A DNA stretch of 64,000 bases. Origin: Acidovorax sp. GW101-3H11. Lineage in GTDB: Bacteria; Pseudomonadota; Gammaproteobacteria; Burkholderiales; Burkholderiaceae_C. The first letter of the stretch is position 1. Each line of letters begins with the position of its first letter. Position numbers and translations under genes: made by a program. The stretch covers positions 967,269 to 1,031,268 of the forward strand of contig NZ_LUKZ01000009.1 in NCBI RefSeq assembly GCF_001633105.1. The letters are read 5' to 3'. The notes under the pieces are model-generated. The model searched no databases. It was not told where the DNA came from and was given only the letters and a program-made list of their open reading frames with translations. Below are positions 1 through 64,000 of the stretch, in pieces.

Positions 1-593
1 GGGCGCCGCCCCCCCCAGGAAGCTGTTGGCCGAGAGAAACCAGTAAGCCAGCCCCCAGCCGTCCTTCTCGTCGCCACAGACCTCCAGGACAGACTTCAGG
101 GCCTTGCGTGGCCTCCAGTCGGCTTCGGGATCCAGCCCGTAGCCGGGGAAGTAATCGACGCCGTTGTGGTGGATCGCGAAGATCTGCCGCTGGCGCTTCC
201 ATTTGTTGGGTTGTGTGCTCGGATTGGTCGCGCTCAGGCCGGCCAGTTCGGCCAGTTTGGCCGCGGTCAGCCAGTCCGCGCCTTCCAGCACGGCCTTGCG
301 CGAGCGCGCGAGCATCGCCGCCTCCCGAAGCAGGGTCGGCTCGGGTGGAGCCTTGGGCACCACGGCGTTGACCAATGCTTTCAGGGTCTGCTCGTTCTGC
401 TCGCGCAACGCCGCGTCGATAAACGACACGACGTTGGCTAACGTCTGCGCCAGCAGGCCCGCGTACTGGGCATCGGCCCGCGCCACGGGCAACACGATCA
501 CCCGTCGGCCTTGACCTTGACGAGCCGGCTTCGCACCTCGCTCGGGGTGCCCACCAGGGTAGCGAATGCTGCGGTGTCACGGATGGCGGTCAT
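1..593 (-). pseudogene. Island antitoxin-like/hypothetical gene, frameshifted and cut by window edge
   Basis: Two frames on the minus strand together give one plausible protein. The ATG at 593 opens a frame reading MTAIRDTAAFATLVGTPSEV and stops at a TGA (500-498) just after a GGG run. From there a second frame (VIVLPVARADAQYAG onward) runs without a stop to base 1. Adding one G in the GGG run at 501-503 would join the two smoothly. The downstream part has a helix-rich segment (LTAAKLAELAGLSATNP) and a C-terminal tract (GWGLAYWFLSANSFLGG) resembling the toxin-binding end of Xre/MbcA/ParS-type antitoxins. That family assignment is from memory and tentative. Alternatively the real start is the GTG at 501 and the upstream frame is noise. 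The gene continues past the window, so no partner toxin can be seen. Confidence 0.5.
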
Positions 594-610
594 GGCTTAT
601 TCCAGGGAAA

Positions 611-628
611 GATTATCTAGATTATCTC
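611..628. promoter_or_regulatory. Tandem 9-bp near-palindromic repeats, candidate operator
   Basis: AGATTATCT occurs twice back to back (611-619 and 620-628), about 20 bp upstream of the ATG at 593. Each unit is nearly its own reverse complement. Placement directly before an antitoxin-like gene suggests autoregulation, and it supports 593 as the true start. Inference only. Confidence 0.4.
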
Positions 629-934
629 ATTTTCCTCTACTTCATGTAATCCAATGAGCAGTGCAGAGCGTGCGGCATGCTCGGGCGAGAGGGATCGGAA
701 TCGCGGTAAAAACACCGGGACAAGGCTCGGTGCGAACGGTGCCGCTGGTGCTCGCGCACCCAACGCCACCGGGATTCAACCATCGATCCGGGTGCTTGCC
801 GGATGGCTTCATACAGCCGGCGTTGCCAGCAGTCCGACAGGCGTACCCTCTCCGGCGAAGCGCGCCGGCAGTTTCGGCGCCGTCGGCGCTGGACGAAGCG
901 CTTTGCGGGACGGACCGATAGCCCGGGACTGGCA
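629..934. other. Intergenic stretch, no supported gene
   Basis: Open frames exist here on both strands but have the skewed arginine/alanine-rich composition of high-GC shadow frames, with no credible ribosome binding site. No terminator or RNA gene was seen. Confidence 0.4.
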
Positions 935-1495
935 TCAACCCACCAGCCCCAGCGCGGCGATTACGGCCGCCGTCATCGCCTCGTTGTGCGCCTCCGGGAC
1001 GTCGAAAGTCTCGTGCAGCACGTTCATCGACATGAACAGGCGCTGGAGCACGCGGCCGAGTTGCGCGGGATGGCGCAGCCGGTAGCCGGGCGGAAGGCGC
1101 CGGTCCTCCTCCTGCAGGTCCACGTCCACCAGCATCAGCAGGATGAGCTTGATCTGGTCGGGCTGCGGCAGGAGGAAGTGCAGCCAGTGGCTCCACTGCG
1201 CATTGACGGCCCGGAAGAAGCGCACGCACTCGGGAATCAGCAGCAGCGGACGCGGGTCGTCGTCGTAGCCCTCGACCTGCACCACCATGCGGCCCGCGAA
1301 GCGGTGAACCTGGACCGCATTGTCGCTGAACAGCATCAGACGCGCGACCGTTCCGCCCACTTGGCAGGTCTCGATGTCCGCGCGCGCGATGACGACGGCG
1401 AGGTCCGCGCCCTGCGCCGCCCGGTCGAAGCCCTCGGCGTTCGTGATCCTGATTTCCGTGACGAATCTCCTGTGTAGTCTCCGGCGCACAGCCAC
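935..1495 (-). CDS. Conserved-looking island hypothetical protein
   Basis: The minus-strand frame ending at 935 has a convincing soluble-protein composition from about VTEIRITNAEGFDRAAQG to its end (HNEAMTAAVIAALGLVG). In between it is rich in hydrophobic/aromatic clusters such as VNAQWSHWLHFLLPQPDQIK and a run of helical, acidic segments. I recognise no family. The start is unclear: a good AGGAG sequence lies near 1470, but no ATG, GTG or TTG follows it in frame at a sensible distance. The nearest in-frame starts are GTGs at 1495 and 1489. The longer upstream extension of this frame runs antisense through the HU gene and is not believable. It is transcribed divergently from the HU gene and probably belongs to the same island backbone. 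Confidence 0.5.
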   Translation of the reverse strand: MAVRRRLHRRFVTEIRITNAEGFDRAAQGADLAVVIARADIETCQVGGTVARLMLFSDNAVQVHRFAGRMVVQVEGYDDDPRPLLLIPECVRFFRAVNAQWSHWLHFLLPQPDQIKLILLMLVDVDLQEEDRRLPPGYRLRHPAQLGRVLQRLFMSMNVLHETFDVPEAHNEAMTAAVIAALGLVG

Positions 1496-1720
1496 GCGGC
1501 GGCGAACCGTGGTCCGTGCGCGGAAGGCGTGGACCATCGAAGCGGCAGCGCCATCGCCACCACGTTCAGGATCCCCCGCCCCCGTGCCGATGCAAGCCCG
1601 ACGCCGGTGATCCGCAGCCCTCGGGCGTCGTGGCGCCTGCTCGATAAAATGAGGGTCGGCGCAACGCTCAGCCCGCTGCCGCGCGGTGTGCCCAATCCCA
1701 ATACACAGAGATCGAAAATC

Positions 1721-2110
1721 ATGGCAACTGCGAAGAAAATCACCGCGCCAGCGCCTGCGAAGAAGGCCGCCAAGGCCCCTGCCACCGCCGGCATCCGTCC
1801 GGTCAAGGACACCTTCACCAAGAGCGCGCTGATCAATCACCTGGCCGAGCAATCGAGCGTCGAGCCCAAGGCCGTGAAGGCCGTCCTGGCCGCCCTGGAA
1901 GCCACCGTGCTCGGCTCGGTCAACAAGAAGGGCGCGGGCGGGTTCACGCTTCCCGGCCTGCTCAAGATCGACGTACAAAAGGTGCCTGCCAAGCCCAAAC
2001 GCAAGGGCATCAACCCGTTCACCAAGGAAGAACAGGTTTTCGCGGCCAAGCCAGCCACCGTGCGCATCAAGACCCGCGCGCTCAAGAAGCTCAAGGACGC
2101 CGCGCTCTGA
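1721..2110 (+). CDS. HU-family DNA-binding protein with Ala/Lys-rich N-terminal tail
   Basis: A 129-residue protein. After an Ala/Lys-rich tail of roughly 30 residues (MATAKKITAPAPAKKAAK) comes a helical segment (FTKSALINHLAEQSSVEPKA) and then the beta-arm region. The signature arm sequence RKGINPFTKEEQVF corresponds to the Arg-x-x-Asn-Pro-x-Thr motif by which HU/IHF proteins intercalate prolines into bent DNA. HU proteins are usually about 90 residues. The basic tail resembles those of some betaproteobacterial HU-like proteins and would add non-specific DNA affinity. The start was chosen at the ATG because sequence similarity to the family begins just after it, although the ribosome binding site (GAGATCG) is weak. 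It likely acts as an island-encoded nucleoid protein. It faces the convergent ART-like pseudogene, and a small GC hairpin (GCCCGG-TCAG-CCGGGC, about 2129-2144) lies between them. Confidence 0.85.
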   Translation: MATAKKITAPAPAKKAAKAPATAGIRPVKDTFTKSALINHLAEQSSVEPKAVKAVLAALEATVLGSVNKKGAGGFTLPGLLKIDVQKVPAKPKRKGINPFTKEEQVFAAKPATVRIKTRALKKLKDAAL

Positions 2111-2134
2111 TGCGATGCGACAGTAGCGGCCCGG

Positions 2135-2749
2135 TCAGCCGGGCTGCCCTGTCGGCATGACCCGTTCCGACCTGCACCGCCCTACCATGCGCTGCAGCCG
2201 TTGCCGCACCATAGAAAGGTGCTCGGGAAATCGCGTGACGTTGGGGTCGCTGGTTTCCCGGCCCCACCAGATGCCGGCGTAGTCCGAGACCGCGCCGTTG
2301 TAGCCGCAGTCCGGGCCGTCCTCCTCGAACTCCGCGCACAGGCGCCGCAGCGCTTCGCGGAAAGTCAGCCGACGCACGGCGACCAGCACTGCGGGGTTCC
2401 ACACGACCCAGACGTTGCCCCAGAAATCGCGGACCGCGTCGTTGCCCGAGCACTCGAAGAACCTGTCGTAGGCCTCGCCCACGTCGAAGCGCCCCTCCGG
2501 CACCTTGATCCCCTCGGTCCAGCGCGCCGAGGGCGCAACCCAGGCCTCCAGCACACAGCCTCCCGCTCCGTACTCGCCGTACTCGCCCTACTCGTAGGCC
2601 ACGGACAGCGATTCGCTCAGGCAGATCCCGGTGCCGGTGTAGCTGCATGATGCCGAGCGCCGAAAACCCTCCCGCAAGATGCGCCGCCCGCTCGCGCTGC
2701 GCGTGCCATGGAAGAGCGGCCCCAGGCGGCCATCGGTATTGGTGTCCAT
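2135..2749 (-). pseudogene. ADP-ribosyltransferase-like protein interrupted by an in-frame amber codon
   Basis: Reading from the ATG at 2749 gives MDTNTDGRLGPLFHGTRSAS, a glycine/serine-rich stretch, then GTGICLSESLSVAYE. A TAG follows at 2590-2588, and the same frame then continues as GEYGEYGAGGCVLEAWVAPS to a stop at 2135. The halves fit one protein of about 204 residues. The TAG lies in three near-identical 9-bp units (GAGTAGGGC, GAGTACGGC, GAGTACGGA), so one C-to-G change from TAC (Tyr) explains it. The FHGT motif, an ILREGF segment and GTGICLSES followed by Tyr-Glu resemble the ADP-ribosyltransferase/Tpt1 fold (His near the N-terminus, Tyr, then acidic residue). That is inference. A shorter product could start at GTG 2554, preceded by GGGAGG. 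It lies 51 bp downstream of the methylase-like gene on the same strand. Confidence 0.5.
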
Positions 2750-2800
2750 GCCCGGAGCTTCCCAGCGGAGCCCCCCGGTGCAAGGTCGCCGCCCACCGCG

Positions 2801-3649
2801 TCAATCATCGAAAAGCCTGAGCTGGGCAGCCACTTTCGGTTGCGGCGCCTGACGCACCACCGGCCTGCGCTCGGGCCGCGCATCGCTCTTGTGCGCCCGA
2901 GCGGGATGGGGCACGGCGGGGGAAACGGTATCGGTGCGCTGCGGCTCGGGCTCGCGCGCCTGCCGCGCCTCGATGCGCCGCCGCCAGCCGCCCAGCACAT
3001 GGGCTGGCGTGTACCAGCGGCTCCAGACCTCGTTGCTCAACGAATTGCCGTGCAGCACGATGGCCGGAATATGCAGCAGCGAAGCCTGGAGATAGGTCAT
3101 GTGGACACAGCACAGGTCGATGTCGATGCAGGTTGCATGCATCGCGCCCTGGTAGTTCAGCCCCGCCTGCTGCAGAGCATCGGCCATCGCGATCACCATG
3201 CCGCCCGCACCGGAGGCTGGCTCCAACACGTCGAGGAAGCCCTTCGCCCTGACCTCAGCCCCGTCGCCGACCAGCATGCGCGCCATCATCTGGGACACAT
3301 GGTAGGGCGTGAAGAACTGCCCCGCCCGGTCATTGCCCAGTTCGAGCTGCATGTAGACTACTCCGAGCACGTCGCCCAGTCCGCCCGCGGCATAGCGCTG
3401 TTCCATCGCGAAGGTCAGGTGTCCCAGCATGCGTGGGAAGCTCTCGAATACGTCGCGCGGATACCTCTTCGCGATCTGCAGGTAGCGCGCCTCGCGTGCG
3501 TCGAACTGGCGCCGGTCCACCGCGTTGCTGAACGACAGGCAGGACAGCTCGACGAAATCCGAGAACACCTCGTGCGGGTTCCAGCGGTGAGCGGTCTTTC
3601 GGATCAGTTGCAGCAGTTCCTTGGTGTGGTCGGTACCGTCCAGGTCCAT
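2801..3649 (-). CDS. N-6 DNA methylase-like protein lacking the catalytic NPPY motif
   Basis: A 282-residue protein with an N-terminal helical domain and a Rossmann-like methyltransferase core. GQFFTPYHVSQMMARM matches motif X and its flank in type I/N-6 methylases. VLEPASGAGGMVIAMADAL is SAM-binding motif I, and ATCIDIDLCCVHMTYLQ is motif II. Where NPPY/F (motif IV) is expected the sequence reads IVLHGNSLSNEVWSRWY, so the catalytic motif is absent. Similar island and plasmid proteins exist, as far as I recall. They may bind SAM or DNA without methylating. The start at 3649 has AAAGG six bases upstream. Frame continuity to an ATG at 3925 exists, but that extension looks non-coding. The C-terminus (after about residue 230) is basic and proline-rich. 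Confidence 0.7.
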   Translation of the reverse strand: MDLDGTDHTKELLQLIRKTAHRWNPHEVFSDFVELSCLSFSNAVDRRQFDAREARYLQIAKRYPRDVFESFPRMLGHLTFAMEQRYAAGGLGDVLGVVYMQLELGNDRAGQFFTPYHVSQMMARMLVGDGAEVRAKGFLDVLEPASGAGGMVIAMADALQQAGLNYQGAMHATCIDIDLCCVHMTYLQASLLHIPAIVLHGNSLSNEVWSRWYTPAHVLGGWRRRIEARQAREPEPQRTDTVSPAVPHPARAHKSDARPERRPVVRQAPQPKVAAQLRLFDD

Positions 3650-3655
3650 CGCCAT

Positions 3656-3988
3656 CCTTTCGCACCCGCCCATGCGAGTCGTCCAGAACAGCATCCCGCC
3701 CGGCAGGGCCGGATCAACGGCACCGCCCGGCCGCCAGGCAGCAGCCGATGCGAGCCCCCAGCCTTCGGCCGCCAGCCAGGCAGGTGGCATAGCGCGATGG
3801 AAGCGCACCCGTGCCCAGTAGCACCGTGCGCGGGCGCGCGCGGCCTTGCGGTGGTTGCGGCTGCCGCTCGGCATGGCCCGCCGGGCAAGTTCATCGTCTT
3901 TCAGCCAGTCTCCGTTCGGAAACACCTTACGGAGCCGTGCTCACCCTGCAAGGGCACATCTGCCAGCGTTGCTGCGGCGTCGTCCGGC
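3656..3988. other. Gap between methylase-like gene and upstream hypothetical
   Basis: Frames remain open on several strands. The minus frame beginning at 3925 is continuous with the methylase-like gene but is arginine-, tryptophan- and proline-rich, without recognisable motif. I see no firm gene, RNA or repeat here. Confidence 0.35.
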
Positions 3989-4303
3989 CTACTCCACAAA
4001 TGAAGGATTCAACAGATCGATCCCTGCCCCCTTGCACTTGATCCACGGGCCGCCGGGATGCTCCTGGCCATCCCAGGCCGCGAGCGCCGCAAGGGCATCG
4101 GCAGCATGCTCGTAGCAATACCGGCGCTCATATCCTTCAAAGTTCAGTCCGACCACGAGGCCGGTCGTGAAACTGAAGCGATGCAAGCCACACACAGCAG
4201 TGCCGATGACGCGGAGTTGAATGTAGCCTTGCGAAACTAGGAAGGCTTCGAGTTCAGCTGTCGGGCCGTCTTCCTGAACACGTCGGCGAACGCGCTTCAA
4301 CAT
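3989..4303 (-). CDS. Small island hypothetical protein
   Basis: A 104-residue protein beginning MLKRVRRRVQEDGPTAELEA. A basic N-terminal helix is followed by a compact domain containing GYIQLRVIGTAVCGLHRFSF, an ERRYCYEHAADALAAL helix and a conserved-looking tail (GPWIKCKGAGIDLLNPSF). An AGGAAAG ribosome binding site lies 5-6 bases before the ATG. It sits 58 bp downstream of the Fic gene on the same strand, so the two are likely co-transcribed. The pattern of a terminal KGxGIDLLNP motif is one I associate with integrative-element cargo genes of beta- and gammaproteobacteria, but I know no assigned function. Confidence 0.65.
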   Translation of the reverse strand: MLKRVRRRVQEDGPTAELEAFLVSQGYIQLRVIGTAVCGLHRFSFTTGLVVGLNFEGYERRYCYEHAADALAALAAWDGQEHPGGPWIKCKGAGIDLLNPSFVE

Positions 4304-4361
4304 GTGCTTTCCTGGGAAAACGGAGGACGGCGGAAGGAGCTTTGTACTGCGGCGGAACCGC

Positions 4362-5906
4362 TCACTCGACGATGGGCACCGGCTCGCGGTCCTCGAACGC
4401 CGACTGCACCGCCTCGACGACGCGCAGGGCCAGCGCCTTGTCTTCGAGCACTGCGTACTCCCTTGTCAGCTTGCCGGAGACCCGCCATCCGTTCTCCTTG
4501 ATCGACCGGATCATGCGCACGGCGTCCAAATCGGGCATCTCCAGCACGTCCTTGATGCGGCGCTGCGCGACCTCGAACCGGATCAGCACGCGCGCCTCGT
4601 CCGCCATCTCGTGCCGGATCGTGTGGGCAACAAGCTGGGCCGTGTAGACCGCGTGCTCCGTGAGATCTGGGTAGCGCCAGGCCGCACCAGCGTCCTCGTA
4701 GGCGTCGAACACGAGGTTCGAGCGCACGCTGTCTTCGTAGGTGAGCATCTCCCCGAAGCGGTGGGCATCGTCGTAGCGCCGCATGAAGGGGCGCGAGAAC
4801 ACCTCCAGGACGCGGTCGTATCCATGGCCGAACTCCCGCACGCCGGTGATGGTGGCCGACACGGGAAGGATCACGCCCGCGGGAATGGCCCGATCGCGCT
4901 GCAGCGTGTCGTTGATGAGAAAGCGGTGGATGCGTCCGTTGCCGTCGCTCATCGGGTGGATGTAGACGAAGCCGAACGCGATGACGGCAGCGCGCGCCAG
5001 CGCCTCCCGTCCGCGCGTCGCCTGCTCGAACGCCTTGAGTCCGTCCAGCATTCCGTCCAGCGAAGTGAAGTCCGGGCCGATGTAGTGGACGATGTCGTCG
5101 CGAATGGTGGCCTGACCCACGAAGACCGGCGATTGGCGCACGCCGAAGCGAAGCGCGGTTTCGCCGAGGATACCCTTCTGCAGCACGGTGAGGCTGTCGA
5201 TGCCCAGTGGCTCCTCGAGCTTGCCGCAGTGCTCGGCCATGACGTGGGCAAACCGCTTGATGCGATCGGTCTTGTCCGCCTCGTGCTCGATCAGGAAACT
5301 CGCCCGCGACTCCTTGAGCGTGAGCCACGCTGCGGCGCGCATAAGCACGTCCTCGCCGAACTGGCGGTCCAGCTCGGCGATCGCCCCGAAGGGATCGAAC
5401 TGCAGCGCCTGGCCGAGGGCCGGGGTACGGCGCACGAGCGGACAGAACGCCGGGGTGCCCGGCAGGTTGTTGTTGATGCGCCAGCGCCGTTCCCGGACAG
5501 CCTCGGTGCGCGTCAGATAGGCGTCTGCGGCGATGGCGTCGACATAGGTTCCGGCGGTCAGGTCCGGCACATCGAGCCGGTGCCCGGTGAGCCACTCGTA
5601 GAAGAAGCCGGCACGGCGTGCGTACTGCCCGAAGGGCTCAGCCCAGCACCACTGCTCCAGCGGCTCCGGCCCACAGGCTGCGAACAGCCGCGCGAAGAAC
5701 TCGAGGTGGATCTCCTCGTATTTCAGGCCGAACTCGAAGTGACCGGCGAAGCTGTCCGTCGGCCGGTAGACGGCCTGGTACTGGTTCAGGATGCGCTCGG
5801 GCGACTCTCGCACCGAGCGGGTGGTGCCGATGGTCGATTCCACCCGCAGGGGCTGTACCAAGGCGATGCCGTACTGAGCCTTCAGGGCCTTGAATCCAAT
5901 CTGCAT
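4362..5906 (-). CDS. Fic-domain AMP-transferase (self-inhibited class II type)
   Basis: A 514-residue protein predicted to transfer AMP from ATP to hydroxyl side chains of target proteins. The Fic core motif HPMSDGNGRIHR is at residues 317-328, with all catalytic positions of HxFx[D/E]GNGRxxR except Met for Phe. An upstream helix ESRASFLIEHE (about 199-209) fits the inhibitory motif [S/T]xxxE, with Ser203 and Glu207. The conserved Gly/Asn after Glu is His, so auto-inhibition may be weaker. A long N-terminal region and a C-terminal winged-helix-like tail (RRIKDVLEMPDLDAVRMI) flank the Fic fold. The ATG at 5906 has AAGGGG 11 bases upstream. A 6-bp inverted repeat lies upstream at 5975-5998. Possible roles are phage defence or stress control, since many Fic genes of this build are carried by mobile islands without a separate antitoxin. 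Confidence 0.88.
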   Translation of the reverse strand: MQIGFKALKAQYGIALVQPLRVESTIGTTRSVRESPERILNQYQAVYRPTDSFAGHFEFGLKYEEIHLEFFARLFAACGPEPLEQWCWAEPFGQYARRAGFFYEWLTGHRLDVPDLTAGTYVDAIAADAYLTRTEAVRERRWRINNNLPGTPAFCPLVRRTPALGQALQFDPFGAIAELDRQFGEDVLMRAAAWLTLKESRASFLIEHEADKTDRIKRFAHVMAEHCGKLEEPLGIDSLTVLQKGILGETALRFGVRQSPVFVGQATIRDDIVHYIGPDFTSLDGMLDGLKAFEQATRGREALARAAVIAFGFVYIHPMSDGNGRIHRFLINDTLQRDRAIPAGVILPVSATITGVREFGHGYDRVLEVFSRPFMRRYDDAHRFGEMLTYEDSVRSNLVFDAYEDAGAAWRYPDLTEHAVYTAQLVAHTIRHEMADEARVLIRFEVAQRRIKDVLEMPDLDAVRMIRSIKENGWRVSGKLTREYAVLEDKALALRVVEAVQSAFEDREPVPIVE

Positions 5907-5974
5907 GTTACAAAAATCCCCTTAATCACCACGAAAAATGATGATGATCAACTCCGTTGGAGCAAAAACACTTC

Positions 5975-5998
5975 GGCGTATGGTTACATAAATACGCC
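5975..5998. promoter_or_regulatory. Inverted repeat upstream of fic
   Basis: GGCGTA (5975-5980) and TACGCC (5993-5998) are exact inverted copies separated by 12 AT-rich bases. They lie 69 bp before the Fic start codon in otherwise AT-rich DNA, as expected of a repressor operator in a promoter. Confidence 0.35.
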
Positions 5999-6495
5999 GA
6001 CAACCCAAGAAAAACAATGCCCAATGGCCGACACGATGGAAAAATACTTCCGCACAAGCCGATGGCAGGGAGCACTACCGATCGGTGATAGCTTGAAGCG
6101 ACCGGCCAGGTCAATGCCAACGCCGATGCCGATACCACCAGAAATCCCCCGCAGACCGGGGCGCTTGCGCGGCACTCCTTCGGAAACGCCAACTGCTGCG
6201 CCGCGGCTGCGCTCACACTGGGGACTCCCTCGCTTCCCTTGCGGAAGACTTCCCCGCTCCGGCTGGGCGTAGCAGTCGTTACCTGCCTCTACGGGATTCG
6301 CCGCCATCTGAGCGACAACCCGGCTGACAACGGGATTCCGAGCGATCCCAGTCCCCCTTCGCCGTCGGCCAGCCCACCATGGCTGCACGTCGGCGGCTTC
6401 TTCATTTCCCGCCACCCCTGCGGTGGCCAAGCAGTGGGCGAGTCGCCTGGGTCTTCAGGCCCAACCCCCGCCCTCCCTTTGACAGGAGAATTCAC
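5999..6495. other. Long untranslated leader before island hypothetical gene
   Basis: About 500 bases with no convincing coding frame on either strand. It is GC-rich with several short self-complementary segments, and ends in a good ribosome binding site (CAGGAG) for the gene at 6496. Architecture resembles the leader at 16236-16802, which also precedes a small island gene. Confidence 0.35.
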
Positions 6496-7200
6496 ATGCA
6501 AGCAGAGATGCTCCAGGCAGCCCACCGGCGGCCTGAGATTGAACGCACCCGCGTGGCAGTCGCCCTGCCACCGGATGCGACCTCCTCCGGCGAGGCGCTT
6601 TTCGTGCCGATCACCTGGGAAGATACGAACGACGACGGGGCGGGACGGCCCCGGATCCTGCGGGATCCGCACGGTGCGCTGCCCAGCTTCACCAGCCGGA
6701 GGCTGATCGGCTTCCTCTGCCAGGACCGGGCCACGCGCACGGTTGATGGCAATCTGAAGCTCTGGTACGGGGAGGTCAGCCCCGAAGACTACCTCCGGCT
6801 GTGGCGCGAGGCCCTCAAAAGCCCCCTGACGCCAGCGCAGCTGGCCGAGCGGCATGGCCTGTGCCTTCGCGTCACGCTGTGCGCAACCCTCGACAGGGTG
6901 CGCGGCATGCGCTGCCCCTGGCCGAATGCTCCATTCGAGACCTTCGAGCATCTGGAGGCCTTCTATGGAACGCGGCTGATCCACATCACGGCTGAAGCCG
7001 GCGAGACACGCTTCGGGCTCTCGCTCGACCTGCGCGAGCCCGAGGCCGCGCGCCATGCGTTCTACGTTGAATCGCTGCTGGCCCAGACCGGGGACACGCA
7101 GGCCGGGATCCGCGTGACGCTCGGGCGCGTGGCCCAGCCCCCGCACCGCCTGCCTGTCTTCGACTGGCAGGCCAACCTGTTCGAGGAGGCCACGTCATGA
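6496..7200 (+). CDS. Island hypothetical protein
   Basis: A 234-residue soluble protein starting MQAEMLQAAHRRPEIERT, with CAGGAG nine bases upstream. It has a regular alternation of charged helices and strands. Examples are EALFVPITWEDTNDDG near the N-terminus, LKLWYGEVSPEDYLRLWREA centrally and a C-terminal RLPVFDWQANLFEEATS. I recognise no catalytic motif, membrane segment or signal peptide. The stop codon overlaps the start of the next frame (ATGA at 7197), indicating an operon whose second gene is now broken. It probably belongs to the integrative-element backbone. Confidence 0.65.
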   Translation: MQAEMLQAAHRRPEIERTRVAVALPPDATSSGEALFVPITWEDTNDDGAGRPRILRDPHGALPSFTSRRLIGFLCQDRATRTVDGNLKLWYGEVSPEDYLRLWREALKSPLTPAQLAERHGLCLRVTLCATLDRVRGMRCPWPNAPFETFEHLEAFYGTRLIHITAEAGETRFGLSLDLREPEAARHAFYVESLLAQTGDTQAGIRVTLGRVAQPPHRLPVFDWQANLFEEATS

Positions 7201-7250
7201 GCCACCGCGTCGAATACCAGTGGGCCGCGTTCCACGTGCCAGGCGCTCTA
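7197..7250 (+). pseudogene. 5' stub of an island gene, cut at an insertion junction
   Basis: Translationally coupled (ATGA) to the preceding gene, the frame reads MSHRVEYQWAAFHVPGA, a believable protein beginning. It then turns into a composition unlike coding DNA until a chance stop at 7550. The change falls near 7245-7255, where an opposing truncated gene also ends. The junction position is approximate. Confidence 0.45.
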
Positions 7251-7326
7251 CACGAACAATCAATCCCATGCCGACGAACAACGACAGGACGGCCCGTATG
7301 GAGTCGAGGAAGGAATCGACCGGCAT
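7250..7326 (-). pseudogene. 5' stub of a small membrane-protein-like gene, cut at the same junction
   Basis: The stop of the LpxR-like gene overlaps an ATG (TGATG at 7328-7324). The new frame reads MPVDSFLDSIRAVLSLFGMG, followed by hydrophobic residues typical of a first transmembrane helix. After about 25 codons it enters island DNA and loses protein character. Translational coupling argues that a real third gene of this operon was lost at the junction. Confidence 0.4.
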
Positions 7327-8399
7327 CAGAATTTCCTTCCTACAGTGATCGTTCCGTAGACCGGGATTTCTTTTTGTCCCCGGAATTCGCGTGTGCGGTG
7401 GTAGCGGGCTATCGCGATGCGCCAGTTGCCTTGGGTAATCGCGACGCCGTAGCCGACATCCGCCACGAGTGGCCGCTTATCAACGCTATGGCCGGACTTG
7501 AAGGTATTGCCATCCAACGTGATGTCGTGCAGAACCCAGTGAGCGTCTAGCGCCACGAAGAGGTGGCCGTTCCAGTTGCTGCCAGCGGTCGTGCGCACGG
7601 GCGAGGTGTTCTCTCCGGCAGGCCGTAGCGGTGCCGTACCTAAATCATCAGGCAGGCGCAGCCCATAGCGCAGTTCTCCACCGACATTCGCGTAGGTGGC
7701 GAAGTTACCGAAGCTGCCACCCCAGTGGCGGGTCAGATCCCAGCCCCAACCGCTGACGTCTTCTTGCCTGAAGACTCGTGTTCGGCGTTCGTGCAGCAAC
7801 TGCAGCACAGGCTCGTCGCGCAGTTGGTGTCGCCAGCCATTGAATTTGTCGACGCCGATGGTGTCATGCCACCAGTTCTGGGTTTGCCTGGCCAAGGAGG
7901 AGGGGCCCACAACACCGACGCGGATTTGTGAGGTGCGCAGCGTATCGCCGCGCCGCGCGTTGTAGCCAAAGCTCAACATCATTGCGCCGGCGAAAGGGCG
8001 GTCGTCTTTGATCAGATCGCTGCGCGTTTTGTCGCTGGGGGTGTACATCATCTGCCCGAAGCCGATGGTCATGTTCTGTTCGTCAAAACCCTCGGGTTGC
8101 AGCACCGTGAGAAAACGATTCAGCCCACGGACGAGACGGGGTAGGCAAGGGTCATCGCGATAGTCCACAAGGTTGGGGGAGACCCAGCTGACGAGAAATC
8201 CATTGGAGTAGCCTTGATCTTGTCCAATGCCGCCGAACATGTCGTTGTCGATCCGCAGATTGAGCGTTCCCGTTGAGCGCAGCGGGTTGTCCTGGTGGCA
8301 GGACTGGGCCTGTGCGGAGGCGCTCAGCAATAGCAGCAGCAAGGAGGCTGCGACTTCCAGCCTCCATTCAGCGGGGTCGGCGGACTGAACTTTCGTCAC
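7326..8399 (-). CDS. LpxR-family (DUF2219) outer-membrane lipid A deacylase-like protein
   Basis: About 357 residues. A hydrophobic signal (VAASLLLLLLSASAQAQ) precedes a beta-barrel-like sequence ending in Phe (TITVGRKF), the usual outer-membrane signature. The N-terminal block NLRIDNDMFGGIGQDQGYSN matches the LpxR ND...TNG region carrying active-site Asn/Asp. The block WWHDTIGVDKFNGWRHQL carries the family His and the GW..QL motif. LpxR enzymes remove the 3'-linked acyl chains of lipid A, modifying endotoxin. Activity here is inferred. The GTG start at 8399 overlaps the stop of the upstream universal stress protein gene (GTGA), so translation is probably coupled. A downstream partner gene has been cut off at 7250. 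Confidence 0.75.
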   Translation of the reverse strand: MTKVQSADPAEWRLEVAASLLLLLLSASAQAQSCHQDNPLRSTGTLNLRIDNDMFGGIGQDQGYSNGFLVSWVSPNLVDYRDDPCLPRLVRGLNRFLTVLQPEGFDEQNMTIGFGQMMYTPSDKTRSDLIKDDRPFAGAMMLSFGYNARRGDTLRTSQIRVGVVGPSSLARQTQNWWHDTIGVDKFNGWRHQLRDEPVLQLLHERRTRVFRQEDVSGWGWDLTRHWGGSFGNFATYANVGGELRYGLRLPDDLGTAPLRPAGENTSPVRTTAGSNWNGHLFVALDAHWVLHDITLDGNTFKSGHSVDKRPLVADVGYGVAITQGNWRIAIARYHRTREFRGQKEIPVYGTITVGRKF

Positions 8400-8890
8400 G
8401 CTGGCGTGCCACCCTGCCCAGGGGTTGCAGTCACAATGACCGATTGGGACTGGCGCACCAGCATCACCGGAACTGGTGCGATGCGAGCGAGCTGCTCTGC
8501 ATCGCTTCCCATCAGCAGCCTGTCCACGCCCCGGCGTCCGTGGGTACCCAACACCACCAACTCGCATTGAGTAGTCAGTGCCTGCTGAGCGATGAGCACC
8601 GAGACGCGCTCGCCGTTACTTTCCAGAAGGACGGTCTCAACCACCAGGCCTCCCTGCCTCAGCCGCAGCGCCGCCTCGTCCAGCAGCTTCTGCCCGGCCG
8701 CCAGGAAGCCCGGCCTCACTTCTTCAATATAGATCCTCGGCCTCTCGAAGCCGTTGCTGTGCTTCATCTCCTCGATGACGTGCAGCAAGACGATGGTTGC
8801 GCCATTCAGGCGTGCCAGCACCGCAGCGTGGTGGAGCGCCAAATCGGCAGTAGGACTTCCGTCGAGCGGAACCAGGATTCTTGAGTACAT
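8396..8890 (-). CDS. Universal stress protein, UspA family
   Basis: A 164-residue single-domain Usp. MYSRILVPLDGSPTADLAL is the typical first strand and loop. The ATP-binding signature G-2x-G-9x-G-[ST] is present as GTHGRRGVDRLLMGSDAE near residues 122-140. GGAGA lies about five bases before the ATG. It is sandwiched between the PHA synthase gene upstream and the LpxR-like gene downstream on the same strand, suggesting a stress or carbon-storage operon. Such usp-phaC pairings are seen in stress-response clusters of proteobacteria. Confidence 0.9.
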   Translation of the reverse strand: MYSRILVPLDGSPTADLALHHAAVLARLNGATIVLLHVIEEMKHSNGFERPRIYIEEVRPGFLAAGQKLLDEAALRLRQGGLVVETVLLESNGERVSVLIAQQALTTQCELVVLGTHGRRGVDRLLMGSDAEQLARIAPVPVMLVRQSQSVIVTATPGQGGTPA

Positions 8891-8936
8891 GAATGTCTCC
8901 AGTTATCAGAGTAAAACGGGGTGACGAACAGATATT

Positions 8937-8973
8937 GCGTATACCGTGTCGCAATAGCGGACGCGGTATGCGC
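8937..8973. terminator. Imperfect hairpin between phaC-like and usp genes
   Basis: GCGTATACCG (8937-8946) and CGGTATGCGC (8964-8973) pair at 9 of 10 positions around a 17-base loop. It lies just after the PHA synthase stop on the minus strand. No U-run follows, so it may be an attenuator or mRNA-stabilising hairpin instead. Confidence 0.3.
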
Positions 8974-8977
8974 TTAT

Positions 8978-10729
8978 TCAGTTGCGTACATATTCCCCTG
9001 GGGCGTCGCAAACAGTGGGGTATCCACTGGATTCAGCACCTATGAGCGGAGGCGCAACAACATCACCGGAACGCTCTCGCAGCCACGCCGACCATGCGGG
9101 CCACCAGGAATCCGGATGCGTCTGCATCGTCGCTTGCCACTCATCCGGCGCCATGTATCCATCACCGGCCGCGCGGGTATGGATTTGATATTGGCGCTTA
9201 CCTCGGCCGGGCTCGCTCACGATGCCGCCGTTGTGTCCTCCAGTGGTCAGCACGAAAGTCAGCTCGGCCGAAGACAGGAGATGCAGCTTGTAAACCGAGC
9301 GCCAAGGCGCAATATGATCCGAGGCAGTGCCGACGCAAAACACCGGCACAGCGATGTCTCCCACTGAAACGGGGCGACCCGTGACGGGATAACGCCCCGC
9401 GCTGAGATCGTTATTCAGGTAAAGGCGTCGGAGATACTGCGAATGCATCTTCGCGGGCAGGCGAGTCCCATCGGCATTCCAAGCCATCAGGTCGGTCATT
9501 GGCCGGCGATCGCCCAATAGGTATTCGTCAATCATGCGAGACCATATGAGATCGTAGGAGCGCAGTAGCTGAAAAGCTCCGCTCATCTGGTCGGAGGTCA
9601 AATAACCGGTTTGAGCCATGCTGGCTTCCAACAGCGCCACTTGACTCTCGTTGATGAAAAGACTCAGCTCGCCCGGTTCGCTGAAGTCCGTCTGTGCGGC
9701 AAGCAGGCTTACCGACACCAGCCGCGTATCGCCATCACGCGCCATGGCTGAAGCACCAATGGCCAGTAGCGTTCCGCCCAGGCAATAACCAGCCGCGTGG
9801 ACTCCATGCCCGGGGACAACGGAAGTCACAGCGTCCAGCGCTGCATGCAGGCCGAACTCCAGGTACTCATCCATGCCCAAATCTCGATCCTCAGCATCCG
9901 GATTTCTCCAGGAGATGCAAAAAACCGTATGCCCTTGCGCAACCAGATACCGTATCAGCGAGTTATGCGGTGACAGATCCAGTACGTAGTACTTCATGAT
10001 CCAGGCAGGAATGATCATGATCGGTTCGGGATGGACTTTCTCGGTAGTGGGCGTGTACTGAATCAGTTCGATCAGTCGATTTCTCAGAACGACTTTTCCT
10101 TCCGTGACCGCTACGTCGCGCCCAACGACGAAGTTCTCCGTTCCCGCGGGAGGCTGGCCGGATAGTTGCCGACGCAAGTCGTCGAGAAAGTTGGACGTCC
10201 CCCGCGCTAGATTGGCGCCTTGCTCTGCGATGGTTCTTTTCAGGACAATGGGGTTGAAAACCGCAGCGTTGGCGGGCGAAAGCATTTCCAGCCACTGTTT
10301 GGCGCCAAACGCCAGCAGGCGTTGGTGTTTCGGATCCACTCCCCACACCCCCTGCGTGGCCTGCTCCCACCATTTGGTCTGATTGACGAATGAACTGCGG
10401 AAAAGGTCGTAGGGCCATTGATCCCATGCAGGATCGTTGAAGCGGCGGTCATTGACAGGTGACCGGTCAGGAGCGGTGGCTCCCCGGTTCGGGTTGGCCC
10501 GATTCTTCTTCAATACGGCCATCCATTGCTCGGACAGGGAGGCTGCAAACGCCAAAAGCTCGGCTTGCTTGCCAGGACTGTTTGCTAAATGGCTCGCCCA
10601 GTCCACCCATGCGAGCAACGATGTCTCCGGCGAAATAGACGACCAAGCCTGTGCCCAAGCGACATGGGCATCCCCATCCAACTTCGGATTGATGGCTGAG
10701 TCGATATTGCCGTTCTTTTTATTCGTCAA
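8978..10729 (-). CDS. phaC: Poly(3-hydroxyalkanoate) synthase family protein
   Basis: A 583-residue class I-type PHA synthase that would polymerise (R)-3-hydroxyacyl-CoA into storage polyester. The lipase-like box GYCLGG occupies residues 314-319 with nucleophile Cys316. Asp471 (ASDHIAPW) and His499 (GGHNGG) complete the triad. The region YDLFRSSFVNQTKWW near residues 107-121 and NPDAEDRDLGMDEYL near 276-290 are also characteristic. The start is a TTG at 10729 with AGAGGT nine bases upstream. Genes for precursor supply (phaA, phaB) are not nearby. The gene heads an operon with usp and the LpxR-like gene, which suggests stress-linked use. Confidence 0.88.
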   Translation of the reverse strand: MTNKKNGNIDSAINPKLDGDAHVAWAQAWSSISPETSLLAWVDWASHLANSPGKQAELLAFAASLSEQWMAVLKKNRANPNRGATAPDRSPVNDRRFNDPAWDQWPYDLFRSSFVNQTKWWEQATQGVWGVDPKHQRLLAFGAKQWLEMLSPANAAVFNPIVLKRTIAEQGANLARGTSNFLDDLRRQLSGQPPAGTENFVVGRDVAVTEGKVVLRNRLIELIQYTPTTEKVHPEPIMIIPAWIMKYYVLDLSPHNSLIRYLVAQGHTVFCISWRNPDAEDRDLGMDEYLEFGLHAALDAVTSVVPGHGVHAAGYCLGGTLLAIGASAMARDGDTRLVSVSLLAAQTDFSEPGELSLFINESQVALLEASMAQTGYLTSDQMSGAFQLLRSYDLIWSRMIDEYLLGDRRPMTDLMAWNADGTRLPAKMHSQYLRRLYLNNDLSAGRYPVTGRPVSVGDIAVPVFCVGTASDHIAPWRSVYKLHLLSSAELTFVLTTGGHNGGIVSEPGRGKRQYQIHTRAAGDGYMAPDEWQATMQTHPDSWWPAWSAWLRERSGDVVAPPLIGAESSGYPTVCDAPGEYVRN

Positions 10730-10872
10730 AGCGTATTACCTCTATTTCTGCACAAGTAGAAAGAGCCCCTTGCTTGAAAACGGGAGTCGATTGCGATTTC
10801 CTGGGCGACGACGCCTCGCCAGCGCGTCAGCGATGTATCCATCTGCCAGCTCGCTCCGCTGTTTCGCTTCGC

Positions 10873-11286
10873 CTAACCGGCCATCAGGCTGATTACCAGT
10901 GCGTTCGCAATATCGATGACGAACCCACATACCAGGGGCACCACAATGAACGCCTCGCGTGCCGCACCATGCTCCCGAGTCACCGCCGTCATGTTGGCGA
11001 TGGCAGTGGCGGTAGATCCCAGCGCAATACCGCCGAAACCCGCGCACACCACGGCGGCTTGGTAATCCTTGCCCATTGCCCGAAAAACAATCAGCAAAAC
11101 GAATGCGATGACCAAGGCAATCTGCACCAGCATCGCCGCCGTGATGAAGGCGAGCACGGGCTGCAGTTCCCAGAGCCTGAGTCCCATCAGCGCCATGGTC
11201 AGAAACAGGCTCAATGACATGTCGGAAACCAGGGCGATGCCTGGCTGCATGCTCGGCCAGTTCCATAAACGTCCGCGCCCACTTGG
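10873..11286 (-). pseudogene. gltS: 3' fragment of a sodium/glutamate symporter (GltS-like)
   Basis: The minus frame ending at 10873 encodes about 130 residues of the C-terminal part of GltS. LSLFLTMALMGLRLWELQPV, a run of hydrophobic helices, then TATAIANMTAVTREHGAARE and VIDIANALVISLMAG match the last membrane segments of the symporter. The frame enters directly from the left end of the IS3-family element (11287), and no N-terminal half appears on the other side, where IS5 remnants lie. The gene is therefore truncated and not functional, and the insertion was followed by further loss or rearrangement. Confidence 0.75.
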
Positions 11287-12894
11287 GGGGGTGCGGACGA
11301 AAACTTGGACTACTAGAAGGTAGTTCATGTATTCCTACGAAGACCGAATCCGAGCCGTTGAGCTCTACATCAAGCTCGGCAAACGCACCAGCCCGACCAT
11401 CCGTCAGCTGGGTTACCCAACCAAGAATGCATTGAAGGGGTGGTACCGCGAGTATCAGCAGCGGCTCGACCTGCCGCTGGGATATGCCCGTCGGGAGCCG
11501 AAGTTCTCGCAGGGCCAGAAGGCAGCGGCCATCGAGCACTACCTCACACATGATCGATGCATCGCTGCCACCATGAGGGCGCTGGGCTATCCAGGGCGTG
11601 GAACGCTAACCAAGTGGGTCCGCGAGGCATTCCCTGAAGCCAGGATGGCCCTTGTCGGCAGTGTGGGCCAGCGAAGATATCCCGAGAGCTTGAAGCACGC
11701 GGGAGTGATGGAGCTTTGCACCCGGCAGGAAAGTGCACAGGCTGTTGCCGACAGGCTCGGCGTGTGCCGGCCAACGTTGTACAACTGGAAGAACCAGCTT
11801 CTGGGGCGTGAGGCACCCGCATCAATGAAACACACCGATCGATCACCGCAGGCGCAAGAGCGTGAAGAGCTCGAGCGCCAAGTTGAGATACTGCGCCACG
11901 AAGTCAGGCAACTGCGCCTTGAGCAGGACCTCTTGAACAAGGCCAATGAACTGTTAAAAAAAGGCCTGGGCGTCGATCTGCAGCTCCTGTCCAACCGGGA
12001 GAAGACACTGCTGATTGACGCCCTCAGGGAGCACTATGGCCTGCCAGAGCTCCTTGCACAGTTGGGTCTTGCGCGTAGCTCGTACTTCTACCATCGAGCC
12101 CGCGCGGCAATCGGAGACAAGTACGTGAGGGTGCGCCAGTCCATCACCGAGATCTTCGAGTCCAATCACCGCTGCTATGGCTACCGCAGGCTGCAAGCCT
12201 CACTGGCCAGAGAGCAAGGCCCGATCTCCGAGAAGGTGATACAGCGGCTGATGAAGCAAGAGAGCCTGGTCGTTGCAAAACCCAAGAGGCGTCGGTATGC
12301 GTCTTACCTGGGCGAGATCAGCCCGGCACCAGAGAACATCATCAACCGTGACTTCCAGGCAGCAGCCCCCAACAAGAAATGGCTGACCGACATCACGGAG
12401 TTCCAGATCCCTGCAGGCAAGGTCTACCTGTCGCCGATCATCGATTGCTTCGACGGGATGGTGGTGAGCTGGACCATCGGCACGAGTCCGGATGCAGAGC
12501 TGGTCAACACCATGCTGGATGCAGCCATCGAGACCGTCACAGAGACAAGCGATCGACCAGTGGTCCACTCAGACCGCGGAGGTCACTACCGCTGGCCTGG
12601 CTGGCTATCCAGAATGAGCGAGGCCAAGCTCACCCGCTCGATGTCCCGCAAGGCCTGCTCGCCTGACAACGCAGCGTGCGAGGGCTTCTTCGGTCGGTTG
12701 AAGAATGAACTGTTCTATCCTCGGGACTGGAAGAGCGTCACAGTTGAGCAGTTCATTGAGGTGCTCGACGACTACATCCGTTGGTACAACGAGAAGCGGA
12801 TCAAGATCTCCCTGGGGGCCCTCAGCCCGATCGAATACCGGGTGAGCCTTGGACTTGCGGCATAAAACCAGTCCAAGTTTTTATCCGCACCCCC
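11287..12894 (+). mobile_element. IS3-family insertion sequence, apparently intact
   Basis: About 1.6 kb bounded by inverted repeats. The left end GTGCGGACGAAAACTTGGAC (11291-11310) and the right end (12870-12890), reverse-complemented GTGCGGATAAAAACTTGGAC, agree at all but two positions. G/C tracts extend the symmetry outward. One long transposase gene fills the element. The insertion interrupts gltS on the left and abuts an IS5 remnant on the right. A short target duplication could not be identified because of the G/C runs. Confidence 0.85.
11327..12865 (+). CDS. IS3-family transposase, single fused OrfAB
   Basis: A 512-residue DDE transposase. The first 230 residues carry helix-turn-helix segments (TIRQLGYPTKNALKGWYREY) and a leucine-zipper-like coiled coil (REELERQVEILRHEVRQLRL). 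The C-terminal half is the integrase core, with Asp in KWLTDITEF, Asp in VVHSDRGGHY and Glu in NAACEGFFGRLKNE. IS3 elements usually split this into orfA and orfB joined by -1 frameshifting. Here the reading frame is continuous, yet a TTAAAAAAAGG slippery-type sequence survives at about 11955-11965 at the expected junction. Frameshifting there would yield a short OrfA-like product. The element looks active. Confidence 0.93.
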   Translation: MYSYEDRIRAVELYIKLGKRTSPTIRQLGYPTKNALKGWYREYQQRLDLPLGYARREPKFSQGQKAAAIEHYLTHDRCIAATMRALGYPGRGTLTKWVREAFPEARMALVGSVGQRRYPESLKHAGVMELCTRQESAQAVADRLGVCRPTLYNWKNQLLGREAPASMKHTDRSPQAQEREELERQVEILRHEVRQLRLEQDLLNKANELLKKGLGVDLQLLSNREKTLLIDALREHYGLPELLAQLGLARSSYFYHRARAAIGDKYVRVRQSITEIFESNHRCYGYRRLQASLAREQGPISEKVIQRLMKQESLVVAKPKRRRYASYLGEISPAPENIINRDFQAAAPNKKWLTDITEFQIPAGKVYLSPIIDCFDGMVVSWTIGTSPDAELVNTMLDAAIETVTETSDRPVVHSDRGGHYRWPGWLSRMSEAKLTRSMSRKACSPDNAACEGFFGRLKNELFYPRDWKSVTVEQFIEVLDDYIRWYNEKRIKISLGALSPIEYRVSLGLAA

Positions 12895-12905
12895 GGTGGG
12901 TTAGG

Positions 12906-13340
12906 TTTGCGTGGAAATCAACAGGCATGACCTTGAAGGTATGCAACTCGCTTCTCTTGGCGATCTGCACCGTCACATGCCCGCCAAAACCTCCTGCACG
13001 CCCTGCGCGAAGGGCTGCCCCACGTAGTCGCTGTCGGCCAGCAGGCTTTGCACCCGGCTCAAGCCAGGTTTGCAGCGCGTCAGCGCCTGCAGCGCCTCCT
13101 TGCGGTCTGTGACTTCGGCCGTGGTCACCGCCACGGCGTGCGGCAACCCTGGCGTATCCACCGCAATGTGGCGCTTGATGCCCGAGACCTTCTTGCCAGC
13201 GTCATAGCCCTTCAAGGCCGCCGGGTCTGTGTTCTTCACGCTCTGCGCGTCGATGATCAAGAACGCGCTGCATGCGTTGCGCCCCAGTTTCTCGCGGGCC
13301 GCGCCAGCCTGGTTACTTCGCAACGCGATGACCACGCGCC
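12906..13340 (-). pseudogene. IS5-family transposase remnant, 5'/middle part
   Basis: Reading minus strand, FLIIDAQSVKNTDPAALKGY and GIKRHIAVDTPGLPHAVAV are the IS5-family core (first catalytic Asp and its flank). The frame then breaks near 12973 and resumes in another frame as VTVQIAKRSELHTFKVMP before being cut by the IS3-family element at 12895. Both a frameshift and truncation are present, so it is inactive. It complements the remnant at 15800-16235, which keeps the C-terminal half. Confidence 0.7.
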
Positions 13341-13538
13341 CGAGAATCTCTCCGCGAAGAATGGGTTTCGGCCGGTTGCGGCAGGCGCGTGAAGCCGCCG
13401 GTGCGATTCCAAAAGCCCGAAGCCGGATCCGACTGGCGCCTCGTCGACCCGCCAAGTCACACAGCCGTCGGGGCGGTCAGAGACGCAAGGATGTGAGACG
13501 CCGACGCACGGCGATGCGCATCACGGGGCCGGGCCACT

Positions 13539-14501
13539 TCAGAAGTTGTGCTGCACGCCCACGTCGAAACCCATCTTGTCCGCGATCGCCACCTGATCGC
13601 GCGCGACGTTGAGGTACAAGAAGGTGCGCTTCGACAGATTGTGGTTGTAGCCCACCGCGAACTTGCGGCTGATGGCGAGGTCGGCACTGGTGTTCTTCAG
13701 ATCGCCAAACGCAACTTTGAAGCGCCCCGTCGAGGTCGGCATGAAGGCGCTCACGATGTAGGTGCGGCGCTTCTCCAGGTTGTTCGCCCTGCCCTGGCCA
13801 TAGCCGCCTGCGAGCGTGAGCGGCCCCAGCGGCACCTGAACCGCGAAGAAGTTCCACACGTCGTTCACGCCACCCGGGTTCTCGTACGCATAGCCAGCGA
13901 ACCATTGGCCGGAACGGTAGGAGGCGCTCAGGCCCACCGGGTTGTTGGGCGTGGCCGGCGCGGGCAGCGTCGTGGAGTTCGGGCTCACGGCGTTGGCCCG
14001 CTGGAGTTGGAGGTTGAAGCCGCTCCTGTCGAACTTGTAGGTGATCGCGCCGTCGTTGCGGACGGTGCCGACGTTGCCGTTGCTGAACGCGACCATCGAT
14101 GCGACGCCCGTGTGAATGAACGGGTCTGGCGCCATCTGGACTTCCACATAGCCCGCGATGTAGTCGCGGCCCAGCGACACGCTGCCCCAGTTGCCCTGGA
14201 GACCGACGATCGATTGCCCCTGGAAGAAGCGGGCGGCCGTGAGTCCGCCGGTGTCGGAACGGAATCGCTGTTCGAGCCAGAAGAAAGCCTTCATGCCTCC
14301 GCCGAGGTCTTCGGTCCCGCGAAAGCCGACACGGCTTTGCGCTCCCTCGCCCAGACCGTTTTCGCCGCGAGCGGTCGCGGTGCCGATCTTGTTCACATAG
14401 CCGCTGTCGACCTTGCCGAAGACCGTGACCGAAGACTGCGCCAGGGAGGACCCAGCCAAGCCACCGGCCAACCCGGCCGTCAAAAGTATCCGATATCTCA
14501 A
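13539..14501 (-). CDS. Gram-negative trimeric porin (betaproteobacterial type)
   Basis: A 320-residue general-diffusion porin. The signal peptide (LRYRILLTAGLAGGLAGSSL ending AQ) precedes SSVTVFGKVDSGYV, the canonical first strand. SRVGFRGTEDLGGGMKAFFW and FFQGQSIVGLQGNWGSVSLG are family blocks, and the chain ends with Phe (VGVQHNF), the BAM recognition residue. The TTG at 14501, with GGGGA upstream, gives an ideal signal peptide. A GTG at 14549 preceded by GGGAGG would add 16 polar residues and is the alternative. It adjoins a Bug-type binding protein on the same strand, suggesting that the pair serves uptake of a carboxylate. Both are flanked by IS5 remnants. Confidence 0.88.
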   Translation of the reverse strand: MRYRILLTAGLAGGLAGSSLAQSSVTVFGKVDSGYVNKIGTATARGENGLGEGAQSRVGFRGTEDLGGGMKAFFWLEQRFRSDTGGLTAARFFQGQSIVGLQGNWGSVSLGRDYIAGYVEVQMAPDPFIHTGVASMVAFSNGNVGTVRNDGAITYKFDRSGFNLQLQRANAVSPNSTTLPAPATPNNPVGLSASYRSGQWFAGYAYENPGGVNDVWNFFAVQVPLGPLTLAGGYGQGRANNLEKRRTYIVSAFMPTSTGRFKVAFGDLKNTSADLAISRKFAVGYNHNLSKRTFLYLNVARDQVAIADKMGFDVGVQHNF

Positions 14502-14593
14502 TTTGTCCCCGTTCTCTCTAGGTTTGAACCCACACGCCCGCTTGCGCACTCGAGAGCCTCCCGCTCACGAGAACCAGGCCAACGCTCCTTCGC

Positions 14594-15613
14594 CTATTCA
14601 GGCTGAATGCCGGCCCCGCGAATCACTCGGCCCCAATCGGCGCTTTCCTTGGCCTGGTATTTGGCGAGTTCGCCGATGGGCATGACGAACTCGAACATGC
14701 CCATGGTCTGCGACGCCGCCTGCGCCTCGGGTGCCTTGACTGCAGCGGCCAGGAGCTGATGCAGTCTGGCCACCACCGGCGCCGGCGCGTTGGCCGGCAG
14801 GTAGGCGCCCAGCCAGAAGCCGATGTCCATGCCCTTGATGCCGGCCTCCTTGAAGGTCGGGAGTCCGGGCGTGTAGGGGCTGCGCTGGAGGTCGGTCACG
14901 CCGATCGCCCGCAGCTTGTTGGACTTGACGTAGGCCCATGGCGTGTAGTCGGTGAACATCATGTCTATCTGGCCGCTGATCAGATCGGGAATGGCGGCGG
15001 CGCCGCTGCGATAGCGCACGCCCAGGAGCTTCACCTGGGCCGATTGCTGAAGCACCTCCGCAGGCAGCTGGCTGGTGATGCTGGTGTACGCAAACGAATA
15101 CTTGCCAGGTTCCTTGCGCAGCAGGCTCACCAGTTCCGTCGCGTTCCAGGCCGGCAAGGTCTTCGGATTGACGTACAGATACATCGGCCCTTTCGACAGG
15201 GTCGTCACCGGCGTGAAGTCGGCGACCGGGTCATAGAGCATCTTCTTCACGACGTGCGGGTTGCCGGTGAACGCGACATTGCCGGTGATGAGCACCGTGT
15301 AGCCGTCGGGGGCGGCGCGCATCACTGATTGCGCCGCCAGCATCGAGCTGGCGCCGGGCTTGTTTTCCACGATCGCGGGCACGCCGGCCGCATGGCCGAC
15401 TTCGGTTGCGATGGCCCGGACGAAGACGTCGGGCCCGGCGCCGGGACTGAAGGGCGTGACGAAGGTAATCAACTTCGCCGGGTAGCTCTCGGCCGAAGCG
15501 ATTGCCGCGACACACACACCCAGCATGAACGCGGCGGCGCGAAAAGTCGGCAGGAACGCTCGCCTCCCCTCTTTTTCAACAGGACTTCTATAACTGATCA
15601 TTTTCACAACCAT
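14594..15613 (-). CDS. Bug/TctC-type tripartite tricarboxylate transporter binding protein
   Basis: A 339-residue periplasmic solute receptor. After a basic N-terminus and a hydrophobic signal (AAAFMLGVCVAAIASA), the mature protein starts ESYPAKLITFVTPFSPGAG, the family's first beta-strand and ligand loop. VENKPGASSMLAAQSV and DGYTVLITGN are standard Bug motifs. Such proteins bind carboxylates and deliver them to TctAB membrane proteins or to sensors. No tctAB genes are present here. The start codon could be the ATG at 15613 or 15601. The mature part is strikingly similar to the broken Bug gene at 46740-47720 (shared GNVAFTGNPHV, TLSKGPMYLYVNP, LPAEVLQQ), so the two are close paralogues. Confidence 0.85.
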   Translation of the reverse strand: MVVKMISYRSPVEKEGRRAFLPTFRAAAFMLGVCVAAIASAESYPAKLITFVTPFSPGAGPDVFVRAIATEVGHAAGVPAIVENKPGASSMLAAQSVMRAAPDGYTVLITGNVAFTGNPHVVKKMLYDPVADFTPVTTLSKGPMYLYVNPKTLPAWNATELVSLLRKEPGKYSFAYTSITSQLPAEVLQQSAQVKLLGVRYRSGAAAIPDLISGQIDMMFTDYTPWAYVKSNKLRAIGVTDLQRSPYTPGLPTFKEAGIKGMDIGFWLGAYLPANAPAPVVARLHQLLAAAVKAPEAQAASQTMGMFEFVMPIGELAKYQAKESADWGRVIRGAGIQPE

Positions 15614-15623
15614 TCTCGCACTG

Positions 15624-15634
15624 GAATTCAATTC
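15624..15634. promoter_or_regulatory. GAATT-N-AATTC palindrome adjoining the Bug gene start
   Basis: GAATTCAATTC is a perfect 5-bp-arm palindrome about 10 bp upstream of the start at 15613. The same motif (AGAATTTAATTCT) adjoins the start of the paralogous Bug gene at 46740. It could be an operator shared by the paralogues or simply leader sequence retained since duplication. Confidence 0.35.
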
Positions 15635-15799
15635 TTATATTAGATTATCAGTCGAAAGTTCATGGCAGTAGGAGAAACCCTGCTGCCGAGTGAAAAACGA
15701 GAGGGCGCCTTGCAGTCGGCAGGAGGGAATTACCCTGGGATGGAGGCATCGGCGAAGTGCTTTTTCTATGCCCTGAAGACCTATGTTCATCCAGAAATT

Positions 15800-16235
15800 G
15801 AGAGCCGGTCCCGGTTGTTTGAGCACGCAGAGGCCCGAGATAAGTGGATGGGCTGCGATGTAAGAGCGTGTTGACGATCTTCTGAGCAACAAAGCGAGGA
15901 AAGCGAGATGGATGAACTGCAAGCTGGTGTTGAGCAGACGCTCGCAGTTCCTCCACAGCCGTCTGTTTTTGTCCAGCCAGGCGAAACTGCGTTCGACGAC
16001 CCAGCGTTTGGGCATGACCTTGAAGGTGTGCAGCTCGCTGCGCCTGGCAATCTGCACCGTGACGCGCTCACCGAGGATGTCACGCACGCCCTGCGCGAAC
16101 GGCTCGCCGACGTAGCCTCCATAGACCAGCAGGCTTTGTACTTGCGCCAGGTTCGGCTTGCAGCGCTCAAGCGCCTGCAACGCTCCCTTGCGATCGGTCA
16201 GATCGGCCGCGCTCACCGCAACCGCGTGCGTCAAC
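15800..16235 (-). pseudogene. IS5-family transposase remnant, 3' part
   Basis: The minus frame begins abruptly at LTHAVAVSAADLTDRKGALQ and continues through FKVMPKRWVVERSFAWLDKN, the IS5-family region with the last catalytic Glu, to LNTSLQFIHLAFLALLLRRS. The N-terminal half and first catalytic Asp are missing. The frame runs on to a fortuitous stop at 15635. It has the same orientation as the remnant at 12906-13340, and the two halves bracket the porin and Bug genes. Confidence 0.72.
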
Positions 16236-16802
16236 CGGATAGCCCTATGGTCGATCCGGCCCAGACCCAGGCGAACGGCAGCCGACTCGTCGCGCCGGGC
16301 CCTGCAGAGTCACCGTAGGCGGACAGACCGCGTCTGCCTTGCGCTCCAGCACTTGCCACCTGCAACTGGCTGCGTCTGACGCCGGTTTCCGCGAGTGCGG
16401 CCTCGTTCTCCTCGCAGAGCGCGTACGGCACGCCATACTTCGATCGCTTCCCATGGACATCGCGTCCATAAAGCCTTCATCGGCGGCTGCGGCTGCCCTG
16501 AAGTCCAGCTTCGCTGGCGTCGCAGTCGATACCTGCCCTCGAGTTCCCCGGCTTCGTCCGGGGTGGCTGCCTTGGCAGCCATGAGTTCCTGTCGGCCTTC
16601 GGGCCGACGCATGCACATGGTCGACGGCCCCGGGGTCGCCGGCCACCGAGCGAAGGTCCTTGCCGCAAGGCACCGGGCCTTCACATCCCACGCCAGCCCC
16701 AAGGCTGGCACCAAGCCGCTTCGCATCCGCGAGGCACACCCGAACGGGGACCCCAGTCCCCGCCAGGGTTGGGCGTTCCCCTTTTCATCGAAGGAGAACG
16801 CC
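16236..16802. other. Structured GC-rich leader with hairpin series, no supported gene
   Basis: Several clean hairpins occur in order: CCAGC-TTC-GCTGG (16505-16517), CCCCGG-CTTCGT-CCGGGG (16546-16563), GCTGCC-TT-GGCAGC (16567-16580), GTCGGCC-TTCG-GGCCGAC (16592-16609, a UUCG tetraloop) and GGGGAC-CCCA-GTCCCC (16746-16761). Open frames on the minus strand here are arginine-rich and look spurious. The stretch ends at the AAGGAG site of the small gene at 16803. It could be a structured leader RNA or small RNA. Confidence 0.4.
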
Positions 16803-16979
16803 ATGTTCGCTGCCTTTGCAGCCAGAGAGTCGCACCGCATTCCGGTGCTGTTGGGTGGATCGGGTCTCACCCGCCCGGCCCCCTTGCCGCAGCCCAGGCT
16901 TGCGGTACTGCTGCGTCCCCTGCCCTGCCTCGGCAAGTGCGGGGGCCGCCCGTGTGCGGACTGCCGCGAGGCAGCTTGA
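16803..16979 (+). CDS. Small island protein, 58 residues, Cys/Pro-rich tail
   Basis: The start ATG is preceded by GAAGGAGAACGCC, a strong ribosome binding site at ideal spacing. The peptide reads MFAAFAARESHRIPVLLGGS, a proline/leucine segment, then CLGKCGGRPCADCREAA. The four terminal cysteines (C-x3-C-x4-C-x2-C) could bind a metal such as zinc. It is short and unrecognised. Only two bases separate its stop from the next gene, so the pair is an operon. Confidence 0.5.
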   Translation: MFAAFAARESHRIPVLLGGSGLTRPAPLPQPRLAVLLRPLPCLGKCGGRPCADCREAA

Positions 16980-16981
16980 CC

Positions 16982-17206
16982 ATGCCGGTCGATCTGTACC
17001 GCCGGCGCATCGCCGCCACCGTGGTCGAACTGGCCCGGGAGGATCCCTTCCTGGTCAAGGAGGTCATCGCCCGTCTGCGCGCAGCGGGCGAAATCGAAGC
17101 CGACGATCTGGTCTACCTGGACCGGATCGCCGACCGCTGGATCGGCATCGCCGAAGCCAACGCCCGGCAGGAAGCCTCAACGCACGCGCGTCAAGCGCGC
17201 GGGTAG
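16982..17206 (+). CDS. Small island hypothetical protein
   Basis: A 74-residue, helix-rich, acidic/basic protein reading MPVDLYRRRIAATVVELARE, then DPFLVKEVIARLRAAGEIEA and DDLVYLDRIADRWIGIAEAN. It directly follows the Cys-rich small gene with two intervening bases, so it probably depends on the same leader and translation. It has no signal peptide or membrane segment and no recognised family. Its 3' end overlaps the convergent gene at 17177-17407 by 30 bases. Confidence 0.55.
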   Translation: MPVDLYRRRIAATVVELAREDPFLVKEVIARLRAAGEIEADDLVYLDRIADRWIGIAEANARQEASTHARQARG

Positions 17207-17407
17207 CGAGGCACCCTTCGCCTGGGCCATGGCCGAGGCGATCTTGTCCAGCAGTTCCGGGCGGTCCTCGGCCAGCGTGCCGGCCCATCGGGCCAGCGCC
17301 TGGTCGAGATCGTCCTGCGTTCGCGCCCCATCGACGTCGATGCCGACTCTTCGGAGTTCCTCGATTTCGGTGGGCGTGAACCGGAGTGAATGGCCTGCAC
17401 GAAGCAT
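17177..17407 (-). CDS. Small island hypothetical protein
   Basis: Reads MLRAGHSLRFTPTEIEELRR, then VGIDVDGARTQDDLDQALAR and a helical tail (76 residues). The N-terminal pattern 'hydrophobic-Arg-x-Thr-x-x-Glu-Ile-Glu' followed by a Gly-Ile-turn and a second amphipathic helix recurs in the protein at 18134-18346 (IRLTQKEIEYF, AGIRTRADLDAY). The two look like diverged paralogues. The ribosome binding site is weak. Function unknown. Confidence 0.45.
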   Translation of the reverse strand: MLRAGHSLRFTPTEIEELRRVGIDVDGARTQDDLDQALARWAGTLAEDRPELLDKIASAMAQAKGASLPARLTRVR

Positions 17408-17529
17408 GTGTGGGCTTTCGAAAGCGGTGGAATGCCAGCTTAGCAGGCCAACACATCGCCACAACCCTGGGAGACTGACGCCTCCCATTGGGGCATGGCG
17501 CGTGCATCCCGCAAGCAAGGAGAAAAACC

Positions 17530-18042
17530 ATGACCGTGAACGCATCCCGCGCCAAGCCAAGGCGCAGTGCCATCGGCATCGAGGAAGAGCGCGCCTGGGT
17601 ATCCTTCTACCGGCGTGCCGGCAAGGATCCCGCGATCGCGGCGGAAGTGCTGGCCCAGTTGGACAGCGATCCCGAGATGAAGCGCGAGCACTTGGCACTG
17701 TACCTGTGCTGCCGCGAGTCGCTGCGCCTGCACCAGGCGCGCGAGGCGCGCAACCAGCGGTTCGGCCGGTTCGTGCGCTGGCTGCTCGGCGGCCTGTTCA
17801 TCCGGTTTCCGGCAAATGTGCGGCGCGCATTGGGACGTGGAAGCGACCTCGCCGCAGCCTGCCTGCCCGAGGAGCATTCCGAGCCTGCCACGGCCCAGAT
17901 CCAGCGTCTGGCGAAAAGCCCGAAGGTACGTGCCGCCCGCGCGGCATTCAAGGCACCCTCCATCAGCGAGAAACCCGCCTCCCCATCGGCGGATTCGGCA
18001 ATGGTGGATTCGGCGCCCCGAGCAGCTCAAGCCACTGGCTGA
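17530..18042 (+). CDS. Island hypothetical protein
   Basis: A 170-residue protein beginning MTVNASRAKPRRSAIGIEEE, with an AAGGAG site eight bases before the ATG. The first 110 residues are helical and charged (AWVSFYRRAGKDPAIAAEVL, DPEMKREHLALYLCCRESLR). A short hydrophobic patch (WLLGGLFIRFPANV) may contact a membrane, and the last 50 residues are Ala/Ser/Pro-rich and probably disordered. No family recognised. It stands alone between two small convergent genes. Confidence 0.6.
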   Translation: MTVNASRAKPRRSAIGIEEERAWVSFYRRAGKDPAIAAEVLAQLDSDPEMKREHLALYLCCRESLRLHQAREARNQRFGRFVRWLLGGLFIRFPANVRRALGRGSDLAAACLPEEHSEPATAQIQRLAKSPKVRAARAAFKAPSISEKPASPSADSAMVDSAPRAAQATG

Positions 18043-18133
18043 GCCATGTATCCCATTCCCCTGGCCGCGTGGCTAGGGGAATGCGGTGCTTCGCCCCATG
18101 GGCAGGCTAACGGCCCAATTTCTTGCGGCAGGC

Positions 18134-18346
18134 TCACGCCGCCAGGCAACGCGCGACCTCCCGGTCGATCATCCAATGGAGGAACTGCGTATCCTGCGAC
18201 ACGCCCCAATAGTGCGCCTTGCACTTCGCCACATACGCATCCAGATCCGCACGCGTGCGGATACCGGCAGGCTCGATGTCTGTCAGCCAACGGAAATACT
18301 CGATTTCCTTCTGCGTCAAACGGATCTGGGAACCCAGGCGGATCAT
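18134..18346 (-). CDS. Small island hypothetical protein
   Basis: A 70-residue protein reading MIRLGSQIRLTQKEIEYFRW, then LTDIEPAGIRTRADLDAYVA and a tail with KAHYWGVSQDTQFLHWMID. It shares a two-helix plan with the protein at 17177-17407. A weak AAGAGA site precedes the ATG. Aromatic and acidic residues are frequent, as expected of a small folded protein. Function unknown. Confidence 0.5.
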   Translation of the reverse strand: MIRLGSQIRLTQKEIEYFRWLTDIEPAGIRTRADLDAYVAKCKAHYWGVSQDTQFLHWMIDREVARCLAA

Positions 18347-18986
18347 GGAGAAATCTCTTGATGGTCACCATGCTGACGCAAAACAACGTGCTTGAGGACA
18401 AATTAATGGTCCTTGATCAAAAAATTTCCTGAATGGCAGCAGAGTGATTTTCGAGTGTCACGGGACTGCCATATGCCATGCCTCCGGCTTTCCAGATGTT
18501 GGCGAGTGGCCACGTTTCGGCGCATTTCCCATCCGGCCCCGTGAACAAACACCCGCCACCGTCACGAATTCCAGCCGACACAGGTTTTCCCCCTTGTGAT
18601 GCGGCAAACCCAGGGGCACAGTCCCAATACCGGTCGAGGGCCTGATCAGGGCCTCCGGTCGCTTGCTCACGTCACAGCCCATCCAGCCAAGACCATCATG
18701 CCGACAGCCGTTGCGCACCTCCATCAGACTGCGGACGCCATCCCCTCGGCGACCGGCGCTGCACTGCATTTCGATCAAGGAGAGCGATGTGGAAAACGCG
18801 CTCACAACCTCCTATCCGCGAATAGCACTGCTGGGTGCGCCGTGCATCTACCGCTTCATCGCCGCGAGCAACTCTCGGCGCCTCGCATGGGAATCCCATC
18901 GGATTCTCTTGTATAGCGGCATGGTATTTGCGAAGCCCACAAGGCATCCCAGAACCCGTGCGGCATTGCCACACAAGGAAGGAAAC
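18347..18986. other. 640-bp stretch without a convincing gene
   Basis: Frames are open on both strands (for example 18458-18805 minus), but their composition is unlike neighbouring genes and no ribosome binding site precedes them. It ends with AAGGAAGG, the binding site of the next gene. Nothing repeated or palindromic stood out. Confidence 0.35.
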
Positions 18987-19295
18987 ATGCACACCCATTG
19001 CATTGAGCAATTGCGCGGACTCGCCGAGCCTCTGGCGGCTCTCTCGCTGACCCACCTGACACCCACCACCCGACAAAAGCTGCACGCAGACGATCTGTCC
19101 GTCAATGCCTACCCCACCGACTTTGGAGGCTTCGTATACGTAGGCTCGCCGCGCTACCGCATGCCTGCGGAGTCCGATCTTGCAAAGATTTTCGAGGCTG
19201 CAGAGCAAGCTGGCATCGTCTGGCTCAAGTTCGATAGTGAAGCGCCGACTGTTAGCGGCCTGCCGACCTTCACGCCCCAAGACACTATCCTCTGA
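18987..19295 (+). CDS. Small island protein, possibly DUF5983-like
   Basis: A 102-residue protein starting MHTHCIEQLRGLAEPLAALS, with AAGGAAGG ideally placed. Central segments NAYPTDFGGFVYVGSP and DLAKIFEAAEQAGIVWLKFD followed by LPTF near the C-terminus resemble the DUF5983 proteins carried by integrative elements. I recall that family only loosely. It is encoded opposite to, and convergent with, the SbcC-like ATPase gene. Confidence 0.5.
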   Translation: MHTHCIEQLRGLAEPLAALSLTHLTPTTRQKLHADDLSVNAYPTDFGGFVYVGSPRYRMPAESDLAKIFEAAEQAGIVWLKFDSEAPTVSGLPTFTPQDTIL

Positions 19296-19345
19296 GGCCC
19301 CCCGTTGCCAGCGCACTGCGGCCGGAGTGAACACCTTGACCTCTG

Positions 19346-21814
19346 TCACTCCATGGGCACGGCGTCGGCATCTACCCGCAAAGCCTCCAGGTCGATCACT
19401 GCATCGGCCATGCCGGCCAACTCGGTCGTCTGAGAGACGAAGAACTCCCGGTGGTAGCCGCCCAGTCGCAGCACCTCGCGCTTCATCGCCCCGAACATGC
19501 GCTTTCGGTCCGGGTCGAGGGCCCCGTCTGCTTCATCCGAGAACAGGGTCTCGTAGCGCCGTTCTCCAGCCTGCGCCAAATACAGCGCCACCGCCCGCAC
19601 CAGGCATTCGTTGATCCAGACCCGCTCCCCTCCGCTCATCAGCCGCACACTCTTGCTCTCCCCTGAATCGGCGTCATGCACCAGGATGTCGAAGTCCTCC
19701 CGTTTCTCGCCCTTGGCCGTCTCCCCCTGCGTGAGGATGGAGACCGTGAAGCGCGGGCCGTAGCACGCCAGCAGCAGGTCGTTCGCCAGTCCCGACAAGG
19801 CCGGCCCCGCATCGTCGATCGCCAGCGCAATCAGACCATCATTGCTCATGCACCGCGCCAGCAGGGTCCAGTCGCCCATCGCGCTCTCGATCCGCAGGGC
19901 ACGCCGGCGCGCCGCAGCCTGACGTTGTGCCAGGGCATCCAGCTGTTGACGCAGCGCCGCCAGGCTCTCCAACTCCTTCAAAGCGTCTACGTGCGAGCGC
20001 TGTGCATTGCCATGCGCGGCGATGGCGCGATCGCGTGCCGACTCGGCAATGACCAGTTGCTGGGGATCAAAGGGTTCCGGCAAAGTGCTCAGGACGGCAT
20101 CCAGCCGGGCCAGCGCCTGCTTCAGCAGGTCGGACTGCTGCGTCCGCCGTGCGTCAATGGCCTGCATGGCGGCGGTAATGGCATCCCGCTCCTCCCGCTC
20201 GCCAACCGCTTCGGCCGAGGAATCGTCCCTCTCGGGATCTCCAAGGCCGTCCAGTTCGGCCTGGACCTCGGTCAGGCGCTGGCGCGCGACCTGAATCTCT
20301 TCCGCCTTCGCCGCCAGCAGGGCAAGTCGCGATGCGCGGCTGCGAGCGCGCTCCTGGCGATGCTCGGCGGCTTCCAATTGGCCGCTCGCGGCTGACAGCG
20401 ACTGGACACGCGCCTTGACGGACCGGCCCTCCCGCTCGACCTCCGCCTTCTCGTCGCCCAAACGCCGCAGCACCGCATCGGCGCTGGGAATCAGCGCCTG
20501 CGCCTCCCGCGCATCGGCCAGCAGCTGGCAAACTCCCTGCAGCGGCATCCCGGCGCACGGCACCTCGGCGGTCAGGCCCAAACGGCGCCTGAGTGCCTGC
20601 GCCTGCAAGACAGCCTGCCCTGCCTCTCGTTCGATACCCTGAACCCGCTGCACAAGGATGCGCAACTGGCCCTTGGCCTGCTCCCACTCCGCCACCTGGT
20701 CTCGGCGATGACGCGCACGCTCGGTGCGCAGTTCCAGCAACTGCTCTGCCAGCGGCAAACGCCGCAATGCGTTGTGCACCAGGTGCTCCTGCTCCAGCAA
20801 GGCATGGCACCGGCTCCGTACGTTCTCCAGCCGTTCTCGGCGCTGCAGGGCCTGCGCCCGCCGCTGCACAACGCGGCGCGTGAGCCGGTCCAGCCGCTGG
20901 CGTGCATCCTGTTCGCGACCCGCCAGGTCCTGCAGAACCACTCGGCCCGCTCCCTGCGCAGCTTCCCGCTCCTGCAACAACTGGCCTCGCCGCGCGTCGG
21001 CCTCGCGCGCCTGCTCGCCCTGTGCCGCGGCCCGGGCGTGGGCCTGGCGCGCCTCCTCCAGCGCCGACGCCGCCGCTGCCGCCGCCGCCTGCGTCCGGGC
21101 GGCACGCGCCGGCGCATCGGCGGCATCGACCCGCGCGCGGGCGAGCCGTTCTCCCTCGGCCTCCAAGGCAGAGGCCTCCTGGCGCAGCGCTACCAGCCCT
21201 GTCTTCAACAGCTTGGCGGTCTCACCGGCCTTGCGCCCCAGCTCGCGGATATGCTCCTGCCCCAGCAGGTCGGCCAGCAGCGTTTTGATCTCCGCGTTGC
21301 GGTAATCGCTGAGCTGGCGCTTGCACTGTGCTCCGAAGACCGACGTGAAGAAAGTATCGGCGCTGCCGCACAGGTGCTCCACGCAGCGCGTATAGGTGTC
21401 CACCTTGCCGTCCGACACCGTGCCATCCTCCAGTGTGACGGGGTGCCATGCGCCCGCATCGGAGAGTGCGAACAGGAAGGCCTCCGTCCGGCGCCGACCG
21501 TTGGGCCGGATCACGATCTGGGAACGATAGCTTTGGCCTTCGAGCGCCCAAACCAGATCCTTCTCGTTCTCCGGAAGGTAAACATGGTCGTAGTAGCTGA
21601 AGCCGCCCGCGCCCGCTGCGGACGCGCGCGAGGGCATCGTGAGGTACGGGTGCATGTTGTCGAGCACCGTGGTCTTGCCGCGCCCGTTGGCACCCACGAT
21701 GGCGACCAGCTCGGCCCCATCGCACAGGGCCTCGAAGTCCAGGGTCAAGGCATCCAGGCCCAGGCCATCCCGGATCCCGCGAAACCCCTTGAGCGTCAGA
21801 GAAAGTAGTTGCAT
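19346..21814 (-). CDS. SbcC/Rad50-like AAA ATPase
   Basis: An 822-residue SMC-like ATPase. The N-terminal half-domain has Walker A GANGRGKT at residues 41-48. A long Arg/Ala/Glu/Gln-rich coiled coil spans about 190-620. The C-terminal half has the signature VRLMSGGERVWINE and Walker B YETLFSDEADGALDPDR. At the coiled-coil apex the Rad50 zinc hook (CxxC) is replaced by PCAGMPLQGVCQLL, with two Cys eight residues apart. With the SbcD-like protein at 23424-24665 it could form an exonuclease for DNA ends or hairpins, for example in element replication or defence. GGAGAA lies nine bases before the ATG at 21814. Standard SbcC proteins are about 1000 residues, so the coil is short. Confidence 0.85.
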   Translation of the reverse strand: MQLLSLTLKGFRGIRDGLGLDALTLDFEALCDGAELVAIVGANGRGKTTVLDNMHPYLTMPSRASAAGAGGFSYYDHVYLPENEKDLVWALEGQSYRSQIVIRPNGRRRTEAFLFALSDAGAWHPVTLEDGTVSDGKVDTYTRCVEHLCGSADTFFTSVFGAQCKRQLSDYRNAEIKTLLADLLGQEHIRELGRKAGETAKLLKTGLVALRQEASALEAEGERLARARVDAADAPARAARTQAAAAAAASALEEARQAHARAAAQGEQAREADARRGQLLQEREAAQGAGRVVLQDLAGREQDARQRLDRLTRRVVQRRAQALQRRERLENVRSRCHALLEQEHLVHNALRRLPLAEQLLELRTERARHRRDQVAEWEQAKGQLRILVQRVQGIEREAGQAVLQAQALRRRLGLTAEVPCAGMPLQGVCQLLADAREAQALIPSADAVLRRLGDEKAEVEREGRSVKARVQSLSAASGQLEAAEHRQERARSRASRLALLAAKAEEIQVARQRLTEVQAELDGLGDPERDDSSAEAVGEREERDAITAAMQAIDARRTQQSDLLKQALARLDAVLSTLPEPFDPQQLVIAESARDRAIAAHGNAQRSHVDALKELESLAALRQQLDALAQRQAAARRRALRIESAMGDWTLLARCMSNDGLIALAIDDAGPALSGLANDLLLACYGPRFTVSILTQGETAKGEKREDFDILVHDADSGESKSVRLMSGGERVWINECLVRAVALYLAQAGERRYETLFSDEADGALDPDRKRMFGAMKREVLRLGGYHREFFVSQTTELAGMADAVIDLEALRVDADAVPME

Positions 21815-21959
21815 GGCGAAGTTCTCCATGGGTTTGACGCACCCAGTTTCCCGTGAGAGCCCGGGGAAGCAAGGGCTTGAGCGCCGTGGCCGCCCCTCCC
21901 CGGCACTCTGGCAAGAGGATGATCGAGTTATGCTGAAAAATTCCTTTTGCGTTCAATGG

Positions 21960-21988
21960 CTTATCGAAATCGACAAGAGAGGTAAAAT
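21960..21988 (+). promoter_or_regulatory. Promoter with overlapping operator for the AbiE-type pair
   Basis: CTTATCGA (21960-21967) and TCGACAAG (21970-21977) form an imperfect palindrome around AA. A -10-like TAAAAT follows at 21983-21988, and the palindrome occupies the -35 position 17 bp upstream. Overlap of operator and promoter just before an antitoxin gene is typical of autoregulation. Inference from layout. Confidence 0.5.
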
Positions 21989-22018
21989 CGTCCGTCAAGG
22001 ATCCTCCCTCCCACCGCC

Positions 22019-22420
22019 ATGAACACGCTCAATCGCATCAAACGCTCCGTCGCCAACCGCAGCGACGATGTGCTGCTGCGCAGCGAGTTCGACCAGTTCG
22101 GCAGTGCCGCGCAGGTGGGCCGCGCACTGCGCGAACTGGTGCTGGACGGCACGCTGGTGCGCCTGGGCCTGGGCGTCTATGCCAAGGCCAAGCCAAGCGT
22201 GCTGACGGGCAAGCCGATTCCGGTGCGGCCGCTGGAAGTCCTGGCCCCCGAGGCGCTGAACAAGCTGGGCGTGACCGTCATGGCCAGCCGCTTGACCGAG
22301 ACGTACAACGCCGGACACAGCACCCAGGTGCCTGCGGGCATCGTCTTCAACGTCGGCCGACGCCGCATCGCCCGCAAGCTGGGCTTCAACGGCAAGGCGA
22401 TCCAGTACGAACACGCATGA
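22019..22420 (+). CDS. AbiEi-like antitoxin / DUF6088 transcriptional regulator
   Basis: A 133-residue winged-helix protein. DDVLLRSEFDQFGSAAQVGR and ALRELVLDGTLVRLGLGVYA form the N-terminal winged helix seen in AbiEi antitoxins, which repress their own promoter. The C-terminal part (MASRLTETYNAGHSTQVPAG, GRRRIARKLGFNGKAIQYE) matches the DUF6088 build. It overlaps the next gene by 4 bp (ATGA), the classical antitoxin-toxin arrangement. The ribosome binding site is poor, and the start codon was chosen by domain fit. Confidence 0.75.
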   Translation: MNTLNRIKRSVANRSDDVLLRSEFDQFGSAAQVGRALRELVLDGTLVRLGLGVYAKAKPSVLTGKPIPVRPLEVLAPEALNKLGVTVMASRLTETYNAGHSTQVPAGIVFNVGRRRIARKLGFNGKAIQYEHA

Positions 22421-23382
22421 GGGTGCTGGCACCGCAGCGGCGGGAACTGATCGAGGCGCTCGTCGCTGAAGCCACTTCCGGCGGAATCACTGCGGGCCTG
22501 CTGGAAATGGACGAGCACCTGACAGATGCGTTGCGGGCCCTGTTCGCCTTGAGGCTTGAGGGTGTGCAACTATTGTTCTGTGGTGGCACCAGCCTGTCCA
22601 AGGCCTACGGGCTGATCGAACGCATGTCCGAGGACGCGGATCTGAAGGTGGTACTGCCGGATGCGGGCCAGGCCCCCCGCGCCGAGATCCGCCGCCGCCT
22701 TTCCGCGCTGAAAGCCCAGGTGGCCGAAACGCTGGCCGGGATCGGCCTGGTCGAGGACAAGGGCAAAGAGCTGGCCTTCAACGAGAACCGGTACTTCTGG
22801 AGTGAGTGGAGCTATGCGCGGCACTATGCATCCGCCGCGGGGCTGCGCCCTCACCTGCAGATCGAATTGACGGCACGCACTCCGGTTCTGCCTCCGCAGG
22901 TGCGCCGTATCACCACGCTGGCCGACCAGCTCGCCGGCCGCTCCGATCAAGCCTTCGAGGTCCCGGTGGTCGCCGTAGCCGAAACGGTCGCGGAGAAAGT
23001 CCTGTCATTCCTGCGCCGCTACGCACAGCATCGCGCCGGGCTCATGCGCCAGGCCTGGGACACGGCCCTGGTCCGGCATCTCTACGACGTGCATTGCATC
23101 CGCCAACGCCAGCCTGAGATGCTGAGCGCGGCGCGGCGGGCCTTTCCTGCGCTGGTCGCGGGCGACCAGAAGGAGTTCGGCACCCAATTCCCGGACTTTG
23201 CCACGGCCCCTCGCCAGGTGCTGAGCGGCGCGCTGCGGCAGGCCCGTGCGGACGCGAAGATCCAGGCGGAGTTCACCGGCAACCTGCTGCCGCTGGTCTA
23301 TGGGGGCGGCACACCGGCATTCGCGCAGGCTTTCGGCGACTTCGACGCAGTCGCCGAAACGCTGCTGGAAGTGCTGCCGTAG
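22417..23382 (+). CDS. AbiEii-type nucleotidyltransferase toxin
   Basis: A 321-residue DNA polymerase beta-like nucleotidyltransferase. LLFCGGTSLSKAYGLIERMS followed by EDADLKVVLP carries the GGTxLSK...RxSxDxD motif, with the metal-binding acids. A later strand LQIELTAR supplies the third acidic position, and VAVAETVAEKVLSFLRR holds the family's conserved Lys. AbiEii toxins add nucleotides to tRNA 3' ends and arrest growth, some giving abortive phage resistance. It is translationally coupled to the antitoxin. The pair is on the plus strand between the minus-strand SbcD-like and SbcC-like genes. Confidence 0.82.
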   Translation: MRVLAPQRRELIEALVAEATSGGITAGLLEMDEHLTDALRALFALRLEGVQLLFCGGTSLSKAYGLIERMSEDADLKVVLPDAGQAPRAEIRRRLSALKAQVAETLAGIGLVEDKGKELAFNENRYFWSEWSYARHYASAAGLRPHLQIELTARTPVLPPQVRRITTLADQLAGRSDQAFEVPVVAVAETVAEKVLSFLRRYAQHRAGLMRQAWDTALVRHLYDVHCIRQRQPEMLSAARRAFPALVAGDQKEFGTQFPDFATAPRQVLSGALRQARADAKIQAEFTGNLLPLVYGGGTPAFAQAFGDFDAVAETLLEVLP

Positions 23383-23423
23383 CCCTGTCCACCGGACGCG
23401 TCAAGCCGCCAGTCGCATGGGTT

Positions 23424-24665
23424 TCACGGGCTGGTTTCGGCATCCCGCTCGCGCAAGAGATCCGCTGCAATGTCCTCGGGCGTCGCTTCCTCCAGCGCGG
23501 CAAGGCATCTCACCAGCGGTTCGGGGTTGACCTCGGACACCTGGGCCCAGGCGCGCAGCTTGTCCTCCATCCTCGCCATGCGCGAGATGCCGGCCATGCG
23601 CGTGCGCACCACGGGCACGATGCGGCCCTCAAGCTTGGTCTCCGCGGCGCCGGCAAGGATTCGTTGGATGGCCCCGCGATCCACGGATCCCCGATCCTCC
23701 TCTGCGACGGTCCAGCGCACGCGCACGCTGGCACCGGCGATGTCCTGCCGTGCAACCGCTTCGCGCAAGGCGTCGAGATCCGGGCGGCCCTCGAACACGA
23801 TATCCATGGTCCGGCGCGCCGGAGTGGGCTCCAGGGTGCAGCAGGCCGAATCCGTGCCCACTTCCCACAGCAGAAATCCCTTCTCCCCTTCTTCTCCATA
23901 GTGAAAGCGGCCGATGGAACCCGCATAGCCGATCAATTGCGCACCCGCAAGCCCCTGCTGCGCCCAGGTCTGGTGCTGGTGAATATGGCCGAGCATGAAA
24001 GCCTGGGCCTCGGCGGCAAACAACGCCCCGGTCGTGAACTCATGATCGAAACCGGCCATTGGCACACCGTGCTCGCTCACGCAACCGAACACCGTGCCGT
24101 GGGACACGCCGATGGTGGGCAGTCCTCGGCTGCGCGCGATCCGGTGTGACGGCGCAAAGCCGCGGAGCAGCCGGGCGAGTTGCTCTCCCACAGCCTGCGC
24201 CGCGTGCGTCGCCCCGGCGGTAGCCGCCACGGTCGCCTTGTTGACGGTGGGCAGACAGGAGAACAGCGCTACAGCACGGACCGGTAAAGCGCCGAAACGC
24301 CATTGCGGGGAAGCGATCCAGTCGCCCTCACGGGTCAGGGCCACCTGCTGGATCCGGTCGGCCACGTGAATCGGGTGGCGCCCACCGACCGAGCGGAAGA
24401 CGTCCAAGGTACCCGGGGGCTCGTGCGAGTAGGTACCCTGCAACAGCAGCACCGGGCAATGATCGGCCAAGCGCCGCACCCGCTCCACCAGCCGCGCTGC
24501 GGCGGGCGAATGCAGGTCCAGCGCGTGATCGGTCGCGTCCCCGGACATCACGGCGGCCTGCGCCCCTTGCGCCACGGCCCGCTCGATGGCAGCGCCGAAG
24601 CAGCGCTCGGCCTCGTCGAGGGTCCTTGTTCCATAGTGCAGGTCGGAAAAGTGTGCGATGCGCAT
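23424..24665 (-). CDS. SbcD/Mre11-like metallophosphoesterase
   Basis: A 413-residue nuclease-like protein. MRIAHFSDLHYG (Asp8, His10), SGDATDH (Asp43, Asp46), a GVSHGT histidine and GHIHQHQ are the phosphodiesterase metal motifs. The usual GNHD block reads QGTYSHEPPG (about 76-85), so the metal-binding Asn is missing although His81 remains. Activity may be altered or another residue substitutes. GAAGGAG precedes the ATG at 24665. It is the last gene of a minus operon (DUF1173, RDF-like, SbcD-like) and is separated from its presumed partner, the SbcC-like gene, only by the AbiE pair. Confidence 0.8.
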   Translation of the reverse strand: MRIAHFSDLHYGTRTLDEAERCFGAAIERAVAQGAQAAVMSGDATDHALDLHSPAAARLVERVRRLADHCPVLLLQGTYSHEPPGTLDVFRSVGGRHPIHVADRIQQVALTREGDWIASPQWRFGALPVRAVALFSCLPTVNKATVAATAGATHAAQAVGEQLARLLRGFAPSHRIARSRGLPTIGVSHGTVFGCVSEHGVPMAGFDHEFTTGALFAAEAQAFMLGHIHQHQTWAQQGLAGAQLIGYAGSIGRFHYGEEGEKGFLLWEVGTDSACCTLEPTPARRTMDIVFEGRPDLDALREAVARQDIAGASVRVRWTVAEEDRGSVDRGAIQRILAGAAETKLEGRIVPVVRTRMAGISRMARMEDKLRAWAQVSEVNPEPLVRCLAALEEATPEDIAADLLRERDAETSP

Positions 24666-24676
24666 GGTCTTCTCCT

Positions 24677-25975
24677 TCAAGCACCCAGGCCCAGCTCGGC
24701 GTCGATCTTGTCGAGGTAGCCTTCCGGGTCTTGGGCGTACCTGTCGAGCTCGTCCCACGCACGACCGCGGCCGTGGGGATTGATCCGCCAGCCATGGCCC
24801 CAGCGCAAGGCCGCGTATGCGGAGTAGCGCTCCGTATCACCACCCATGGCCCGGACGCGCGCCAGCAGTTGCGCGAGCGTAGGTCGCGCCTGCTCCAGAC
24901 GCGGATGGCCGGCACCGGCACCGGCGGGCGCATCGGCAGTTTCGCCTCTCCCGGCCTCCTCGCCCGTTCCTGCGTCCTGATGCGCCTCGGGCTGCCCTTC
25001 GAGCACCTGGGTTGCAAGATGGGCCTGCTGGATCGCCGTCTCTTCATCCTCGTGCTCGCGCAGCAGGGCCGTGACATCCACGGGGGCCTCCAGTTCGATG
25101 ATCCACTGGGGCACGCGCACCGCCCGCCCCTGTTCGTCGATGTGCGGCACATCCCTGAGCACCTTCGTGAGGAAGAACGTTGCGCGGTCGCGCCCCAGGA
25201 AGCCGGAGATGCGCCCGCCGCGCATCATGGCCATGGCCTGGAAGCGCTGGATGGCCGCGCTCATCGCGTAGAAGCTCGTGGTGGGAAGCTCCAGCGCGCT
25301 GATGGAACGGATGCCGGGAATGAAGAACAGGAACCGGCCCGTGAGATTGCACTGGCGCGCCTGGTACTCGGGGCAGGATTCAGGATCGCAGAGGCCACCG
25401 TTCTCTTCACGCAGCACAGCCTTGCGCCCGCCAAAGATACGGATCGCGCGCCGCCCCGTGTCGTCCACCGGGACCGGTGCATGGCGCATGCAGTGGCGCA
25501 CCAGGCCATCGGGCGAGTACTGCGACCAGAACCGCTTCTCATGGGTGCCCCAGGCCGCCAGCTCGTGCGGCATCACGGTCTGCCAGTGGTCGGAGGGGAA
25601 GACGACGGGAAAACAGTAAAGACGGTGGCCCTGGCCTCGATCCTCGCCGTAGGCATCGAGGATCTCCCGGGCGGTCTCCGGGTTCGCGAAGTCCGACGCT
25701 CGCACCGTGAACCAGGGCACGTTGCGCGGCACCAGCGGAGACTTGAGCTGCGGCATCGCCTGCGCCAGCCGCCGTTCGATCTCCTCGAAGGACCGGCCCT
25801 CGTCCACGCCCTGCCTGTAGATGGCCTTGGCCTCGGGATGCTCGGCGGCCTTGCGGGTCAGGACCATGATGCCGGGACGGATTTTCCCCCCGGTGGGGAT
25901 GCGTGCCGGGGCCTGGCCCAGCAGGGTGTGCAAGGCGACCGGCCCGCCCTGCACCGAAACGACAGCGTTTGCCAT
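24677..25975 (-). CDS. Recombination-directionality-factor-like / metal-binding hypothetical protein
   Basis: A 432-residue island protein. GKIRPGIMVLTRKAAEHPEA near the N-terminus and FTVRASDFANPETAREILD resemble the Gp3-like family, in which phage recombination directionality factors (phiC31 gp3) are found. Related island proteins have also been labelled hydrolase or metal-binding. A Cys cluster CDPESCPEYQARQC around residue 200 (C-x4-C-x7-C) may hold zinc. The region after residue 300 is acidic and low-complexity, then a short conserved tail follows (WDELDRYAQDPEGYLDKID). AAGGAG lies six bases before the ATG at 25975. Eleven bases separate it from the SbcD-like start. If it is an RDF, it would bias the element's integrase toward excision. 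Confidence 0.55.
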   Translation of the reverse strand: MANAVVSVQGGPVALHTLLGQAPARIPTGGKIRPGIMVLTRKAAEHPEAKAIYRQGVDEGRSFEEIERRLAQAMPQLKSPLVPRNVPWFTVRASDFANPETAREILDAYGEDRGQGHRLYCFPVVFPSDHWQTVMPHELAAWGTHEKRFWSQYSPDGLVRHCMRHAPVPVDDTGRRAIRIFGGRKAVLREENGGLCDPESCPEYQARQCNLTGRFLFFIPGIRSISALELPTTSFYAMSAAIQRFQAMAMMRGGRISGFLGRDRATFFLTKVLRDVPHIDEQGRAVRVPQWIIELEAPVDVTALLREHEDEETAIQQAHLATQVLEGQPEAHQDAGTGEEAGRGETADAPAGAGAGHPRLEQARPTLAQLLARVRAMGGDTERYSAYAALRWGHGWRINPHGRGRAWDELDRYAQDPEGYLDKIDAELGLGA

Positions 25976-26115
25976 GTGGCGCTCCTTCATGAAACGTCGG
26001 GGTTGCGACGCTTCATGCTCTCGCGTGATGCCAAGTGTTCAACCCCCGGCAGCAAGGCTTCCAGCCGACTGCCCCGTCCGGTCATGCACCGCCGGGAGTA
26101 CGAAAGGCAAGCGAA

Positions 26116-27402
26116 CTAAGCCGCCGGTGATGGCAGCGCGGGCATTGGCTGCTCAGTCCGCCACGCCCAGCATTCACCTTTGGCGACGGCCTTCTCCTTG
26201 GCGGTACGCTCCTTGGCCCCGGCAAACGCACTCACTATGTGCAGTGGAATGGGCGTGGCACCGCCGTCCAGCAACAGCGCATTCGGAAAGACTCCACCCT
26301 GCGGCGCGTCGTAGCGCAGCGGCTTGAGAAAGCGCCTTTCCTGTCCGACAAGCGCATCGATCAAAGGGCACTCGTGGCCGCCCTCCAGCGGTATCCATTG
26401 ATCGCTTGCCAGCATCAGGCTAGCCGAATCGATCTCGTAGGTCAATTCGCGGCGGGCGCGTATCAACGCCGCGATCATGAGCCGGATCCGACGTTCGGTG
26501 TCTGCGTCGCGCGCCTCCAGCAAGGAAGCGTGAACACGCGCCAGGCGCTCCCAGCTCTTGGTGGGCATCAGCAACGGCGCATCGGGCATGTGGCGGATCC
26601 AGATCCGGCAGGCGTGCTCCGCACGATCGCAGGCCTTGAACTCGCCGATCACCAACGCCAATGGCGCATGCCCATCGCGGGGCTGCAGGATGGCCAGCTT
26701 TTCCCGTCGGCGCTGGGCGGCATCAGCCTTGGTGGATTCCTGGAATGGCTCGGGGACATAAAGACGCTCGGCCAATGGGATGCCCTTGACATCGATGTCG
26801 GCCGCCGCAGCGAGCAGGTACTTGCACAAGACACCCTGGTTGCGCTTTCCAGCCATGGCGGGCGTCCACCGGTTGAAGCCGGCACGCTCGAAAAGAAAAT
26901 GCATCACGGCGCGAAGCGACATGCGCCGTCGCGGAACTGTGATCTCTGCCGGCTCCGAGATCTCGCCCCTTGGCAGGGCGTGGCCCTGGGTCCTGGTCCA
27001 TGGGAAGTCCACGCGCAGTTCCACTCGACCAGGCTCAGGCTCCAGCACGGCTTCTCCCACGAGTTCGCCCAGCCCGGAAAGTGCCGCGTCGGGTTCATAG
27101 GAAGGGCAGGACGGGTGATGGTCCTTGCCGGTTTCTGGCATGCGTTTGACCACGTACTTGCGATGGCGGGCCACATACATTTCCACACCACCGGCGACAC
27201 ACAGGCAACGCGGCCGCTCAGCATCGTCATGGATCGACGCAAGCGCCAACTGGAGGCCCGGATCCGTGGCTGTAAACACACGGCCGTGGATTGAGAAGTG
27301 CTGCACAGGGAACACCGGCAGGCCGCCGTCGCTACTCGTTGCCGCCGCACTTGGTTGCAAGCCATTTCTTCCTGGACCATCAAAGAAAATCTGTTCCTGC
27401 AT
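26116..27402 (-). CDS. DUF1173 family protein
   Basis: A 428-residue protein. The family signature lies near residues 65-100: RCLCVAGGVEMYVARHRKYV followed by VKRMPETGKDHHPSCPSYEP, with Cys and His residues suggestive of metal binding. A helical central part (MSLRAVMHFLFERAGFNRWT) and a segment AGKRNQGVLCKYLLAAAADI follow. DUF1173 proteins are common on plasmids and integrative elements but have no established biochemical role. The ATG at 27402 has GGGGAAGG upstream. An upstream frame extending to 27534 lacks domain support. A 7-bp inverted repeat lies 77 bp upstream (27479-27499). Confidence 0.75.
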   Translation of the reverse strand: MQEQIFFDGPGRNGLQPSAAATSSDGGLPVFPVQHFSIHGRVFTATDPGLQLALASIHDDAERPRCLCVAGGVEMYVARHRKYVVKRMPETGKDHHPSCPSYEPDAALSGLGELVGEAVLEPEPGRVELRVDFPWTRTQGHALPRGEISEPAEITVPRRRMSLRAVMHFLFERAGFNRWTPAMAGKRNQGVLCKYLLAAAADIDVKGIPLAERLYVPEPFQESTKADAAQRRREKLAILQPRDGHAPLALVIGEFKACDRAEHACRIWIRHMPDAPLLMPTKSWERLARVHASLLEARDADTERRIRLMIAALIRARRELTYEIDSASLMLASDQWIPLEGGHECPLIDALVGQERRFLKPLRYDAPQGGVFPNALLLDGGATPIPLHIVSAFAGAKERTAKEKAVAKGECWAWRTEQPMPALPSPAA

Positions 27403-27478
27403 GCTGCCTTCCCCGTTGAGGTCAATGCCACGAACCCATCCTGGACCTTCGTGACGCTCCAGGCGAGCCGGATTCGCA

Positions 27479-27499
27479 TCGAAATTGGTGAGATTTCGA
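27479..27499. promoter_or_regulatory. Inverted repeat before the DUF1173-RDF-SbcD operon
   Basis: TCGAAAT (27479-27485) and ATTTCGA (27493-27499) are perfect inverted copies with a 7-base spacer. Part of the motif (TCGAAATCGA) recurs in the AbiE operator near 21964-21973. Plausible repressor site for the minus-strand operon. Confidence 0.4.
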
Positions 27500-27639
27500 C
27501 ATTGAAGGCGCAGAAATTTTCCGAGGTCAAGCACGCCTCGATCGCCTCATGCGGGAAGCCTCTCTCCCACTAGGTGACCACCAATAGGACAACCCGCACA
27601 CCGTAAATAGGCAAAGCAAAGCATGCGGCCCACTCGCTC

Positions 27640-29175
27640 TCAGCCAGTCACGGCATCCGCGTTTTGCATCGACTTGCCATTTACCAGCATCCGCTGAAGG
27701 TAGCCCAGCAAGGCCTGCCATTCTTGGCGCGAGAAATCTGCCAGATGAGCGTTCTGCACAACGGCCAAAATGGCCGGCACCTCGGCAACGGCGCTCTCCC
27801 CTGCTTCCGTGAGCTGGACATGGATAACGCGCCGATCCTCGACGCTTCTCACACGCTTGCAGAGGCCCTTCTTCTCGAGTCGGTCAAGAGCCCGAGTCAC
27901 GCCGCCCGCGTCCATTTCGAGGTCCTGCGCGAGATCAGCTACCGTTGGCCGCTGGCGGGCCTTGATCTTCACAAGCGGTCCCCACTGGGTGCTTGTCAGT
28001 CCGTGCTGATGGAGGCGCATGTCGGCGTTCCGGACTATCGACGTGGTAACGCGGCGCATCAAGTAGCCGACGGTCTCTTCCTGGTAGTAGCCAGAGGCTT
28101 CATAGAATTCAATCGGCACAAGGTTGTCTCCCATGCGAGAAGGATCGCGGAGGAACTGGCCTCCATCCCCGTACAACGGACGGCGAAGTTCGCCAGGCGG
28201 CGGAGCATGCGCTTGTACATCCCTCTCCAAGTCTGCGCCCCCCACACCTTCGTCCGGCCCGATAGCACCGGCGATTTCATCCCAGTCGGAGTCCAGCAGA
28301 TACCGCCGCGCCGCCAACAGGATCCGCTCAACTTCATCCGCGTGCCGCATGCCCCCGCGGACGCCGCTCGCGAGCGATTGCAGTTGTCCCAACGCTGCCA
28401 CGTTTCCAAGGGATACCGCCTCGGCGATCTCCATGAGCTTCAAACCCAGTCCATGTTCGCGGCAGTGCCGCTCCTCCAAGCAGGACAGAACCTCGATGAG
28501 TTCCGGCTTGCGCTTCCGCAACACGCCGTACAAATGCAACTCTCCATTGGCGCACAAGAGGTACTGCGGGACATGCTGGACACACAACCGGATTGCGTCG
28601 AAATCAACGCTCGGCTGCCCGTTGCCGGCGGCGTCAAGCACGGCCAGCGCCCCGAGCATGCCAATGGCAAACGCACGATGCGAGCTCAATAGGGCGGCAA
28701 CGGTTCGCTCCTGGACAGTGGGAACCTCGCTGGATGCAACGCCCGTGACGAGCAGTGCCGTCGGCGCGCTCCGAAGAACCTGCTCCGTGCAGAACTGGAA
28801 ACTCCAGCCTTGCGCTCCTGGGCATCGTTGCGGCGCCATCACGATGACGTCGCACCCCTGGAGCTTGGCGGCCGCGCCAACGGCCTCAGCGAGGTGGGCC
28901 GACACCACAGCCAATGACGCGCAGCGAACACCACGTGCCGCCGCGCTCGATCTCGCGCTCGACAAAACTGCATCGGAATCCCCGAAGGCCGCGCGCAGCA
29001 GCGTACTAGCCAAGGCTGTTGAGAGTGCGGTGACGCCCCGCGTCGCGGCCGGATCTGGAGCGGCATGAAGGAAGGTGATTTTCGCATTCAGCTTCTCAGC
29101 CAAATCGATCGCGGCTTTCACGTTTTTGTCCGATGCCGACGTTCCATCAACGGGTACCAAAAAATGCTCATACAT
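27640..29175 (-). CDS. UspA / hemerythrin-like / MarR three-domain fusion regulator
   Basis: A 511-residue protein with three recognisable parts. Residues 1-145 are UspA-like (MYEHFLVPVDGTSASDKNVK), though the ATP-binding G-x2-G-x9-G motif is not evident (APQRCPGAQGWSFQF). Residues about 150-305 align with HHE hemerythrins: SSHRAFAIGMLGALAVL, FDAIRLCVQHVPQYL, SCLEERHCREH and MRHADEVERILLAAR. The HH pair of HHxxE is Cys-Ala (CANGE), so two iron ligands are lost. Residues about 355-505 are a MarR winged helix (GLTSTQWGPLVKIKARQRPT, AGGVTRALDRLEKKGL, a VRSVEDRRVIHVQLT wing). AGGGA precedes the ATG at 29175. It may couple stress, redox or ligand sensing to transcription. The target is unknown. 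It lies just downstream of the recombinase-like gene. Confidence 0.8.
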   Translation of the reverse strand: MYEHFLVPVDGTSASDKNVKAAIDLAEKLNAKITFLHAAPDPAATRGVTALSTALASTLLRAAFGDSDAVLSSARSSAAARGVRCASLAVVSAHLAEAVGAAAKLQGCDVIVMAPQRCPGAQGWSFQFCTEQVLRSAPTALLVTGVASSEVPTVQERTVAALLSSHRAFAIGMLGALAVLDAAGNGQPSVDFDAIRLCVQHVPQYLLCANGELHLYGVLRKRKPELIEVLSCLEERHCREHGLGLKLMEIAEAVSLGNVAALGQLQSLASGVRGGMRHADEVERILLAARRYLLDSDWDEIAGAIGPDEGVGGADLERDVQAHAPPPGELRRPLYGDGGQFLRDPSRMGDNLVPIEFYEASGYYQEETVGYLMRRVTTSIVRNADMRLHQHGLTSTQWGPLVKIKARQRPTVADLAQDLEMDAGGVTRALDRLEKKGLCKRVRSVEDRRVIHVQLTEAGESAVAEVPAILAVVQNAHLADFSRQEWQALLGYLQRMLVNGKSMQNADAVTG

Positions 29176-29190
29176 GTCCGGCATCCCTGC

Positions 29191-30132
29191 TCACACCAGA
29201 TCGCGCGTCAGCTCTTCCATCGTGTGCTGCCGCCGTGGAAACTGCTCTTTCACCGCACTACGTTCAGCGATTCCCAACAGCAGGCCCACCTGCGCCTCAT
29301 CCGCGCCCCGGGTATAGAGGCGGTCGGCCACCGTATGCCGCGCGGTGAGCGCTGTGACCTGCTTAAACTCGGCATAGCGGAACAGCTTGCGATAGGTCTC
29401 TTGGATGCCGCGACACCGGAAGCGGCGCTGCCCCGCCTCTCCGTACGGCGTGATCTCGAAGCCCTTGCCGCTGGCGGACAGGAACAGGCGGCTGCCAGGC
29501 GCCAGGCCACGGTACTGGCCTTCCACACCGAGTCCGGCACCCCACCGCACACGATCGGCGAGATAAGCGTTCATGGCTTCGTTCAGCCGCGTGCTGTGGA
29601 AGTACAGCGGCCGCGCCCGGGAGGTGATAGCGGCCTCCTCGCGCAGCACGGAGATCCGCCGCACGCTCCCTGCGGCGTCCAGATAGTCCCGTACCTCGAG
29701 ACGCGCGATCTCCAACGGCCGCGCGCCGATCGCGAACAGCATGTAGTACAGCGCGAGGTCTTCCAGAGGGTGTTGGCTGCGACCCCGGATCCGCACGGCG
29801 CCGGCGGCGATCTCCGCCTCACTCAGGATGGGCGTGCCCACGGCCCGCTCCGCGCCAGGGGGCTGCAGGCCGTCCAGCGCAGTCTGCAGCGCGTCACGGT
29901 GCAGGCGCAGCCTGCGAACAAACGCCGCACCGCTCTGATTCAGCCCGTCGATTCCGGCGCTGCCGGCCAGGTGGGTCGCCACCGCCTTGATGCGCCGCTC
30001 GACGGCCGTGCGCGACACCCCGTGCAGTGCCGCCACGGCGTCATAGGCCGCCCCGTCTAGCACCGCGCGCAGCATCGCCACAGACACGTCCCACGATGGC
30101 CGGGGATCGCCGGAGAGTTCCTGCTCTTGCAC
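29191..30132 (-). CDS. Degenerate tyrosine-recombinase-like protein
   Basis: A 313-residue protein with the layout of a phage-type integrase. The N-terminal half is helical DNA-binding-like (ALHGVSRTAVERRIKAVATH). GARPLEIARLEVRDYLD matches the box I Arg region, and LTARHTVADRLYTRGADEAQ matches box II. The expected His before Arg is replaced, and the C-terminal GH...Y block reads LLGIAERSAVKEQFPRRQ, with Phe where the nucleophilic Tyr belongs. It is therefore probably catalytically dead as a recombinase, or a recombinase-derived DNA-binding factor. The GTG start has GGAGG nine bases upstream. Its position at the right end of the island fits an integration-module relic. Confidence 0.55.
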   Translation of the reverse strand: MQEQELSGDPRPSWDVSVAMLRAVLDGAAYDAVAALHGVSRTAVERRIKAVATHLAGSAGIDGLNQSGAAFVRRLRLHRDALQTALDGLQPPGAERAVGTPILSEAEIAAGAVRIRGRSQHPLEDLALYYMLFAIGARPLEIARLEVRDYLDAAGSVRRISVLREEAAITSRARPLYFHSTRLNEAMNAYLADRVRWGAGLGVEGQYRGLAPGSRLFLSASGKGFEITPYGEAGQRRFRCRGIQETYRKLFRYAEFKQVTALTARHTVADRLYTRGADEAQVGLLLGIAERSAVKEQFPRRQHTMEELTRDLV

Positions 30133-30613
30133 GCCGCGTGCCTCCTTTCAAGGCAATCACACCACGAACGCATCCTGACGCCCCGGTACGCGCCGCGCCA
30201 GCCGAAATCGCGTCGCAGTCCGGGGGGTTTCGGAATCAACTACCGAGATGCACAAGGGCAATGCCTCACAACCTGATCGCATTGCCAGCCTGCACTCCAT
30301 GGGATCAGCAGCGAGCCGTCGAATACCAGCGCCGCGATCACGAGGCAAGCCCTTCGGTGAGACAGACATAGGAATCTTTTCGCATGACGGCGACTGCTTG
30401 ATGCTGTGCCGTACAAGCGCATGCGGCTCGGGCACCGACTGCATGGCGTTGCGCGTCGATGGCTTGTTCCTGGCGCTCTCACTCACAGCCAGCCCCTTTT
30501 TTTGACGCGGAGCAACAGCCTGTCGAATGCACAATGCACCGGCTGCGATCTCGTCGTCGCTGACGACACGGATGCTTCGCCCCAGAACCACCTAGCCCTT
30601 TTCAAGCAGTAAG
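30133..30613. other. Intergenic boundary region, no supported gene
   Basis: About 480 bp between the recombinase-like gene and the DUF1329 gene. A minus frame (30157-30591) starts reasonably (MVLGRSIRVVSDDEIAAGAL) but degenerates into low-complexity sequence with no ribosome binding site. No tRNA, attachment repeat or terminator was recognised. It likely contains the island's right edge. Confidence 0.35.
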
Positions 30614-31972
30614 TTAACGTGCGGTTTCGCGGCCAACTACCGCCTCAGGATTGAGCTCGCGCTCGCTGCGCGGAGTCTCAATCTGCTTGAAGCCGCCAAT
30701 CATGGCGTCGTTCAGGTACGCGTACAGGCCCCTGCTGAAGTCGTACACCACGTTCTTGACAGACCAGGGAATGTCCAAGTCGTACATGGGAGTGGTGGTA
30801 TTGAACATGACTCGCGCCAACTGCCCCTCTTGGTCGAAAGCATCGAACATGCCAGCTCCGGAAAGATCCTCGTCAAAGTAATACGTCCGGCGTGGATATG
30901 CATGACGCTGGCCCGAGCGCAAGACCGCATCCACCACCCAGACCCGATGCAACTCCCAACGCTCGCATGCTGGGTTGGCATGGCGGGCCATCAGCGCAAC
31001 TTCTGGTACGGGGCAGTCGTAGGTCGCCTTGTAGCCGTTGTAGGGAATGAGCATTTCCTTCTTGCCGAGCAGCTTGAAGTCAAAGCGATCCATCATTCCG
31101 GAGAAAACAAACAATTCGTCATAGACGATGACACCGCCCATGCTTGCCACCGGCGTGTCATAGGCAAATTCGGGCGCGAGCTTCACCCGGCGCTGGCCCG
31201 GCGTATAAGTCCACGCCTTCCGGGGCCTGGCGCTGGGATCCAGGTAGTCGGCCAAACCTGTCATTTCACCTACCCTGCGGGCCGGCGACTTGGTGACGGA
31301 ATAGACCCGCCAGGCCATGGTGGGATCACGATCTTTCTGATCCAGTTCGTAGTAAGGAAAATTCTGATAGGTCTGCTGTTCCGCTGTCTTAATGGGCCGG
31401 CCGTTGGCATCCACCACCCAGGATCGCGAAGACATGGTGACCATGTCCTTGCTGCCCTGGTAGCGCAACTGCTGGTTCCACATCACCTCGTGCCCCGTCT
31501 TGGGAATCGGGAACGGCATGCCGCCACGGCAGGCCACGTCCACCGCCAAGCCGTCCTTCAGGCTGCGGCAACTGGTGGCGTTACGCCGTGTCGCAGCCAA
31601 GACCGCGTCGGGGTAGGCTACAGTGCGGTGGCTCGGGTAAACGTCCAGGTAGTACTCCGGGAATCGGGCCAGCAACTGCCGCTGGCCTTCCGAGAGCTTG
31701 TCGGCGTACCGCGCCATGTTGCGTGCGTCAATGCGGTAAAGCGGTTTCTCACCTTTGAACGGATCGACCCAAAAACCGCTGCCCGGCTTGTGTCCGGCAG
31801 GCGCGCTTCGGAGCCCCCCGGTATAGGGCGGAATGCTGCCGTCGGCATTGCCGGCGCGCACCGCGCCGAACTCTGTCAGGCTGCTACCCAATTGGCGGGC
31901 CTCCTCAGGAGAGACTCCTGCTGCGGCGGCGAGGTGCACGGCCAGCAGTGCCAGCGAAAATATACGGCGCAT
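30614..31972 (-). CDS. DUF1329 family exported protein
   Basis: A 452-residue protein. The signal peptide MRRIFSLALLAVHLAAAAGV precedes a mature domain with the DUF1329 features DPFKGEKPLYRIDARNMARY, YPSHRTVAYPDAV and a long beta-rich C-terminus (RWELHRVWVVDAVLRSGQRH, AYPRRTYYFDEDLSGAG). DUF1329 proteins adopt a LolA/LolB-like half-barrel and are usually encoded with DUF1302 and exporter genes in clusters for steroid, terpene or hydrocarbon metabolism. They are thought to handle hydrophobic compounds in the envelope. No DUF1302 gene is adjacent here. The start was chosen at the ATG (31972) giving an intact signal peptide. It lies 59 bp downstream of the periplasmic binding protein gene on the same strand. 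Confidence 0.83.
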   Translation of the reverse strand: MRRIFSLALLAVHLAAAAGVSPEEARQLGSSLTEFGAVRAGNADGSIPPYTGGLRSAPAGHKPGSGFWVDPFKGEKPLYRIDARNMARYADKLSEGQRQLLARFPEYYLDVYPSHRTVAYPDAVLAATRRNATSCRSLKDGLAVDVACRGGMPFPIPKTGHEVMWNQQLRYQGSKDMVTMSSRSWVVDANGRPIKTAEQQTYQNFPYYELDQKDRDPTMAWRVYSVTKSPARRVGEMTGLADYLDPSARPRKAWTYTPGQRRVKLAPEFAYDTPVASMGGVIVYDELFVFSGMMDRFDFKLLGKKEMLIPYNGYKATYDCPVPEVALMARHANPACERWELHRVWVVDAVLRSGQRHAYPRRTYYFDEDLSGAGMFDAFDQEGQLARVMFNTTTPMYDLDIPWSVKNVVYDFSRGLYAYLNDAMIGGFKQIETPRSERELNPEAVVGRETAR

Positions 31973-32031
31973 GGTCACGATCCAGTCAAACGAAAAGATG
32001 AAAGACGATTGGGTGATAGAAGGGTGCCGAC

Positions 32032-33162
32032 TCAGCGCATCAATTGCCCATAGCGCGATCGCACCCCCACGTCCACCCAGTCGGAGCCCTGGTTGCGCTG
32101 GCGCGCGAAGCTCACGCTGAAGCCGCCCAGATCCAGATCGTTGAGCTGCGATAGCGTGGCAGCCACTGCCTCGGGCGTGAGACGCGGCGTGCGGCGCAAG
32201 GCCTCTACCAGCACCCTGGTGTTGATGTAGGCCTCCATGCCCACGAATGTCACCGCGTGGCCCGCGCCGTAGGTGTCCATGTTCCTTTGGAACTCCTGAA
32301 CCAGGCGCAGATTGCCCGCCTCCGGATTGGGCACCACAGTGGTGAAGCCGAAAAGACGGCCCTTGAAGCCAGCCAGTAGCGTGTTGAGGTGAGGACTCGC
32401 CAGCGAAGCGATAACGCGGGGCCATTCCTCCCGTGCCCCCAATTGAAGATCCACCAAGGCCTCGGCCGTCGGCAGTTGCAAGGCAAGCACGGCCCCATGA
32501 AAACCCTCCCCGCCCAGGGACTTGATCAGCTTCTGCACGCTGTCGCCCGGCAAGCCGACAGGAACGGCGAGCACGGTGGCGGTCATACCCTCCCCGCCCA
32601 TGGCGCTCTTGAGCGCTGCGACCGATTCGCTTTCCGGCGCGTCGGTGACGATGGCGACCCGAAAGCAGGCGATGGCCCTGAACTGCCGGGCCAGGGCCTC
32701 GGCCTCACGCGCGCTGCTGGCCCGTACCTGGAACAGCCAGGGGGCACTGCTGCGCGCCAAGGCTGAGGCCCCGCTCAACGGCCCAACCAAGGGCACCTTC
32801 AGTACTGCCGTGACTGCGGCGGAGGCCCGGCAAGAAGCCTCGCCCTGACAATTGAGCAAGGCCACCGCCCCACGCTGCGTGATCAGCTCGCGAACATTGC
32901 GCTCGTGCTTGCGCGGATCACCATCGTCGTTTAGCGTGACCAAATCAAGCCGACGCCCCTGCACGCCTCCGGCTGCATTTACGCCGTCTATGTACCCTTT
33001 GGCCGCAGCCATGACCCGCAATCCGCCGCCGTCCGAATCGGGCCCGATGTTCAGCGACTGGCCCAGGACGATCACGTCGGCGCCAAGCGCCACACTGCAC
33101 CACACCAGGCCCGCCGACAAAGCCACCGCCAGGCGCCGATACCCACTATTCACATTCCGCAT
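32032..33162 (-). CDS. Branched-chain amino-acid-type periplasmic binding protein (Peripla_BP_6)
   Basis: A 376-residue secreted solute-binding protein. A signal peptide (RLAVALSAGLVWCSVALG then A) leads to ADVIVLGQSLNIGPDSDG, the usual first strand of LivJ-like receptors. AAAKGYIDGVNAAGGVQGRR followed by LDLVTLNDDGDP is the most conserved family block. A Cys pair (NCQGEASC) may form a disulphide. No ABC permease or ATPase genes follow, so this orphan receptor may serve a distant transporter or act with the neighbouring chemoreceptor. GAAGGAG is 11 bases before the ATG. An AT-rich promoter candidate lies upstream (33375-33401). Confidence 0.85.
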   Translation of the reverse strand: MRNVNSGYRRLAVALSAGLVWCSVALGADVIVLGQSLNIGPDSDGGGLRVMAAAKGYIDGVNAAGGVQGRRLDLVTLNDDGDPRKHERNVRELITQRGAVALLNCQGEASCRASAAVTAVLKVPLVGPLSGASALARSSAPWLFQVRASSAREAEALARQFRAIACFRVAIVTDAPESESVAALKSAMGGEGMTATVLAVPVGLPGDSVQKLIKSLGGEGFHGAVLALQLPTAEALVDLQLGAREEWPRVIASLASPHLNTLLAGFKGRLFGFTTVVPNPEAGNLRLVQEFQRNMDTYGAGHAVTFVGMEAYINTRVLVEALRRTPRLTPEAVAATLSQLNDLDLGGFSVSFARQRNQGSDWVDVGVRSRYGQLMR

Positions 33163-33374
33163 AGTGCGGGTCTCCTTCGTGTTCTTGTTAGGACAAGCCG
33201 CTACCCATGAGAACCAGAGGCTGAGTGCAGCGCGTCAACCGCATCCCAGAGAGGTCGGAGGAGCAATGCATGCGGCTACCGCGTGCGCCTTCCTTCCTGA
33301 CCGCCGACCTTGCTATCCACCCGGTGGGGACCGTCCGCACCGCCTCTCTAGACAAAGGGACAGCGGCATCAAAA

Positions 33375-33401
33375 TTTATACATATTTGCATTTTTTGTCT
33401 A
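33375..33401 (-). promoter_or_regulatory. Candidate sigma-70 promoter for the binding-protein/DUF1329 pair
   Basis: On the minus strand TAGACA (33401-33396) and TATAAA (33380-33375) are separated by 15 bp within the only AT-rich patch of this gap. Spacing is slightly short. The patch lies about 210 bp before the start codon. The remaining intergenic sequence (33163-33374) shows nothing distinct. Confidence 0.35.
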
Positions 33402-33481
33402 TATATAAAATTTCCGTTACTAACCTCCCGTCGCACTACGGTGCCTCCAAACGGCAGGCACGAGCGATGCATACCGCTGTT

Positions 33482-35041
33482 TCACCCCAGCCGAAACACA
33501 TCCATTGCGCGCCCCAGCGATTCGGCACCGTCCTTGAGGCCCTGCGCCGCCGCCGTGGACTGCTCCACCAACGCGGCGTTCTGCTGCGTCACCGTGTCGA
33601 GCTGGGTCACGGCCTCGTTGACCTGGGCGATGCCCTGCGACTGCTCGCGCGTGGCGCTGCTGATCTGCTGCACCAGCGCGCTCACGCGTTCCACCGCGTC
33701 CACCACGCCGCGGATGGTGGTGCCCGCGTGGTCCATCTGCTGGGCGCCGCTGGCGATCTGGTCGACCGTCACGCCGATCAGGCCGCTGATCTCCCTGGCC
33801 GAGCTGGCGCTGCGCTGGGCCAGCGCGCGCACCTCGCCCGCCACCACGGCGAAGCCCCGGCCCTGCTCGCCCGCGCGCGCGGCCTCCACGGCGGCGTTCA
33901 GGGCCAGCAGGTTGGTCTGGAAGGCGATGCCTTCGATCACGCCCACGATCTCGCTAATCTTGGCGGACGAGTGTTTCATCTGCTGCATCGCCGCGCCCAG
34001 CTCCTGCACGGCCTGGCCGCCGAGCGAGGCGACCTCGCTGCTCTGCGCGCTCTCCTGCGAGACCTTGGCCGCCGTCTCGGCCGTCTGCAGCACGGTGCTG
34101 GCCAGCTGCTCCATCGACGCGGCGGTCTCCTCCAGGCTGCTCGCCTGCGATTCGGTGCGCGCCGACAGGTCCAGGCTGCCGCGCGTGATCTCGGCGGCCG
34201 ACCGGGTGAAGTTGCCGACCTCGGTGCGCACGTCTCCCACCACGGCGCGCAGGTTCACCTGGGTCTGCTGCAGCCGCTGCATGAGCGCGCCCAGCGGCTC
34301 GGGGTAGTCCGTGCCGACCGAGGTCGCGAGGTTGCAGGCCGAGATGTCGGACGCGAAGCGCGTGGCATCGTGCAGCCCCTGCAGCACCGTGGCCTGGAAG
34401 CGCCACAGCACCCAACCAGCCCCCAGCACCAGCAGCGCCACGCGCGCGCCCCAGGCCGCCGCGCCCTGCAGCCCGAGCATGTCGGGCACCAGCGCCAGCA
34501 GCACCAGCACGGCCAGCATCAACGCCATGCGGGGCAGCAGCGCCATCTGCGCCAGGCGCTGGCGCCAGCCGCGCAGGCCGTGGTAGCGCACGCTGCCCGC
34601 CTCCAGCGAGAAGCTGCGGGAGCCCGCGTCCGCCTCGCGGCGCATCTGGGCATACAGCGCCTCGGCGGCGGCGGCTTCGGCGGCGCTGGGCTTGGTGCGC
34701 ACCGACATGTAGCCGCGCGGCTTGCCGCCTTCCAGGATGGGCGTGACGTTGGCGCGCACCCAGTAGTGGTCACCGTTCTTGCGGCGGTTCTTGACCAGGC
34801 CCGTCCAGGGCTCGCCCCGGCCGATGGTGCGCCACAGGTCCTTGTAGGCCTCGGCGGGCATGTCGGGGTGGCGGATGATGTTGTGGGGCTGGCCGATGAG
34901 CTCGTCGTAGCCGTAGCCGCTCACGCGCACGAAGGCCGGGTTGCAGTGGGTGATCTCGCCTTTGGTGTTGGTGCTGGACACCAGCAGCTCGTCGCCGGAA
35001 TAGTCGAAGTTCTGCTGGGTCACCGGCAGATTGATGCGCAT
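33482..35041 (-). CDS. PAS-containing methyl-accepting chemotaxis protein (Aer-like)
   Basis: A 519-residue chemoreceptor. The N-terminal PAS domain (about 10-120) has [20 protein letters not shown] and [20 protein letters not shown], the signature of Aer-type FAD-binding redox sensors. Two hydrophobic stretches around residues 165-215 form a membrane hairpin. The cytoplasmic signalling tip contains [20 protein letters not shown] and [20 protein letters not shown], which is the near-invariant contact region for CheA/CheW. Lack of a periplasmic domain implies intracellular energy or redox sensing. The ATG at 35041 has GGGAG just upstream. No che genes are nearby. Confidence 0.92.
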
Positions 35042-35328
35042 GGAGGCTCCCTGGTGGGCCCGCGCCGGTCGCGGGCTGCACGGCTTGCTAACGGCTGACC
35101 GCGCCAAATGGATGTTGATACCTAAAGCGTGAGAAACCCAGGCACTGCAACCCTATGAAAACCATGACACGGATTAGGAAGCCCCATTCCGCACGGCAGT
35201 GGACTTGCAACGCCTGCCTTATGCGTAGCCGTGCCCACAGCGCAGATGCTGGATCACAGTGGTGATGCGCTGGAAGACTTGGGCTTAAACGAGCGCTAAG
35301 CTTGCCGGGGTGAAAACGGCCATATTGA

Positions 35329-35532
35329 CTAGCCCTCCACGCTCTGGGCTCCCAAGATGCGGTGATGGAAAGCATGGCGGTGCAACTCGCGAACAGAAGC
35401 TCGCTGTGCACCTTCGAGGTGATGCCACTGCACAGGATTGTGGTGCGCAACTGTGCATGGCGGGGTAAAAATAGGCGGTTGCGGGCATTCCCGCTCACGC
35501 ACTTCCTGCAGGCATTGGCGCAGCAAACCCAT
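35329..35532 (-). CDS. Small ORF directly downstream of etfA, unknown
   Basis: A 67-codon frame whose ATG (35532) follows a strong TAAGGAGG site overlapping the etfA stop codon. The peptide (MGLLRQCLQEVRERECPQPP, then a His-rich tail) looks unlike a known protein. It may be a genuine small ORF, or a remnant in which a former third operon gene has decayed. The remaining sequence 35042-35328 shows no better candidate. Confidence 0.3.
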   Translation of the reverse strand: MGLLRQCLQEVRERECPQPPIFTPPCTVAHHNPVQWHHLEGAQRASVRELHRHAFHHRILGAQSVEG

Positions 35533-35546
35533 GGCGTAGAGCCTCC

Positions 35547-36482
35547 TTACGAGATCGCCTTGACGAGTTCCGGCACGGCCGTGAACAGGTCGGCCTCCAG
35601 GCCGTAGTCGGCCACGCTGAAGATGGGGGCCTCGGGATCCTTGTTGATCGCCACGATCACCTTGGAGTCCTTCATGCCAGCCAGATGCTGGATGGCGCCC
35701 GAGATGCCTGCGGCGATGTAGAGCTGCGGCGCCACGATCTTTCCCGTCTGGCCCACCTGCAGGTCGTTGGGGGCGTAGCCCGCGTCCACGGCGGCGCGCG
35801 ATGCGCCGATGGCCGCGCCCAGCTTGTCGGCCAGGGGCGTCATGACTTCGGTGAACTTCTCGGCGCTGCCAAGGGCCCGGCCGCCCGAGACGATGATCTT
35901 GGCGGCGGTGAGCTCGGGGCGGTCGTTCTTGGTGACTTCGCGGCCCACGAAGCTGCTCTTGCCCGCATCGGCCACGGCTGCGGCGGCCTCGACGGGGGCG
36001 GAGCCGCCCGTGGCGGGCGCGGCGTCGAAGCCCGTAGTGCGCACGGTGATGACCTTCACGGCATCGCCCGACTGCACGGTGGCGATGGCGTTGCCCGCGT
36101 AGATGGGGCGCTCGAAGGTGTCGGCGCCCACCACCTTGGTGATGTCGCTGATCTGGGCCACGTCCAGCTTGGCGGCCACGCGGGGCGCCACGTTCTTGCC
36201 GCCGGCGGTGGCGGGGAACAGGATGTGGCTGTAGTTGCCGGCAATGGCCAGCACCTGGGCGGCCACGTTCTCGGCCAGGCCGTGTTCCAGGCCGGCGGCG
36301 TCGGCGTGGATGACCTTGGCGACTCCGGCGATCTGCGCAGCGGCAGCGGCTGCGGCACCGGCGTTGTGGCCGGCCACCAGCACGTGCACGTCGCCGCCGC
36401 AGGCGGCCGCGGCCGCGACGGTGTTGAGCGTCGCGCCCTTGATGGACGCGTTGTCGTGTTCAGCAATAACGAGTACCGACAT
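35547..36482 (-). CDS. etfA: Electron transfer flavoprotein, alpha subunit
   Basis: A 311-residue EtfA. The N-terminal domain ([20 protein letters not shown]) pairs with EtfB. The C-terminal FAD domain shows [33 protein letters not shown] and the highly conserved [20 protein letters not shown] followed by [10 protein letters not shown]. EtfAB carries electrons from acyl-CoA dehydrogenases to ETF:quinone oxidoreductase. Its ATG follows the etfB stop codon without a gap. Three acyl-CoA dehydrogenase genes lie 15-20 kb away in this window, making them likely clients. Confidence 0.96.
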
Positions 36483-37238
36483 TTAGATCACCTTCGCTTC
36501 GTTCTTGAGTTTCTCGACCAGGGCGGCCACGTCGGCCACCTTCACGCCGGCGCCGCGCTTGGCGGGCTCGCTGACCTTGAGGGTCTTGAGGCGGGGCGCC
36601 ACGTCCACGCCGAGGTCTTCGGGCTTGACGGTGTCGAGCTGCTTCTTCTTGGCCTTCATGATGTTGGGCAAGGTGACGTAGCGGGGCTCGTTCAGGCGCA
36701 GGTCGGTGGTGATGACGGCGGGCAGCGTCAGGCTCAGGGTCTCCAGGCCGCCGTCGACTTCGCGGGTCACGCTGACCTTGTCGGCGGCCAGCTCCACCTT
36801 GCTGGCGAAGGTGGCCTGGGGCAGGTCGGCCAGGGCGGCGAGCATCTGGCCGGTCTGGTTGGCGTCGTCGTCGATGGCCTGCTTGCCCAGGATCACGAGC
36901 GAGGGCTGTTCCTTGTCCACCAGGGCCTTCAGGAGCTTGGCCACGGCCAGGGGCTGCAGGTCCAGGTCGGCGGGCGTCTCCACCAGAATGGCGCGGTCGG
37001 CGCCGATGGCCATGGCGGTGCGCAGGGTTTCCTGGCACTGGGCCACGCCGCAGGAGACGGCGATGACCTCGGTCACCAGGCCCTTTTCCTTCAGGCGCAC
37101 GGCCTCTTCGACGGCAATTTCGTCGAAGGGGTTCATGCTCATCTTGACGTTGGCGATGTCCACACCCGTGTTGTCCGACTTCACGCGGACCTTCACGTTG
37201 TAGTCCACCACGCGCTTGACAGGGACAAGAATTCTCAT
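36483..37238 (-). CDS. etfB: Electron transfer flavoprotein, beta subunit
   Basis: A 251-residue Etf[21 protein letters not shown] and [20 protein letters not shown] are canonical, with [20 protein letters not shown] and [20 protein letters not shown] forming the AMP-binding region. The recognition-loop region [13 protein letters not shown], which docks acyl-CoA dehydrogenases, is present. AAAGGAG lies about six bases upstream of the ATG. It forms a two-gene operon with etfA. The gene for the fused oxidoreductase ends 43 bp upstream on the same strand, so read-through is possible. Confidence 0.96.
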
Positions 37239-37281
37239 ATGTATCTCCTTTGGAATGAGTAGCAGCTTTTTCCTGACTGCC

Positions 37282-40200
37282 TTAGCCTTGGGAAAGGCCG
37301 GTCTTCGTTCGCCAGCGGGCCAGGAGCTCCAAGGCCTTCTTCTGCGCGACCTCGTGCTCGCGCGCCTTCACATGGCCATAGCCTCGCACTTGCTGGGGCA
37401 AACGGGCGAGCGCCAACGCCTCGTTGAAGTTGTTGCTGTTCAGGTCTTTCAGCAGGTCTTCAACCAAGGCCTCGAATTCGTCGATTGCCGCACGTTCCTC
37501 CCGCCGCTCCCGAGTCCAGCCGAACGGATCGAAAACTGTTCCGCGCAGGAACCGCAAACGGGCCAGGAGACGGAAGGCCGTCTGCACCCAGGCGCCGTAG
37601 CGCTGCTTGACTGGACGGCCTTGCGCGTCGCGGCGCGCCAGCAGCGGCGGTGCCAGGTAGTAGCTCACGGTGAAATCACCTTCGAAGCGCTCTTGCAGCC
37701 GGGCGAGGAAATCACTGCTGGTGTGCAGGCGAGCAACTTCGTATTCATCTTTGTAGGCCATCAGCTTGTAGAGGCTCATCGCGACCTCGCGCGCGAGGCG
37801 CTCTCCCCCGACACGCGCCTTCTCGACATCGGAAACACGCCGCACGACCGCCGCGTAGTGCTGCGCGTAGCGTGCATTCTGGTAGTCGGCGAGCCGCTCC
37901 GTGCGATCGGCCAGAATGCTCGCAAGAGACGCTGTTCTGCTCGGCATCAGCATCACCTTCTCGTCGGAAGGCAGCCCGGCCGCACGGCGCACCGCAGCAG
38001 GATCCAGCGCAGCCTGGCGTCCCCAGGCAAACGCTGCGCGGTTCATGCCCACCGCGGCGCCGTTGAGTTCGATGGCGCGCAGCAACGAATCCTCTTGCAG
38101 AGGCACCCAGCCTTTTTGCCATGCAAAGCCCAGCAGGAATACGTTGGTGGCCACAGCATCCCCCATGAGGGCGACCGCCAGGCGGGAAGCCTCCAGAGAC
38201 TCTACCTGGGCAGCGGCCGAACCGACCCGCTCGAGCATCGCATCGGGCGACGCCTGCCAGTCGGGATCCCGTGTAAAGCTGCCCGTGGGGGCCACGTCCG
38301 TATTCAACACGGCGCGAGTGCGCCCGGACGCCATGGAAGCAAGCGCATCTCCGGCCGCGGCCACCATCAGGTCGCAGCCGAGCACCACGTCCGCCTGTCC
38401 GCGCGCTACCCGCGCGGCATGCAGTTGGACGGGATCCGCCGCCAGCCGCACATGGGACATCACGGCCCCGCCCTTCTGCGCCAAACCTGCCATGTCCAGC
38501 ACCAGCACCCCTTTGCCCTCGAGATGCGCGGCCATCCCCATGAGGGCACCGATGGTCACCACGCCGGTGCCGCCGACCCCGGCCACCAGAATGTTCCAGG
38601 GGCGCGCCAAGACTGGCAGCTCGGGTCGCGCCATGCCGGTGGGCGGCGCCACGCGGTCACGCTGGGGCTTTCGCAGTTCGGCGCCATCGAGCACCACGAA
38701 GCTTGGGCAGAATCCGCGCACGCAGGAGAAGTCCTTGTTGCAGCCGCTCTGATCGATCTGCCGCTTGCGCCCCAAGGGCGTTTCCAGTGGCAGGATGGAG
38801 ACGCAGTTGGACTGCACGCCGCAATCGCCGCAGCCTTCGCACACGGCCTCGTTGATGACCACTCGACGCGCCGGATCGGCCAGAGTCTTCTTCTTGCGCC
38901 GGCGGCGCTTCTCGGCCGCGCAGGTCTGCGCATAGACGATCACCGACACCCCCTTGACGTCGCGCAGCGCACGCTGCAGCGCGTCCATGCCGTCACGGTG
39001 CGACACCTTGACATCCTTGGGGAAGTCGTCCAAGGCCTGAAAGGCCTCGGGCTCGTCGCTCACCAGGTGCAGTTCCTTCACGCCTTCGGCGGCAAGCTGC
39101 CGCAGCAACTGGGGCACCGAAGGTGCGCCTTCGACTGGCTGACCTCCCGTCATGGCGACAGCATCGTTGACCAGCAGCTTGTAGGTGATGTTGACACCGG
39201 CAGCCACGGCAGCCCGGATGGCCAGGGAGCCCGAGTGCATGTAGGTTCCATCGCCCAGGTTGGCGAACACATGTGGCGTATCCGTGTAGGGCGCCTGCCC
39301 TATCCACGGCACCCCTTCGCCGCCCATCTGGCTGAACGTTTCCGTGCGGCGATCCATCCACATCGACATGTAGTGACAGCCGATCCCCGCCAGCGCGCGC
39401 GACCCTTCCGGCACCTGGGTGCTGGTGTTGTGAGGACAGCCCGAACAAAAGTAAGGAAGCCGCTGGGGCACAGGCGCATCGGATGGGGAACGAGTTGCCA
39501 CCACCGCCTGACGCTCCAACCACACCCGCACCGACTCCGGCAGCACGCCTTGCCCGTACACCTTGACTAGGCGCGCAGCGATCACATCAGCGATGCCGGC
39601 TGGCGTGAGCTCGCCATTAGGCGACAGCAGGATGCCGCTGCTGGGAACCTGAACCCATTCGCCCGATTCATCGTATTTGCCGACCACGCGGGGGCGATGG
39701 GGTTCGTTGTAGAGGTGCTCCTTGATCTGGTATTCGAGTACCTGGCGCTTTTCCTCCACGACCAGTATTTCGTCGAGGCCCTGTGCGAACTCAACCACGC
39801 AGGTGGGTTCCAAAGGCCAGACCACGCCGATTTTGAGCAGGCGCACACCCAGCGCCTGTGCGGCCGCCTCGTCCAAGCCCAGCAGCGACAGCGCCTCGCG
39901 CACGTCCAGGTAGCTCTTGCCGGTGGTGCAGATACCCAGGCGTGCGTCCGGGACTGCCCAGTCCTGGCGATTGAGTTTGTTCAGGCGCACGTATTCGAGC
40001 AGTGCATACAGGCGCTCGCGCTGCAGCCGGTTCTCCTGCTCCAGCGGAGGATCGGGCCAGCGGATCGAGAAGCCGTCGGCGGGAACGGGGTAGGACTGCG
40101 GAATCTTGATCTCGACCGACATCGGATCGATGTCGAACGACGACGAGGACTCGACCGTGTCGCTGATCACCTTGAAGCCCACCCAGCATCCGGAGTAGCG

Positions 40201-40767
40201 CGACATGGCGTATCCGTGGAGTCCGAATTCGATGAATTCGTTTACTCCCGAAGGATGCAGCACCGGAATCATCGCAGCGATGAATGCATGCTCGCTCTGA
40301 TGCGGCAGGCTGGATGACTTGCATGCGTGGTCGTCTCCCGCCACCAGCAGCACGCCGCCATGCGGAGCGCCACCCGCGATGTTCCCGTGCTTGAAGACAT
40401 CGCCACTGCGGTCCACGCCCGGTCCCTTCCCGTACCAGAGGGCGAACACACCATCGACCCGTGCCTTCGGATCCAGGCTCACCATCTGCGTGCCCCAGAC
40501 CGACGTTGCCGCCAGCTCCTCGTTGAGACCGGGCTGAAAGCGCACCTTGTGCTTGTCCAACAGCGCCCGGTTCTTCCACAGCTCCTGGTCTACGGCGCCC
40601 AGGGGAGAGCCACGATAGCCGGAGACGAAACCTTCGGTATTCAACCCGGCGGCCTCGTCACGCGCCTTTTGCGCCAGCAGCAGCCGAACCAGCGCCTGCG
40701 TACCGTTCATGTAGACACGGCCGGCGGGCAATTCGTACTTGTCCGCCAGGGAAACGGGAGGGGTCAT
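37282..40767 (-). CDS. Indolepyruvate ferredoxin oxidoreductase family protein (fused alpha-beta)
   Basis: A 1161-residue TPP-dependent 2-oxoacid:ferredoxin oxidoreductase. The N-terminal part ([20 protein letters not shown]) is the pyrimidine-binding domain. Around residue 500 the TPP/Mg signature appears ([15 protein letters not shown], then [14 protein letters not shown]). A cysteine region ([13 protein letters not shown], then [12 protein letters not shown]) could hold iron-sulphur clusters. The last 400 residues ([20 protein letters not shown]) are the gamma domain of IorB. It would convert an aryl- or alkyl-2-oxoacid plus CoA to acyl-CoA with reduction of ferredoxin. GGAGA is placed before the ATG at 40767. 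It is divergent from a LysR regulator. Confidence 0.88.
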
Positions 40768-40881
40768 GGGGATATCTCCAGGTTGCTCGCGCAACCTTTT
40801 ATTTAAACATTTATCTATATTTTGTTCATATTTATGGCATAGTCAAATTCAATTTTTGAACCCCAGGTATTTGCCTTTCCA
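40768..40881. promoter_or_regulatory. AT-rich divergent promoter region (ior / lysR)
   Basis: A 114-bp gap between opposing start codons, AT-rich from 40797 to about 40860 (TTTATTTAAACATTTATC and TATTTTGTTCATATTTATGG). LysR-type regulators normally bind such shared regions at T-N11-A sites. Several candidates exist, none decisive. Confidence 0.45.
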
Positions 40882-41826
40882 ATGACAATCGGTCTGCCTG
40901 CCCTGCCGCGCTTCACGCTGCGCCAACTGCACTACTTCGTGGCCGTGGCGCGCTGCGGGCAAATCTCGGCTGCCGCAACAGAGATCGGCCTGTCGCAGTC
41001 GGCCATGACCCTGGCGATCGCGGACCTGGAACAGGCCATGGGCACGGCCTTGCTGGATCGCGGACGCCAAGGCGTCACCCTCACCTTGCAGGGACAAGGC
41101 TTTCTGCAGCACGCCGAATCCGTTCTGCGCATGGCCAACGAGGCGGCCCGCTTTCCGATACATGGGCGCGACCTCCACGGGAAGCTGGAAGTGGCCGCGA
41201 CCTACACCGTCCTGGGGTACTTCCTGTTGCCCGCCCTCGCGCGTTTCTGCGAGCTGTATCCCCGGATAGAACTCTCGCTCGAGGAAATGCCGCGTAAGGA
41301 CATCGAGGTCCGCCTGGCGAGCGGCCAACTGGAAATGGGCGCACTTTTGCTGTCCAACCTGGAAGCGCCGGAGCGCCTGGAAACCCGCGTCCTGGAAAGG
41401 TCCAGGCGTCAGCTCTGGATGGCTGCGGGCCATGAATACGCGGGCCGGGGGAGCGTGAGTTTCGAAGAACTTGCGGCGCTCCCCTACATCCTGCCCATGG
41501 TGGACGAAGGCGACCGCAATGCCCGGCGGTACTGGGCCGACGCGGGGCACACACCCCACAAGATTATCCAGACGTCTTCCATGGAGGCGCTGCGCGAGAT
41601 GGTCGCTCTCAACCTGGGCGTGACCATCCTGTCGGACATGGTGTTCCGGCCATGGTCCCTGGATGGGCGGCGCATCCACGCCGTTCCCATGGACGCACGG
41701 CTGCCGGTCATGGAAGTCGGCCTGGCCTGGTCCGCAGGCCGTGCATTGAGCCCCTGCGCAGCAGCGCTGGAGCAGTTCCTGGGCCGATCATTCGCTAACG
41801 GCGCACAGGCAACGGCAAGAACCTAG
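40882..41826 (+). CDS. LysR-family transcriptional regulator
   Basis: A 314-residue LTTR. The winged helix-turn-helix occupies residues 10-70 (FTLRQLHYFVAVARCGQISA, then AATEIGLSQSAMTLAIADLE). The effector domain contains the usual VAATYTVLGYFLLPALARFC and GVTILSDMVFRPW segments. It is transcribed divergently from the oxidoreductase gene and upstream of two SDR genes on its own strand. It probably controls the oxidoreductase, the SDRs, or both, in response to an aromatic or 2-oxoacid effector. No distinct ribosome binding site is visible. The start was chosen by family alignment. Confidence 0.92.
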   Translation: MTIGLPALPRFTLRQLHYFVAVARCGQISAAATEIGLSQSAMTLAIADLEQAMGTALLDRGRQGVTLTLQGQGFLQHAESVLRMANEAARFPIHGRDLHGKLEVAATYTVLGYFLLPALARFCELYPRIELSLEEMPRKDIEVRLASGQLEMGALLLSNLEAPERLETRVLERSRRQLWMAAGHEYAGRGSVSFEELAALPYILPMVDEGDRNARRYWADAGHTPHKIIQTSSMEALREMVALNLGVTILSDMVFRPWSLDGRRIHAVPMDARLPVMEVGLAWSAGRALSPCAAALEQFLGRSFANGAQATART

Positions 41827-41892
41827 ATATGAACTATTTTTTAATTTCTGCCTACAATCTGCCAGATATTCTGCATAACCAGGAGACAGTAC

Positions 41893-42747
41893 ATGCTTAT
41901 CGATTTGAGCCACAAGCGCGTCATCGTGACGGGCGCCTCGCGCGGAATTGGCCGGGCCATTGCCCGTGCCTTTGCTAAAGAAGGGGCCCGCGTTGCGGTC
42001 TGCGCCCGCACGCAGGCCGACATCGAAGCGGTGGGAGCCGAACTGGCGACGACGGCGCAAGCCGTGATCGCGCGCGCGGTCGACGTCACCGACACCGCGG
42101 GCGTGAAAGCCTTCGTGGATGAGATCGCAGCCGCCTGGGGCGGCGTGGACGTCCTGATCAACAACGCGGGCCAAGGCCGCGGCGGCAACCTCGACACCCT
42201 CACGCCAGAGCAGATCCTGGAGCACGCCAACGTGTTGCAGATGGGCCATTTCCGCTTCATCCAGGCCGTGGTCCCGCACATGCGAAAGCAGCGCTGGGGG
42301 CGCATCGTCGAGATCAATGCGCTGGCCGGCACCCAGATCACCCCGGACGGCATCCCCTCCGTGGTGAACCGCGCGGGCTGCATCGCCATGTCCAAATCGC
42401 TGGGCATGTCACTGCCCAAAGACAACATCCTGGTCAACACCCTCAACATGGGCTGGATCGACACCGGGCAGTGGGACCGCCACTACCGTGAGATGCCGCC
42501 CGGCACGCCGCGCGAGGAATTCGACGCCATGGTCCTCAAAGTTGTCCCCCTGGGGCGTTTTGGCAAGCCGGAAGACGTCGCCGGCATGGCGCTGTTCCTC
42601 GCAAGCGACTACGCCAGCTTCATCAGCGCGGCCTCCATCGACATTGCCGGCGGCATGGGCGGACAGATTGCCTACTACCCGACCCTCAAAAGGGACTTCG
42701 GCGCGGCCATGGCCTTGCGCTATCCCAGCCCGGACACCCAAGCCTGA
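41893..42747 (+). CDS. SDR-fold protein lacking the canonical catalytic residues
   Basis: A 284-residue Rossmann protein. The NAD(P)-binding motif TGASRGIG (about 14-21) and NNAGQGRG are intact. The catalytic Ser region reads EINALAGTQITPDG (no Ser at the expected site), and the YxxxK motif appears as PSVVNRAGCIAMSK, with neither Tyr nor Lys in place. It may be a non-catalytic binding protein, use other residues, or act as a lyase-type SDR. AGGAGA lies six bases before the ATG. The next SDR starts 12 bp after its stop, so the two form an operon, and a heteromeric pairing of a dead and a live subunit is possible. Confidence 0.8.
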   Translation: MLIDLSHKRVIVTGASRGIGRAIARAFAKEGARVAVCARTQADIEAVGAELATTAQAVIARAVDVTDTAGVKAFVDEIAAAWGGVDVLINNAGQGRGGNLDTLTPEQILEHANVLQMGHFRFIQAVVPHMRKQRWGRIVEINALAGTQITPDGIPSVVNRAGCIAMSKSLGMSLPKDNILVNTLNMGWIDTGQWDRHYREMPPGTPREEFDAMVLKVVPLGRFGKPEDVAGMALFLASDYASFISAASIDIAGGMGGQIAYYPTLKRDFGAAMALRYPSPDTQA

Positions 42748-42758
42748 GGCCCGGCTAC

Positions 42759-43496
42759 GTGAACGAGGCCAAACGACACCTGCAAGGCAAGGTCGCCGTC
42801 GTCACCGGCGCATCGTCAGGTATCGGCGAAGCCATTGCCCATGAGCTCAGCGCCGCGGGCTGCAGCCTGGTGCTGACCGCGCGCCGCGCCGAGCGCTTGA
42901 ATGCGCTGTGCGCCCAGCTCCCCGGCCCGGCAGTCCCCCTGAGCGCAGCGATCGATGAGCCCGCCACGGCGCAGGCTCTGCTGGAGTTGGCCCACCGAAC
43001 CTACGGCCGCGCCGACATCCTGGTCAACAACGCCGGCATGCTGGTCACCGGCACACTCGAAACCATCGATCTCGATGGCCTGATGCAGATGACGCGCACC
43101 AACTACGATGCCGTGGTCCGGACTTCCTATGTGTTTGCGCGCGCATTCAAGCAACAGGGCGCGGGCGCCATCATCAACGTGTCCAGCGTGGGGGCATACC
43201 TGAGCCATTCTTCCATGGGCGTGTACGCCGGGTTGAAGCAGGCCGTCGAGGTGTTCAGCACTGCGCTGCGTGTCGAACTCAAAGGCAGTGGCGTGCGTGT
43301 GGGCACCATCGCGCCCGGCACCACGGAAACCGAGATCTTTGACCGGCTGCGCGCCTCGGGCCAGCCGGTCCGGGCGGACCAGACACCGGCCCTACAGTCG
43401 TCGGATGTCGCGTCCGCCGTGCGTTACATGCTCGAGCAGCCAAAGCACGTTAGCGTGGCGCGCATGCTGATGGTCTCGTCTTCGGAATCAGTCTGA
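42759..43496 (+). CDS. Short-chain dehydrogenase/reductase (classical)
   Basis: A 245-residue classical SDR. TGASSGIG near residue 16 binds NAD(P), and LVNNAGMLVTG is motif NNAG. The catalytic Ser lies in NVSSVGAYLS, and Tyr/Lys in YAGLKQAVEVF (YxxxK). PGTTETEIF follows. It would oxidise a secondary alcohol or reduce a ketone in the surrounding pathway. The start is GTG at 42759, preceded by GAGG. It is in an operon with the degenerate SDR upstream and converges on the extradiol dioxygenase gene. Confidence 0.88.
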   Translation: MNEAKRHLQGKVAVVTGASSGIGEAIAHELSAAGCSLVLTARRAERLNALCAQLPGPAVPLSAAIDEPATAQALLELAHRTYGRADILVNNAGMLVTGTLETIDLDGLMQMTRTNYDAVVRTSYVFARAFKQQGAGAIINVSSVGAYLSHSSMGVYAGLKQAVEVFSTALRVELKGSGVRVGTIAPGTTETEIFDRLRASGQPVRADQTPALQSSDVASAVRYMLEQPKHVSVARMLMVSSSESV

Positions 43497-43549
43497 AACG
43501 CCGACTCCCGTGCTGGCGGCCCAGCGCGGAAGTCGGCAAGCGGGCTGCG

Positions 43550-44497
43550 TCATCCCTGTTTGTACTTGGCCAGCAACTCGGGCTCGAGCAGTTCTTCGGG
43601 CGTCCGTACGCTCGGGCCGAGGATCGGGCCCACCACTTCATGACCCCAGGTGCTAAGCTTCTCGGGATTGAGTTCGAAGCCGTCGTCATGCCAGGGTTCG
43701 AGCTCGGTGATGGTCTCGAGTGCAAAGCCGCCCGGCGAGAAATGGTAGAAGGAAGCGTGCGGATCTTGAGAGTGCTGTCCCAGCGTCATCATCATCGGGA
43801 TCCCGCGCTGCTTCACGATGTCGTAGGTCTCGCCGACGTCGCGCAGGCTTTTCACAAACAGGCCCACATGCTGGACACCCATCTTCCCAGGCCCGTATCC
43901 ATAGGCGATATCGTGGCTAGTGTAGCTGTTGAGCTTGGAGCGGTAAAACGCCGTCTGGCCCTTGCCGGCCCCTGGGCCGTAGTAATGGAAGCCCATCAGC
44001 TTGACGAAGAAATCCTGCAGTTCGGGTGGCCATTGCGGAGTGATCACGACCAGATGCCCCAACCCCCGCACGCCGGCCACGAAGCCCCCGTGAGGGCGGC
44101 CTGGCGTGAAGGAACGGGGCATCCATTTTTGACCATGGAACATCTCATGCTGGTAGCCGACCGGGTCACGAAAACGGAACACTCCCTTGACGCCACGCTG
44201 CTCGCACAGGGCCGCATCGCCCATGGTGACTTCCACGCCGTGTTCCTGGAATCGGGCAAACGCCGCCTCGAACTCGATCTTTCCCTTGGCCTCCCAGCCG
44301 ATGTAGGCCAAGCGATCGATCTTGCCGGGATGGAAGGCAAACCGGTGCCGCCGATCGTCCGTGCGGAAGTAGAGAGAGTCCGGATCTGACGCCGGAGACT
44401 GGCCAACCTGAAAACCCATGACCTGCGGTCCATACTCCCGCCATTCGTCCACCTTGGTTGTCTCGAAGCCGAGGTATCCAATACCTATGATGTCCAT
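43550..44497 (-). CDS. Type I extradiol dioxygenase (BphC-like, VOC superfamily)
   Basis: A 315-residue two-module enzyme. The Fe(II) ligands are His148 (RGLGHLVV), His210 (GVQHVGLF) and Glu261 (FALETITE), almost the numbering of BphC (146, 210, 260). Second-shell residues His195 (TSHD), His242, Asp245 (GQHSQDP) and Tyr251 are also conserved. BphC-type enzymes cleave polycyclic or substituted catechols next to the hydroxyls. The good match predicts an active enzyme for a bulky bicyclic or terpenoid catechol. GGGAAAG precedes the ATG. It follows a one-cluster ferredoxin gene on the same strand with 118 bp between. Its natural substrate is not evident from sequence. Confidence 0.92.
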   Translation of the reverse strand: MDIIGIGYLGFETTKVDEWREYGPQVMGFQVGQSPASDPDSLYFRTDDRRHRFAFHPGKIDRLAYIGWEAKGKIEFEAAFARFQEHGVEVTMGDAALCEQRGVKGVFRFRDPVGYQHEMFHGQKWMPRSFTPGRPHGGFVAGVRGLGHLVVITPQWPPELQDFFVKLMGFHYYGPGAGKGQTAFYRSKLNSYTSHDIAYGYGPGKMGVQHVGLFVKSLRDVGETYDIVKQRGIPMMMTLGQHSQDPHASFYHFSPGGFALETITELEPWHDDGFELNPEKLSTWGHEVVGPILGPSVRTPEELLEPELLAKYKQG

Positions 44498-44615
44498 GTT
44501 GATGCTTTCCCGTAAGCTAAAAAAACCGATGCCCCGCAGAACGAGTCATCGGCGACAACCAGCCATGGGATGCGCCAGCGCCCGCCGACGGCAGACCCTG
44601 CTGCCCCCCGGCCAA

Positions 44616-44843
44616 TCACGACTGAATCGCTTCGATGACCAGCGCTTCCGCGGGGCAGGCCGCGGCCCCTTCCCTCGCCTCCTCCTCAAGCCCGCCAGGG
44701 ATGAGCTCGGATTCGACATATACCAAGCCGTTTTCATCCAGCTTGTACACCTCGGGGCAGAGTTGGGCACACAGCCCGTAGCCGCAGCAACGACCGCGAT
44801 CCACGATCACTCGAAGTGTGGGGGTTTTCCCGTGGGTACTCAT
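44616..44843 (-). CDS. One-cluster [3Fe-4S]/[4Fe-4S] ferredoxin
   Basis: A 75-residue ferredoxin. Cysteines at 19, 20, 25, 29 and 63 (RCCGYGLCAQLCPEVY, then AAACPAEAL) give the C-x5-C...CP pattern of small P450-associated or DitA3-type ferredoxins. Cys29 sits where Ala is common (aPE). It would supply electrons to an oxygenase, such as either P450 here or a ring-hydroxylating dioxygenase elsewhere, or reactivate the extradiol enzyme. The ATG at 44843 follows AAAGGA. It is divergent from the IclR regulator and in line with the extradiol gene. No ferredoxin reductase is in the window. Confidence 0.88.
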   Translation of the reverse strand: MSTHGKTPTLRVIVDRGRCCGYGLCAQLCPEVYKLDENGLVYVESELIPGGLEEEAREGAAACPAEALVIEAIQS

Positions 44844-45175
44844 AATTTTCCTTTCGATGCAGCGGGTTCGATGTTGCTGCGCGTAGAGACATATGCACAT
44901 TATTCGATAAAGTGTTGATTTTTACTTCAGGGTTCTCCCTAAACCGCCCTTCGCGCCCCCACACTTTGCACCTGCGCGCAACGACCCACGAGCCGACCCG
45001 GTACTCCCGTCCCCACAGGACGTCCCTGAACAGACGTACGATAGATAAAACTCCATACAGAATGCACTTCGCCACTTAGAATGCCCGCTGCTGCAGACAG
45101 GTGGAAGTTTTGTGACGCCCCCTCGTTCCAACACTTCCGAGGCAGTGACCTGCATTCAATTGACCACTGGACAAC
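44844..45175. promoter_or_regulatory. Divergent intergenic region (ferredoxin / iclR)
   Basis: A 332-bp gap. It is AT-rich near the ferredoxin side (44886-44930, including ATTATTCGATAAAG), consistent with a minus-strand promoter. The middle is GC-rich with no firm gene. IclR regulators typically bind such shared regions, but no clear palindrome was found. Confidence 0.4.
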
Positions 45176-46012
45176 ATGGAATCCGTCGTGACCGAAGACA
45201 GCTCCGCGCCGGGCAAAGCTCCGACTTTGGCCGACAACTCCAAGAAATCAGGATCGAGCCACGGCGTCATCGTGAAGCCCGTGGTGAATGCCATCGGAGT
45301 CCTTCGATACCTCGCGCACAAGGGGGCTCCTGAGCGAGCAGCGGACATAGCGAGGCACCTGGAAATCAATCCAAGCACCTGCTTCAACATCCTCCGAACC
45401 CTGGTCTCGGAAGATGTCGTCGATTTCAATCCGCTGTCCAAAACGTACTCTGCAGGCCTTGGGCTGGCTCGCTTGGCAGAGCAGTTGGTGACACAGGGCC
45501 AGCGCGTCCAGTTGGCATTGCCGCTCATGCGCGAACTTGCCATCGCGCGCGGAATCACGGTCACGCTCTGGCGCCGGATGGGCAATGACAGGATCGTGCT
45601 CGTCAGCTCCGAATCCAGCCCTACGGATCTGCACATCTACATGCCGCTGGGCCAGCGCCTGCCTGTCCTGATGGGGGCCAGCGGCCGGCTTTTCGTTGGG
45701 CAGATGAATCTCTCTGAAAACGATCTGCGCGCTGAATTCGCCCGTATTCGCTGGGCACGCGCGCTATCGTTTGAGGAGTATTTGGAACAGGTTCACCTAG
45801 CTCAACGCCACGGATGGGCCGTTGACGACGGGTATTTCTCCGACGGCGTCCTTGCGATCGCCGCCCCTGTGCGCGACACCACGCGCAGCATTGCCTACAC
45901 CGTTTCGGCTGTCATGATCCGCAGCCAGCACAGCGATGCCGAAGTACGGATCAAGGCGCTTGGACAGTCGCTGAAGGAATTGGGCACCCGGCTGGAATCT
46001 GTGCTTTTTTGA
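45176..46012 (+). CDS. IclR-family transcriptional regulator
   Basis: A 278-residue IclR protein. A Ser/Lys-rich leader of about 30 residues precedes the winged helix (VVNAIGVLRYLAHKGAPERA, ADIARHLEINPSTCFNILRT). The effector domain includes GITVTLWRRMGNDRIVLVSS and a C-terminal DDGYFSDGVLAIAAPVRD block, where small-molecule ligands bind. It is transcribed away from the ferredoxin/extradiol operon, which it likely regulates. IclR regulators govern aromatic and terpenoid catabolic operons, including dit genes. Confidence 0.92.
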   Translation: MESVVTEDSSAPGKAPTLADNSKKSGSSHGVIVKPVVNAIGVLRYLAHKGAPERAADIARHLEINPSTCFNILRTLVSEDVVDFNPLSKTYSAGLGLARLAEQLVTQGQRVQLALPLMRELAIARGITVTLWRRMGNDRIVLVSSESSPTDLHIYMPLGQRLPVLMGASGRLFVGQMNLSENDLRAEFARIRWARALSFEEYLEQVHLAQRHGWAVDDGYFSDGVLAIAAPVRDTTRSIAYTVSAVMIRSQHSDAEVRIKALGQSLKELGTRLESVLF

Positions 46013-46141
46013 GACCCAGGCCTGGAAAACAGGCTCAAACACCAGCCACCACTGCAGCCATGCCCCAATCCCGCATCTAGCGGCGGCTGCTCACGTTCGC
46101 ACGAGCCCACAAGGCTCGCCCCCCAAGTGATGCGCTGAAAT

Positions 46142-46312
46142 CTAGCGGAAGCCGTGAGACATCAGTGTCCAAAAATCGCTCGCCATAGGGGGCGTGTGGG
46201 CATGCAGATGACCAACATGACTGGGCTGGTGGACAGCGGCATCGGCGAAATGCCACAGCACAGCAACAACCACCGCAAGGCTCGAGACGGTCGTAAAGAT
46301 CAAGGAAGGCAT
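46142..46312 (-). CDS. Possible small membrane protein
   Basis: A 56-codon frame starting MPSLIFTTVSSLAVVVAVLW, with GGAGA four bases before its ATG (46312). It has one strong transmembrane segment followed by a His-rich tail (HVGHLHAHTPPM). The His content suggests metal binding. No homologue is recognised, and its reality rests on the good ribosome binding site and composition. Confidence 0.35.
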   Translation of the reverse strand: MPSLIFTTVSSLAVVVAVLWHFADAAVHQPSHVGHLHAHTPPMASDFWTLMSHGFR

Positions 46313-46739
46313 TTTGTCTCCATGGTTCGATCCTCTGATGGCAGGACGGCTGTGCACACAGGAAATCAAAGGCACTTTTCCCATAAATGTACAAATTCCA
46401 ACTTCCTGCGTCAAAACAGAAAGCGCTCCATGCGCCTCTTTCCGCTCAAAACCAGGGAAAACACCGATCCCAACCCAATCCAGCAGCCTGGGACGCGACG
46501 ACCGCCTGCCCCACTCCACTGGGCCGCTCCCGCCCTTGATCAAGGACCTCTCCGTCACCAGCACTACCCGCCCCAGGCGCGCATTCATGCGCATCGCCTG
46601 CGGTCCGTCGGGACCTGTAAGTACAGCCCAAGCCAATCAGGACAACAGAAAGGAATGGCCAGCCAGGGTGAACCCCAATACCCAAAGCAGCGCGGGCCGA
46701 TCAGAATCAAAAAATTCTAGATACAGAATTTAATTCTTT
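46313..46739. promoter_or_regulatory. Intergenic region with palindromes before the broken Bug gene
   Basis: AAATTCT (46712-46718) and AGAATTT (46725-46731) form a perfect inverted repeat around AGATAC. An overlapping palindrome AGAATT-T-AATTCT (46725-46737) abuts the start codon at 46740. The latter resembles the motif adjoining the paralogous Bug gene at 15624-15634. The rest of the gap shows no supported gene. Confidence 0.4.
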
Positions 46740-47720
46740 ATGCAAACTATGAAGAAGGCTCCAGCTTGGGTCACGGCGCTCATGCTCATGTGCTTTTTGG
46801 CGGGTGCCGATGCATCCGGGGCCGCCGGCTTCCCGGAAAAACCCATCAAGGTCGTGACTCCCTTCACGCCGGGTTCGGCCCCAGACGTCTACACCCGAGC
46901 CCTCGCAAGCGAGATGTCCAAAGCTGCAGGAGTGCCTGTTGTGGTCGAAAACCGCCCTGGCGGCAGTTCCGGCATTGCGGCGTAATTGATCGGTTCGGCG
47001 AAACCCGATGGATACAACCTTCTGATCTCGGGGAACGTGGCATTCACCGGCAACCCCCACGTGATCAAGAACCTGCCCTACGACCCAGTCAACGGCTTTG
47101 TCCCTTTGACGACACTCTCCAAGGGCCCGATGTACCTGTATGTCAATCCGGACAAGGTCAGGGCGGCATCTGCCAAGGAGTTCCTCCAGCAGATCAAGAG
47201 CAATCCAGGCCGGTTCACTTTCGGCTACACGAGCATCACCAGCCGCTTGCCCGCCGAGGTACTGCAGCAGACCGCCGCAGTGAAAGTGGTAGGGGCAGCC
47301 TATCGCAGCGGCAACTCGATGATGCCGGATCTGATCAGTGGAGAAATCGACTTCATGTTCACCGACTTTTCGGCCTGGACTTACGTCAGTTCCGGAAAAA
47401 TCAAAGCACTGGCCGTGACCGATGAAGTCCGCAGCCCATTCGCACCCGACCTGCCAACCTTCCGTGAAAGCGGAATCGATGGCATGGACATAGGTTTCTG
47501 GCTGGCAGCCTATCTGCCAGCCATGACTCCCGAGCCGATCGTTCAAAAGATGTACCGCTTGCTGGTTCAAGCCAATGAGACGCCGGCAGTGCAAGCAGCC
47601 ATGAAGGCATCGGGCACGTTAGCGTTCATCCAGCCCCTGGGCCAGCTTGGGAAATACCAAACAAAAGAACGTGATCTATGGGGAAAGATCATTAGGGCCG
47701 CAGGCATCCAAGCCGAGTAA
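46740..47720 (+). pseudogene. Bug/TctC-type binding protein gene with internal stop codon
   Basis: The frame begins with a signal peptide (KKAPAWVTALMLMCFLAGAD) and Bug motifs (KVVTPFTPGSAPDVYTRALA, ENRPGGSSGIAA). It stops at TAA (46983-46985) and then continues in the same frame through SAKPDGYNLLISGNVAFTGN to a normal C-terminus (IIRAAGIQAE). A single codon change would restore 326 residues. The paralogue at 14594-15613 shows no stop there (SSMLAAQSV), so the intact ancestor is clear. Function is lost unless the stop is suppressed or a re-start occurs downstream, which would lack a signal peptide. It lies near the extradiol/IclR genes and may have been the uptake receptor of this pathway. 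Confidence 0.85.
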
Positions 47721-47750
47721 GCGGCTGGATCTCATGAAGAGCACCATCAG

Positions 47751-49667
47751 ATGCACACCTCTTGTCAGCCTTTTACCACTGGTTGGTTTCCAGGCTCCGG
47801 CCCAGAGCACGGTGAAATAACCTGGCGGGACCCAACCCGCAGGGATACCCTGGACTATCCGTCAGCAATGGCCGCCTCCGTCGAGTGCAACCTGCGGGAA
47901 CAGCACGCGCTGGACACTGCGGGCGTCGGCATCGTCTTCATCCGCCAACGTGTCATTGTCCGCTGCAACCGGCGATGCGCGGACATTTTCGGATACCCAG
48001 ACGAGCACGCGCTGGTCGGCGTGGGCAGCGAGCAACTGCATCCCAGCCGAGGCGACTTGCGCAGCCTTGGGCGCGAGGCCTACACCACGCTCAGCGCGGG
48101 CCATGCCTATCGCACACAGCGTCGCCTAAGGCGCAAGGACGGCAGCCTGTTTTGGGGAGAGCTTACGGGCCGCCTCATTAACGCCGACAACCTGCACGAG
48201 GGCTCAATCTGGATCGTCAGTGACATGGGGGAGAACCTGCTCGCGCAACAGGCCCTGAATGAAGCGCACGAGCAGTTCAAGCAGCGGCCTCAGCGGGGGC
48301 TCAGGGCCACCGTGGAGAACCTGCACCGCGAAATCACCGACCGCAAGCTCGACCAGGAGCGCATTTACTGGATGGCGCACTACGACGCGCTCACGGGCCT
48401 GCCTAACCGAACACTGCTGGCCGAGCACACCGAGCGAGCCATTGAATTGGCCCGAGCCAGCGGCAGGCAACTGGCAGTGATGTTTCTCGATCTCGACCAT
48501 TTCAAGCACGTCAACGACTCGCTGAACCACCGCGTCGGCGATACGCTGCTGATTGAGTTTGCTCGAAGGCTGCGCACAGTCGTGAACCAGTGTGACACCG
48601 TGGCACGCATCGGCGGCGACGAGTTCGTGCTGCTCCTACCCAACGCCAATGCCCAGGGCGCCGAGCGCATCGCCGCCAAACTGCAGAAGGCATCGCACCT
48701 GACGTATCGGATCGACCACCACGAGCTCATGATCGCCCCCTCCATCGGGATCGCGCTGTATCCCGATGACGGCCATGACATTGACTCCCTGACCCAGGCC
48801 GCCGACACGGCCATGTACCACGCCAAGCGGGCCGGCCGCGACACCTACCGCTTCTTCACGCCGCAGATGCAGGCCCAGTCGCGGCGCGCGCTGCAAGTGG
48901 AAAACGCGCTGCGCCGCGCACTGGATCGCAACCAACTCTCGCTGCACTACCAGCCCCAAGTCACGCTACGCACCGGCCGCGTCCACAGCGTGGAAGCCTT
49001 GCTGCGCTGGGACCATCCCGAACTGGGCCGCGTCTCGCCGGCCGAATTCATCCCCATCGCCGAGGACAGCGGCCAAATCCTGCAGATCGGCGAATGGGTG
49101 CTGCGCACTGCCATGCGGCAATTGCAGACGTGGCGCCAGGACGGACTGCGCGATTTGAAGGTGGCCGTGAACCTCTCTGCCATTCAGTTCCGCCAGCCGC
49201 AACTGCCTGAAATCATCAACTCCATACTGCAGGACACCGGAATCCCTCCCGATTCGCTGGAACTGGAGCTGACCGAGGGCGTGGCCATCAATGATCCGCA
49301 CCAAGCCGCTGCCACGATGGACAAGCTGCGAGCCCGCGGTGTGCGCCTGTCGATGGACGATTTCGGCACTGGCTACTCTTCCCTGAGCCAGCTCAAGCGC
49401 TTCCAGATCTACAAGCTCAAGATCGACCAGTCCTTCGTCCAGGATCTGGATCGGAACAACAACGATCGTGCCATCGTCAGCGCCATCATCCGCATGGCCC
49501 AGGCCCTGGGCATGCAGACCACAGCCGAGGGCGTGGAAACCGAAGCGCAACTGGAGTTCCTGCGCGAGGAGGGCTGCGACGAAGCCCAGGGCTACCACTT
49601 CAGCCGCCCGCTGCCGTCAGGTGAACTCGGACAGTTCCTGCGCAGCCAGCCTGGATGGCTGCCATAA
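47751..49667 (+). CDS. PAS-GGDEF-EAL cyclic-di-GMP protein
   Basis: A 638-residue regulator. A PAS sensor spans about 45-165 (GVGIVFIRQRVIVRCNRRCA). The GGDEF domain (about 200-365) has the intact catalytic motif GGDEF at 288-292 preceded by MFLDLDHFKHVNDSLNH. The inhibitory RxxD site five residues upstream is NQCD, so product inhibition is probably lost. The EAL domain (about 385-630) has EALLRW at 415-420 and DDFGTGYSS, indicating possible phosphodiesterase activity. It may synthesise or degrade c-di-GMP depending on the PAS ligand. It sits alone between the broken Bug gene and the acyl-CoA operon. Confidence 0.93.
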   Translation: MHTSCQPFTTGWFPGSGPEHGEITWRDPTRRDTLDYPSAMAASVECNLREQHALDTAGVGIVFIRQRVIVRCNRRCADIFGYPDEHALVGVGSEQLHPSRGDLRSLGREAYTTLSAGHAYRTQRRLRRKDGSLFWGELTGRLINADNLHEGSIWIVSDMGENLLAQQALNEAHEQFKQRPQRGLRATVENLHREITDRKLDQERIYWMAHYDALTGLPNRTLLAEHTERAIELARASGRQLAVMFLDLDHFKHVNDSLNHRVGDTLLIEFARRLRTVVNQCDTVARIGGDEFVLLLPNANAQGAERIAAKLQKASHLTYRIDHHELMIAPSIGIALYPDDGHDIDSLTQAADTAMYHAKRAGRDTYRFFTPQMQAQSRRALQVENALRRALDRNQLSLHYQPQVTLRTGRVHSVEALLRWDHPELGRVSPAEFIPIAEDSGQILQIGEWVLRTAMRQLQTWRQDGLRDLKVAVNLSAIQFRQPQLPEIINSILQDTGIPPDSLELELTEGVAINDPHQAAATMDKLRARGVRLSMDDFGTGYSSLSQLKRFQIYKLKIDQSFVQDLDRNNNDRAIVSAIIRMAQALGMQTTAEGVETEAQLEFLREEGCDEAQGYHFSRPLPSGELGQFLRSQPGWLP

Positions 49668-50032
49668 CGCCTCCGGAAAAGGCGTGCAATTGCGGCACCA
49701 ACCCCAAGAAAACAAAGCGTGGCAAGCGCATACAGCTTCCAAATTAATAGCAAAAAATCACTTTGATCTAGGGCGCAAGCCGAAATTACCTCGGCTCAGA
49801 TGTGCACTGGATTGCCGGACTCCAGGCCCCTCATCCGCATGGCGCCGAAATGTTCCAGGGAGGCGCCCACCTAGCCGGTTCGGCTAGTGGTATTCCCTAG
49901 AATCGCATGTATTCCTTGCCAAATATGAACATTATTCTTGAATCTGTACAGTATTTGATCTAGCATCCCACCCTATGCCGTTGGTTCGGCCACCCCGAGC
50001 CAAGCCCCATCGCCTCACCCTCTGGAGACAAG
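49668..50032. other. Intergenic region before amidohydrolase operon
   Basis: A short hairpin ACGCCT-N7-AGGCGT (49667-49685) directly follows the GGDEF-EAL stop and may end transcription, though no U-run follows. AT-rich DNA at 49915-49965 (ATATGAACATTATTCTTGAA) is the likely promoter zone for the operon starting at 50033. No gene seen. Confidence 0.4.
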
Positions 50033-51340
50033 ATGAAACTGGAAGATCTCATCCTCGTCAGCGTTGACGATCACGCCATCGAGCCACCCAATGCATTCGC
50101 CCGCCATATGCCCGCGAAGTACAAGGGGCGCGAGCCCCGCGTCGAGAACCACAAAGGTCGCGACGTCTGGGTGTTCGAGGAAAAAGCCACGGGCTACATG
50201 GGCCTGAACTCGGTGGTCGGCCGCCCCAAAGAGGAATACGGCATGGAGCCGCTGGGCTACGAACAGATGCGCCGCGGCACTTGGGACATCAAGGCCCGTG
50301 TCGATGACATGAATGCCAATGGCGTTCTGGGTTCGATCTGCTTCCCGACCTTCCCGGGTTTTGCGGGACAGCGGTTTCAGAGCTACGAAGACCGCGGTGT
50401 CTCGCTCGCAGCCATCCAGGCCTACAACGACTGGCATCTGCACGATTGGTGCAACGCTGCACCGGGCCGCTTCATTCCCTTGATGATGGCTCCTTGGTTC
50501 GACATGCAGGCGGCGGCGGCGGAAGTCCAGCGCCTGGCCAAGCAGGGTGTGCATGCCCTCACGTTCTCCGACAACCCTACCGTGCATGGGTACCCGTCCA
50601 TCCACAACAGCTACTGGGATCCCCTGTGGAAGGCATGCGCGGACAACGACGTGGTGATCTGCTGCCACATCGGCACCGGCGTCAAAGCGGCCCATGCATC
50701 CGACGAGTCGCCGATCGATGCCTGGATCACGTCGATGCCCATCTCCATCTCCAACTCCGCCGCCGACTGGATCTGGGCCCCCATGTGGAAGAAATTCCCC
50801 AAGCTGCGTATGGCCCTGTCCGAAGGCGGCATCGGCTGGATCCCCTACCTGCTGGAACGCGCCAACTTCACCCACAACCACCACAACGCCTGGACCAACT
50901 CCAACTTTGGCGGCAAGAAGCCCAGCGACGTCTTCAACGAGCACATCATCACCTGCTTCATCGAGGACGAGTTCGGCCTGCGCAATCTGGACTTCATCAA
51001 TGTCGACAAGGTCACCTGGGAATGCGACTACCCGCACTCCGACTGCACATGGCCGGAATCCGCCAACGTGTTCTGGAAGCAATCTCAGCACCTGAGCGAC
51101 GAGGTCATCAACAAGATCACGCACCTGAATGCGATGCGCGAGTTCTCCTACGACCCCTTCGCCATCCTGGGCCGCGAAAACTGCACCGTCGGCGCGCTGA
51201 AGGCGCAGGCCAAGCACGTGAGCATCGAGCCGGCCTGCGGCATGGGTGGCGCGGCTCCGCTCCGTGACCCGGAGCGTCCGGTCACCTCGGGCGACATCAA
51301 CAAGATGTTTGCCGCCGCCGACGCCCAGACCGCCTTGTAA
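50033..51340 (+). CDS. Amidohydrolase-family (ACMSD-type) metalloenzyme
   Basis: A 435-residue amidohydrolase-2 protein. Metal-binding residues include DxH at 12-14 (VDDHAIEPP), a mid-chain His (VVICCHIGTG) and a late Asp in WECDYPHSD. This family includes aminocarboxymuconate semialdehyde and related decarboxylases, and the C-C hydrolase LigY that acts on meta-cleavage products. With an extradiol dioxygenase nearby, hydrolysis or decarboxylation of a ring-cleavage product is plausible. It is the first gene of an apparent operon with the acyl-CoA dehydrogenases that follow. The conserved region GGIGWIPYLLERANFTHNHH is typical of the subgroup. Confidence 0.85.
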   Translation: MKLEDLILVSVDDHAIEPPNAFARHMPAKYKGREPRVENHKGRDVWVFEEKATGYMGLNSVVGRPKEEYGMEPLGYEQMRRGTWDIKARVDDMNANGVLGSICFPTFPGFAGQRFQSYEDRGVSLAAIQAYNDWHLHDWCNAAPGRFIPLMMAPWFDMQAAAAEVQRLAKQGVHALTFSDNPTVHGYPSIHNSYWDPLWKACADNDVVICCHIGTGVKAAHASDESPIDAWITSMPISISNSAADWIWAPMWKKFPKLRMALSEGGIGWIPYLLERANFTHNHHNAWTNSNFGGKKPSDVFNEHIITCFIEDEFGLRNLDFINVDKVTWECDYPHSDCTWPESANVFWKQSQHLSDEVINKITHLNAMREFSYDPFAILGRENCTVGALKAQAKHVSIEPACGMGGAAPLRDPERPVTSGDINKMFAAADAQTAL

Positions 51341-51379
51341 CCCGCCATCGGCATCAACCCAGGAAACCGGCCGTACCCT

Positions 51380-52549
51380 ATGGCGCTTGCATCTTTCCAA
51401 TACCACCGCATCCCCGCAGACGTCGAGCCGCTCCGGGCCGAGGTGAGGCGCTTTCTCGCCACCGCACTCAAGGATCGGAGCGCCCTGCGCCGCGCGGACT
51501 CGTGGATGGGCGCCGACCCGGCCTTCAGCCGGGAATTGGGGTGCCGCGGCTGGCTTGGCATGACCTTGCCACACCAGTATGGCGGCCACGACGCCAGCCC
51601 TTGGGCGCGCTATGTCGTGATCGAAGAGCTGCTGGCGGCCGGGGCCCCCGTCTCCGCCCACTGGATCGCCGACCGCCAGAGCGGCCCCCTGATCCTGCGC
51701 TATGGCACGGAAGCCCAGCGCCAGAAGTACTTGCCTGGGATCTGCAAGGGCGAGGTCTATTTCTGCATCGGCATGAGCGAGCCCAACTCGGGCTCGGACC
51801 TCGCTTCGATCCGCAGCCGCGCGGTGCGTGATGAAGCGGCGGGCGATGGCAGCTGGCGGCTGAGCGGCCAGAAGGTCTGGACCACCAATGCCCACCACGC
51901 GCAATACATGATCGCCCTGGTGCGCACGGGTGCTGCTACGGGCGAGAAGGCTGCGCGCCATGAAGGCATGTCGCAGTTCATCATTGACCTGAAGGCCGCC
52001 GGCGTCACGGTGCGCCCGATCCGTGACCTGGCGGGCGGTGAACACTTCAACGAGGTCTACCTCGACGACGTCCGCCTGGATGCCGATGCCTTGATCGGCA
52101 CCGAAGGCCAGGGCTGGGAACAAGTCACCGCGGAACTCGCCTTCGAGCGCAGCGGGCCAGAGCGTTTCCTGAGCAGCATGGCGCTGCTGCACACGCTGAT
52201 CGACGCCGTCGGAGCACAACCGGATGCCCTGCAGGCCCATGCCGTGGGTCGCCTGAGCGCGCGCCTTGTCGTGCTGCGCCAGATGTCGCTGGCGGTCACG
52301 GCCGAGTTGGCCGCAGGAGGCAACCCCGCCTGGGCGGCCTCCTGCCTGAAGGATCTGGGTGCTGCGTTTGAGCAGGAGATCCCTGAACTCGCCCAACAGG
52401 TGCTCGATGTGGCGCCCGCCGTCGGCGGGGGCAGTGACCATGCGCAAGTGCTGGCGGCCTTGATGCAGATGGCACCTTCTTTCTCGCTGCGTGGTGGCAC
52501 ACGCGAAATCCTGCGCGGCATCATCGCCCGCGGTCTCGGGCTGCGTTGA
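51380..52549 (+). CDS. Acyl-CoA dehydrogenase (catalytic-type subunit)
   Basis: A 389-residue FAD enzyme. FCIGMSEPNSGSDLASIRSR is the FAD/substrate loop and GSWRLSGQKVWTTNAHHAQY the central beta domain. The C-terminal LRGGTREILRGIIARGLGLR matches the GGTSEI motif of heteromeric FadE-type dehydrogenases. It starts 39 bases after the amidohydrolase and is followed 10 bases later by a second, divergent dehydrogenase, suggesting an alpha-beta heterotetramer as in steroid side-chain degradation. It would introduce a 2,3 double bond in a bulky acyl-CoA and pass electrons to EtfAB. Confidence 0.9.
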   Translation: MALASFQYHRIPADVEPLRAEVRRFLATALKDRSALRRADSWMGADPAFSRELGCRGWLGMTLPHQYGGHDASPWARYVVIEELLAAGAPVSAHWIADRQSGPLILRYGTEAQRQKYLPGICKGEVYFCIGMSEPNSGSDLASIRSRAVRDEAAGDGSWRLSGQKVWTTNAHHAQYMIALVRTGAATGEKAARHEGMSQFIIDLKAAGVTVRPIRDLAGGEHFNEVYLDDVRLDADALIGTEGQGWEQVTAELAFERSGPERFLSSMALLHTLIDAVGAQPDALQAHAVGRLSARLVVLRQMSLAVTAELAAGGNPAWAASCLKDLGAAFEQEIPELAQQVLDVAPAVGGGSDHAQVLAALMQMAPSFSLRGGTREILRGIIARGLGLR

Positions 52550-52559
52550 GAACACAAGC

Positions 52560-53657
52560 ATGCGTGAATTGTTTGAATCCACCATCGAGCGGCTGCTGGC
52601 CGATCTCGTCACCCCGGAACTGATCCGCCACTGCGAGGCGGGCCACTGGCCGGCCGACCTGTGGGCAGCCCTCGAATCATCCGGGTTCGCTGTGGCCGCC
52701 GCGCCGGAACACCTGGGCGGCGCTGGCGCCTCCTGGGAAGACCTGTACGGGGTCGTGAAGGCTGCAGGACGCCACAATCTGCCCCTGCCCCTGCCCGAGA
52801 CCATGTTCGCGAACTGGTTGCTGGGCCAGTGCGGGATCGAGGCCCGCAATGAACCGCTGGGCATCTCCATGCGCAGCACGCTGTCGCTCAACCATGCCGC
52901 AAAAGGAGCTTTCTTCGACGCACCCTGGGTTGCGCCTGCGGAAACCCTCGTCACAGGCACGCTGTGCGACGTACCCTGGGGGCGCGATGTGGAGCACGTC
53001 GTCGCTCTCGTCCCCGGCGAACGAACGACGTTGATCCTGCTGTCGCGCCGCGACGCGGAAGTGAGCACCAAGCAGAACACCGCCGGCGAGCCGCGGGACG
53101 ACCTCAGCTTCAAGAACACCACGCCCATCGCGATCGCGGATGTCCCCGCCGATTGGCCCGACGATGTGATCTGGTGGGGAGGGGCCATGCTGCGCACGGC
53201 CCAGATGGCCGGAGCCCTCGAAACCACGCTGGATCTGAGCACCCGCTACGCCACCGAGCGGGTTCAATTCGGCAAGCCCATCAGCGCATTTCAGGCCATT
53301 CAGCACCAGTTGGCGCAGATGGCTCAGCACACGGGCAGCGCGCTCGTCAGCGCCGAGGCCGCCTTCGCGGAATCGGGCAGCCAACTGGCGGCCTGGCAGA
53401 TTGCCGCGGCCAAGGTCTGCGGCGCAGAAGCCGCCGGTGCGGTGGCCGCCATGGCCCATGCAGTGCACGGCGCCATCGGCTTTACGCACGAGCATGCGCT
53501 GCAGTTGGGCACCCGCCGGCTCTGGGCCTGGCGCAGCGAGTTCGGCAACCAGGGGCACTGGACACAGCGGCTGGGAAGGGCCGTCGCCCAAGGCGGCTCT
53601 GCCTCGCTGTGGCCTGCCGTAACCAGTGGCCGCCTGGCAGCCCTGTCCTCCACATGA
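52560..53657 (+). CDS. Acyl-CoA dehydrogenase-like partner subunit
   Basis: A 365-residue acyl-CoA dehydrogenase homologue with a shorter, less conserved N-terminal part (MRELFESTIERLLADLVTPE). The helical C-terminal domain has RYATERVQFGKPISAFQAIQ, which binds FAD, and ends with AIGFTHEHALQLGTRRLWAW. The GTxEI catalytic segment is missing, as in the non-catalytic beta subunits of heteromeric FadE pairs. It lies ten bases downstream of the presumed catalytic partner. The following enoyl-CoA hydratase start overlaps its stop (ATGA). The longer upstream frame overlaps the preceding gene and was rejected. Confidence 0.87.
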   Translation: MRELFESTIERLLADLVTPELIRHCEAGHWPADLWAALESSGFAVAAAPEHLGGAGASWEDLYGVVKAAGRHNLPLPLPETMFANWLLGQCGIEARNEPLGISMRSTLSLNHAAKGAFFDAPWVAPAETLVTGTLCDVPWGRDVEHVVALVPGERTTLILLSRRDAEVSTKQNTAGEPRDDLSFKNTTPIAIADVPADWPDDVIWWGGAMLRTAQMAGALETTLDLSTRYATERVQFGKPISAFQAIQHQLAQMAQHTGSALVSAEAAFAESGSQLAAWQIAAAKVCGAEAAGAVAAMAHAVHGAIGFTHEHALQLGTRRLWAWRSEFGNQGHWTQRLGRAVAQGGSASLWPAVTSGRLAALSST

Positions 53658-54484
53658 ATTCCCACCCCATGAGCGAACAAAGCCCTACCCCCTTCTTGCT
53701 GATCGAACGCGACGGCCCCGTGCTGACCGCCCGGTTGAACCGTCCCGAGACGCGCAACGCCCTGACCGATCCCGCGCACATGGATGAACTGGTGGCCCTG
53801 TGCCGCCAGATTCGTGCAGACCACAGCATCAAGGCCCTGGTGCTGACCGGCGAAGGCAGTGCTTTCTGCGCTGGCGGCAATGTGAAGGACATGCAGCAGC
53901 GCGGCGGCATTTTCGCGGGCAGCCCCTACGAGGTGCGCGACAGTTACCGCGACACCATCCAGCGCATTCCCCTCGCGCTCTACGAGCTCGACGTGCCGGT
54001 GATCGCAGCGGTGAATGGTCCTGCGATTGGCGCGGGCCTGGATCTGGCCTGCATGTGCGACATCCGGATTGCGAGTGACAAGGCCCTGTTCGCGGAGAGC
54101 TTCGTCAAGGTCGGCATCGTGCCCGGGGACGGTGGCGCCTGGCTGCTGCCGCGCGTGATCGGCATGCCCAAGGCCAGCCTCCTGGCCTTCACCGGCGACA
54201 CCATCGATGCCGCCAAGGCGCTGTCCTGGGGCCTGGTTGCCGACGTTTTTCCCGCCGACCAGTTGCTGGGCCAGGCACAGGCGCTCGCCCAGCGCATCGC
54301 CCTCAACCCGTCGCATGCGCTTCGGTTAACCAAGCGCCTGCTGCGCGAAGGCCAGCATGTGCGCCTTGACACGCTGCTGGAGCTCTCATCGGCTTACCAA
54401 GCGTTGTCCCACCACACCGAAGACCACCTCGAAGCCGTCAACGCCTTTCTGGACAAGCGCCCCGCGCAGTTCACCGGACGCTGA
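53654..54484 (+). CDS. Enoyl-CoA hydratase/isomerase family protein
   Basis: A 276-residue crotonase-fold enzyme. The oxyanion-hole segments SAFCAGGNVKDM and NGPAIGAGLDLACMCDIRIA are conserved. The next region, FVKVGIVPGDGGAWLLPRVI, resembles PaaG-like members. The two glutamates of canonical hydratases are absent (Val and Leu at those places), which favours isomerase or a different acid-base chemistry. It is coupled on both sides: ATGA with the upstream dehydrogenase and TGATG with the downstream one. It would hydrate or isomerise the enoyl-CoA made by its neighbours. Confidence 0.88.
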   Translation: MNSHPMSEQSPTPFLLIERDGPVLTARLNRPETRNALTDPAHMDELVALCRQIRADHSIKALVLTGEGSAFCAGGNVKDMQQRGGIFAGSPYEVRDSYRDTIQRIPLALYELDVPVIAAVNGPAIGAGLDLACMCDIRIASDKALFAESFVKVGIVPGDGGAWLLPRVIGMPKASLLAFTGDTIDAAKALSWGLVADVFPADQLLGQAQALAQRIALNPSHALRLTKRLLREGQHVRLDTLLELSSAYQALSHHTEDHLEAVNAFLDKRPAQFTGR

Positions 54485-55638
54485 TGGCGAGCCCCCAGAA
54501 CCAGGACATTTCCATGCGCCCCGTATTCCGAGAAGACCACGAGCAGTTCCGCGAACAGGCCCGCCGCTTCATTGAACGTGAGATCGTGCCCCACCTGCAC
54601 GCCTGGGAGGCCGAGGGTATCGTGCCCAAGAGCGTCTGGCTCAAGGCTGGCGAAGCCGGCCTGCTGTGCTCCACCGTCCCTGAAGCGTACGGCGGCGCGG
54701 GCGGCGATTTCGGCCATTCGGCCGTGATGATCGAAGAACTTGCGCGGGTCAACGCCACCGCGGTCGGATTCACCACACACTCGGAAATCGTCGCGCCCTA
54801 TATCGTGGCCTACGGCACGGAAGAGCAGAAACAGCGGTGGCTGCCCAAGATGGTGAGCGGCGAGACGATTGGCGTGATCGCAATGAGCGAGCCCGGTATA
54901 GGCAGCGACCTGCGCAGCATGCGCACCACCGCCGTGCGCGGCGAAGACATCTATACCATCAACGGCCAGAAGACCTTCATCACCAACGGGGGCAACGCGG
55001 ATCTGGCCGTGACGGCCACCAAGCTGGATCCGGCAGCCAAGGAGCTGACGCTAATCTGCGTCGAAACCGACCAACCTGGTTTTTCCAAGGGCCGCAGGCT
55101 CGAAAAAATCGGACTCAAGGGCCAGGACACGTCGGAGCTCTTCTTCGACAACGTCTCGGTTCCGATGGCAAACCGGCTCGGCGAAGAAGGCCAGGGCTTC
55201 AAGTACCTGACCCACCAACTGGCCTGGGAACGCACCATCATCGGCATCCGCGCGGCCGCATCGATCGACTCGCTCATCGAACAGACGATCCAGTACACCC
55301 GCGACCGCAAGGTGTTCGGCAAGACAGTGTTCGACTTCCAGAACACCAAATTCAAGCTCGCCGAATGCAAGGCCCAGGCCACCATGCTGCGCGTGTTCGT
55401 CGACGACTGCCTGGCCAAGGCGATGCGTGGAGAACTCAGCGCGGAAGTCGGTGCCATGTGCAAGCTCATGGGCTCCGAAATGCAGGGCAAGATCCTGGAC
55501 GAACTGCTGCAACTGCACGGGGGCTACGGCTTCATGAGCGAGTACATGATCAGCCGCGCCTGGGTCGATGCCCGAGTGGCGCGCATTTACGGCGGAACCA
55601 GTGAAATCATGAAAGAAATCATCAGCCGATCGCTCTGA
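54484..55638 (+). CDS. Acyl-CoA dehydrogenase (long-chain/isovaleryl-like)
   Basis: A 384-residue enzyme with VIAMSEPGIGSDLRSMRTTA and YTINGQKTFITNGGNADLAV. The C-terminal motif reads RIYGGTSEIMKEII, with Gly where medium-chain enzymes have catalytic Glu. An earlier Glu in LAWERTIIGI is at the position used by long-chain and isovaleryl-CoA dehydrogenases. It is probably active on a branched or bulky acyl-CoA. The stop and start codons share bases with the preceding hydratase. The ferredoxin gene follows after 27 bp. Confidence 0.92.
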   Translation: MASPQNQDISMRPVFREDHEQFREQARRFIEREIVPHLHAWEAEGIVPKSVWLKAGEAGLLCSTVPEAYGGAGGDFGHSAVMIEELARVNATAVGFTTHSEIVAPYIVAYGTEEQKQRWLPKMVSGETIGVIAMSEPGIGSDLRSMRTTAVRGEDIYTINGQKTFITNGGNADLAVTATKLDPAAKELTLICVETDQPGFSKGRRLEKIGLKGQDTSELFFDNVSVPMANRLGEEGQGFKYLTHQLAWERTIIGIRAAASIDSLIEQTIQYTRDRKVFGKTVFDFQNTKFKLAECKAQATMLRVFVDDCLAKAMRGELSAEVGAMCKLMGSEMQGKILDELLQLHGGYGFMSEYMISRAWVDARVARIYGGTSEIMKEIISRSL

Positions 55639-55665
55639 TTACCGATTCAATTTTAAGGAGACCCC

Positions 55666-55986
55666 ATGCCGCAAATCATCTATGTCACACCCGATGGCAA
55701 ACGTACCGAGCTGGACGTGGCCGAAGGCACCAGCGTCATGCAAGCCGCGCTCGCCAATGGGCTTCCAGGCATGAACGCCGACTGCGGCGGCGCCTGCCAA
55801 TGCGCGACCTGCCACGTATACGTCGAGCAACCCTGGGCCGAGCAGCTCAGCTCTATCGACGACACCGAAGATGCCATGCTGGACTGCACAGGCGAGCCCC
55901 GTCAACCCCACAGTCGGCTGTCGTGCCAGATCATGGTCACGGCGGCCCTGGATGGTATGGTGGTGCGCTTGCCCGCGGCGCAGTAG
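55666..55986 (+). CDS. [2Fe-2S] ferredoxin, putidaredoxin/adrenodoxin type
   Basis: A 106-residue ferredoxin. Cysteines 40, 46, 49 and 87 give C-x5-C-x2-C-x37-C (DCGGACQCATCHVYVEQ, then RLSCQI), the vertebrate-type [2Fe-2S] arrangement that feeds bacterial P450s. The family's acidic helix (SSIDDTEDAMLD) docks the reductase or P450. AAGGAG precedes the ATG. Two P450 genes lie within 7 kb, so it is their likely partner. It is the sixth gene of the amidohydrolase operon. Confidence 0.94.
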   Translation: MPQIIYVTPDGKRTELDVAEGTSVMQAALANGLPGMNADCGGACQCATCHVYVEQPWAEQLSSIDDTEDAMLDCTGEPRQPHSRLSCQIMVTAALDGMVVRLPAAQ

Positions 55987-56105
55987 CGGGCGGGCACGGG
56001 GGAGCCCGGTGCGGAGCGCCCCCCACCAACTCGCCACCGCTTCGTGCACTGCACGCCCATCTCCCCGCGTCCCGCCAGACGGCCCGCATGCGAAAGGGAA
56101 GCATC

Positions 56106-56519
56106 ATGATCAAGCGCCCAGACCACTTCACCATCGTGACGGATCAGTTGGAGGCGACGCGGGCTTTCTACGTGGATCTGCTCGGCATGCGCGAGGGCCC
56201 GCGCCCTCCATTTCCGATTCCGGGGTTATGGCTCTATGCGGGGAATCAGCCCATCCTGCATGTGGTCGCTGTGGATCGAATGCCTATGCCCCGTCGTGGC
56301 GCGCTCGATCACATGGCCTATTGGGCCGAGGGATTGCAGGAGACCGCCGCCACCTTGCGTTCGCACAATGTGGGGCTGCGACTCATCCGTGCGCCAGGAT
56401 CGGTCAGGACATGGCAACTGTTTTTCTCCGATCCCAATGGCGTTGAAGTCGAACTGGACTTCGCCGAAACCGAAGCCCCGCCCAAAGACTGGAAAACACT
56501 TTCCAGCAGCCGCCGCTAG
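56106..56519 (+). CDS. Glyoxalase/extradiol-fold (VOC) protein
   Basis: A 137-residue single VOC module pair. RPDHFTIVTDQLEATRAFYV supplies the first metal-type His, GALDHMAYW a second and GVEVELDF a Glu, so a metal site is plausible. It is small and resembles lyase, epimerase or resistance-type VOC proteins. GGGAAGC precedes the ATG at 56106. The start 306 bases upstream in the same frame overlaps ferredoxin and was rejected. Its stop codon shares CTAG with the convergent SDR. Substrate unknown. Confidence 0.78.
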   Translation: MIKRPDHFTIVTDQLEATRAFYVDLLGMREGPRPPFPIPGLWLYAGNQPILHVVAVDRMPMPRRGALDHMAYWAEGLQETAATLRSHNVGLRLIRAPGSVRTWQLFFSDPNGVEVELDFAETEAPPKDWKTLSSSRR

Positions 56520-57295
56520 ATCAGGCCTTCATAGCTGCCGCCGTCGACCTGCAGATTCTGGCCACTGATGTAGCCCGCCTGGGCCGAGCACAGGAAAGCG
56601 CAAGCATCCGCGAACTCCTCAGGTCGCCCAAACCGCCTGGCAGCGACCGGTTTGAGCAACTCCGCGCGGGCTTGCTCTTGGGAAATCTGCCTGCGCTGGG
56701 CCAGTTGCCCAGTCATGTATGCGATGCGGTCGGTCTCGATGCGTTCGGGCAGCAGGTTGTTGATGGTGACGTTGTCCCGCACCACCTCGATGGACATGGC
56801 CTTCGAGAAGGCGGTCAGGCCCGCTCGCGAGGCCGTCGAGAGTCCGAGCATCAGCTTCGGCGATTTCACCATGGCCGACGTGATGTTGACGATGCGCCCG
56901 AAGCGGCGCTCCCGCATCCCGGGCACCACCGCCTGGATCAGCAAAATGCCGCTGAGCATGTTGCTCTCGACGGCCGCGATCCACGTTGCGTGGTCCCATT
57001 GCCCGGCTTCGCCTGGCGCTGGCCCGCCGTTGTTGGTCACCAAGATGTCAGGGGACGGACAGGCGGCCAGCAGCGCGGCGCGCCCCGCATCGGTGCCGAC
57101 ATCCCCCATGACGGCGACCGGAGGCTGGCCCGACACCGCCGCGATCTCCGCAGCGGCTGCATGCAGCGCCTGCGCATTGCGGCCATTGATGACCACCATG
57201 CAGCCTTCCCGCGCGAGCGCCAAGGCGCATGCCTTCCCGAGTCCTCTCGAAGAAGCGCAAATGATGGCCTTGCGGCCAGCGATGCCCAGATCCAT
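56516..57295 (-). CDS. SDR-fold oxidoreductase with atypical active site
   Basis: A 259-residue SDR. CASSRGLGKACALALAREGC carries the nucleotide motif and VTNNGGPAPGEA the NNAG equivalent. NITSAMVKS keeps Ser, but the YxxxK motif reads LSTASRAGLTAF, without the catalytic Tyr and Lys. Similar non-YxxxK SDRs exist in betaproteobacteria. The C-terminal SGQNLQVDGG is normal. The minus-strand gene is convergent with the VOC gene, and their stop codons share one CTAG. It lies 10 bases downstream of the next Bug gene... in transcription order it follows that gene's upstream partners only if read-through occurs. Confidence 0.8.
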   Translation of the reverse strand: MDLGIAGRKAIICASSRGLGKACALALAREGCMVVINGRNAQALHAAAAEIAAVSGQPPVAVMGDVGTDAGRAALLAACPSPDILVTNNGGPAPGEAGQWDHATWIAAVESNMLSGILLIQAVVPGMRERRFGRIVNITSAMVKSPKLMLGLSTASRAGLTAFSKAMSIEVVRDNVTINNLLPERIETDRIAYMTGQLAQRRQISQEQARAELLKPVAARRFGRPEEFADACAFLCSAQAGYISGQNLQVDGGSYEGLI

Positions 57296-57305
57296 CGGTC
57301 ACTTC

Positions 57306-58292
57306 CTATTCGAGCTTGCCCATGCGCCGAACCGCCTGGTTCATGCGTGCAGCGTCCTGACTCCAGAATGCCCGGAACTCGTCCGCGTCGAGGTAAGCGG
57401 GAGTTCCCTCTGCCTTGAGCAACGCTTGCTTGAATTCGGGATTCTCGGCGGCGATGCGAAACGCCGACTGCAACCGCTCCATCACGGTCGGTGACACGTC
57501 AAACGGTACGAAAGCCCCCGTCCACGGCAGCACGCCCACGTTCAGTCCCGAGGCCTCGGTGCTTGGAGCGGACGGGAACTGTGGCCACGCCTCCGCCCCC
57601 ACGGTGGCCAGGACGCGCAGCTTACCCGCCCGGACATGGGAAGCGATCAAGGAACGCGGCAACATCGTGAAATCGACCTGGCCGCCAAGCAGCCCCACCA
57701 TCAGGGGCGCGCCTCCCGCATAGGGGATGTGGTTGAGCTTGAGCCCGGCCTCATGGGCAAAGATCTCCACCGGAATGTGCACGGTGCCATAGTTCCCTGA
57801 CGAGCCATAGCTCATCTCGCCGGGCCGCGAACGCGCACGGACCATCAGGTCGCTCAAGGTTTGCAGAGGGCTATCGGCCCTCACCACGATAGCGAGCGGA
57901 TCGGTGCTGATGCGCGCCACCGGCTTGAGCTGGCTCAGCAGGAATGCCGGCTTTTGCTGGTTGACTTGGGCTTGCTCAGGCAAGGTTGACAAGCTCGACA
58001 GCGTGAAGAGGATCGAATAGCCGTCAGGCTTGGCGCTGGCGACGGCGGCCGCGCCGATCGCACCGGCCGCGCCCGCGCGGTTCTGAACCACCACGGGCTG
58101 GCCAAGCACCCGCTCCAGCGACGGCGCGAACTGCCGCGCCACGCTGTCGGCAAGGCCTCCAGGCGGAAAAGGTACCACCAGGTTCACGGGCCGGCGAGGA
58201 AAGGCATCCTGGGCAGCAAGCGGATTGGAAGCAATGCCGGCCGCACTCACGAGCAGCCAACGGCGACGAGACATCTGGAACGGGTTCTTCAT
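57306..58292 (-). CDS. Bug/TctC-type tripartite tricarboxylate transporter binding protein
   Basis: A 328-residue periplasmic receptor. A twin-arginine-like N-terminus (MSRRRWLLVSAAGIASNPLA) precedes the mature start QDAFPRRPVNLVVPFPPGGL. VQNRAGAAGAIGAAAVASAK and DGYSILFTLSSL are family motifs. It is more diverged from the other two Bug proteins than they are from each other. AAGGAG is just before the ATG. It lies between the P450 gene (10 bp upstream on the same strand) and the SDR, so the three are probably co-transcribed. It may bind the carboxylated substrate of the pathway. Confidence 0.88.
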   Translation of the reverse strand: MKNPFQMSRRRWLLVSAAGIASNPLAAQDAFPRRPVNLVVPFPPGGLADSVARQFAPSLERVLGQPVVVQNRAGAAGAIGAAAVASAKPDGYSILFTLSSLSTLPEQAQVNQQKPAFLLSQLKPVARISTDPLAIVVRADSPLQTLSDLMVRARSRPGEMSYGSSGNYGTVHIPVEIFAHEAGLKLNHIPYAGGAPLMVGLLGGQVDFTMLPRSLIASHVRAGKLRVLATVGAEAWPQFPSAPSTEASGLNVGVLPWTGAFVPFDVSPTVMERLQSAFRIAAENPEFKQALLKAEGTPAYLDADEFRAFWSQDAARMNQAVRRMGKLE

Positions 58293-58302
58293 GGGAACTC
58301 CT

Positions 58303-59574
58303 TCAGTCCCACACCACGTGCACTTCATGGGGGCCACGCAACTGGGCCCCGGAGATCCGGGGAGCGGGCCTCGCAGGGTCCAGCCGCAGGTTGGGCAATA
58401 GATCCAGCACGGCATTGAGCGCCACCTGCATCTCGGTCTTGGCGATGAACTGGCCGATGCACATGTGCGGACCGAAGCCAAAGCCGAACGAGGGCTTGGG
58501 CTTGCGGTCGATGTCGAACCGATCGGCCTGCTCGAAGGCCTCCTCATCACGATTGGCCGACATCACGATCGCCTGCACCATCGCGCCCTTCGGGATCTGC
58601 GCGCCACCGATCTCCAGATCCTCAGCCGCCTGGCGCACCTTGAATGTCGCGACGGGCTCGAACCGAACCGCTTCGTCGATCGCCTTGCCGACCAGCGCGC
58701 GATCATTCCGCACACGCTCGAGCAGTTCCGGCCGCTCCAGCAGCAATACCAGCAGCGACCCGAAGGTGCGCGTGGTGGTCTCACCGGCGGCCGGCAGCAG
58801 CGAGCGCACGAAGGTCGAGATCTCATGGTCGTCCAACTGGCGGCCCTCGTACTCAGCGCGAATCAGCCTGCTGATCAAATCCTCCCCCGTCGCGCCTTCG
58901 GCCCGCACCTGAACCACCGCTTCCTTGACTGCGTCATAGAGCATCTTGGCGGCCTCCATGGCCGCTCCGCGCGCCCGGGCTGCCTTTTCCGGGTCGACCT
59001 GGGGTCCCGCGAGGATGGCCAGGGCCCAGGCGGCGACCTGGTGGATGCGCTCTGGATCATTTTCCGGAAAACCGATCAGCGAATAGATCAGTCGGATGGG
59101 AAAGTGCAGCGCGAAGTCCATCAGGTCAGCGCGCTTGCAGGCTACCAGCGGCAGCAGGTATTCATCGCGAATGATGGCGTCCATCTTAGGCTTCCACCGG
59201 GTGACCACGTCGGGCATGAAGACCGGTTGCAGCAGTGCCCGTGCCCGGCGGTGCTCCTCTCCGTCCATCCCTGTCAGGATCAAGCCGTCAAAAAAAGCGC
59301 CCAGGCCTTCCGCGATGAAGCCACTGGTAAAGCGGGTCGGATCCCGAAGCACCGCCATCACGTCACGGTACTTGAAGACCGTGAACGTCGGACGGTTCGC
59401 ATCTTGGCCCGCGATATTGGGCACACCGAGCCCGGCCATGAAGTTTTCCGCCACCACGGGGGAATTTCGGCGCATGGCGGCGTAGACCGCATGGAGATCG
59501 ACGTCGGATCCGCGGTAGTTGTCCGCGACCCCCGCAAATGCCCGTTCGAGGGATGAAGTTCTGGTGCTGGTCAT
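58303..59574 (-). CDS. Cytochrome P450 (bacterial class I type)
   Basis: A 423-residue soluble P450. The I-helix motif is AAGETTTRTF, the ExxR helix is EAVRFEP, and the haem loop FGFGPHMCIGQF holds Cys372. No membrane anchor is present. It needs a ferredoxin such as the [2Fe-2S] or one-cluster ferredoxin of this window. AAGGAA lies about nine bases before the ATG at 59574. It is divergent from the TetR gene and co-directional with the Bug and SDR genes. It resembles the P450 at 62292 along the whole length, so the two are recent paralogues or work on successive intermediates. Confidence 0.95.
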   Translation of the reverse strand: MTSTRTSSLERAFAGVADNYRGSDVDLHAVYAAMRRNSPVVAENFMAGLGVPNIAGQDANRPTFTVFKYRDVMAVLRDPTRFTSGFIAEGLGAFFDGLILTGMDGEEHRRARALLQPVFMPDVVTRWKPKMDAIIRDEYLLPLVACKRADLMDFALHFPIRLIYSLIGFPENDPERIHQVAAWALAILAGPQVDPEKAARARGAAMEAAKMLYDAVKEAVVQVRAEGATGEDLISRLIRAEYEGRQLDDHEISTFVRSLLPAAGETTTRTFGSLLVLLLERPELLERVRNDRALVGKAIDEAVRFEPVATFKVRQAAEDLEIGGAQIPKGAMVQAIVMSANRDEEAFEQADRFDIDRKPKPSFGFGFGPHMCIGQFIAKTEMQVALNAVLDLLPNLRLDPARPAPRISGAQLRGPHEVHVVWD

Positions 59575-59681
59575 CGCAGGTTTCCTTCGCAAACTTTGCA
59601 TCGCGCTCGGTGATTTATAGACATTTTTTCGAATTGTGCATCATTTAACACATATCAAATAACTCGTAAACCCGTGAAGGC

Positions 59682-59721
59682 ACATAGTAAACACCTATGT
59701 CACTTCGATCAACATATGATC
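59682..59721. promoter_or_regulatory. Two inverted repeats in the P450/TetR divergent region
   Basis: ACATAG-TAAACAC-CTATGT (59682-59700) and GATCA-ACATA-TGATC (59707-59721) lie side by side in AT-rich DNA between opposing genes. They fit operators for the TetR regulator. The AT-rich patch from 59610 to 59750 likely contains both promoters. Confidence 0.45.
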
Positions 59722-59911
59722 ACAATCAAAAAAAGTGTTCAATTATTTCATGAGCAACCATTCCTCAAGCCCGCCTCTCTCTGAGGCTCGCCGTCCAAAG
59801 GCCCAAGGAGTCGGCGAAAGCACTGGCCGTGTGGCCGGAGCGGCGAGGCAGGTTGACAGAACCCTCTCGGATGGCCAATACCTCGATGAATGCGCTGTAG
59901 GCCGCCCGATC

Positions 59912-60637
59912 ATGGACGCGCATCTGCCTCCGATCGACCCCATAAAGGATCAACATCCCTTGGGTGATCACCGCCGCCGGGTGGCGCGGGAGCGGCGCGA
60001 GCGCATGCGCGAACGCCTGATTGCGGCCACCATGGACGCCTACCGCAAGAACGCGGGAAAACGCCGCCCCGTGATCGATGACGTGATCCGTGCGGCCAAT
60101 GTCTCCCGCGGCACTTTCTATAAATACTTCGACACGCTGGACGAAGTTCTTGCGGAGATCGGCCGCACCACAGCGAGCGAAATGCTGCAGAGTTTCGAAC
60201 GCCTGTTCGAGCCCCTGGATGACGGCGCAGTGATGCTCGCCACGGGCCCGTTGATGGCGCTGGCCCGTGCGGCGATGGATCCTGCCCACGGCGCCATAGT
60301 TTCGCATGCGGACTTGGTCGATCGCATCAACGGCGACGATCCGCGCCGCCAATTGGCTTTCCGCAGCCTGAACTATGGACGCGAGCAAGGCGTCTTCCAG
60401 TTCGACTCGATCGAGGCCGCCTTCGATCTGGTGATAGGCACCAGTGTCGAAGGGGCTCGGCGCATCTCCCGTACGGGACAGCTCAATGGGGCCTGCATCC
60501 GCGAGACCGTGGTCATGATCCTGCTCGGCCTGGGCATGAAGCTCCCGGCGGCCAGGATCGCCGTGGCCATCGCCTGGCAGCGGCTCCAGGATGCGTCCGA
60601 ACACTTGCATTGGTGGAAGCCAGTCGCGCCCGCCTAA
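59912..60637 (+). CDS. TetR-family transcriptional regulator
   Basis: A 241-residue regulator. The DNA-binding domain is RERLIAATMDAYRKNAGKRR, PVIDDVIRAANVSRGTFYKY, then FDTLDEVLAEIG. The C-terminal ligand domain is all-helical. The start is uncertain: the ATG at 59912 has no evident ribosome binding site, and the frame is open upstream to 59735, which would add 59 Ser/Arg-rich residues. It is divergent from the P450 gene at 58303-59574 and directly upstream of the FAD oxidoreductase and second P450, all likely controlled through the operators at 59682-59721. Confidence 0.88.
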   Translation: MDAHLPPIDPIKDQHPLGDHRRRVARERRERMRERLIAATMDAYRKNAGKRRPVIDDVIRAANVSRGTFYKYFDTLDEVLAEIGRTTASEMLQSFERLFEPLDDGAVMLATGPLMALARAAMDPAHGAIVSHADLVDRINGDDPRRQLAFRSLNYGREQGVFQFDSIEAAFDLVIGTSVEGARRISRTGQLNGACIRETVVMILLGLGMKLPAARIAVAIAWQRLQDASEHLHWWKPVAPA

Positions 60638-60666
60638 GCCCGCCCTCTTCTTTTCCAGGAATCTGT

Positions 60667-62244
60667 ATGAGCACTACACCTCTCTATGACGCCATCGTCA
60701 TCGGCGCAGGCCACAACGGGCTGGCCAGCGCCTGCTATCTCGCCGCCGAGGGCCGCAAGGTCATCGTCGTCGAATCCCTCGGCAAGGTCGGTGGCATGGC
60801 CTCCTCCGGCTATCTGATACCCGAAGCCCCAAATCATCTGGTGCACCCCTGCGCCCTCGATCTGATGTCTCTGCGCGTGCATCCCATGATGCCGCAGGAG
60901 CTCCAGTTGGAGCGCCACGGCTTTCGTCAGACCGAAATGGAGCCTGGCTATGTCTATCTGCATCCGGATGGCAACTCACTCGTATTCGGCCGCAGCGCGG
61001 AGCAGACCGCCGCTGAGATCCGCCGTTTCAGCACGGCAGACGCCACGGAGTTCCTGGCCCTGATGCAACTGGTAAACACCTTCATCGACTTGGCGATCCC
61101 CATGATGCGGGTCGATCCCGCGCAGATGAACCTAGGAGCGAAATGGCAGGCGCTCAAGGTGCTGATCAAGAACCGGCACCTCAGGCCGGAACTCATGGGC
61201 TTGATGAAAAGCCCCGCCTACACCTCCATCATGGAACGGTTCGAGCACCCGGTCACGCAATCCGCCCTGTGCTGCCTGCTGGGTGCCGCCGGCCCTATCA
61301 CAGGCGAGGGTACCGGGGTCTATTTCGCGCTGCTGGGTTTCATCCAGCGCTTCGGCCTGGGCCGCGCCGTGGGAGGCATGCAGACTCTGTCTGACGCCCT
61401 GGCGGCCCGCCTGACGGAACTGGGGGGCGAGATTCGGCTCAATGCTCCTGCTGCTGAGATCGTGGCCCGTGGCGGTCAAACCCAGGGCGTCCGGCTTGCC
61501 AGCGGCGAAGTGCTCGAGTCACGCAGCGTTGTCGCGGCGGTGCACCCCAAGATTGCCCTGAATATGGTGACACCTGGCGCCATAGAACGCCGCTACCTGA
61601 CGCGGGTCGATCTGGCGCCAGCCAATGCCCACGGCGGCTCGCCCATGAAGATCGACGTCGCACTTCGCGGCCAGGTTCGCGCCAGCCGCCACGAAGCCTT
61701 GCGCGCCGACGGACTGAGTCTTCGCAAGAGCGTGCTGCTGATCGGCACCGTGGAAGCGGTGCTCGACAACTTCAAATGCGCAGCGCGTGGCGATGTCTCC
61801 CGACTGCCCTATCTGTGGGCCACGGCACCGAGTGCCGTGGACCCCACGCAGGCCCCCGAAGGCCAGGACATCGCCTACCTGTATCCGATCGCCATGCCCC
61901 TCGAACCACGCGAAGGATGGGATGCCATCCGTGCCCCGGTGACACAAATGGTCATCGACCAAACGGACGCGTACCTGCCAGGGCTCAAGTCACAGGAGAT
62001 TGGCCGCCGCGCCGAAGCAGCACCCGACTTCGCCAGTCGGCTGAATGTTCCCAACGGCTGCGTGGTGCACATCGACACCGGTGCCTCGCGCACAGGGCTC
62101 ATGCGGCCGGCCTTCGGGCTCGGCGGCGACACGTTGCCGGTGAAGGGGCTGTTCTTCGGCGGCGCCGGCATCCATCCCGGCGGTGGCATCAATGGGCTGC
62201 CGGGCCGCATAGCCGCTGGCCGCGTGAAACGCTATCTGAAGTAA
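60667..62244 (+). CDS. FAD/NAD(P)-dependent oxidoreductase, PYROXD2/CrtI-like
   Basis: A 525-residue flavoprotein. The dinucleotide motif IVIGAGHNGLASACYLAAEG is at about residues 11-30, followed by VVESLGKVGGMASS. The C-terminal FGLGGDTLPVKGLFFGGAGI then HPGGGINGLPGRIAAGRV is the FAD-binding end seen in phytoene-desaturase-like proteins. PYROXD2-like members dehydrogenate varied lipophilic or terpenoid molecules. CCAGGAA precedes the ATG at 60667. It is 29 bp after the TetR gene and 47 bp before the second P450, so it likely acts with that P450 on the same hydrophobic substrate. Confidence 0.87.
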   Translation: MSTTPLYDAIVIGAGHNGLASACYLAAEGRKVIVVESLGKVGGMASSGYLIPEAPNHLVHPCALDLMSLRVHPMMPQELQLERHGFRQTEMEPGYVYLHPDGNSLVFGRSAEQTAAEIRRFSTADATEFLALMQLVNTFIDLAIPMMRVDPAQMNLGAKWQALKVLIKNRHLRPELMGLMKSPAYTSIMERFEHPVTQSALCCLLGAAGPITGEGTGVYFALLGFIQRFGLGRAVGGMQTLSDALAARLTELGGEIRLNAPAAEIVARGGQTQGVRLASGEVLESRSVVAAVHPKIALNMVTPGAIERRYLTRVDLAPANAHGGSPMKIDVALRGQVRASRHEALRADGLSLRKSVLLIGTVEAVLDNFKCAARGDVSRLPYLWATAPSAVDPTQAPEGQDIAYLYPIAMPLEPREGWDAIRAPVTQMVIDQTDAYLPGLKSQEIGRRAEAAPDFASRLNVPNGCVVHIDTGASRTGLMRPAFGLGGDTLPVKGLFFGGAGIHPGGGINGLPGRIAAGRVKRYLK

Positions 62245-62291
62245 GTCCGTTATCCCCACTTTCCCATATCCATCCCTAAAGGAGACGCTCC

Positions 62292-63581
62292 ATGAATACC
62301 ACGACCAAAACCACCACCGAGAACGCCCAGAAGCTCGAAGCGGCCTATGCCAGCGTGTCCGACCTCTATCGCGGCAAAACGGACGACCTGTATGCCGCCT
62401 GCCGCGAGATGCGCAAGACCACACGCGTCTACGAAGGCGACTTCATTGCCAAGTTCCTTGGGGTTCCGACCAACGCCGGGTTGCAGACCCGTCCGACCTA
62501 CGCCGTGTTCCAGTATCAAGACGTGATGAATGTGCTCAAAGACGCCAACACCTTCACCAGCGGATTCATCCTCGAAGGCATGGGCAAGGTGTGGGATGGC
62601 CTGATGATCCTGGGCATGGACGGCGAGGCCCACCGCAAGGTGCGCGCCCTGCTGCAGCCGGCGTTCATGCCGGAGAACGTGAACAAGTGGCGCCCGAAGA
62701 TCGACCGCGTCGCGCGCGAGGATTTCATCATGCCTCTGCTGCCCGACAAGAAAGCCGACCTCATGGAAATGGGCCTGAACTTTCCGGTGCGTGCCATGTA
62801 TGCCCTCGTAGGCTTCCCGGAAGACAACCCCGATCAGTACAACCAATATGCAGTCTGGGCGCTATCGATGCTGGCGGCCAACCAGCTTGACAAAGCCAAG
62901 GCCGAGGAAGGCCGCCGAGTCGCCGCCATTGCGGTCAAGAGCCTGTACGACGCGCTCATGGAGCAGGTCCAGCGGCGCCGCGCCGAAGGTGCAACGGGCG
63001 ATGACCTCATTACCCGCCTGATGAACGCCGAATACGAGGGCCACAAGCTCGACGACCACGAGGTCGCGACCTTCGCCCGCTCGCTGCTGCCCGCTGCCGG
63101 TGAGACCACCACACGAACCTTCAGTGCGGCGATGACGTTCCTGCTGACCATCCCCGGCCTGCTCGACCGCGTGCGCAACGACCGCAATCTGGTGCCCAAG
63201 CTGATCGACGAAGCCGTGCGTTTCGAGCCCTCCTCCACGTTCAAGGTGCGCGAGACTTCCGCCGACGTACAGATCGGTGACGTGACGATCCCCAAGGGCT
63301 CCTTCGTCCAGTGCATGGTCGCCTCGGCCAACCGCGACGAAAGCGCCTTCGAGAATCCCGACGTGTTCGACATCGATCGACGCCAGAAGCCGTCGTTCGG
63401 CTTCGGCTTTGGCCCGCACATGTGCATTGGCCAGTTCGTGGCCAAGCTCGAACTGAACTGCGCGATCAACGGGATTCTGGACCTCATGCCCAACGTGCGG
63501 CTCGACCCCGAGCAACCCGCGCCCAAAATCGAAGGCGCCCATCTGCGCGGGGCCAAGAGCGTGCACGTCATCTGGGATTGA
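62292..63581 (+). CDS. Cytochrome P450 (paralogue)
   Basis: A 429-residue P450 with I-helix AAGETTTRTF, EAVRFEPSSTFKVRE and haem loop FGFGPHMCIGQF (Cys378). AAAGGAG is ideally spaced before the ATG. Conserved blocks such as DVQIGDVTIPKGSFV and the C-terminal LRGAKSVHVIWD parallel the P450 at 58303-59574. It is the second structural gene after TetR. The short gap to the next gene suggests continued operon. Confidence 0.95.
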   Translation: MNTTTKTTTENAQKLEAAYASVSDLYRGKTDDLYAACREMRKTTRVYEGDFIAKFLGVPTNAGLQTRPTYAVFQYQDVMNVLKDANTFTSGFILEGMGKVWDGLMILGMDGEAHRKVRALLQPAFMPENVNKWRPKIDRVAREDFIMPLLPDKKADLMEMGLNFPVRAMYALVGFPEDNPDQYNQYAVWALSMLAANQLDKAKAEEGRRVAAIAVKSLYDALMEQVQRRRAEGATGDDLITRLMNAEYEGHKLDDHEVATFARSLLPAAGETTTRTFSAAMTFLLTIPGLLDRVRNDRNLVPKLIDEAVRFEPSSTFKVRETSADVQIGDVTIPKGSFVQCMVASANRDESAFENPDVFDIDRRQKPSFGFGFGPHMCIGQFVAKLELNCAINGILDLMPNVRLDPEQPAPKIEGAHLRGAKSVHVIWD

Positions 63582-63601
63582 TCAGGAAGGCCCCTCCGAT
63601 C

Positions 63602-64000
63602 ATGCGAACCTTCGATACGATCCCCGAGCGCTCCGACTTCGCCTACCAATGCCTGGTCGGCCCGCAAAAGGTCAGCGGCGCCAGGCTGGCTGATCTGCGC
63701 GACCACTTCGGCCTCAAGCTCACCAAGCACATGCCGTTTGGCAGCGTGCGCGACGATGAAGGCCACATCTACTCGGTGGTGCGGGCTCTCAACGCGCCGG
63801 ACAGCACGCCCAACCCCACCAAGTTCATCTACCAGAGCACCCGCCTGGATGGCCAGAACATCCGCATCGACAAGGAAAAGATCGCCCCCAGAGCGCTCAC
63901 CCTGTTTCCCGCACGCGGGCTCGATGGCGACACCGCCTGGTGGTCCAGCCATCCAGAGGATCCCGGTCAGCCCTGGCGGCTGACCGCCTCTGGCACCGGG
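63602..64000 (+). CDS. Unidentified protein, N-terminal part only
   Basis: The frame opens 20 bp after the P450 stop with MRTFDTIPERSDFAYQCLVG, then KVSGARLADLRDHFGLKLTK and GSVRDDEGHIYSVVRALNAP. It continues through the window edge (133 codons visible). It is likely co-transcribed with the P450. I do not recognise a family. The sequence is soluble, without signal peptide or membrane segment. Beta-rich segments (FIYQSTRLDGQNIRIDKEKI) suggest a lipocalin- or AttH-like fold, a guess only. Confidence 0.6.
   Translation, partial: MRTFDTIPERSDFAYQCLVGPQKVSGARLADLRDHFGLKLTKHMPFGSVRDDEGHIYSVVRALNAPDSTPNPTKFIYQSTRLDGQNIRIDKEKIAPRALTLFPARGLDGDTAWWSSHPEDPGQPWRLTASGTG

Follow-up and report, generated by a model that had tools for sequence, protein, structure and literature searches.

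A rare fusion of Usp, degenerate hemerythrin-like and MarR domains in a genomic island of Acidovorax sp. GW101-3H11

Introduction

MarR proteins are generally small and sense within their own fold. A MarR-type gene is also known from an integrative element, ICEclc, where it belongs to the mfsR-marR-tciR operon; according to the abstract of that study, MfsR and TciR are the active regulators, and MarR has no clear role (PMC4063739). For hemerythrin domains, 56 architectures have been reported among long O2-binding sequences; the terms MarR, Usp and universal stress do not occur in the main text of that survey (PMC4919030). Judged by title and the start of the abstract, none of the open-access matches listed has an HHE-MarR or Usp-HHE-MarR protein as its subject, which agrees with the original prediction for the locus described here, namely that its Usp-HHE-MarR layout is not known from a described regulator.

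The present study characterised a gene located in a 64,000-nucleotide stretch of the Acidovorax sp. GW101-3H11 genome, hereafter the window, for which a fusion of a stress-protein domain, a hemerythrin (HHE) domain with missing iron ligands and a MarR DNA-binding domain had been proposed. Its domains, metal-ligand positions, relatives, selective constraint and genomic neighbourhood were analysed and compared with a second copy of the fusion in Simplicispira metamorpha DSM 1837.

Domain organisation of the fusion gene

The proposed presence of three domains in one chain was borne out: a single intact open reading frame on the minus strand encodes a Usp domain, a hemerythrin-like segment and a MarR domain, arranged as follows.

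27640–29184, minus strand: Usp-(degenerate HHE)-MarR fusion gene, uninterrupted open reading frame, 514 amino acids from the first ATG
28747–29175, minus strand: Usp domain, residues 4–146 (Pfam PF00582, E 5e-14)
28273–28713, minus strand: hemerythrin-like segment, residues 158–304, matched by the homolog profile at 55–60 bits
28111–28272, minus strand: linker, residues 305–358, the least conserved stretch between the window and Simplicispira copies
27661–28110, minus strand: MarR domain, residues 359–508, 53% identical to the efflux-linked MarR of the same genome

The likelier start of the protein is the fourth codon, at position 29175 (511 amino acids), because relatives align from M[YF] at this point; the start codons of these relatives were chosen by script, and we therefore infer the start rather than take it as given. 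The Usp domain lies above the Pfam cut-off for PF00582 (53.4 against 24 bits), and so does the MarR domain for PF01047, matched at residues 396–453 (E 6.5e-14; 52 bits against a cut-off of 24.6). The nucleotide motif of ATP-binding-type Usp proteins is G-2x-G-9x-G(S/T). A motif of this form was not found in the Usp domain of the fusion, where the region reads APQRCPGAQGWSFQFC and aligns with ASHG...GS in many relatives.

Relatives of the N-terminal half

The N-terminal half resembles two-domain Usp-Hemerythrin (HHE) proteins of Burkholderiales, which have the same domain order, are 26–38% identical to the fusion over about residues 4–320, and carry a ligand-bearing segment that aligns with that of the fusion. 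The 22 Usp-HHE proteins examined are 307–382 amino acids long and end after the HHE domain, whereas the fusion continues into MarR. One of them is encoded in the same genome (L003, C9:1043471), with 31% identity to residues 4–307 and a Pfam Hemerythrin match of 6e-15. Residues 1–315 found a match at E ≤ 1e-15 in 18 of 399 sampled family genomes, own genome counted, two of which (G356 and G414) matched in the Usp part only. In the phylogenetic tree, which like that of the MarR half was midpoint-rooted and calls for long-branch caution, the N-terminal half grouped with seven Usp-HHE proteins (support 99/97) on a branch of 2.0 changes per column. Adjacent unfused parents were not encountered in the 16 larger Usp-HHE loci (L065–L080), none of which had a match to the MarR half at E ≤ 1e-3. 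DUF1329 genes lie about 3.6–5.3 kb from the Usp-HHE gene in five of these 16 loci (L072, L075, L076, L077 and L080), and the window, too, has a DUF1329 gene near the fusion.

The hemerythrin-like segment and its metal-ligand positions

The assignment of the middle segment to an HHE-type domain was upheld by comparison with homologs, though Pfam Hemerythrin (PF01814) gave no match at E ≤ 1 on the whole protein or at E ≤ 10 on the segment alone. With the query protein left out, a profile was made of the 22 Usp-HHE homologs; it matches residues 158–304 at 55–60 bits, and among 1,000 shuffled versions of the segment the highest score was 10.7 bits. All four profile homologs given to Pfam (L003, L013, L014 and L034, the last as the larger region L067) matched PF01814, at 6e-15 to 8e-12. 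Judged from this profile, the segment is hemerythrin-related despite the silence of Pfam. Structure prediction, of the full protein (four-row alignment; mean pLDDT 42, pTM 0.31) as of the middle domain alone (three-row alignment; mean pLDDT 45, pTM 0.31), returned helices at a confidence too low to read a four-helix bundle or any other fold from them.

Ligand columns were read from a MAFFT alignment of the 22 homologs and compared with the HMMER register. The five candidate ligands of the fusion are listed below.

28678–28680, minus strand: His169, at the helix-A ligand column, where 21 of 22 homologs have H; kept here, Arg in Simplicispira
28552–28554, minus strand: Cys211, aligned with the second His of HHPKEE; Arg in Simplicispira
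28540–28542, minus strand: Glu215, second Glu position of HHPKEE, kept in both copies
28465–28467, minus strand: His240, helix-C ligand position, kept (H in 22 of 22 homologs); Cys in Simplicispira
28342–28344, minus strand: His281, at the helix-D ligand column by MAFFT but not in the HMM register; Asn in Simplicispira

Aligned to the 22 homologs, the fusion lacks the full hemerythrin metal-ligand set. The His pair of the HHPKEE motif on helix B (H in 21 and 20 of the 22 homologs) is replaced by Leu210-Cys211 in both registers, so that the Cys-Ala pair first proposed for this site was one residue off. Position 214, a Glu in 21 of 22 homologs, is Gly, and the column of Glu215 holds E in 15 and D in six of the 22. 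On helix D, the His column (H in 22 of 22) falls on His281 by MAFFT and on a Gly in the HMM alignment, and the two Glu positions, each E in 22 of 22, are occupied by Val285 and Glu286. Whereas the Usp-HHE proteins keep their ligands in 20–22 of 22 cases at most columns, the fusion has partly lost them: the predicted loss of iron ligands holds for both helix-B His, for Glu214 (Gly) and for the first helix-D Glu (Val285), and fails for His169, Glu215, His240 and possibly His281, which are still present.

Ligand loss also occurs elsewhere in the Usp-HHE family, since a protein encoded on plasmid pBPHY01 of Paraburkholderia phymatum (L013, 3001–3858) is likewise without the HH pair; despite this, it matches Pfam Hemerythrin.

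Occurrence of the fusion

The fusion protein is real and rare. With the full-length query, a single match spanning both halves was found in the own genome only among the 47 genomes of the genus (E ≤ 1e-20), and the own genome was again alone among 399 genomes sampled from the order (E ≤ 1e-25), 369 from the class (E ≤ 1e-30) and 299 from the phylum (E ≤ 1e-25); these sets overlap, all include the own genome and are samples above the genus level, and scoring in the larger groups was restricted to the few candidates per genome that ranked highest at first look. A scan of genome contigs returned three further carriers (L009, L010 and L011) and a Usp-only match in Variovorax. The Simplicispira copy (L010) shows the same fusion, with the same junction, linker and MarR start, at 77% DNA identity; it contains a frameshift and in-frame stops and is truncated, its similarity stopping at residue 399. 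The other two are contigs from MAGs, of which L009 is 98.4% identical to the window over 6.9 kb and spans residues 202–514, including the HHE-MarR junction, and L011 is 99.9% identical over 5.4 kb and spans residues 1–82. An assembly artefact or a recent deletion as the source of the fusion was rejected because the junction is shared with Simplicispira (at a dS of about 0.5) and because the two MAG contigs cover the gene. Apart from the copy in Simplicispira and the nearly identical pieces on the two MAG contigs, the sampled searches brought up no other three-domain protein.

Plasmids gave partial protein matches only, with coverage of the query short of 80% in all 64 records, and no near DNA match of 26100–33200. 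A phage or viral origin of the fusion was also considered and rejected, with no match in viral contigs by a pattern scan able to detect close relatives only, and none in phages with residues 1–312.

Selection on the fusion

Between the window and Simplicispira copies, the overall dN/dS was 0.41 (bootstrap 95% 0.30–0.55) and fell below 1 in 2,000 of 2,000 bootstraps. By region, it was 0.29 for the Usp part (0.17–0.48), 0.43 for HHE residues 156–305 (0.27–0.68; 0.48 with slightly wider limits), 0.60 for linker residues 306–358, which are 47% identical in the two copies, and 0.39 for the 39 codons of the MarR start, the last two with intervals reaching above 1. Over the 313 fusion codons that it has in common with the window, L009 differs by one synonymous and one amino-acid change.

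The HHE segment is therefore under purifying selection while its metal-ligand pattern is broken, and this combination (dN/dS 0.43) supports the earlier suggestion that the fold was recruited beyond the standard diiron site for O2 or NO. At the positions of H169, C211, H240 and H281, Simplicispira has R, R, C and N, respectively, with Glu215 and the surrounding motifs unchanged; if positions are treated as independent, the chance of at least four of the five candidate ligands changing at 63% domain identity is about 0.07. The comparison is not a clean test because the reading frame of that copy is broken, and its substitutions may represent decay after inactivation. On a plain reading, the HHE part would be a scaffold under constraint whose metal site is not fully constrained, and the sequences favour, without proving it, a scaffold free of metal rather than a site built on Cys. 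The suggested use of Cys was accordingly weakened, Cys211 being Arg in the sole diverged relative, but that relative is frame-broken.

The MarR half and its efflux-linked relatives

No gap interrupts the alignment of the winged helix of the fusion with efflux-linked MarRs over the helix-turn-helix and the DRR wing, both of which are conserved. Query matches at E ≤ 1e-20 were present in 37 of the 47 genus genomes and covered the MarR half in 35, own genome counted in both; G003 and G046 match in the N-terminal half only. An outer-membrane efflux (OMF) gene flanks MarR in all 27 loci examined (L015–L032 and L056–L064). In the tree, the MarR half of the fusion clusters with some of the efflux-linked MarRs (support 98/95), in a clade that also pulls in one very long MarR branch from the own genome. 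The efflux-linked MarR of the own genome (C9:605158, L002), beside an OMF gene, is 53% identical and has the same MarR signature motifs. Such MarRs stand alone, and in 18 of 19 genus loci a conserved palindrome resembling an operator precedes the gene; around the fusion, the surveyed neighbourhood contains no efflux gene, and the window has no operator-like site of the efflux type.

The operator-like site upstream of the MarR-OMF genes of L002 and L015–L032 is near-invariant and palindromic, around AAGACAATNATTGTCTAGTCAATTA; the expression built around this sequence matched upstream in 18 of these 19 genus loci, L025 being a variant. In other genera, the sites take shifted forms around TTGCCTAGGCAA. 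The perfect core AGACAATNATTGTCT occurs once in the own genome, just upstream of the efflux-linked MarR, where the operator-like site lies at C9:605080–605094, and is absent from the whole window at up to three mismatches. The start of the recognition helix reads DAGGVTR in the fusion and DPASMTR in the efflux MarR of the genus.

Broader scans of the window were carried out with a weight matrix of a 14-bp core, composed of two distinct genus sites and ten cores picked by eye, whose best score (15.7) was exceeded by five of 20 block-shuffled windows; its fourth-best match (30144–30157) lies just upstream of the tyrosine-recombinase-like gene that precedes the fusion, with a score within noise. 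A relaxed 14-mer matched the window 19 times against 8.4 expected, a count reached by none of 100 shuffles. Because genome-wide matches are also about twice those of the control (68 against 31 for the reversed control, up to two mismatches), we read this excess as general palindrome enrichment and not as evidence of operators, a reading open to disagreement. The palindrome scan of three stretches gave one 7-bp inverted repeat. Altogether, palindrome, pattern and weight-matrix scans yielded no convincing operator near the fusion gene, and no sigma-70-like promoter was found in 27300–30700.

The island neighbourhood

The fusion is surrounded by genes of an island, among them the following.

29191–30132, minus strand: tyrosine-recombinase-like gene, directly upstream of the fusion (PF00589 below cut-off)
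26116–27534, minus strand: DUF1173 gene, downstream of the fusion; most related loci have it after their recombinase-like gene
24677–25990, minus strand: recombination-directionality-factor-like (Gp3-like) gene, also part of the island

The aligned recombinase-like family has no obvious catalytic Tyr. The stop codon of the recombinase-like gene lies 6 bp before the first ATG of the fusion and 15 bp before the likelier start, a spacing that suggests co-transcription of the two genes. Farther downstream are SbcD- and SbcC-like genes (weak NCBIfam matches, below cut-off), followed by an AbiE pair, in which AbiEii was found and the AbiEi partner is our own reading.

Of the 19 related recombinase loci, 18 could be tested for a DUF1173 gene no more than 1.5 kb downstream of the recombinase-like one: 13 have it there, five do not (L086, L087, L089, L096 and L097), and the remaining locus, L099, ends too soon. 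The gap to the aligned DUF1173 start is 0 to about 115 bp in 12 of the 13 and about 460 bp in L100. A separate count of 10 out of 10 in larger recombinase loci is biased, as these were picked after DUF1173 had been shown or hinted. The flanks of the 19 related recombinase loci contain no Usp or HHE match at E ≤ 0.01, and their sole weak MarR match (L087, E 0.006) falls inside the recombinase gene. Given this common order without Usp or HHE, the fusion gene is an insertion into it, between the recombinase-like and DUF1173 genes.

On the other side of the locus, the DUF1329 and periplasmic-binding-protein genes are 97% identical in DNA to Simplicispira, and etfBA 91%. Over 30484–33200, comparison with L010 gives 97% for the former genes and 77–91% for the genes flanking them; DUF1329 itself shows two synonymous and ten amino-acid differences over 454 codons. 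This patchwork of identities suggests recent exchange.

The module at 19346–30132, comprising the recombinase-like, DUF1173, RDF-like and weakly SbcD/SbcC-like genes, is found whole or in part in loci of other genomes of the family (L101, L104, L105 and L110), and might be a defence or mobility island. A catabolic cluster occupies 40882–63581 of the window, with extradiol-dioxygenase-like, acyl-CoA dehydrogenase, P450, flavin amine-oxidase-like, SDR, LysR and IclR genes.

Discussion

We give roughly even chances to the reading that the protein is a MarR-type DNA-binding regulator of a mobile island, in which a metal-independent Usp-HHE module has been joined to a MarR of an efflux lineage. Such a protein would have originated from the fusion of a two-domain Usp-hemerythrin protein to a MarR repressor of the OMF-efflux-linked lineage. 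Its MarR half is expected to form a dimer that binds a palindrome, as a rule for repression, and the N-terminal half would probably serve as a metal-independent input or as a dimerisation or assembly module, given a hemerythrin-like sequence that has been kept and a diiron site that has not. The protein would most plausibly act on the operon of its own island (recombinase-like, fusion and DUF1173 genes), with the efflux operator as second candidate if specificity has been kept; the chances of any specific target are well short of even. The domains, their fusion, the ligand substitutions, the selection, the gene neighbourhood and the relatives of both halves are direct results; DNA binding, repression, target, lack of metal and the kind of signal are inferred. 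In support of this reading we count the intact winged helix and its gap-free alignment, the OMF neighbours of the related MarRs, the groupings of both halves in the trees, the omega values of the HHE and Usp parts, the changes at four of five candidate ligands in Simplicispira, the close spacing to the recombinase-like gene and the frequent company of that gene and DUF1173. Counting against it are the absence of an efflux-type operator from the window, weight-matrix matches within noise, the lack of a sigma-70-like promoter in 27300–30700, the different start of the recognition helix and the broken frame of the sole diverged copy.

The state of the Simplicispira copy, frame-shifted, with in-frame stops and truncated, is also what would be left by an old island fusion that is decaying as cargo and has no selected role, and the long branch of the fusion among Usp-HHE proteins (2.0 changes per column) and the degraded glycine-rich region of Usp and HHE ligands are in keeping with such a loss of function. 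However, the window gene is intact across 514 codons, its overall omega of 0.41 (0.30–0.55) is below 1 in all 2,000 bootstraps, and the 313 codons in common with L009 differ by one synonymous and one amino-acid change; we consider decay unlikely, if with a real chance of being right. The same HHE ligands may be seen differently, as a rebuilt site (His169, Cys211, Glu215, His240 and perhaps His281) that still binds metal and switches MarR through redox, NO or metal sensing. The window copy does have two or three His at canonical ligand columns, together with a Glu and a Cys, and Glu215 is common to both copies, but H169, C211, H240 and H281 are all replaced in Simplicispira, the register of helix D is in doubt, and Val stands where all 22 homologs have the first Glu of that helix, so that metal-dependent switching appears quite improbable.

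As regards the target, the 53% identity of the MarR half to the efflux-linked MarR of the host, and the single perfect AGACAATNATTGTCT in the genome just upstream of that gene, would fit regulation in trans of the host efflux operon, with the fusion competing with the stand-alone MarR at the operator and the island acting as a carrier only. Yet the recognition helix starts differently, 53% identity is no guarantee of common specificity, and related MarRs in other genera have shifted operator-like sites, which together render control of the host pump distinctly unlikely. Our boldest proposal is an island-built stress switch, in which Usp and a metal-free pseudohemerythrin are placed over a pump-repressor domain, island movement or expression follows host stress, and cross-talk with the efflux operator is possible; we regard it as a long shot.

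Should the metal-independent regulator reading be true, a diiron sensor fold would have been reused as a metal-free regulatory part in a MarR protein with a large N-terminal module, and the fusion would become a candidate for coupling a genomic island to the stress of its host. Since relatives of both halves are encoded in the same genome, domain-swap tests would be easy.

Compared with described systems, the fusion resembles the MarR-type regulator of ICEclc in its location on an integrative element, a likeness drawn from the ICEclc abstract, which mentions no Usp or HHE part (PMC4063739). With the bacterial hemerythrin sensors of O2 or redox state it shares a hemerythrin-like domain within a multi-domain signalling protein, but those sensors depend on a diiron centre, whereas the ligand set of the fusion is incomplete (PMC9388753; PMC4919030). 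It is best filed as a variant of MarR regulators, equipped with a module from the Usp-HHE family in which the metal site is no longer intact.
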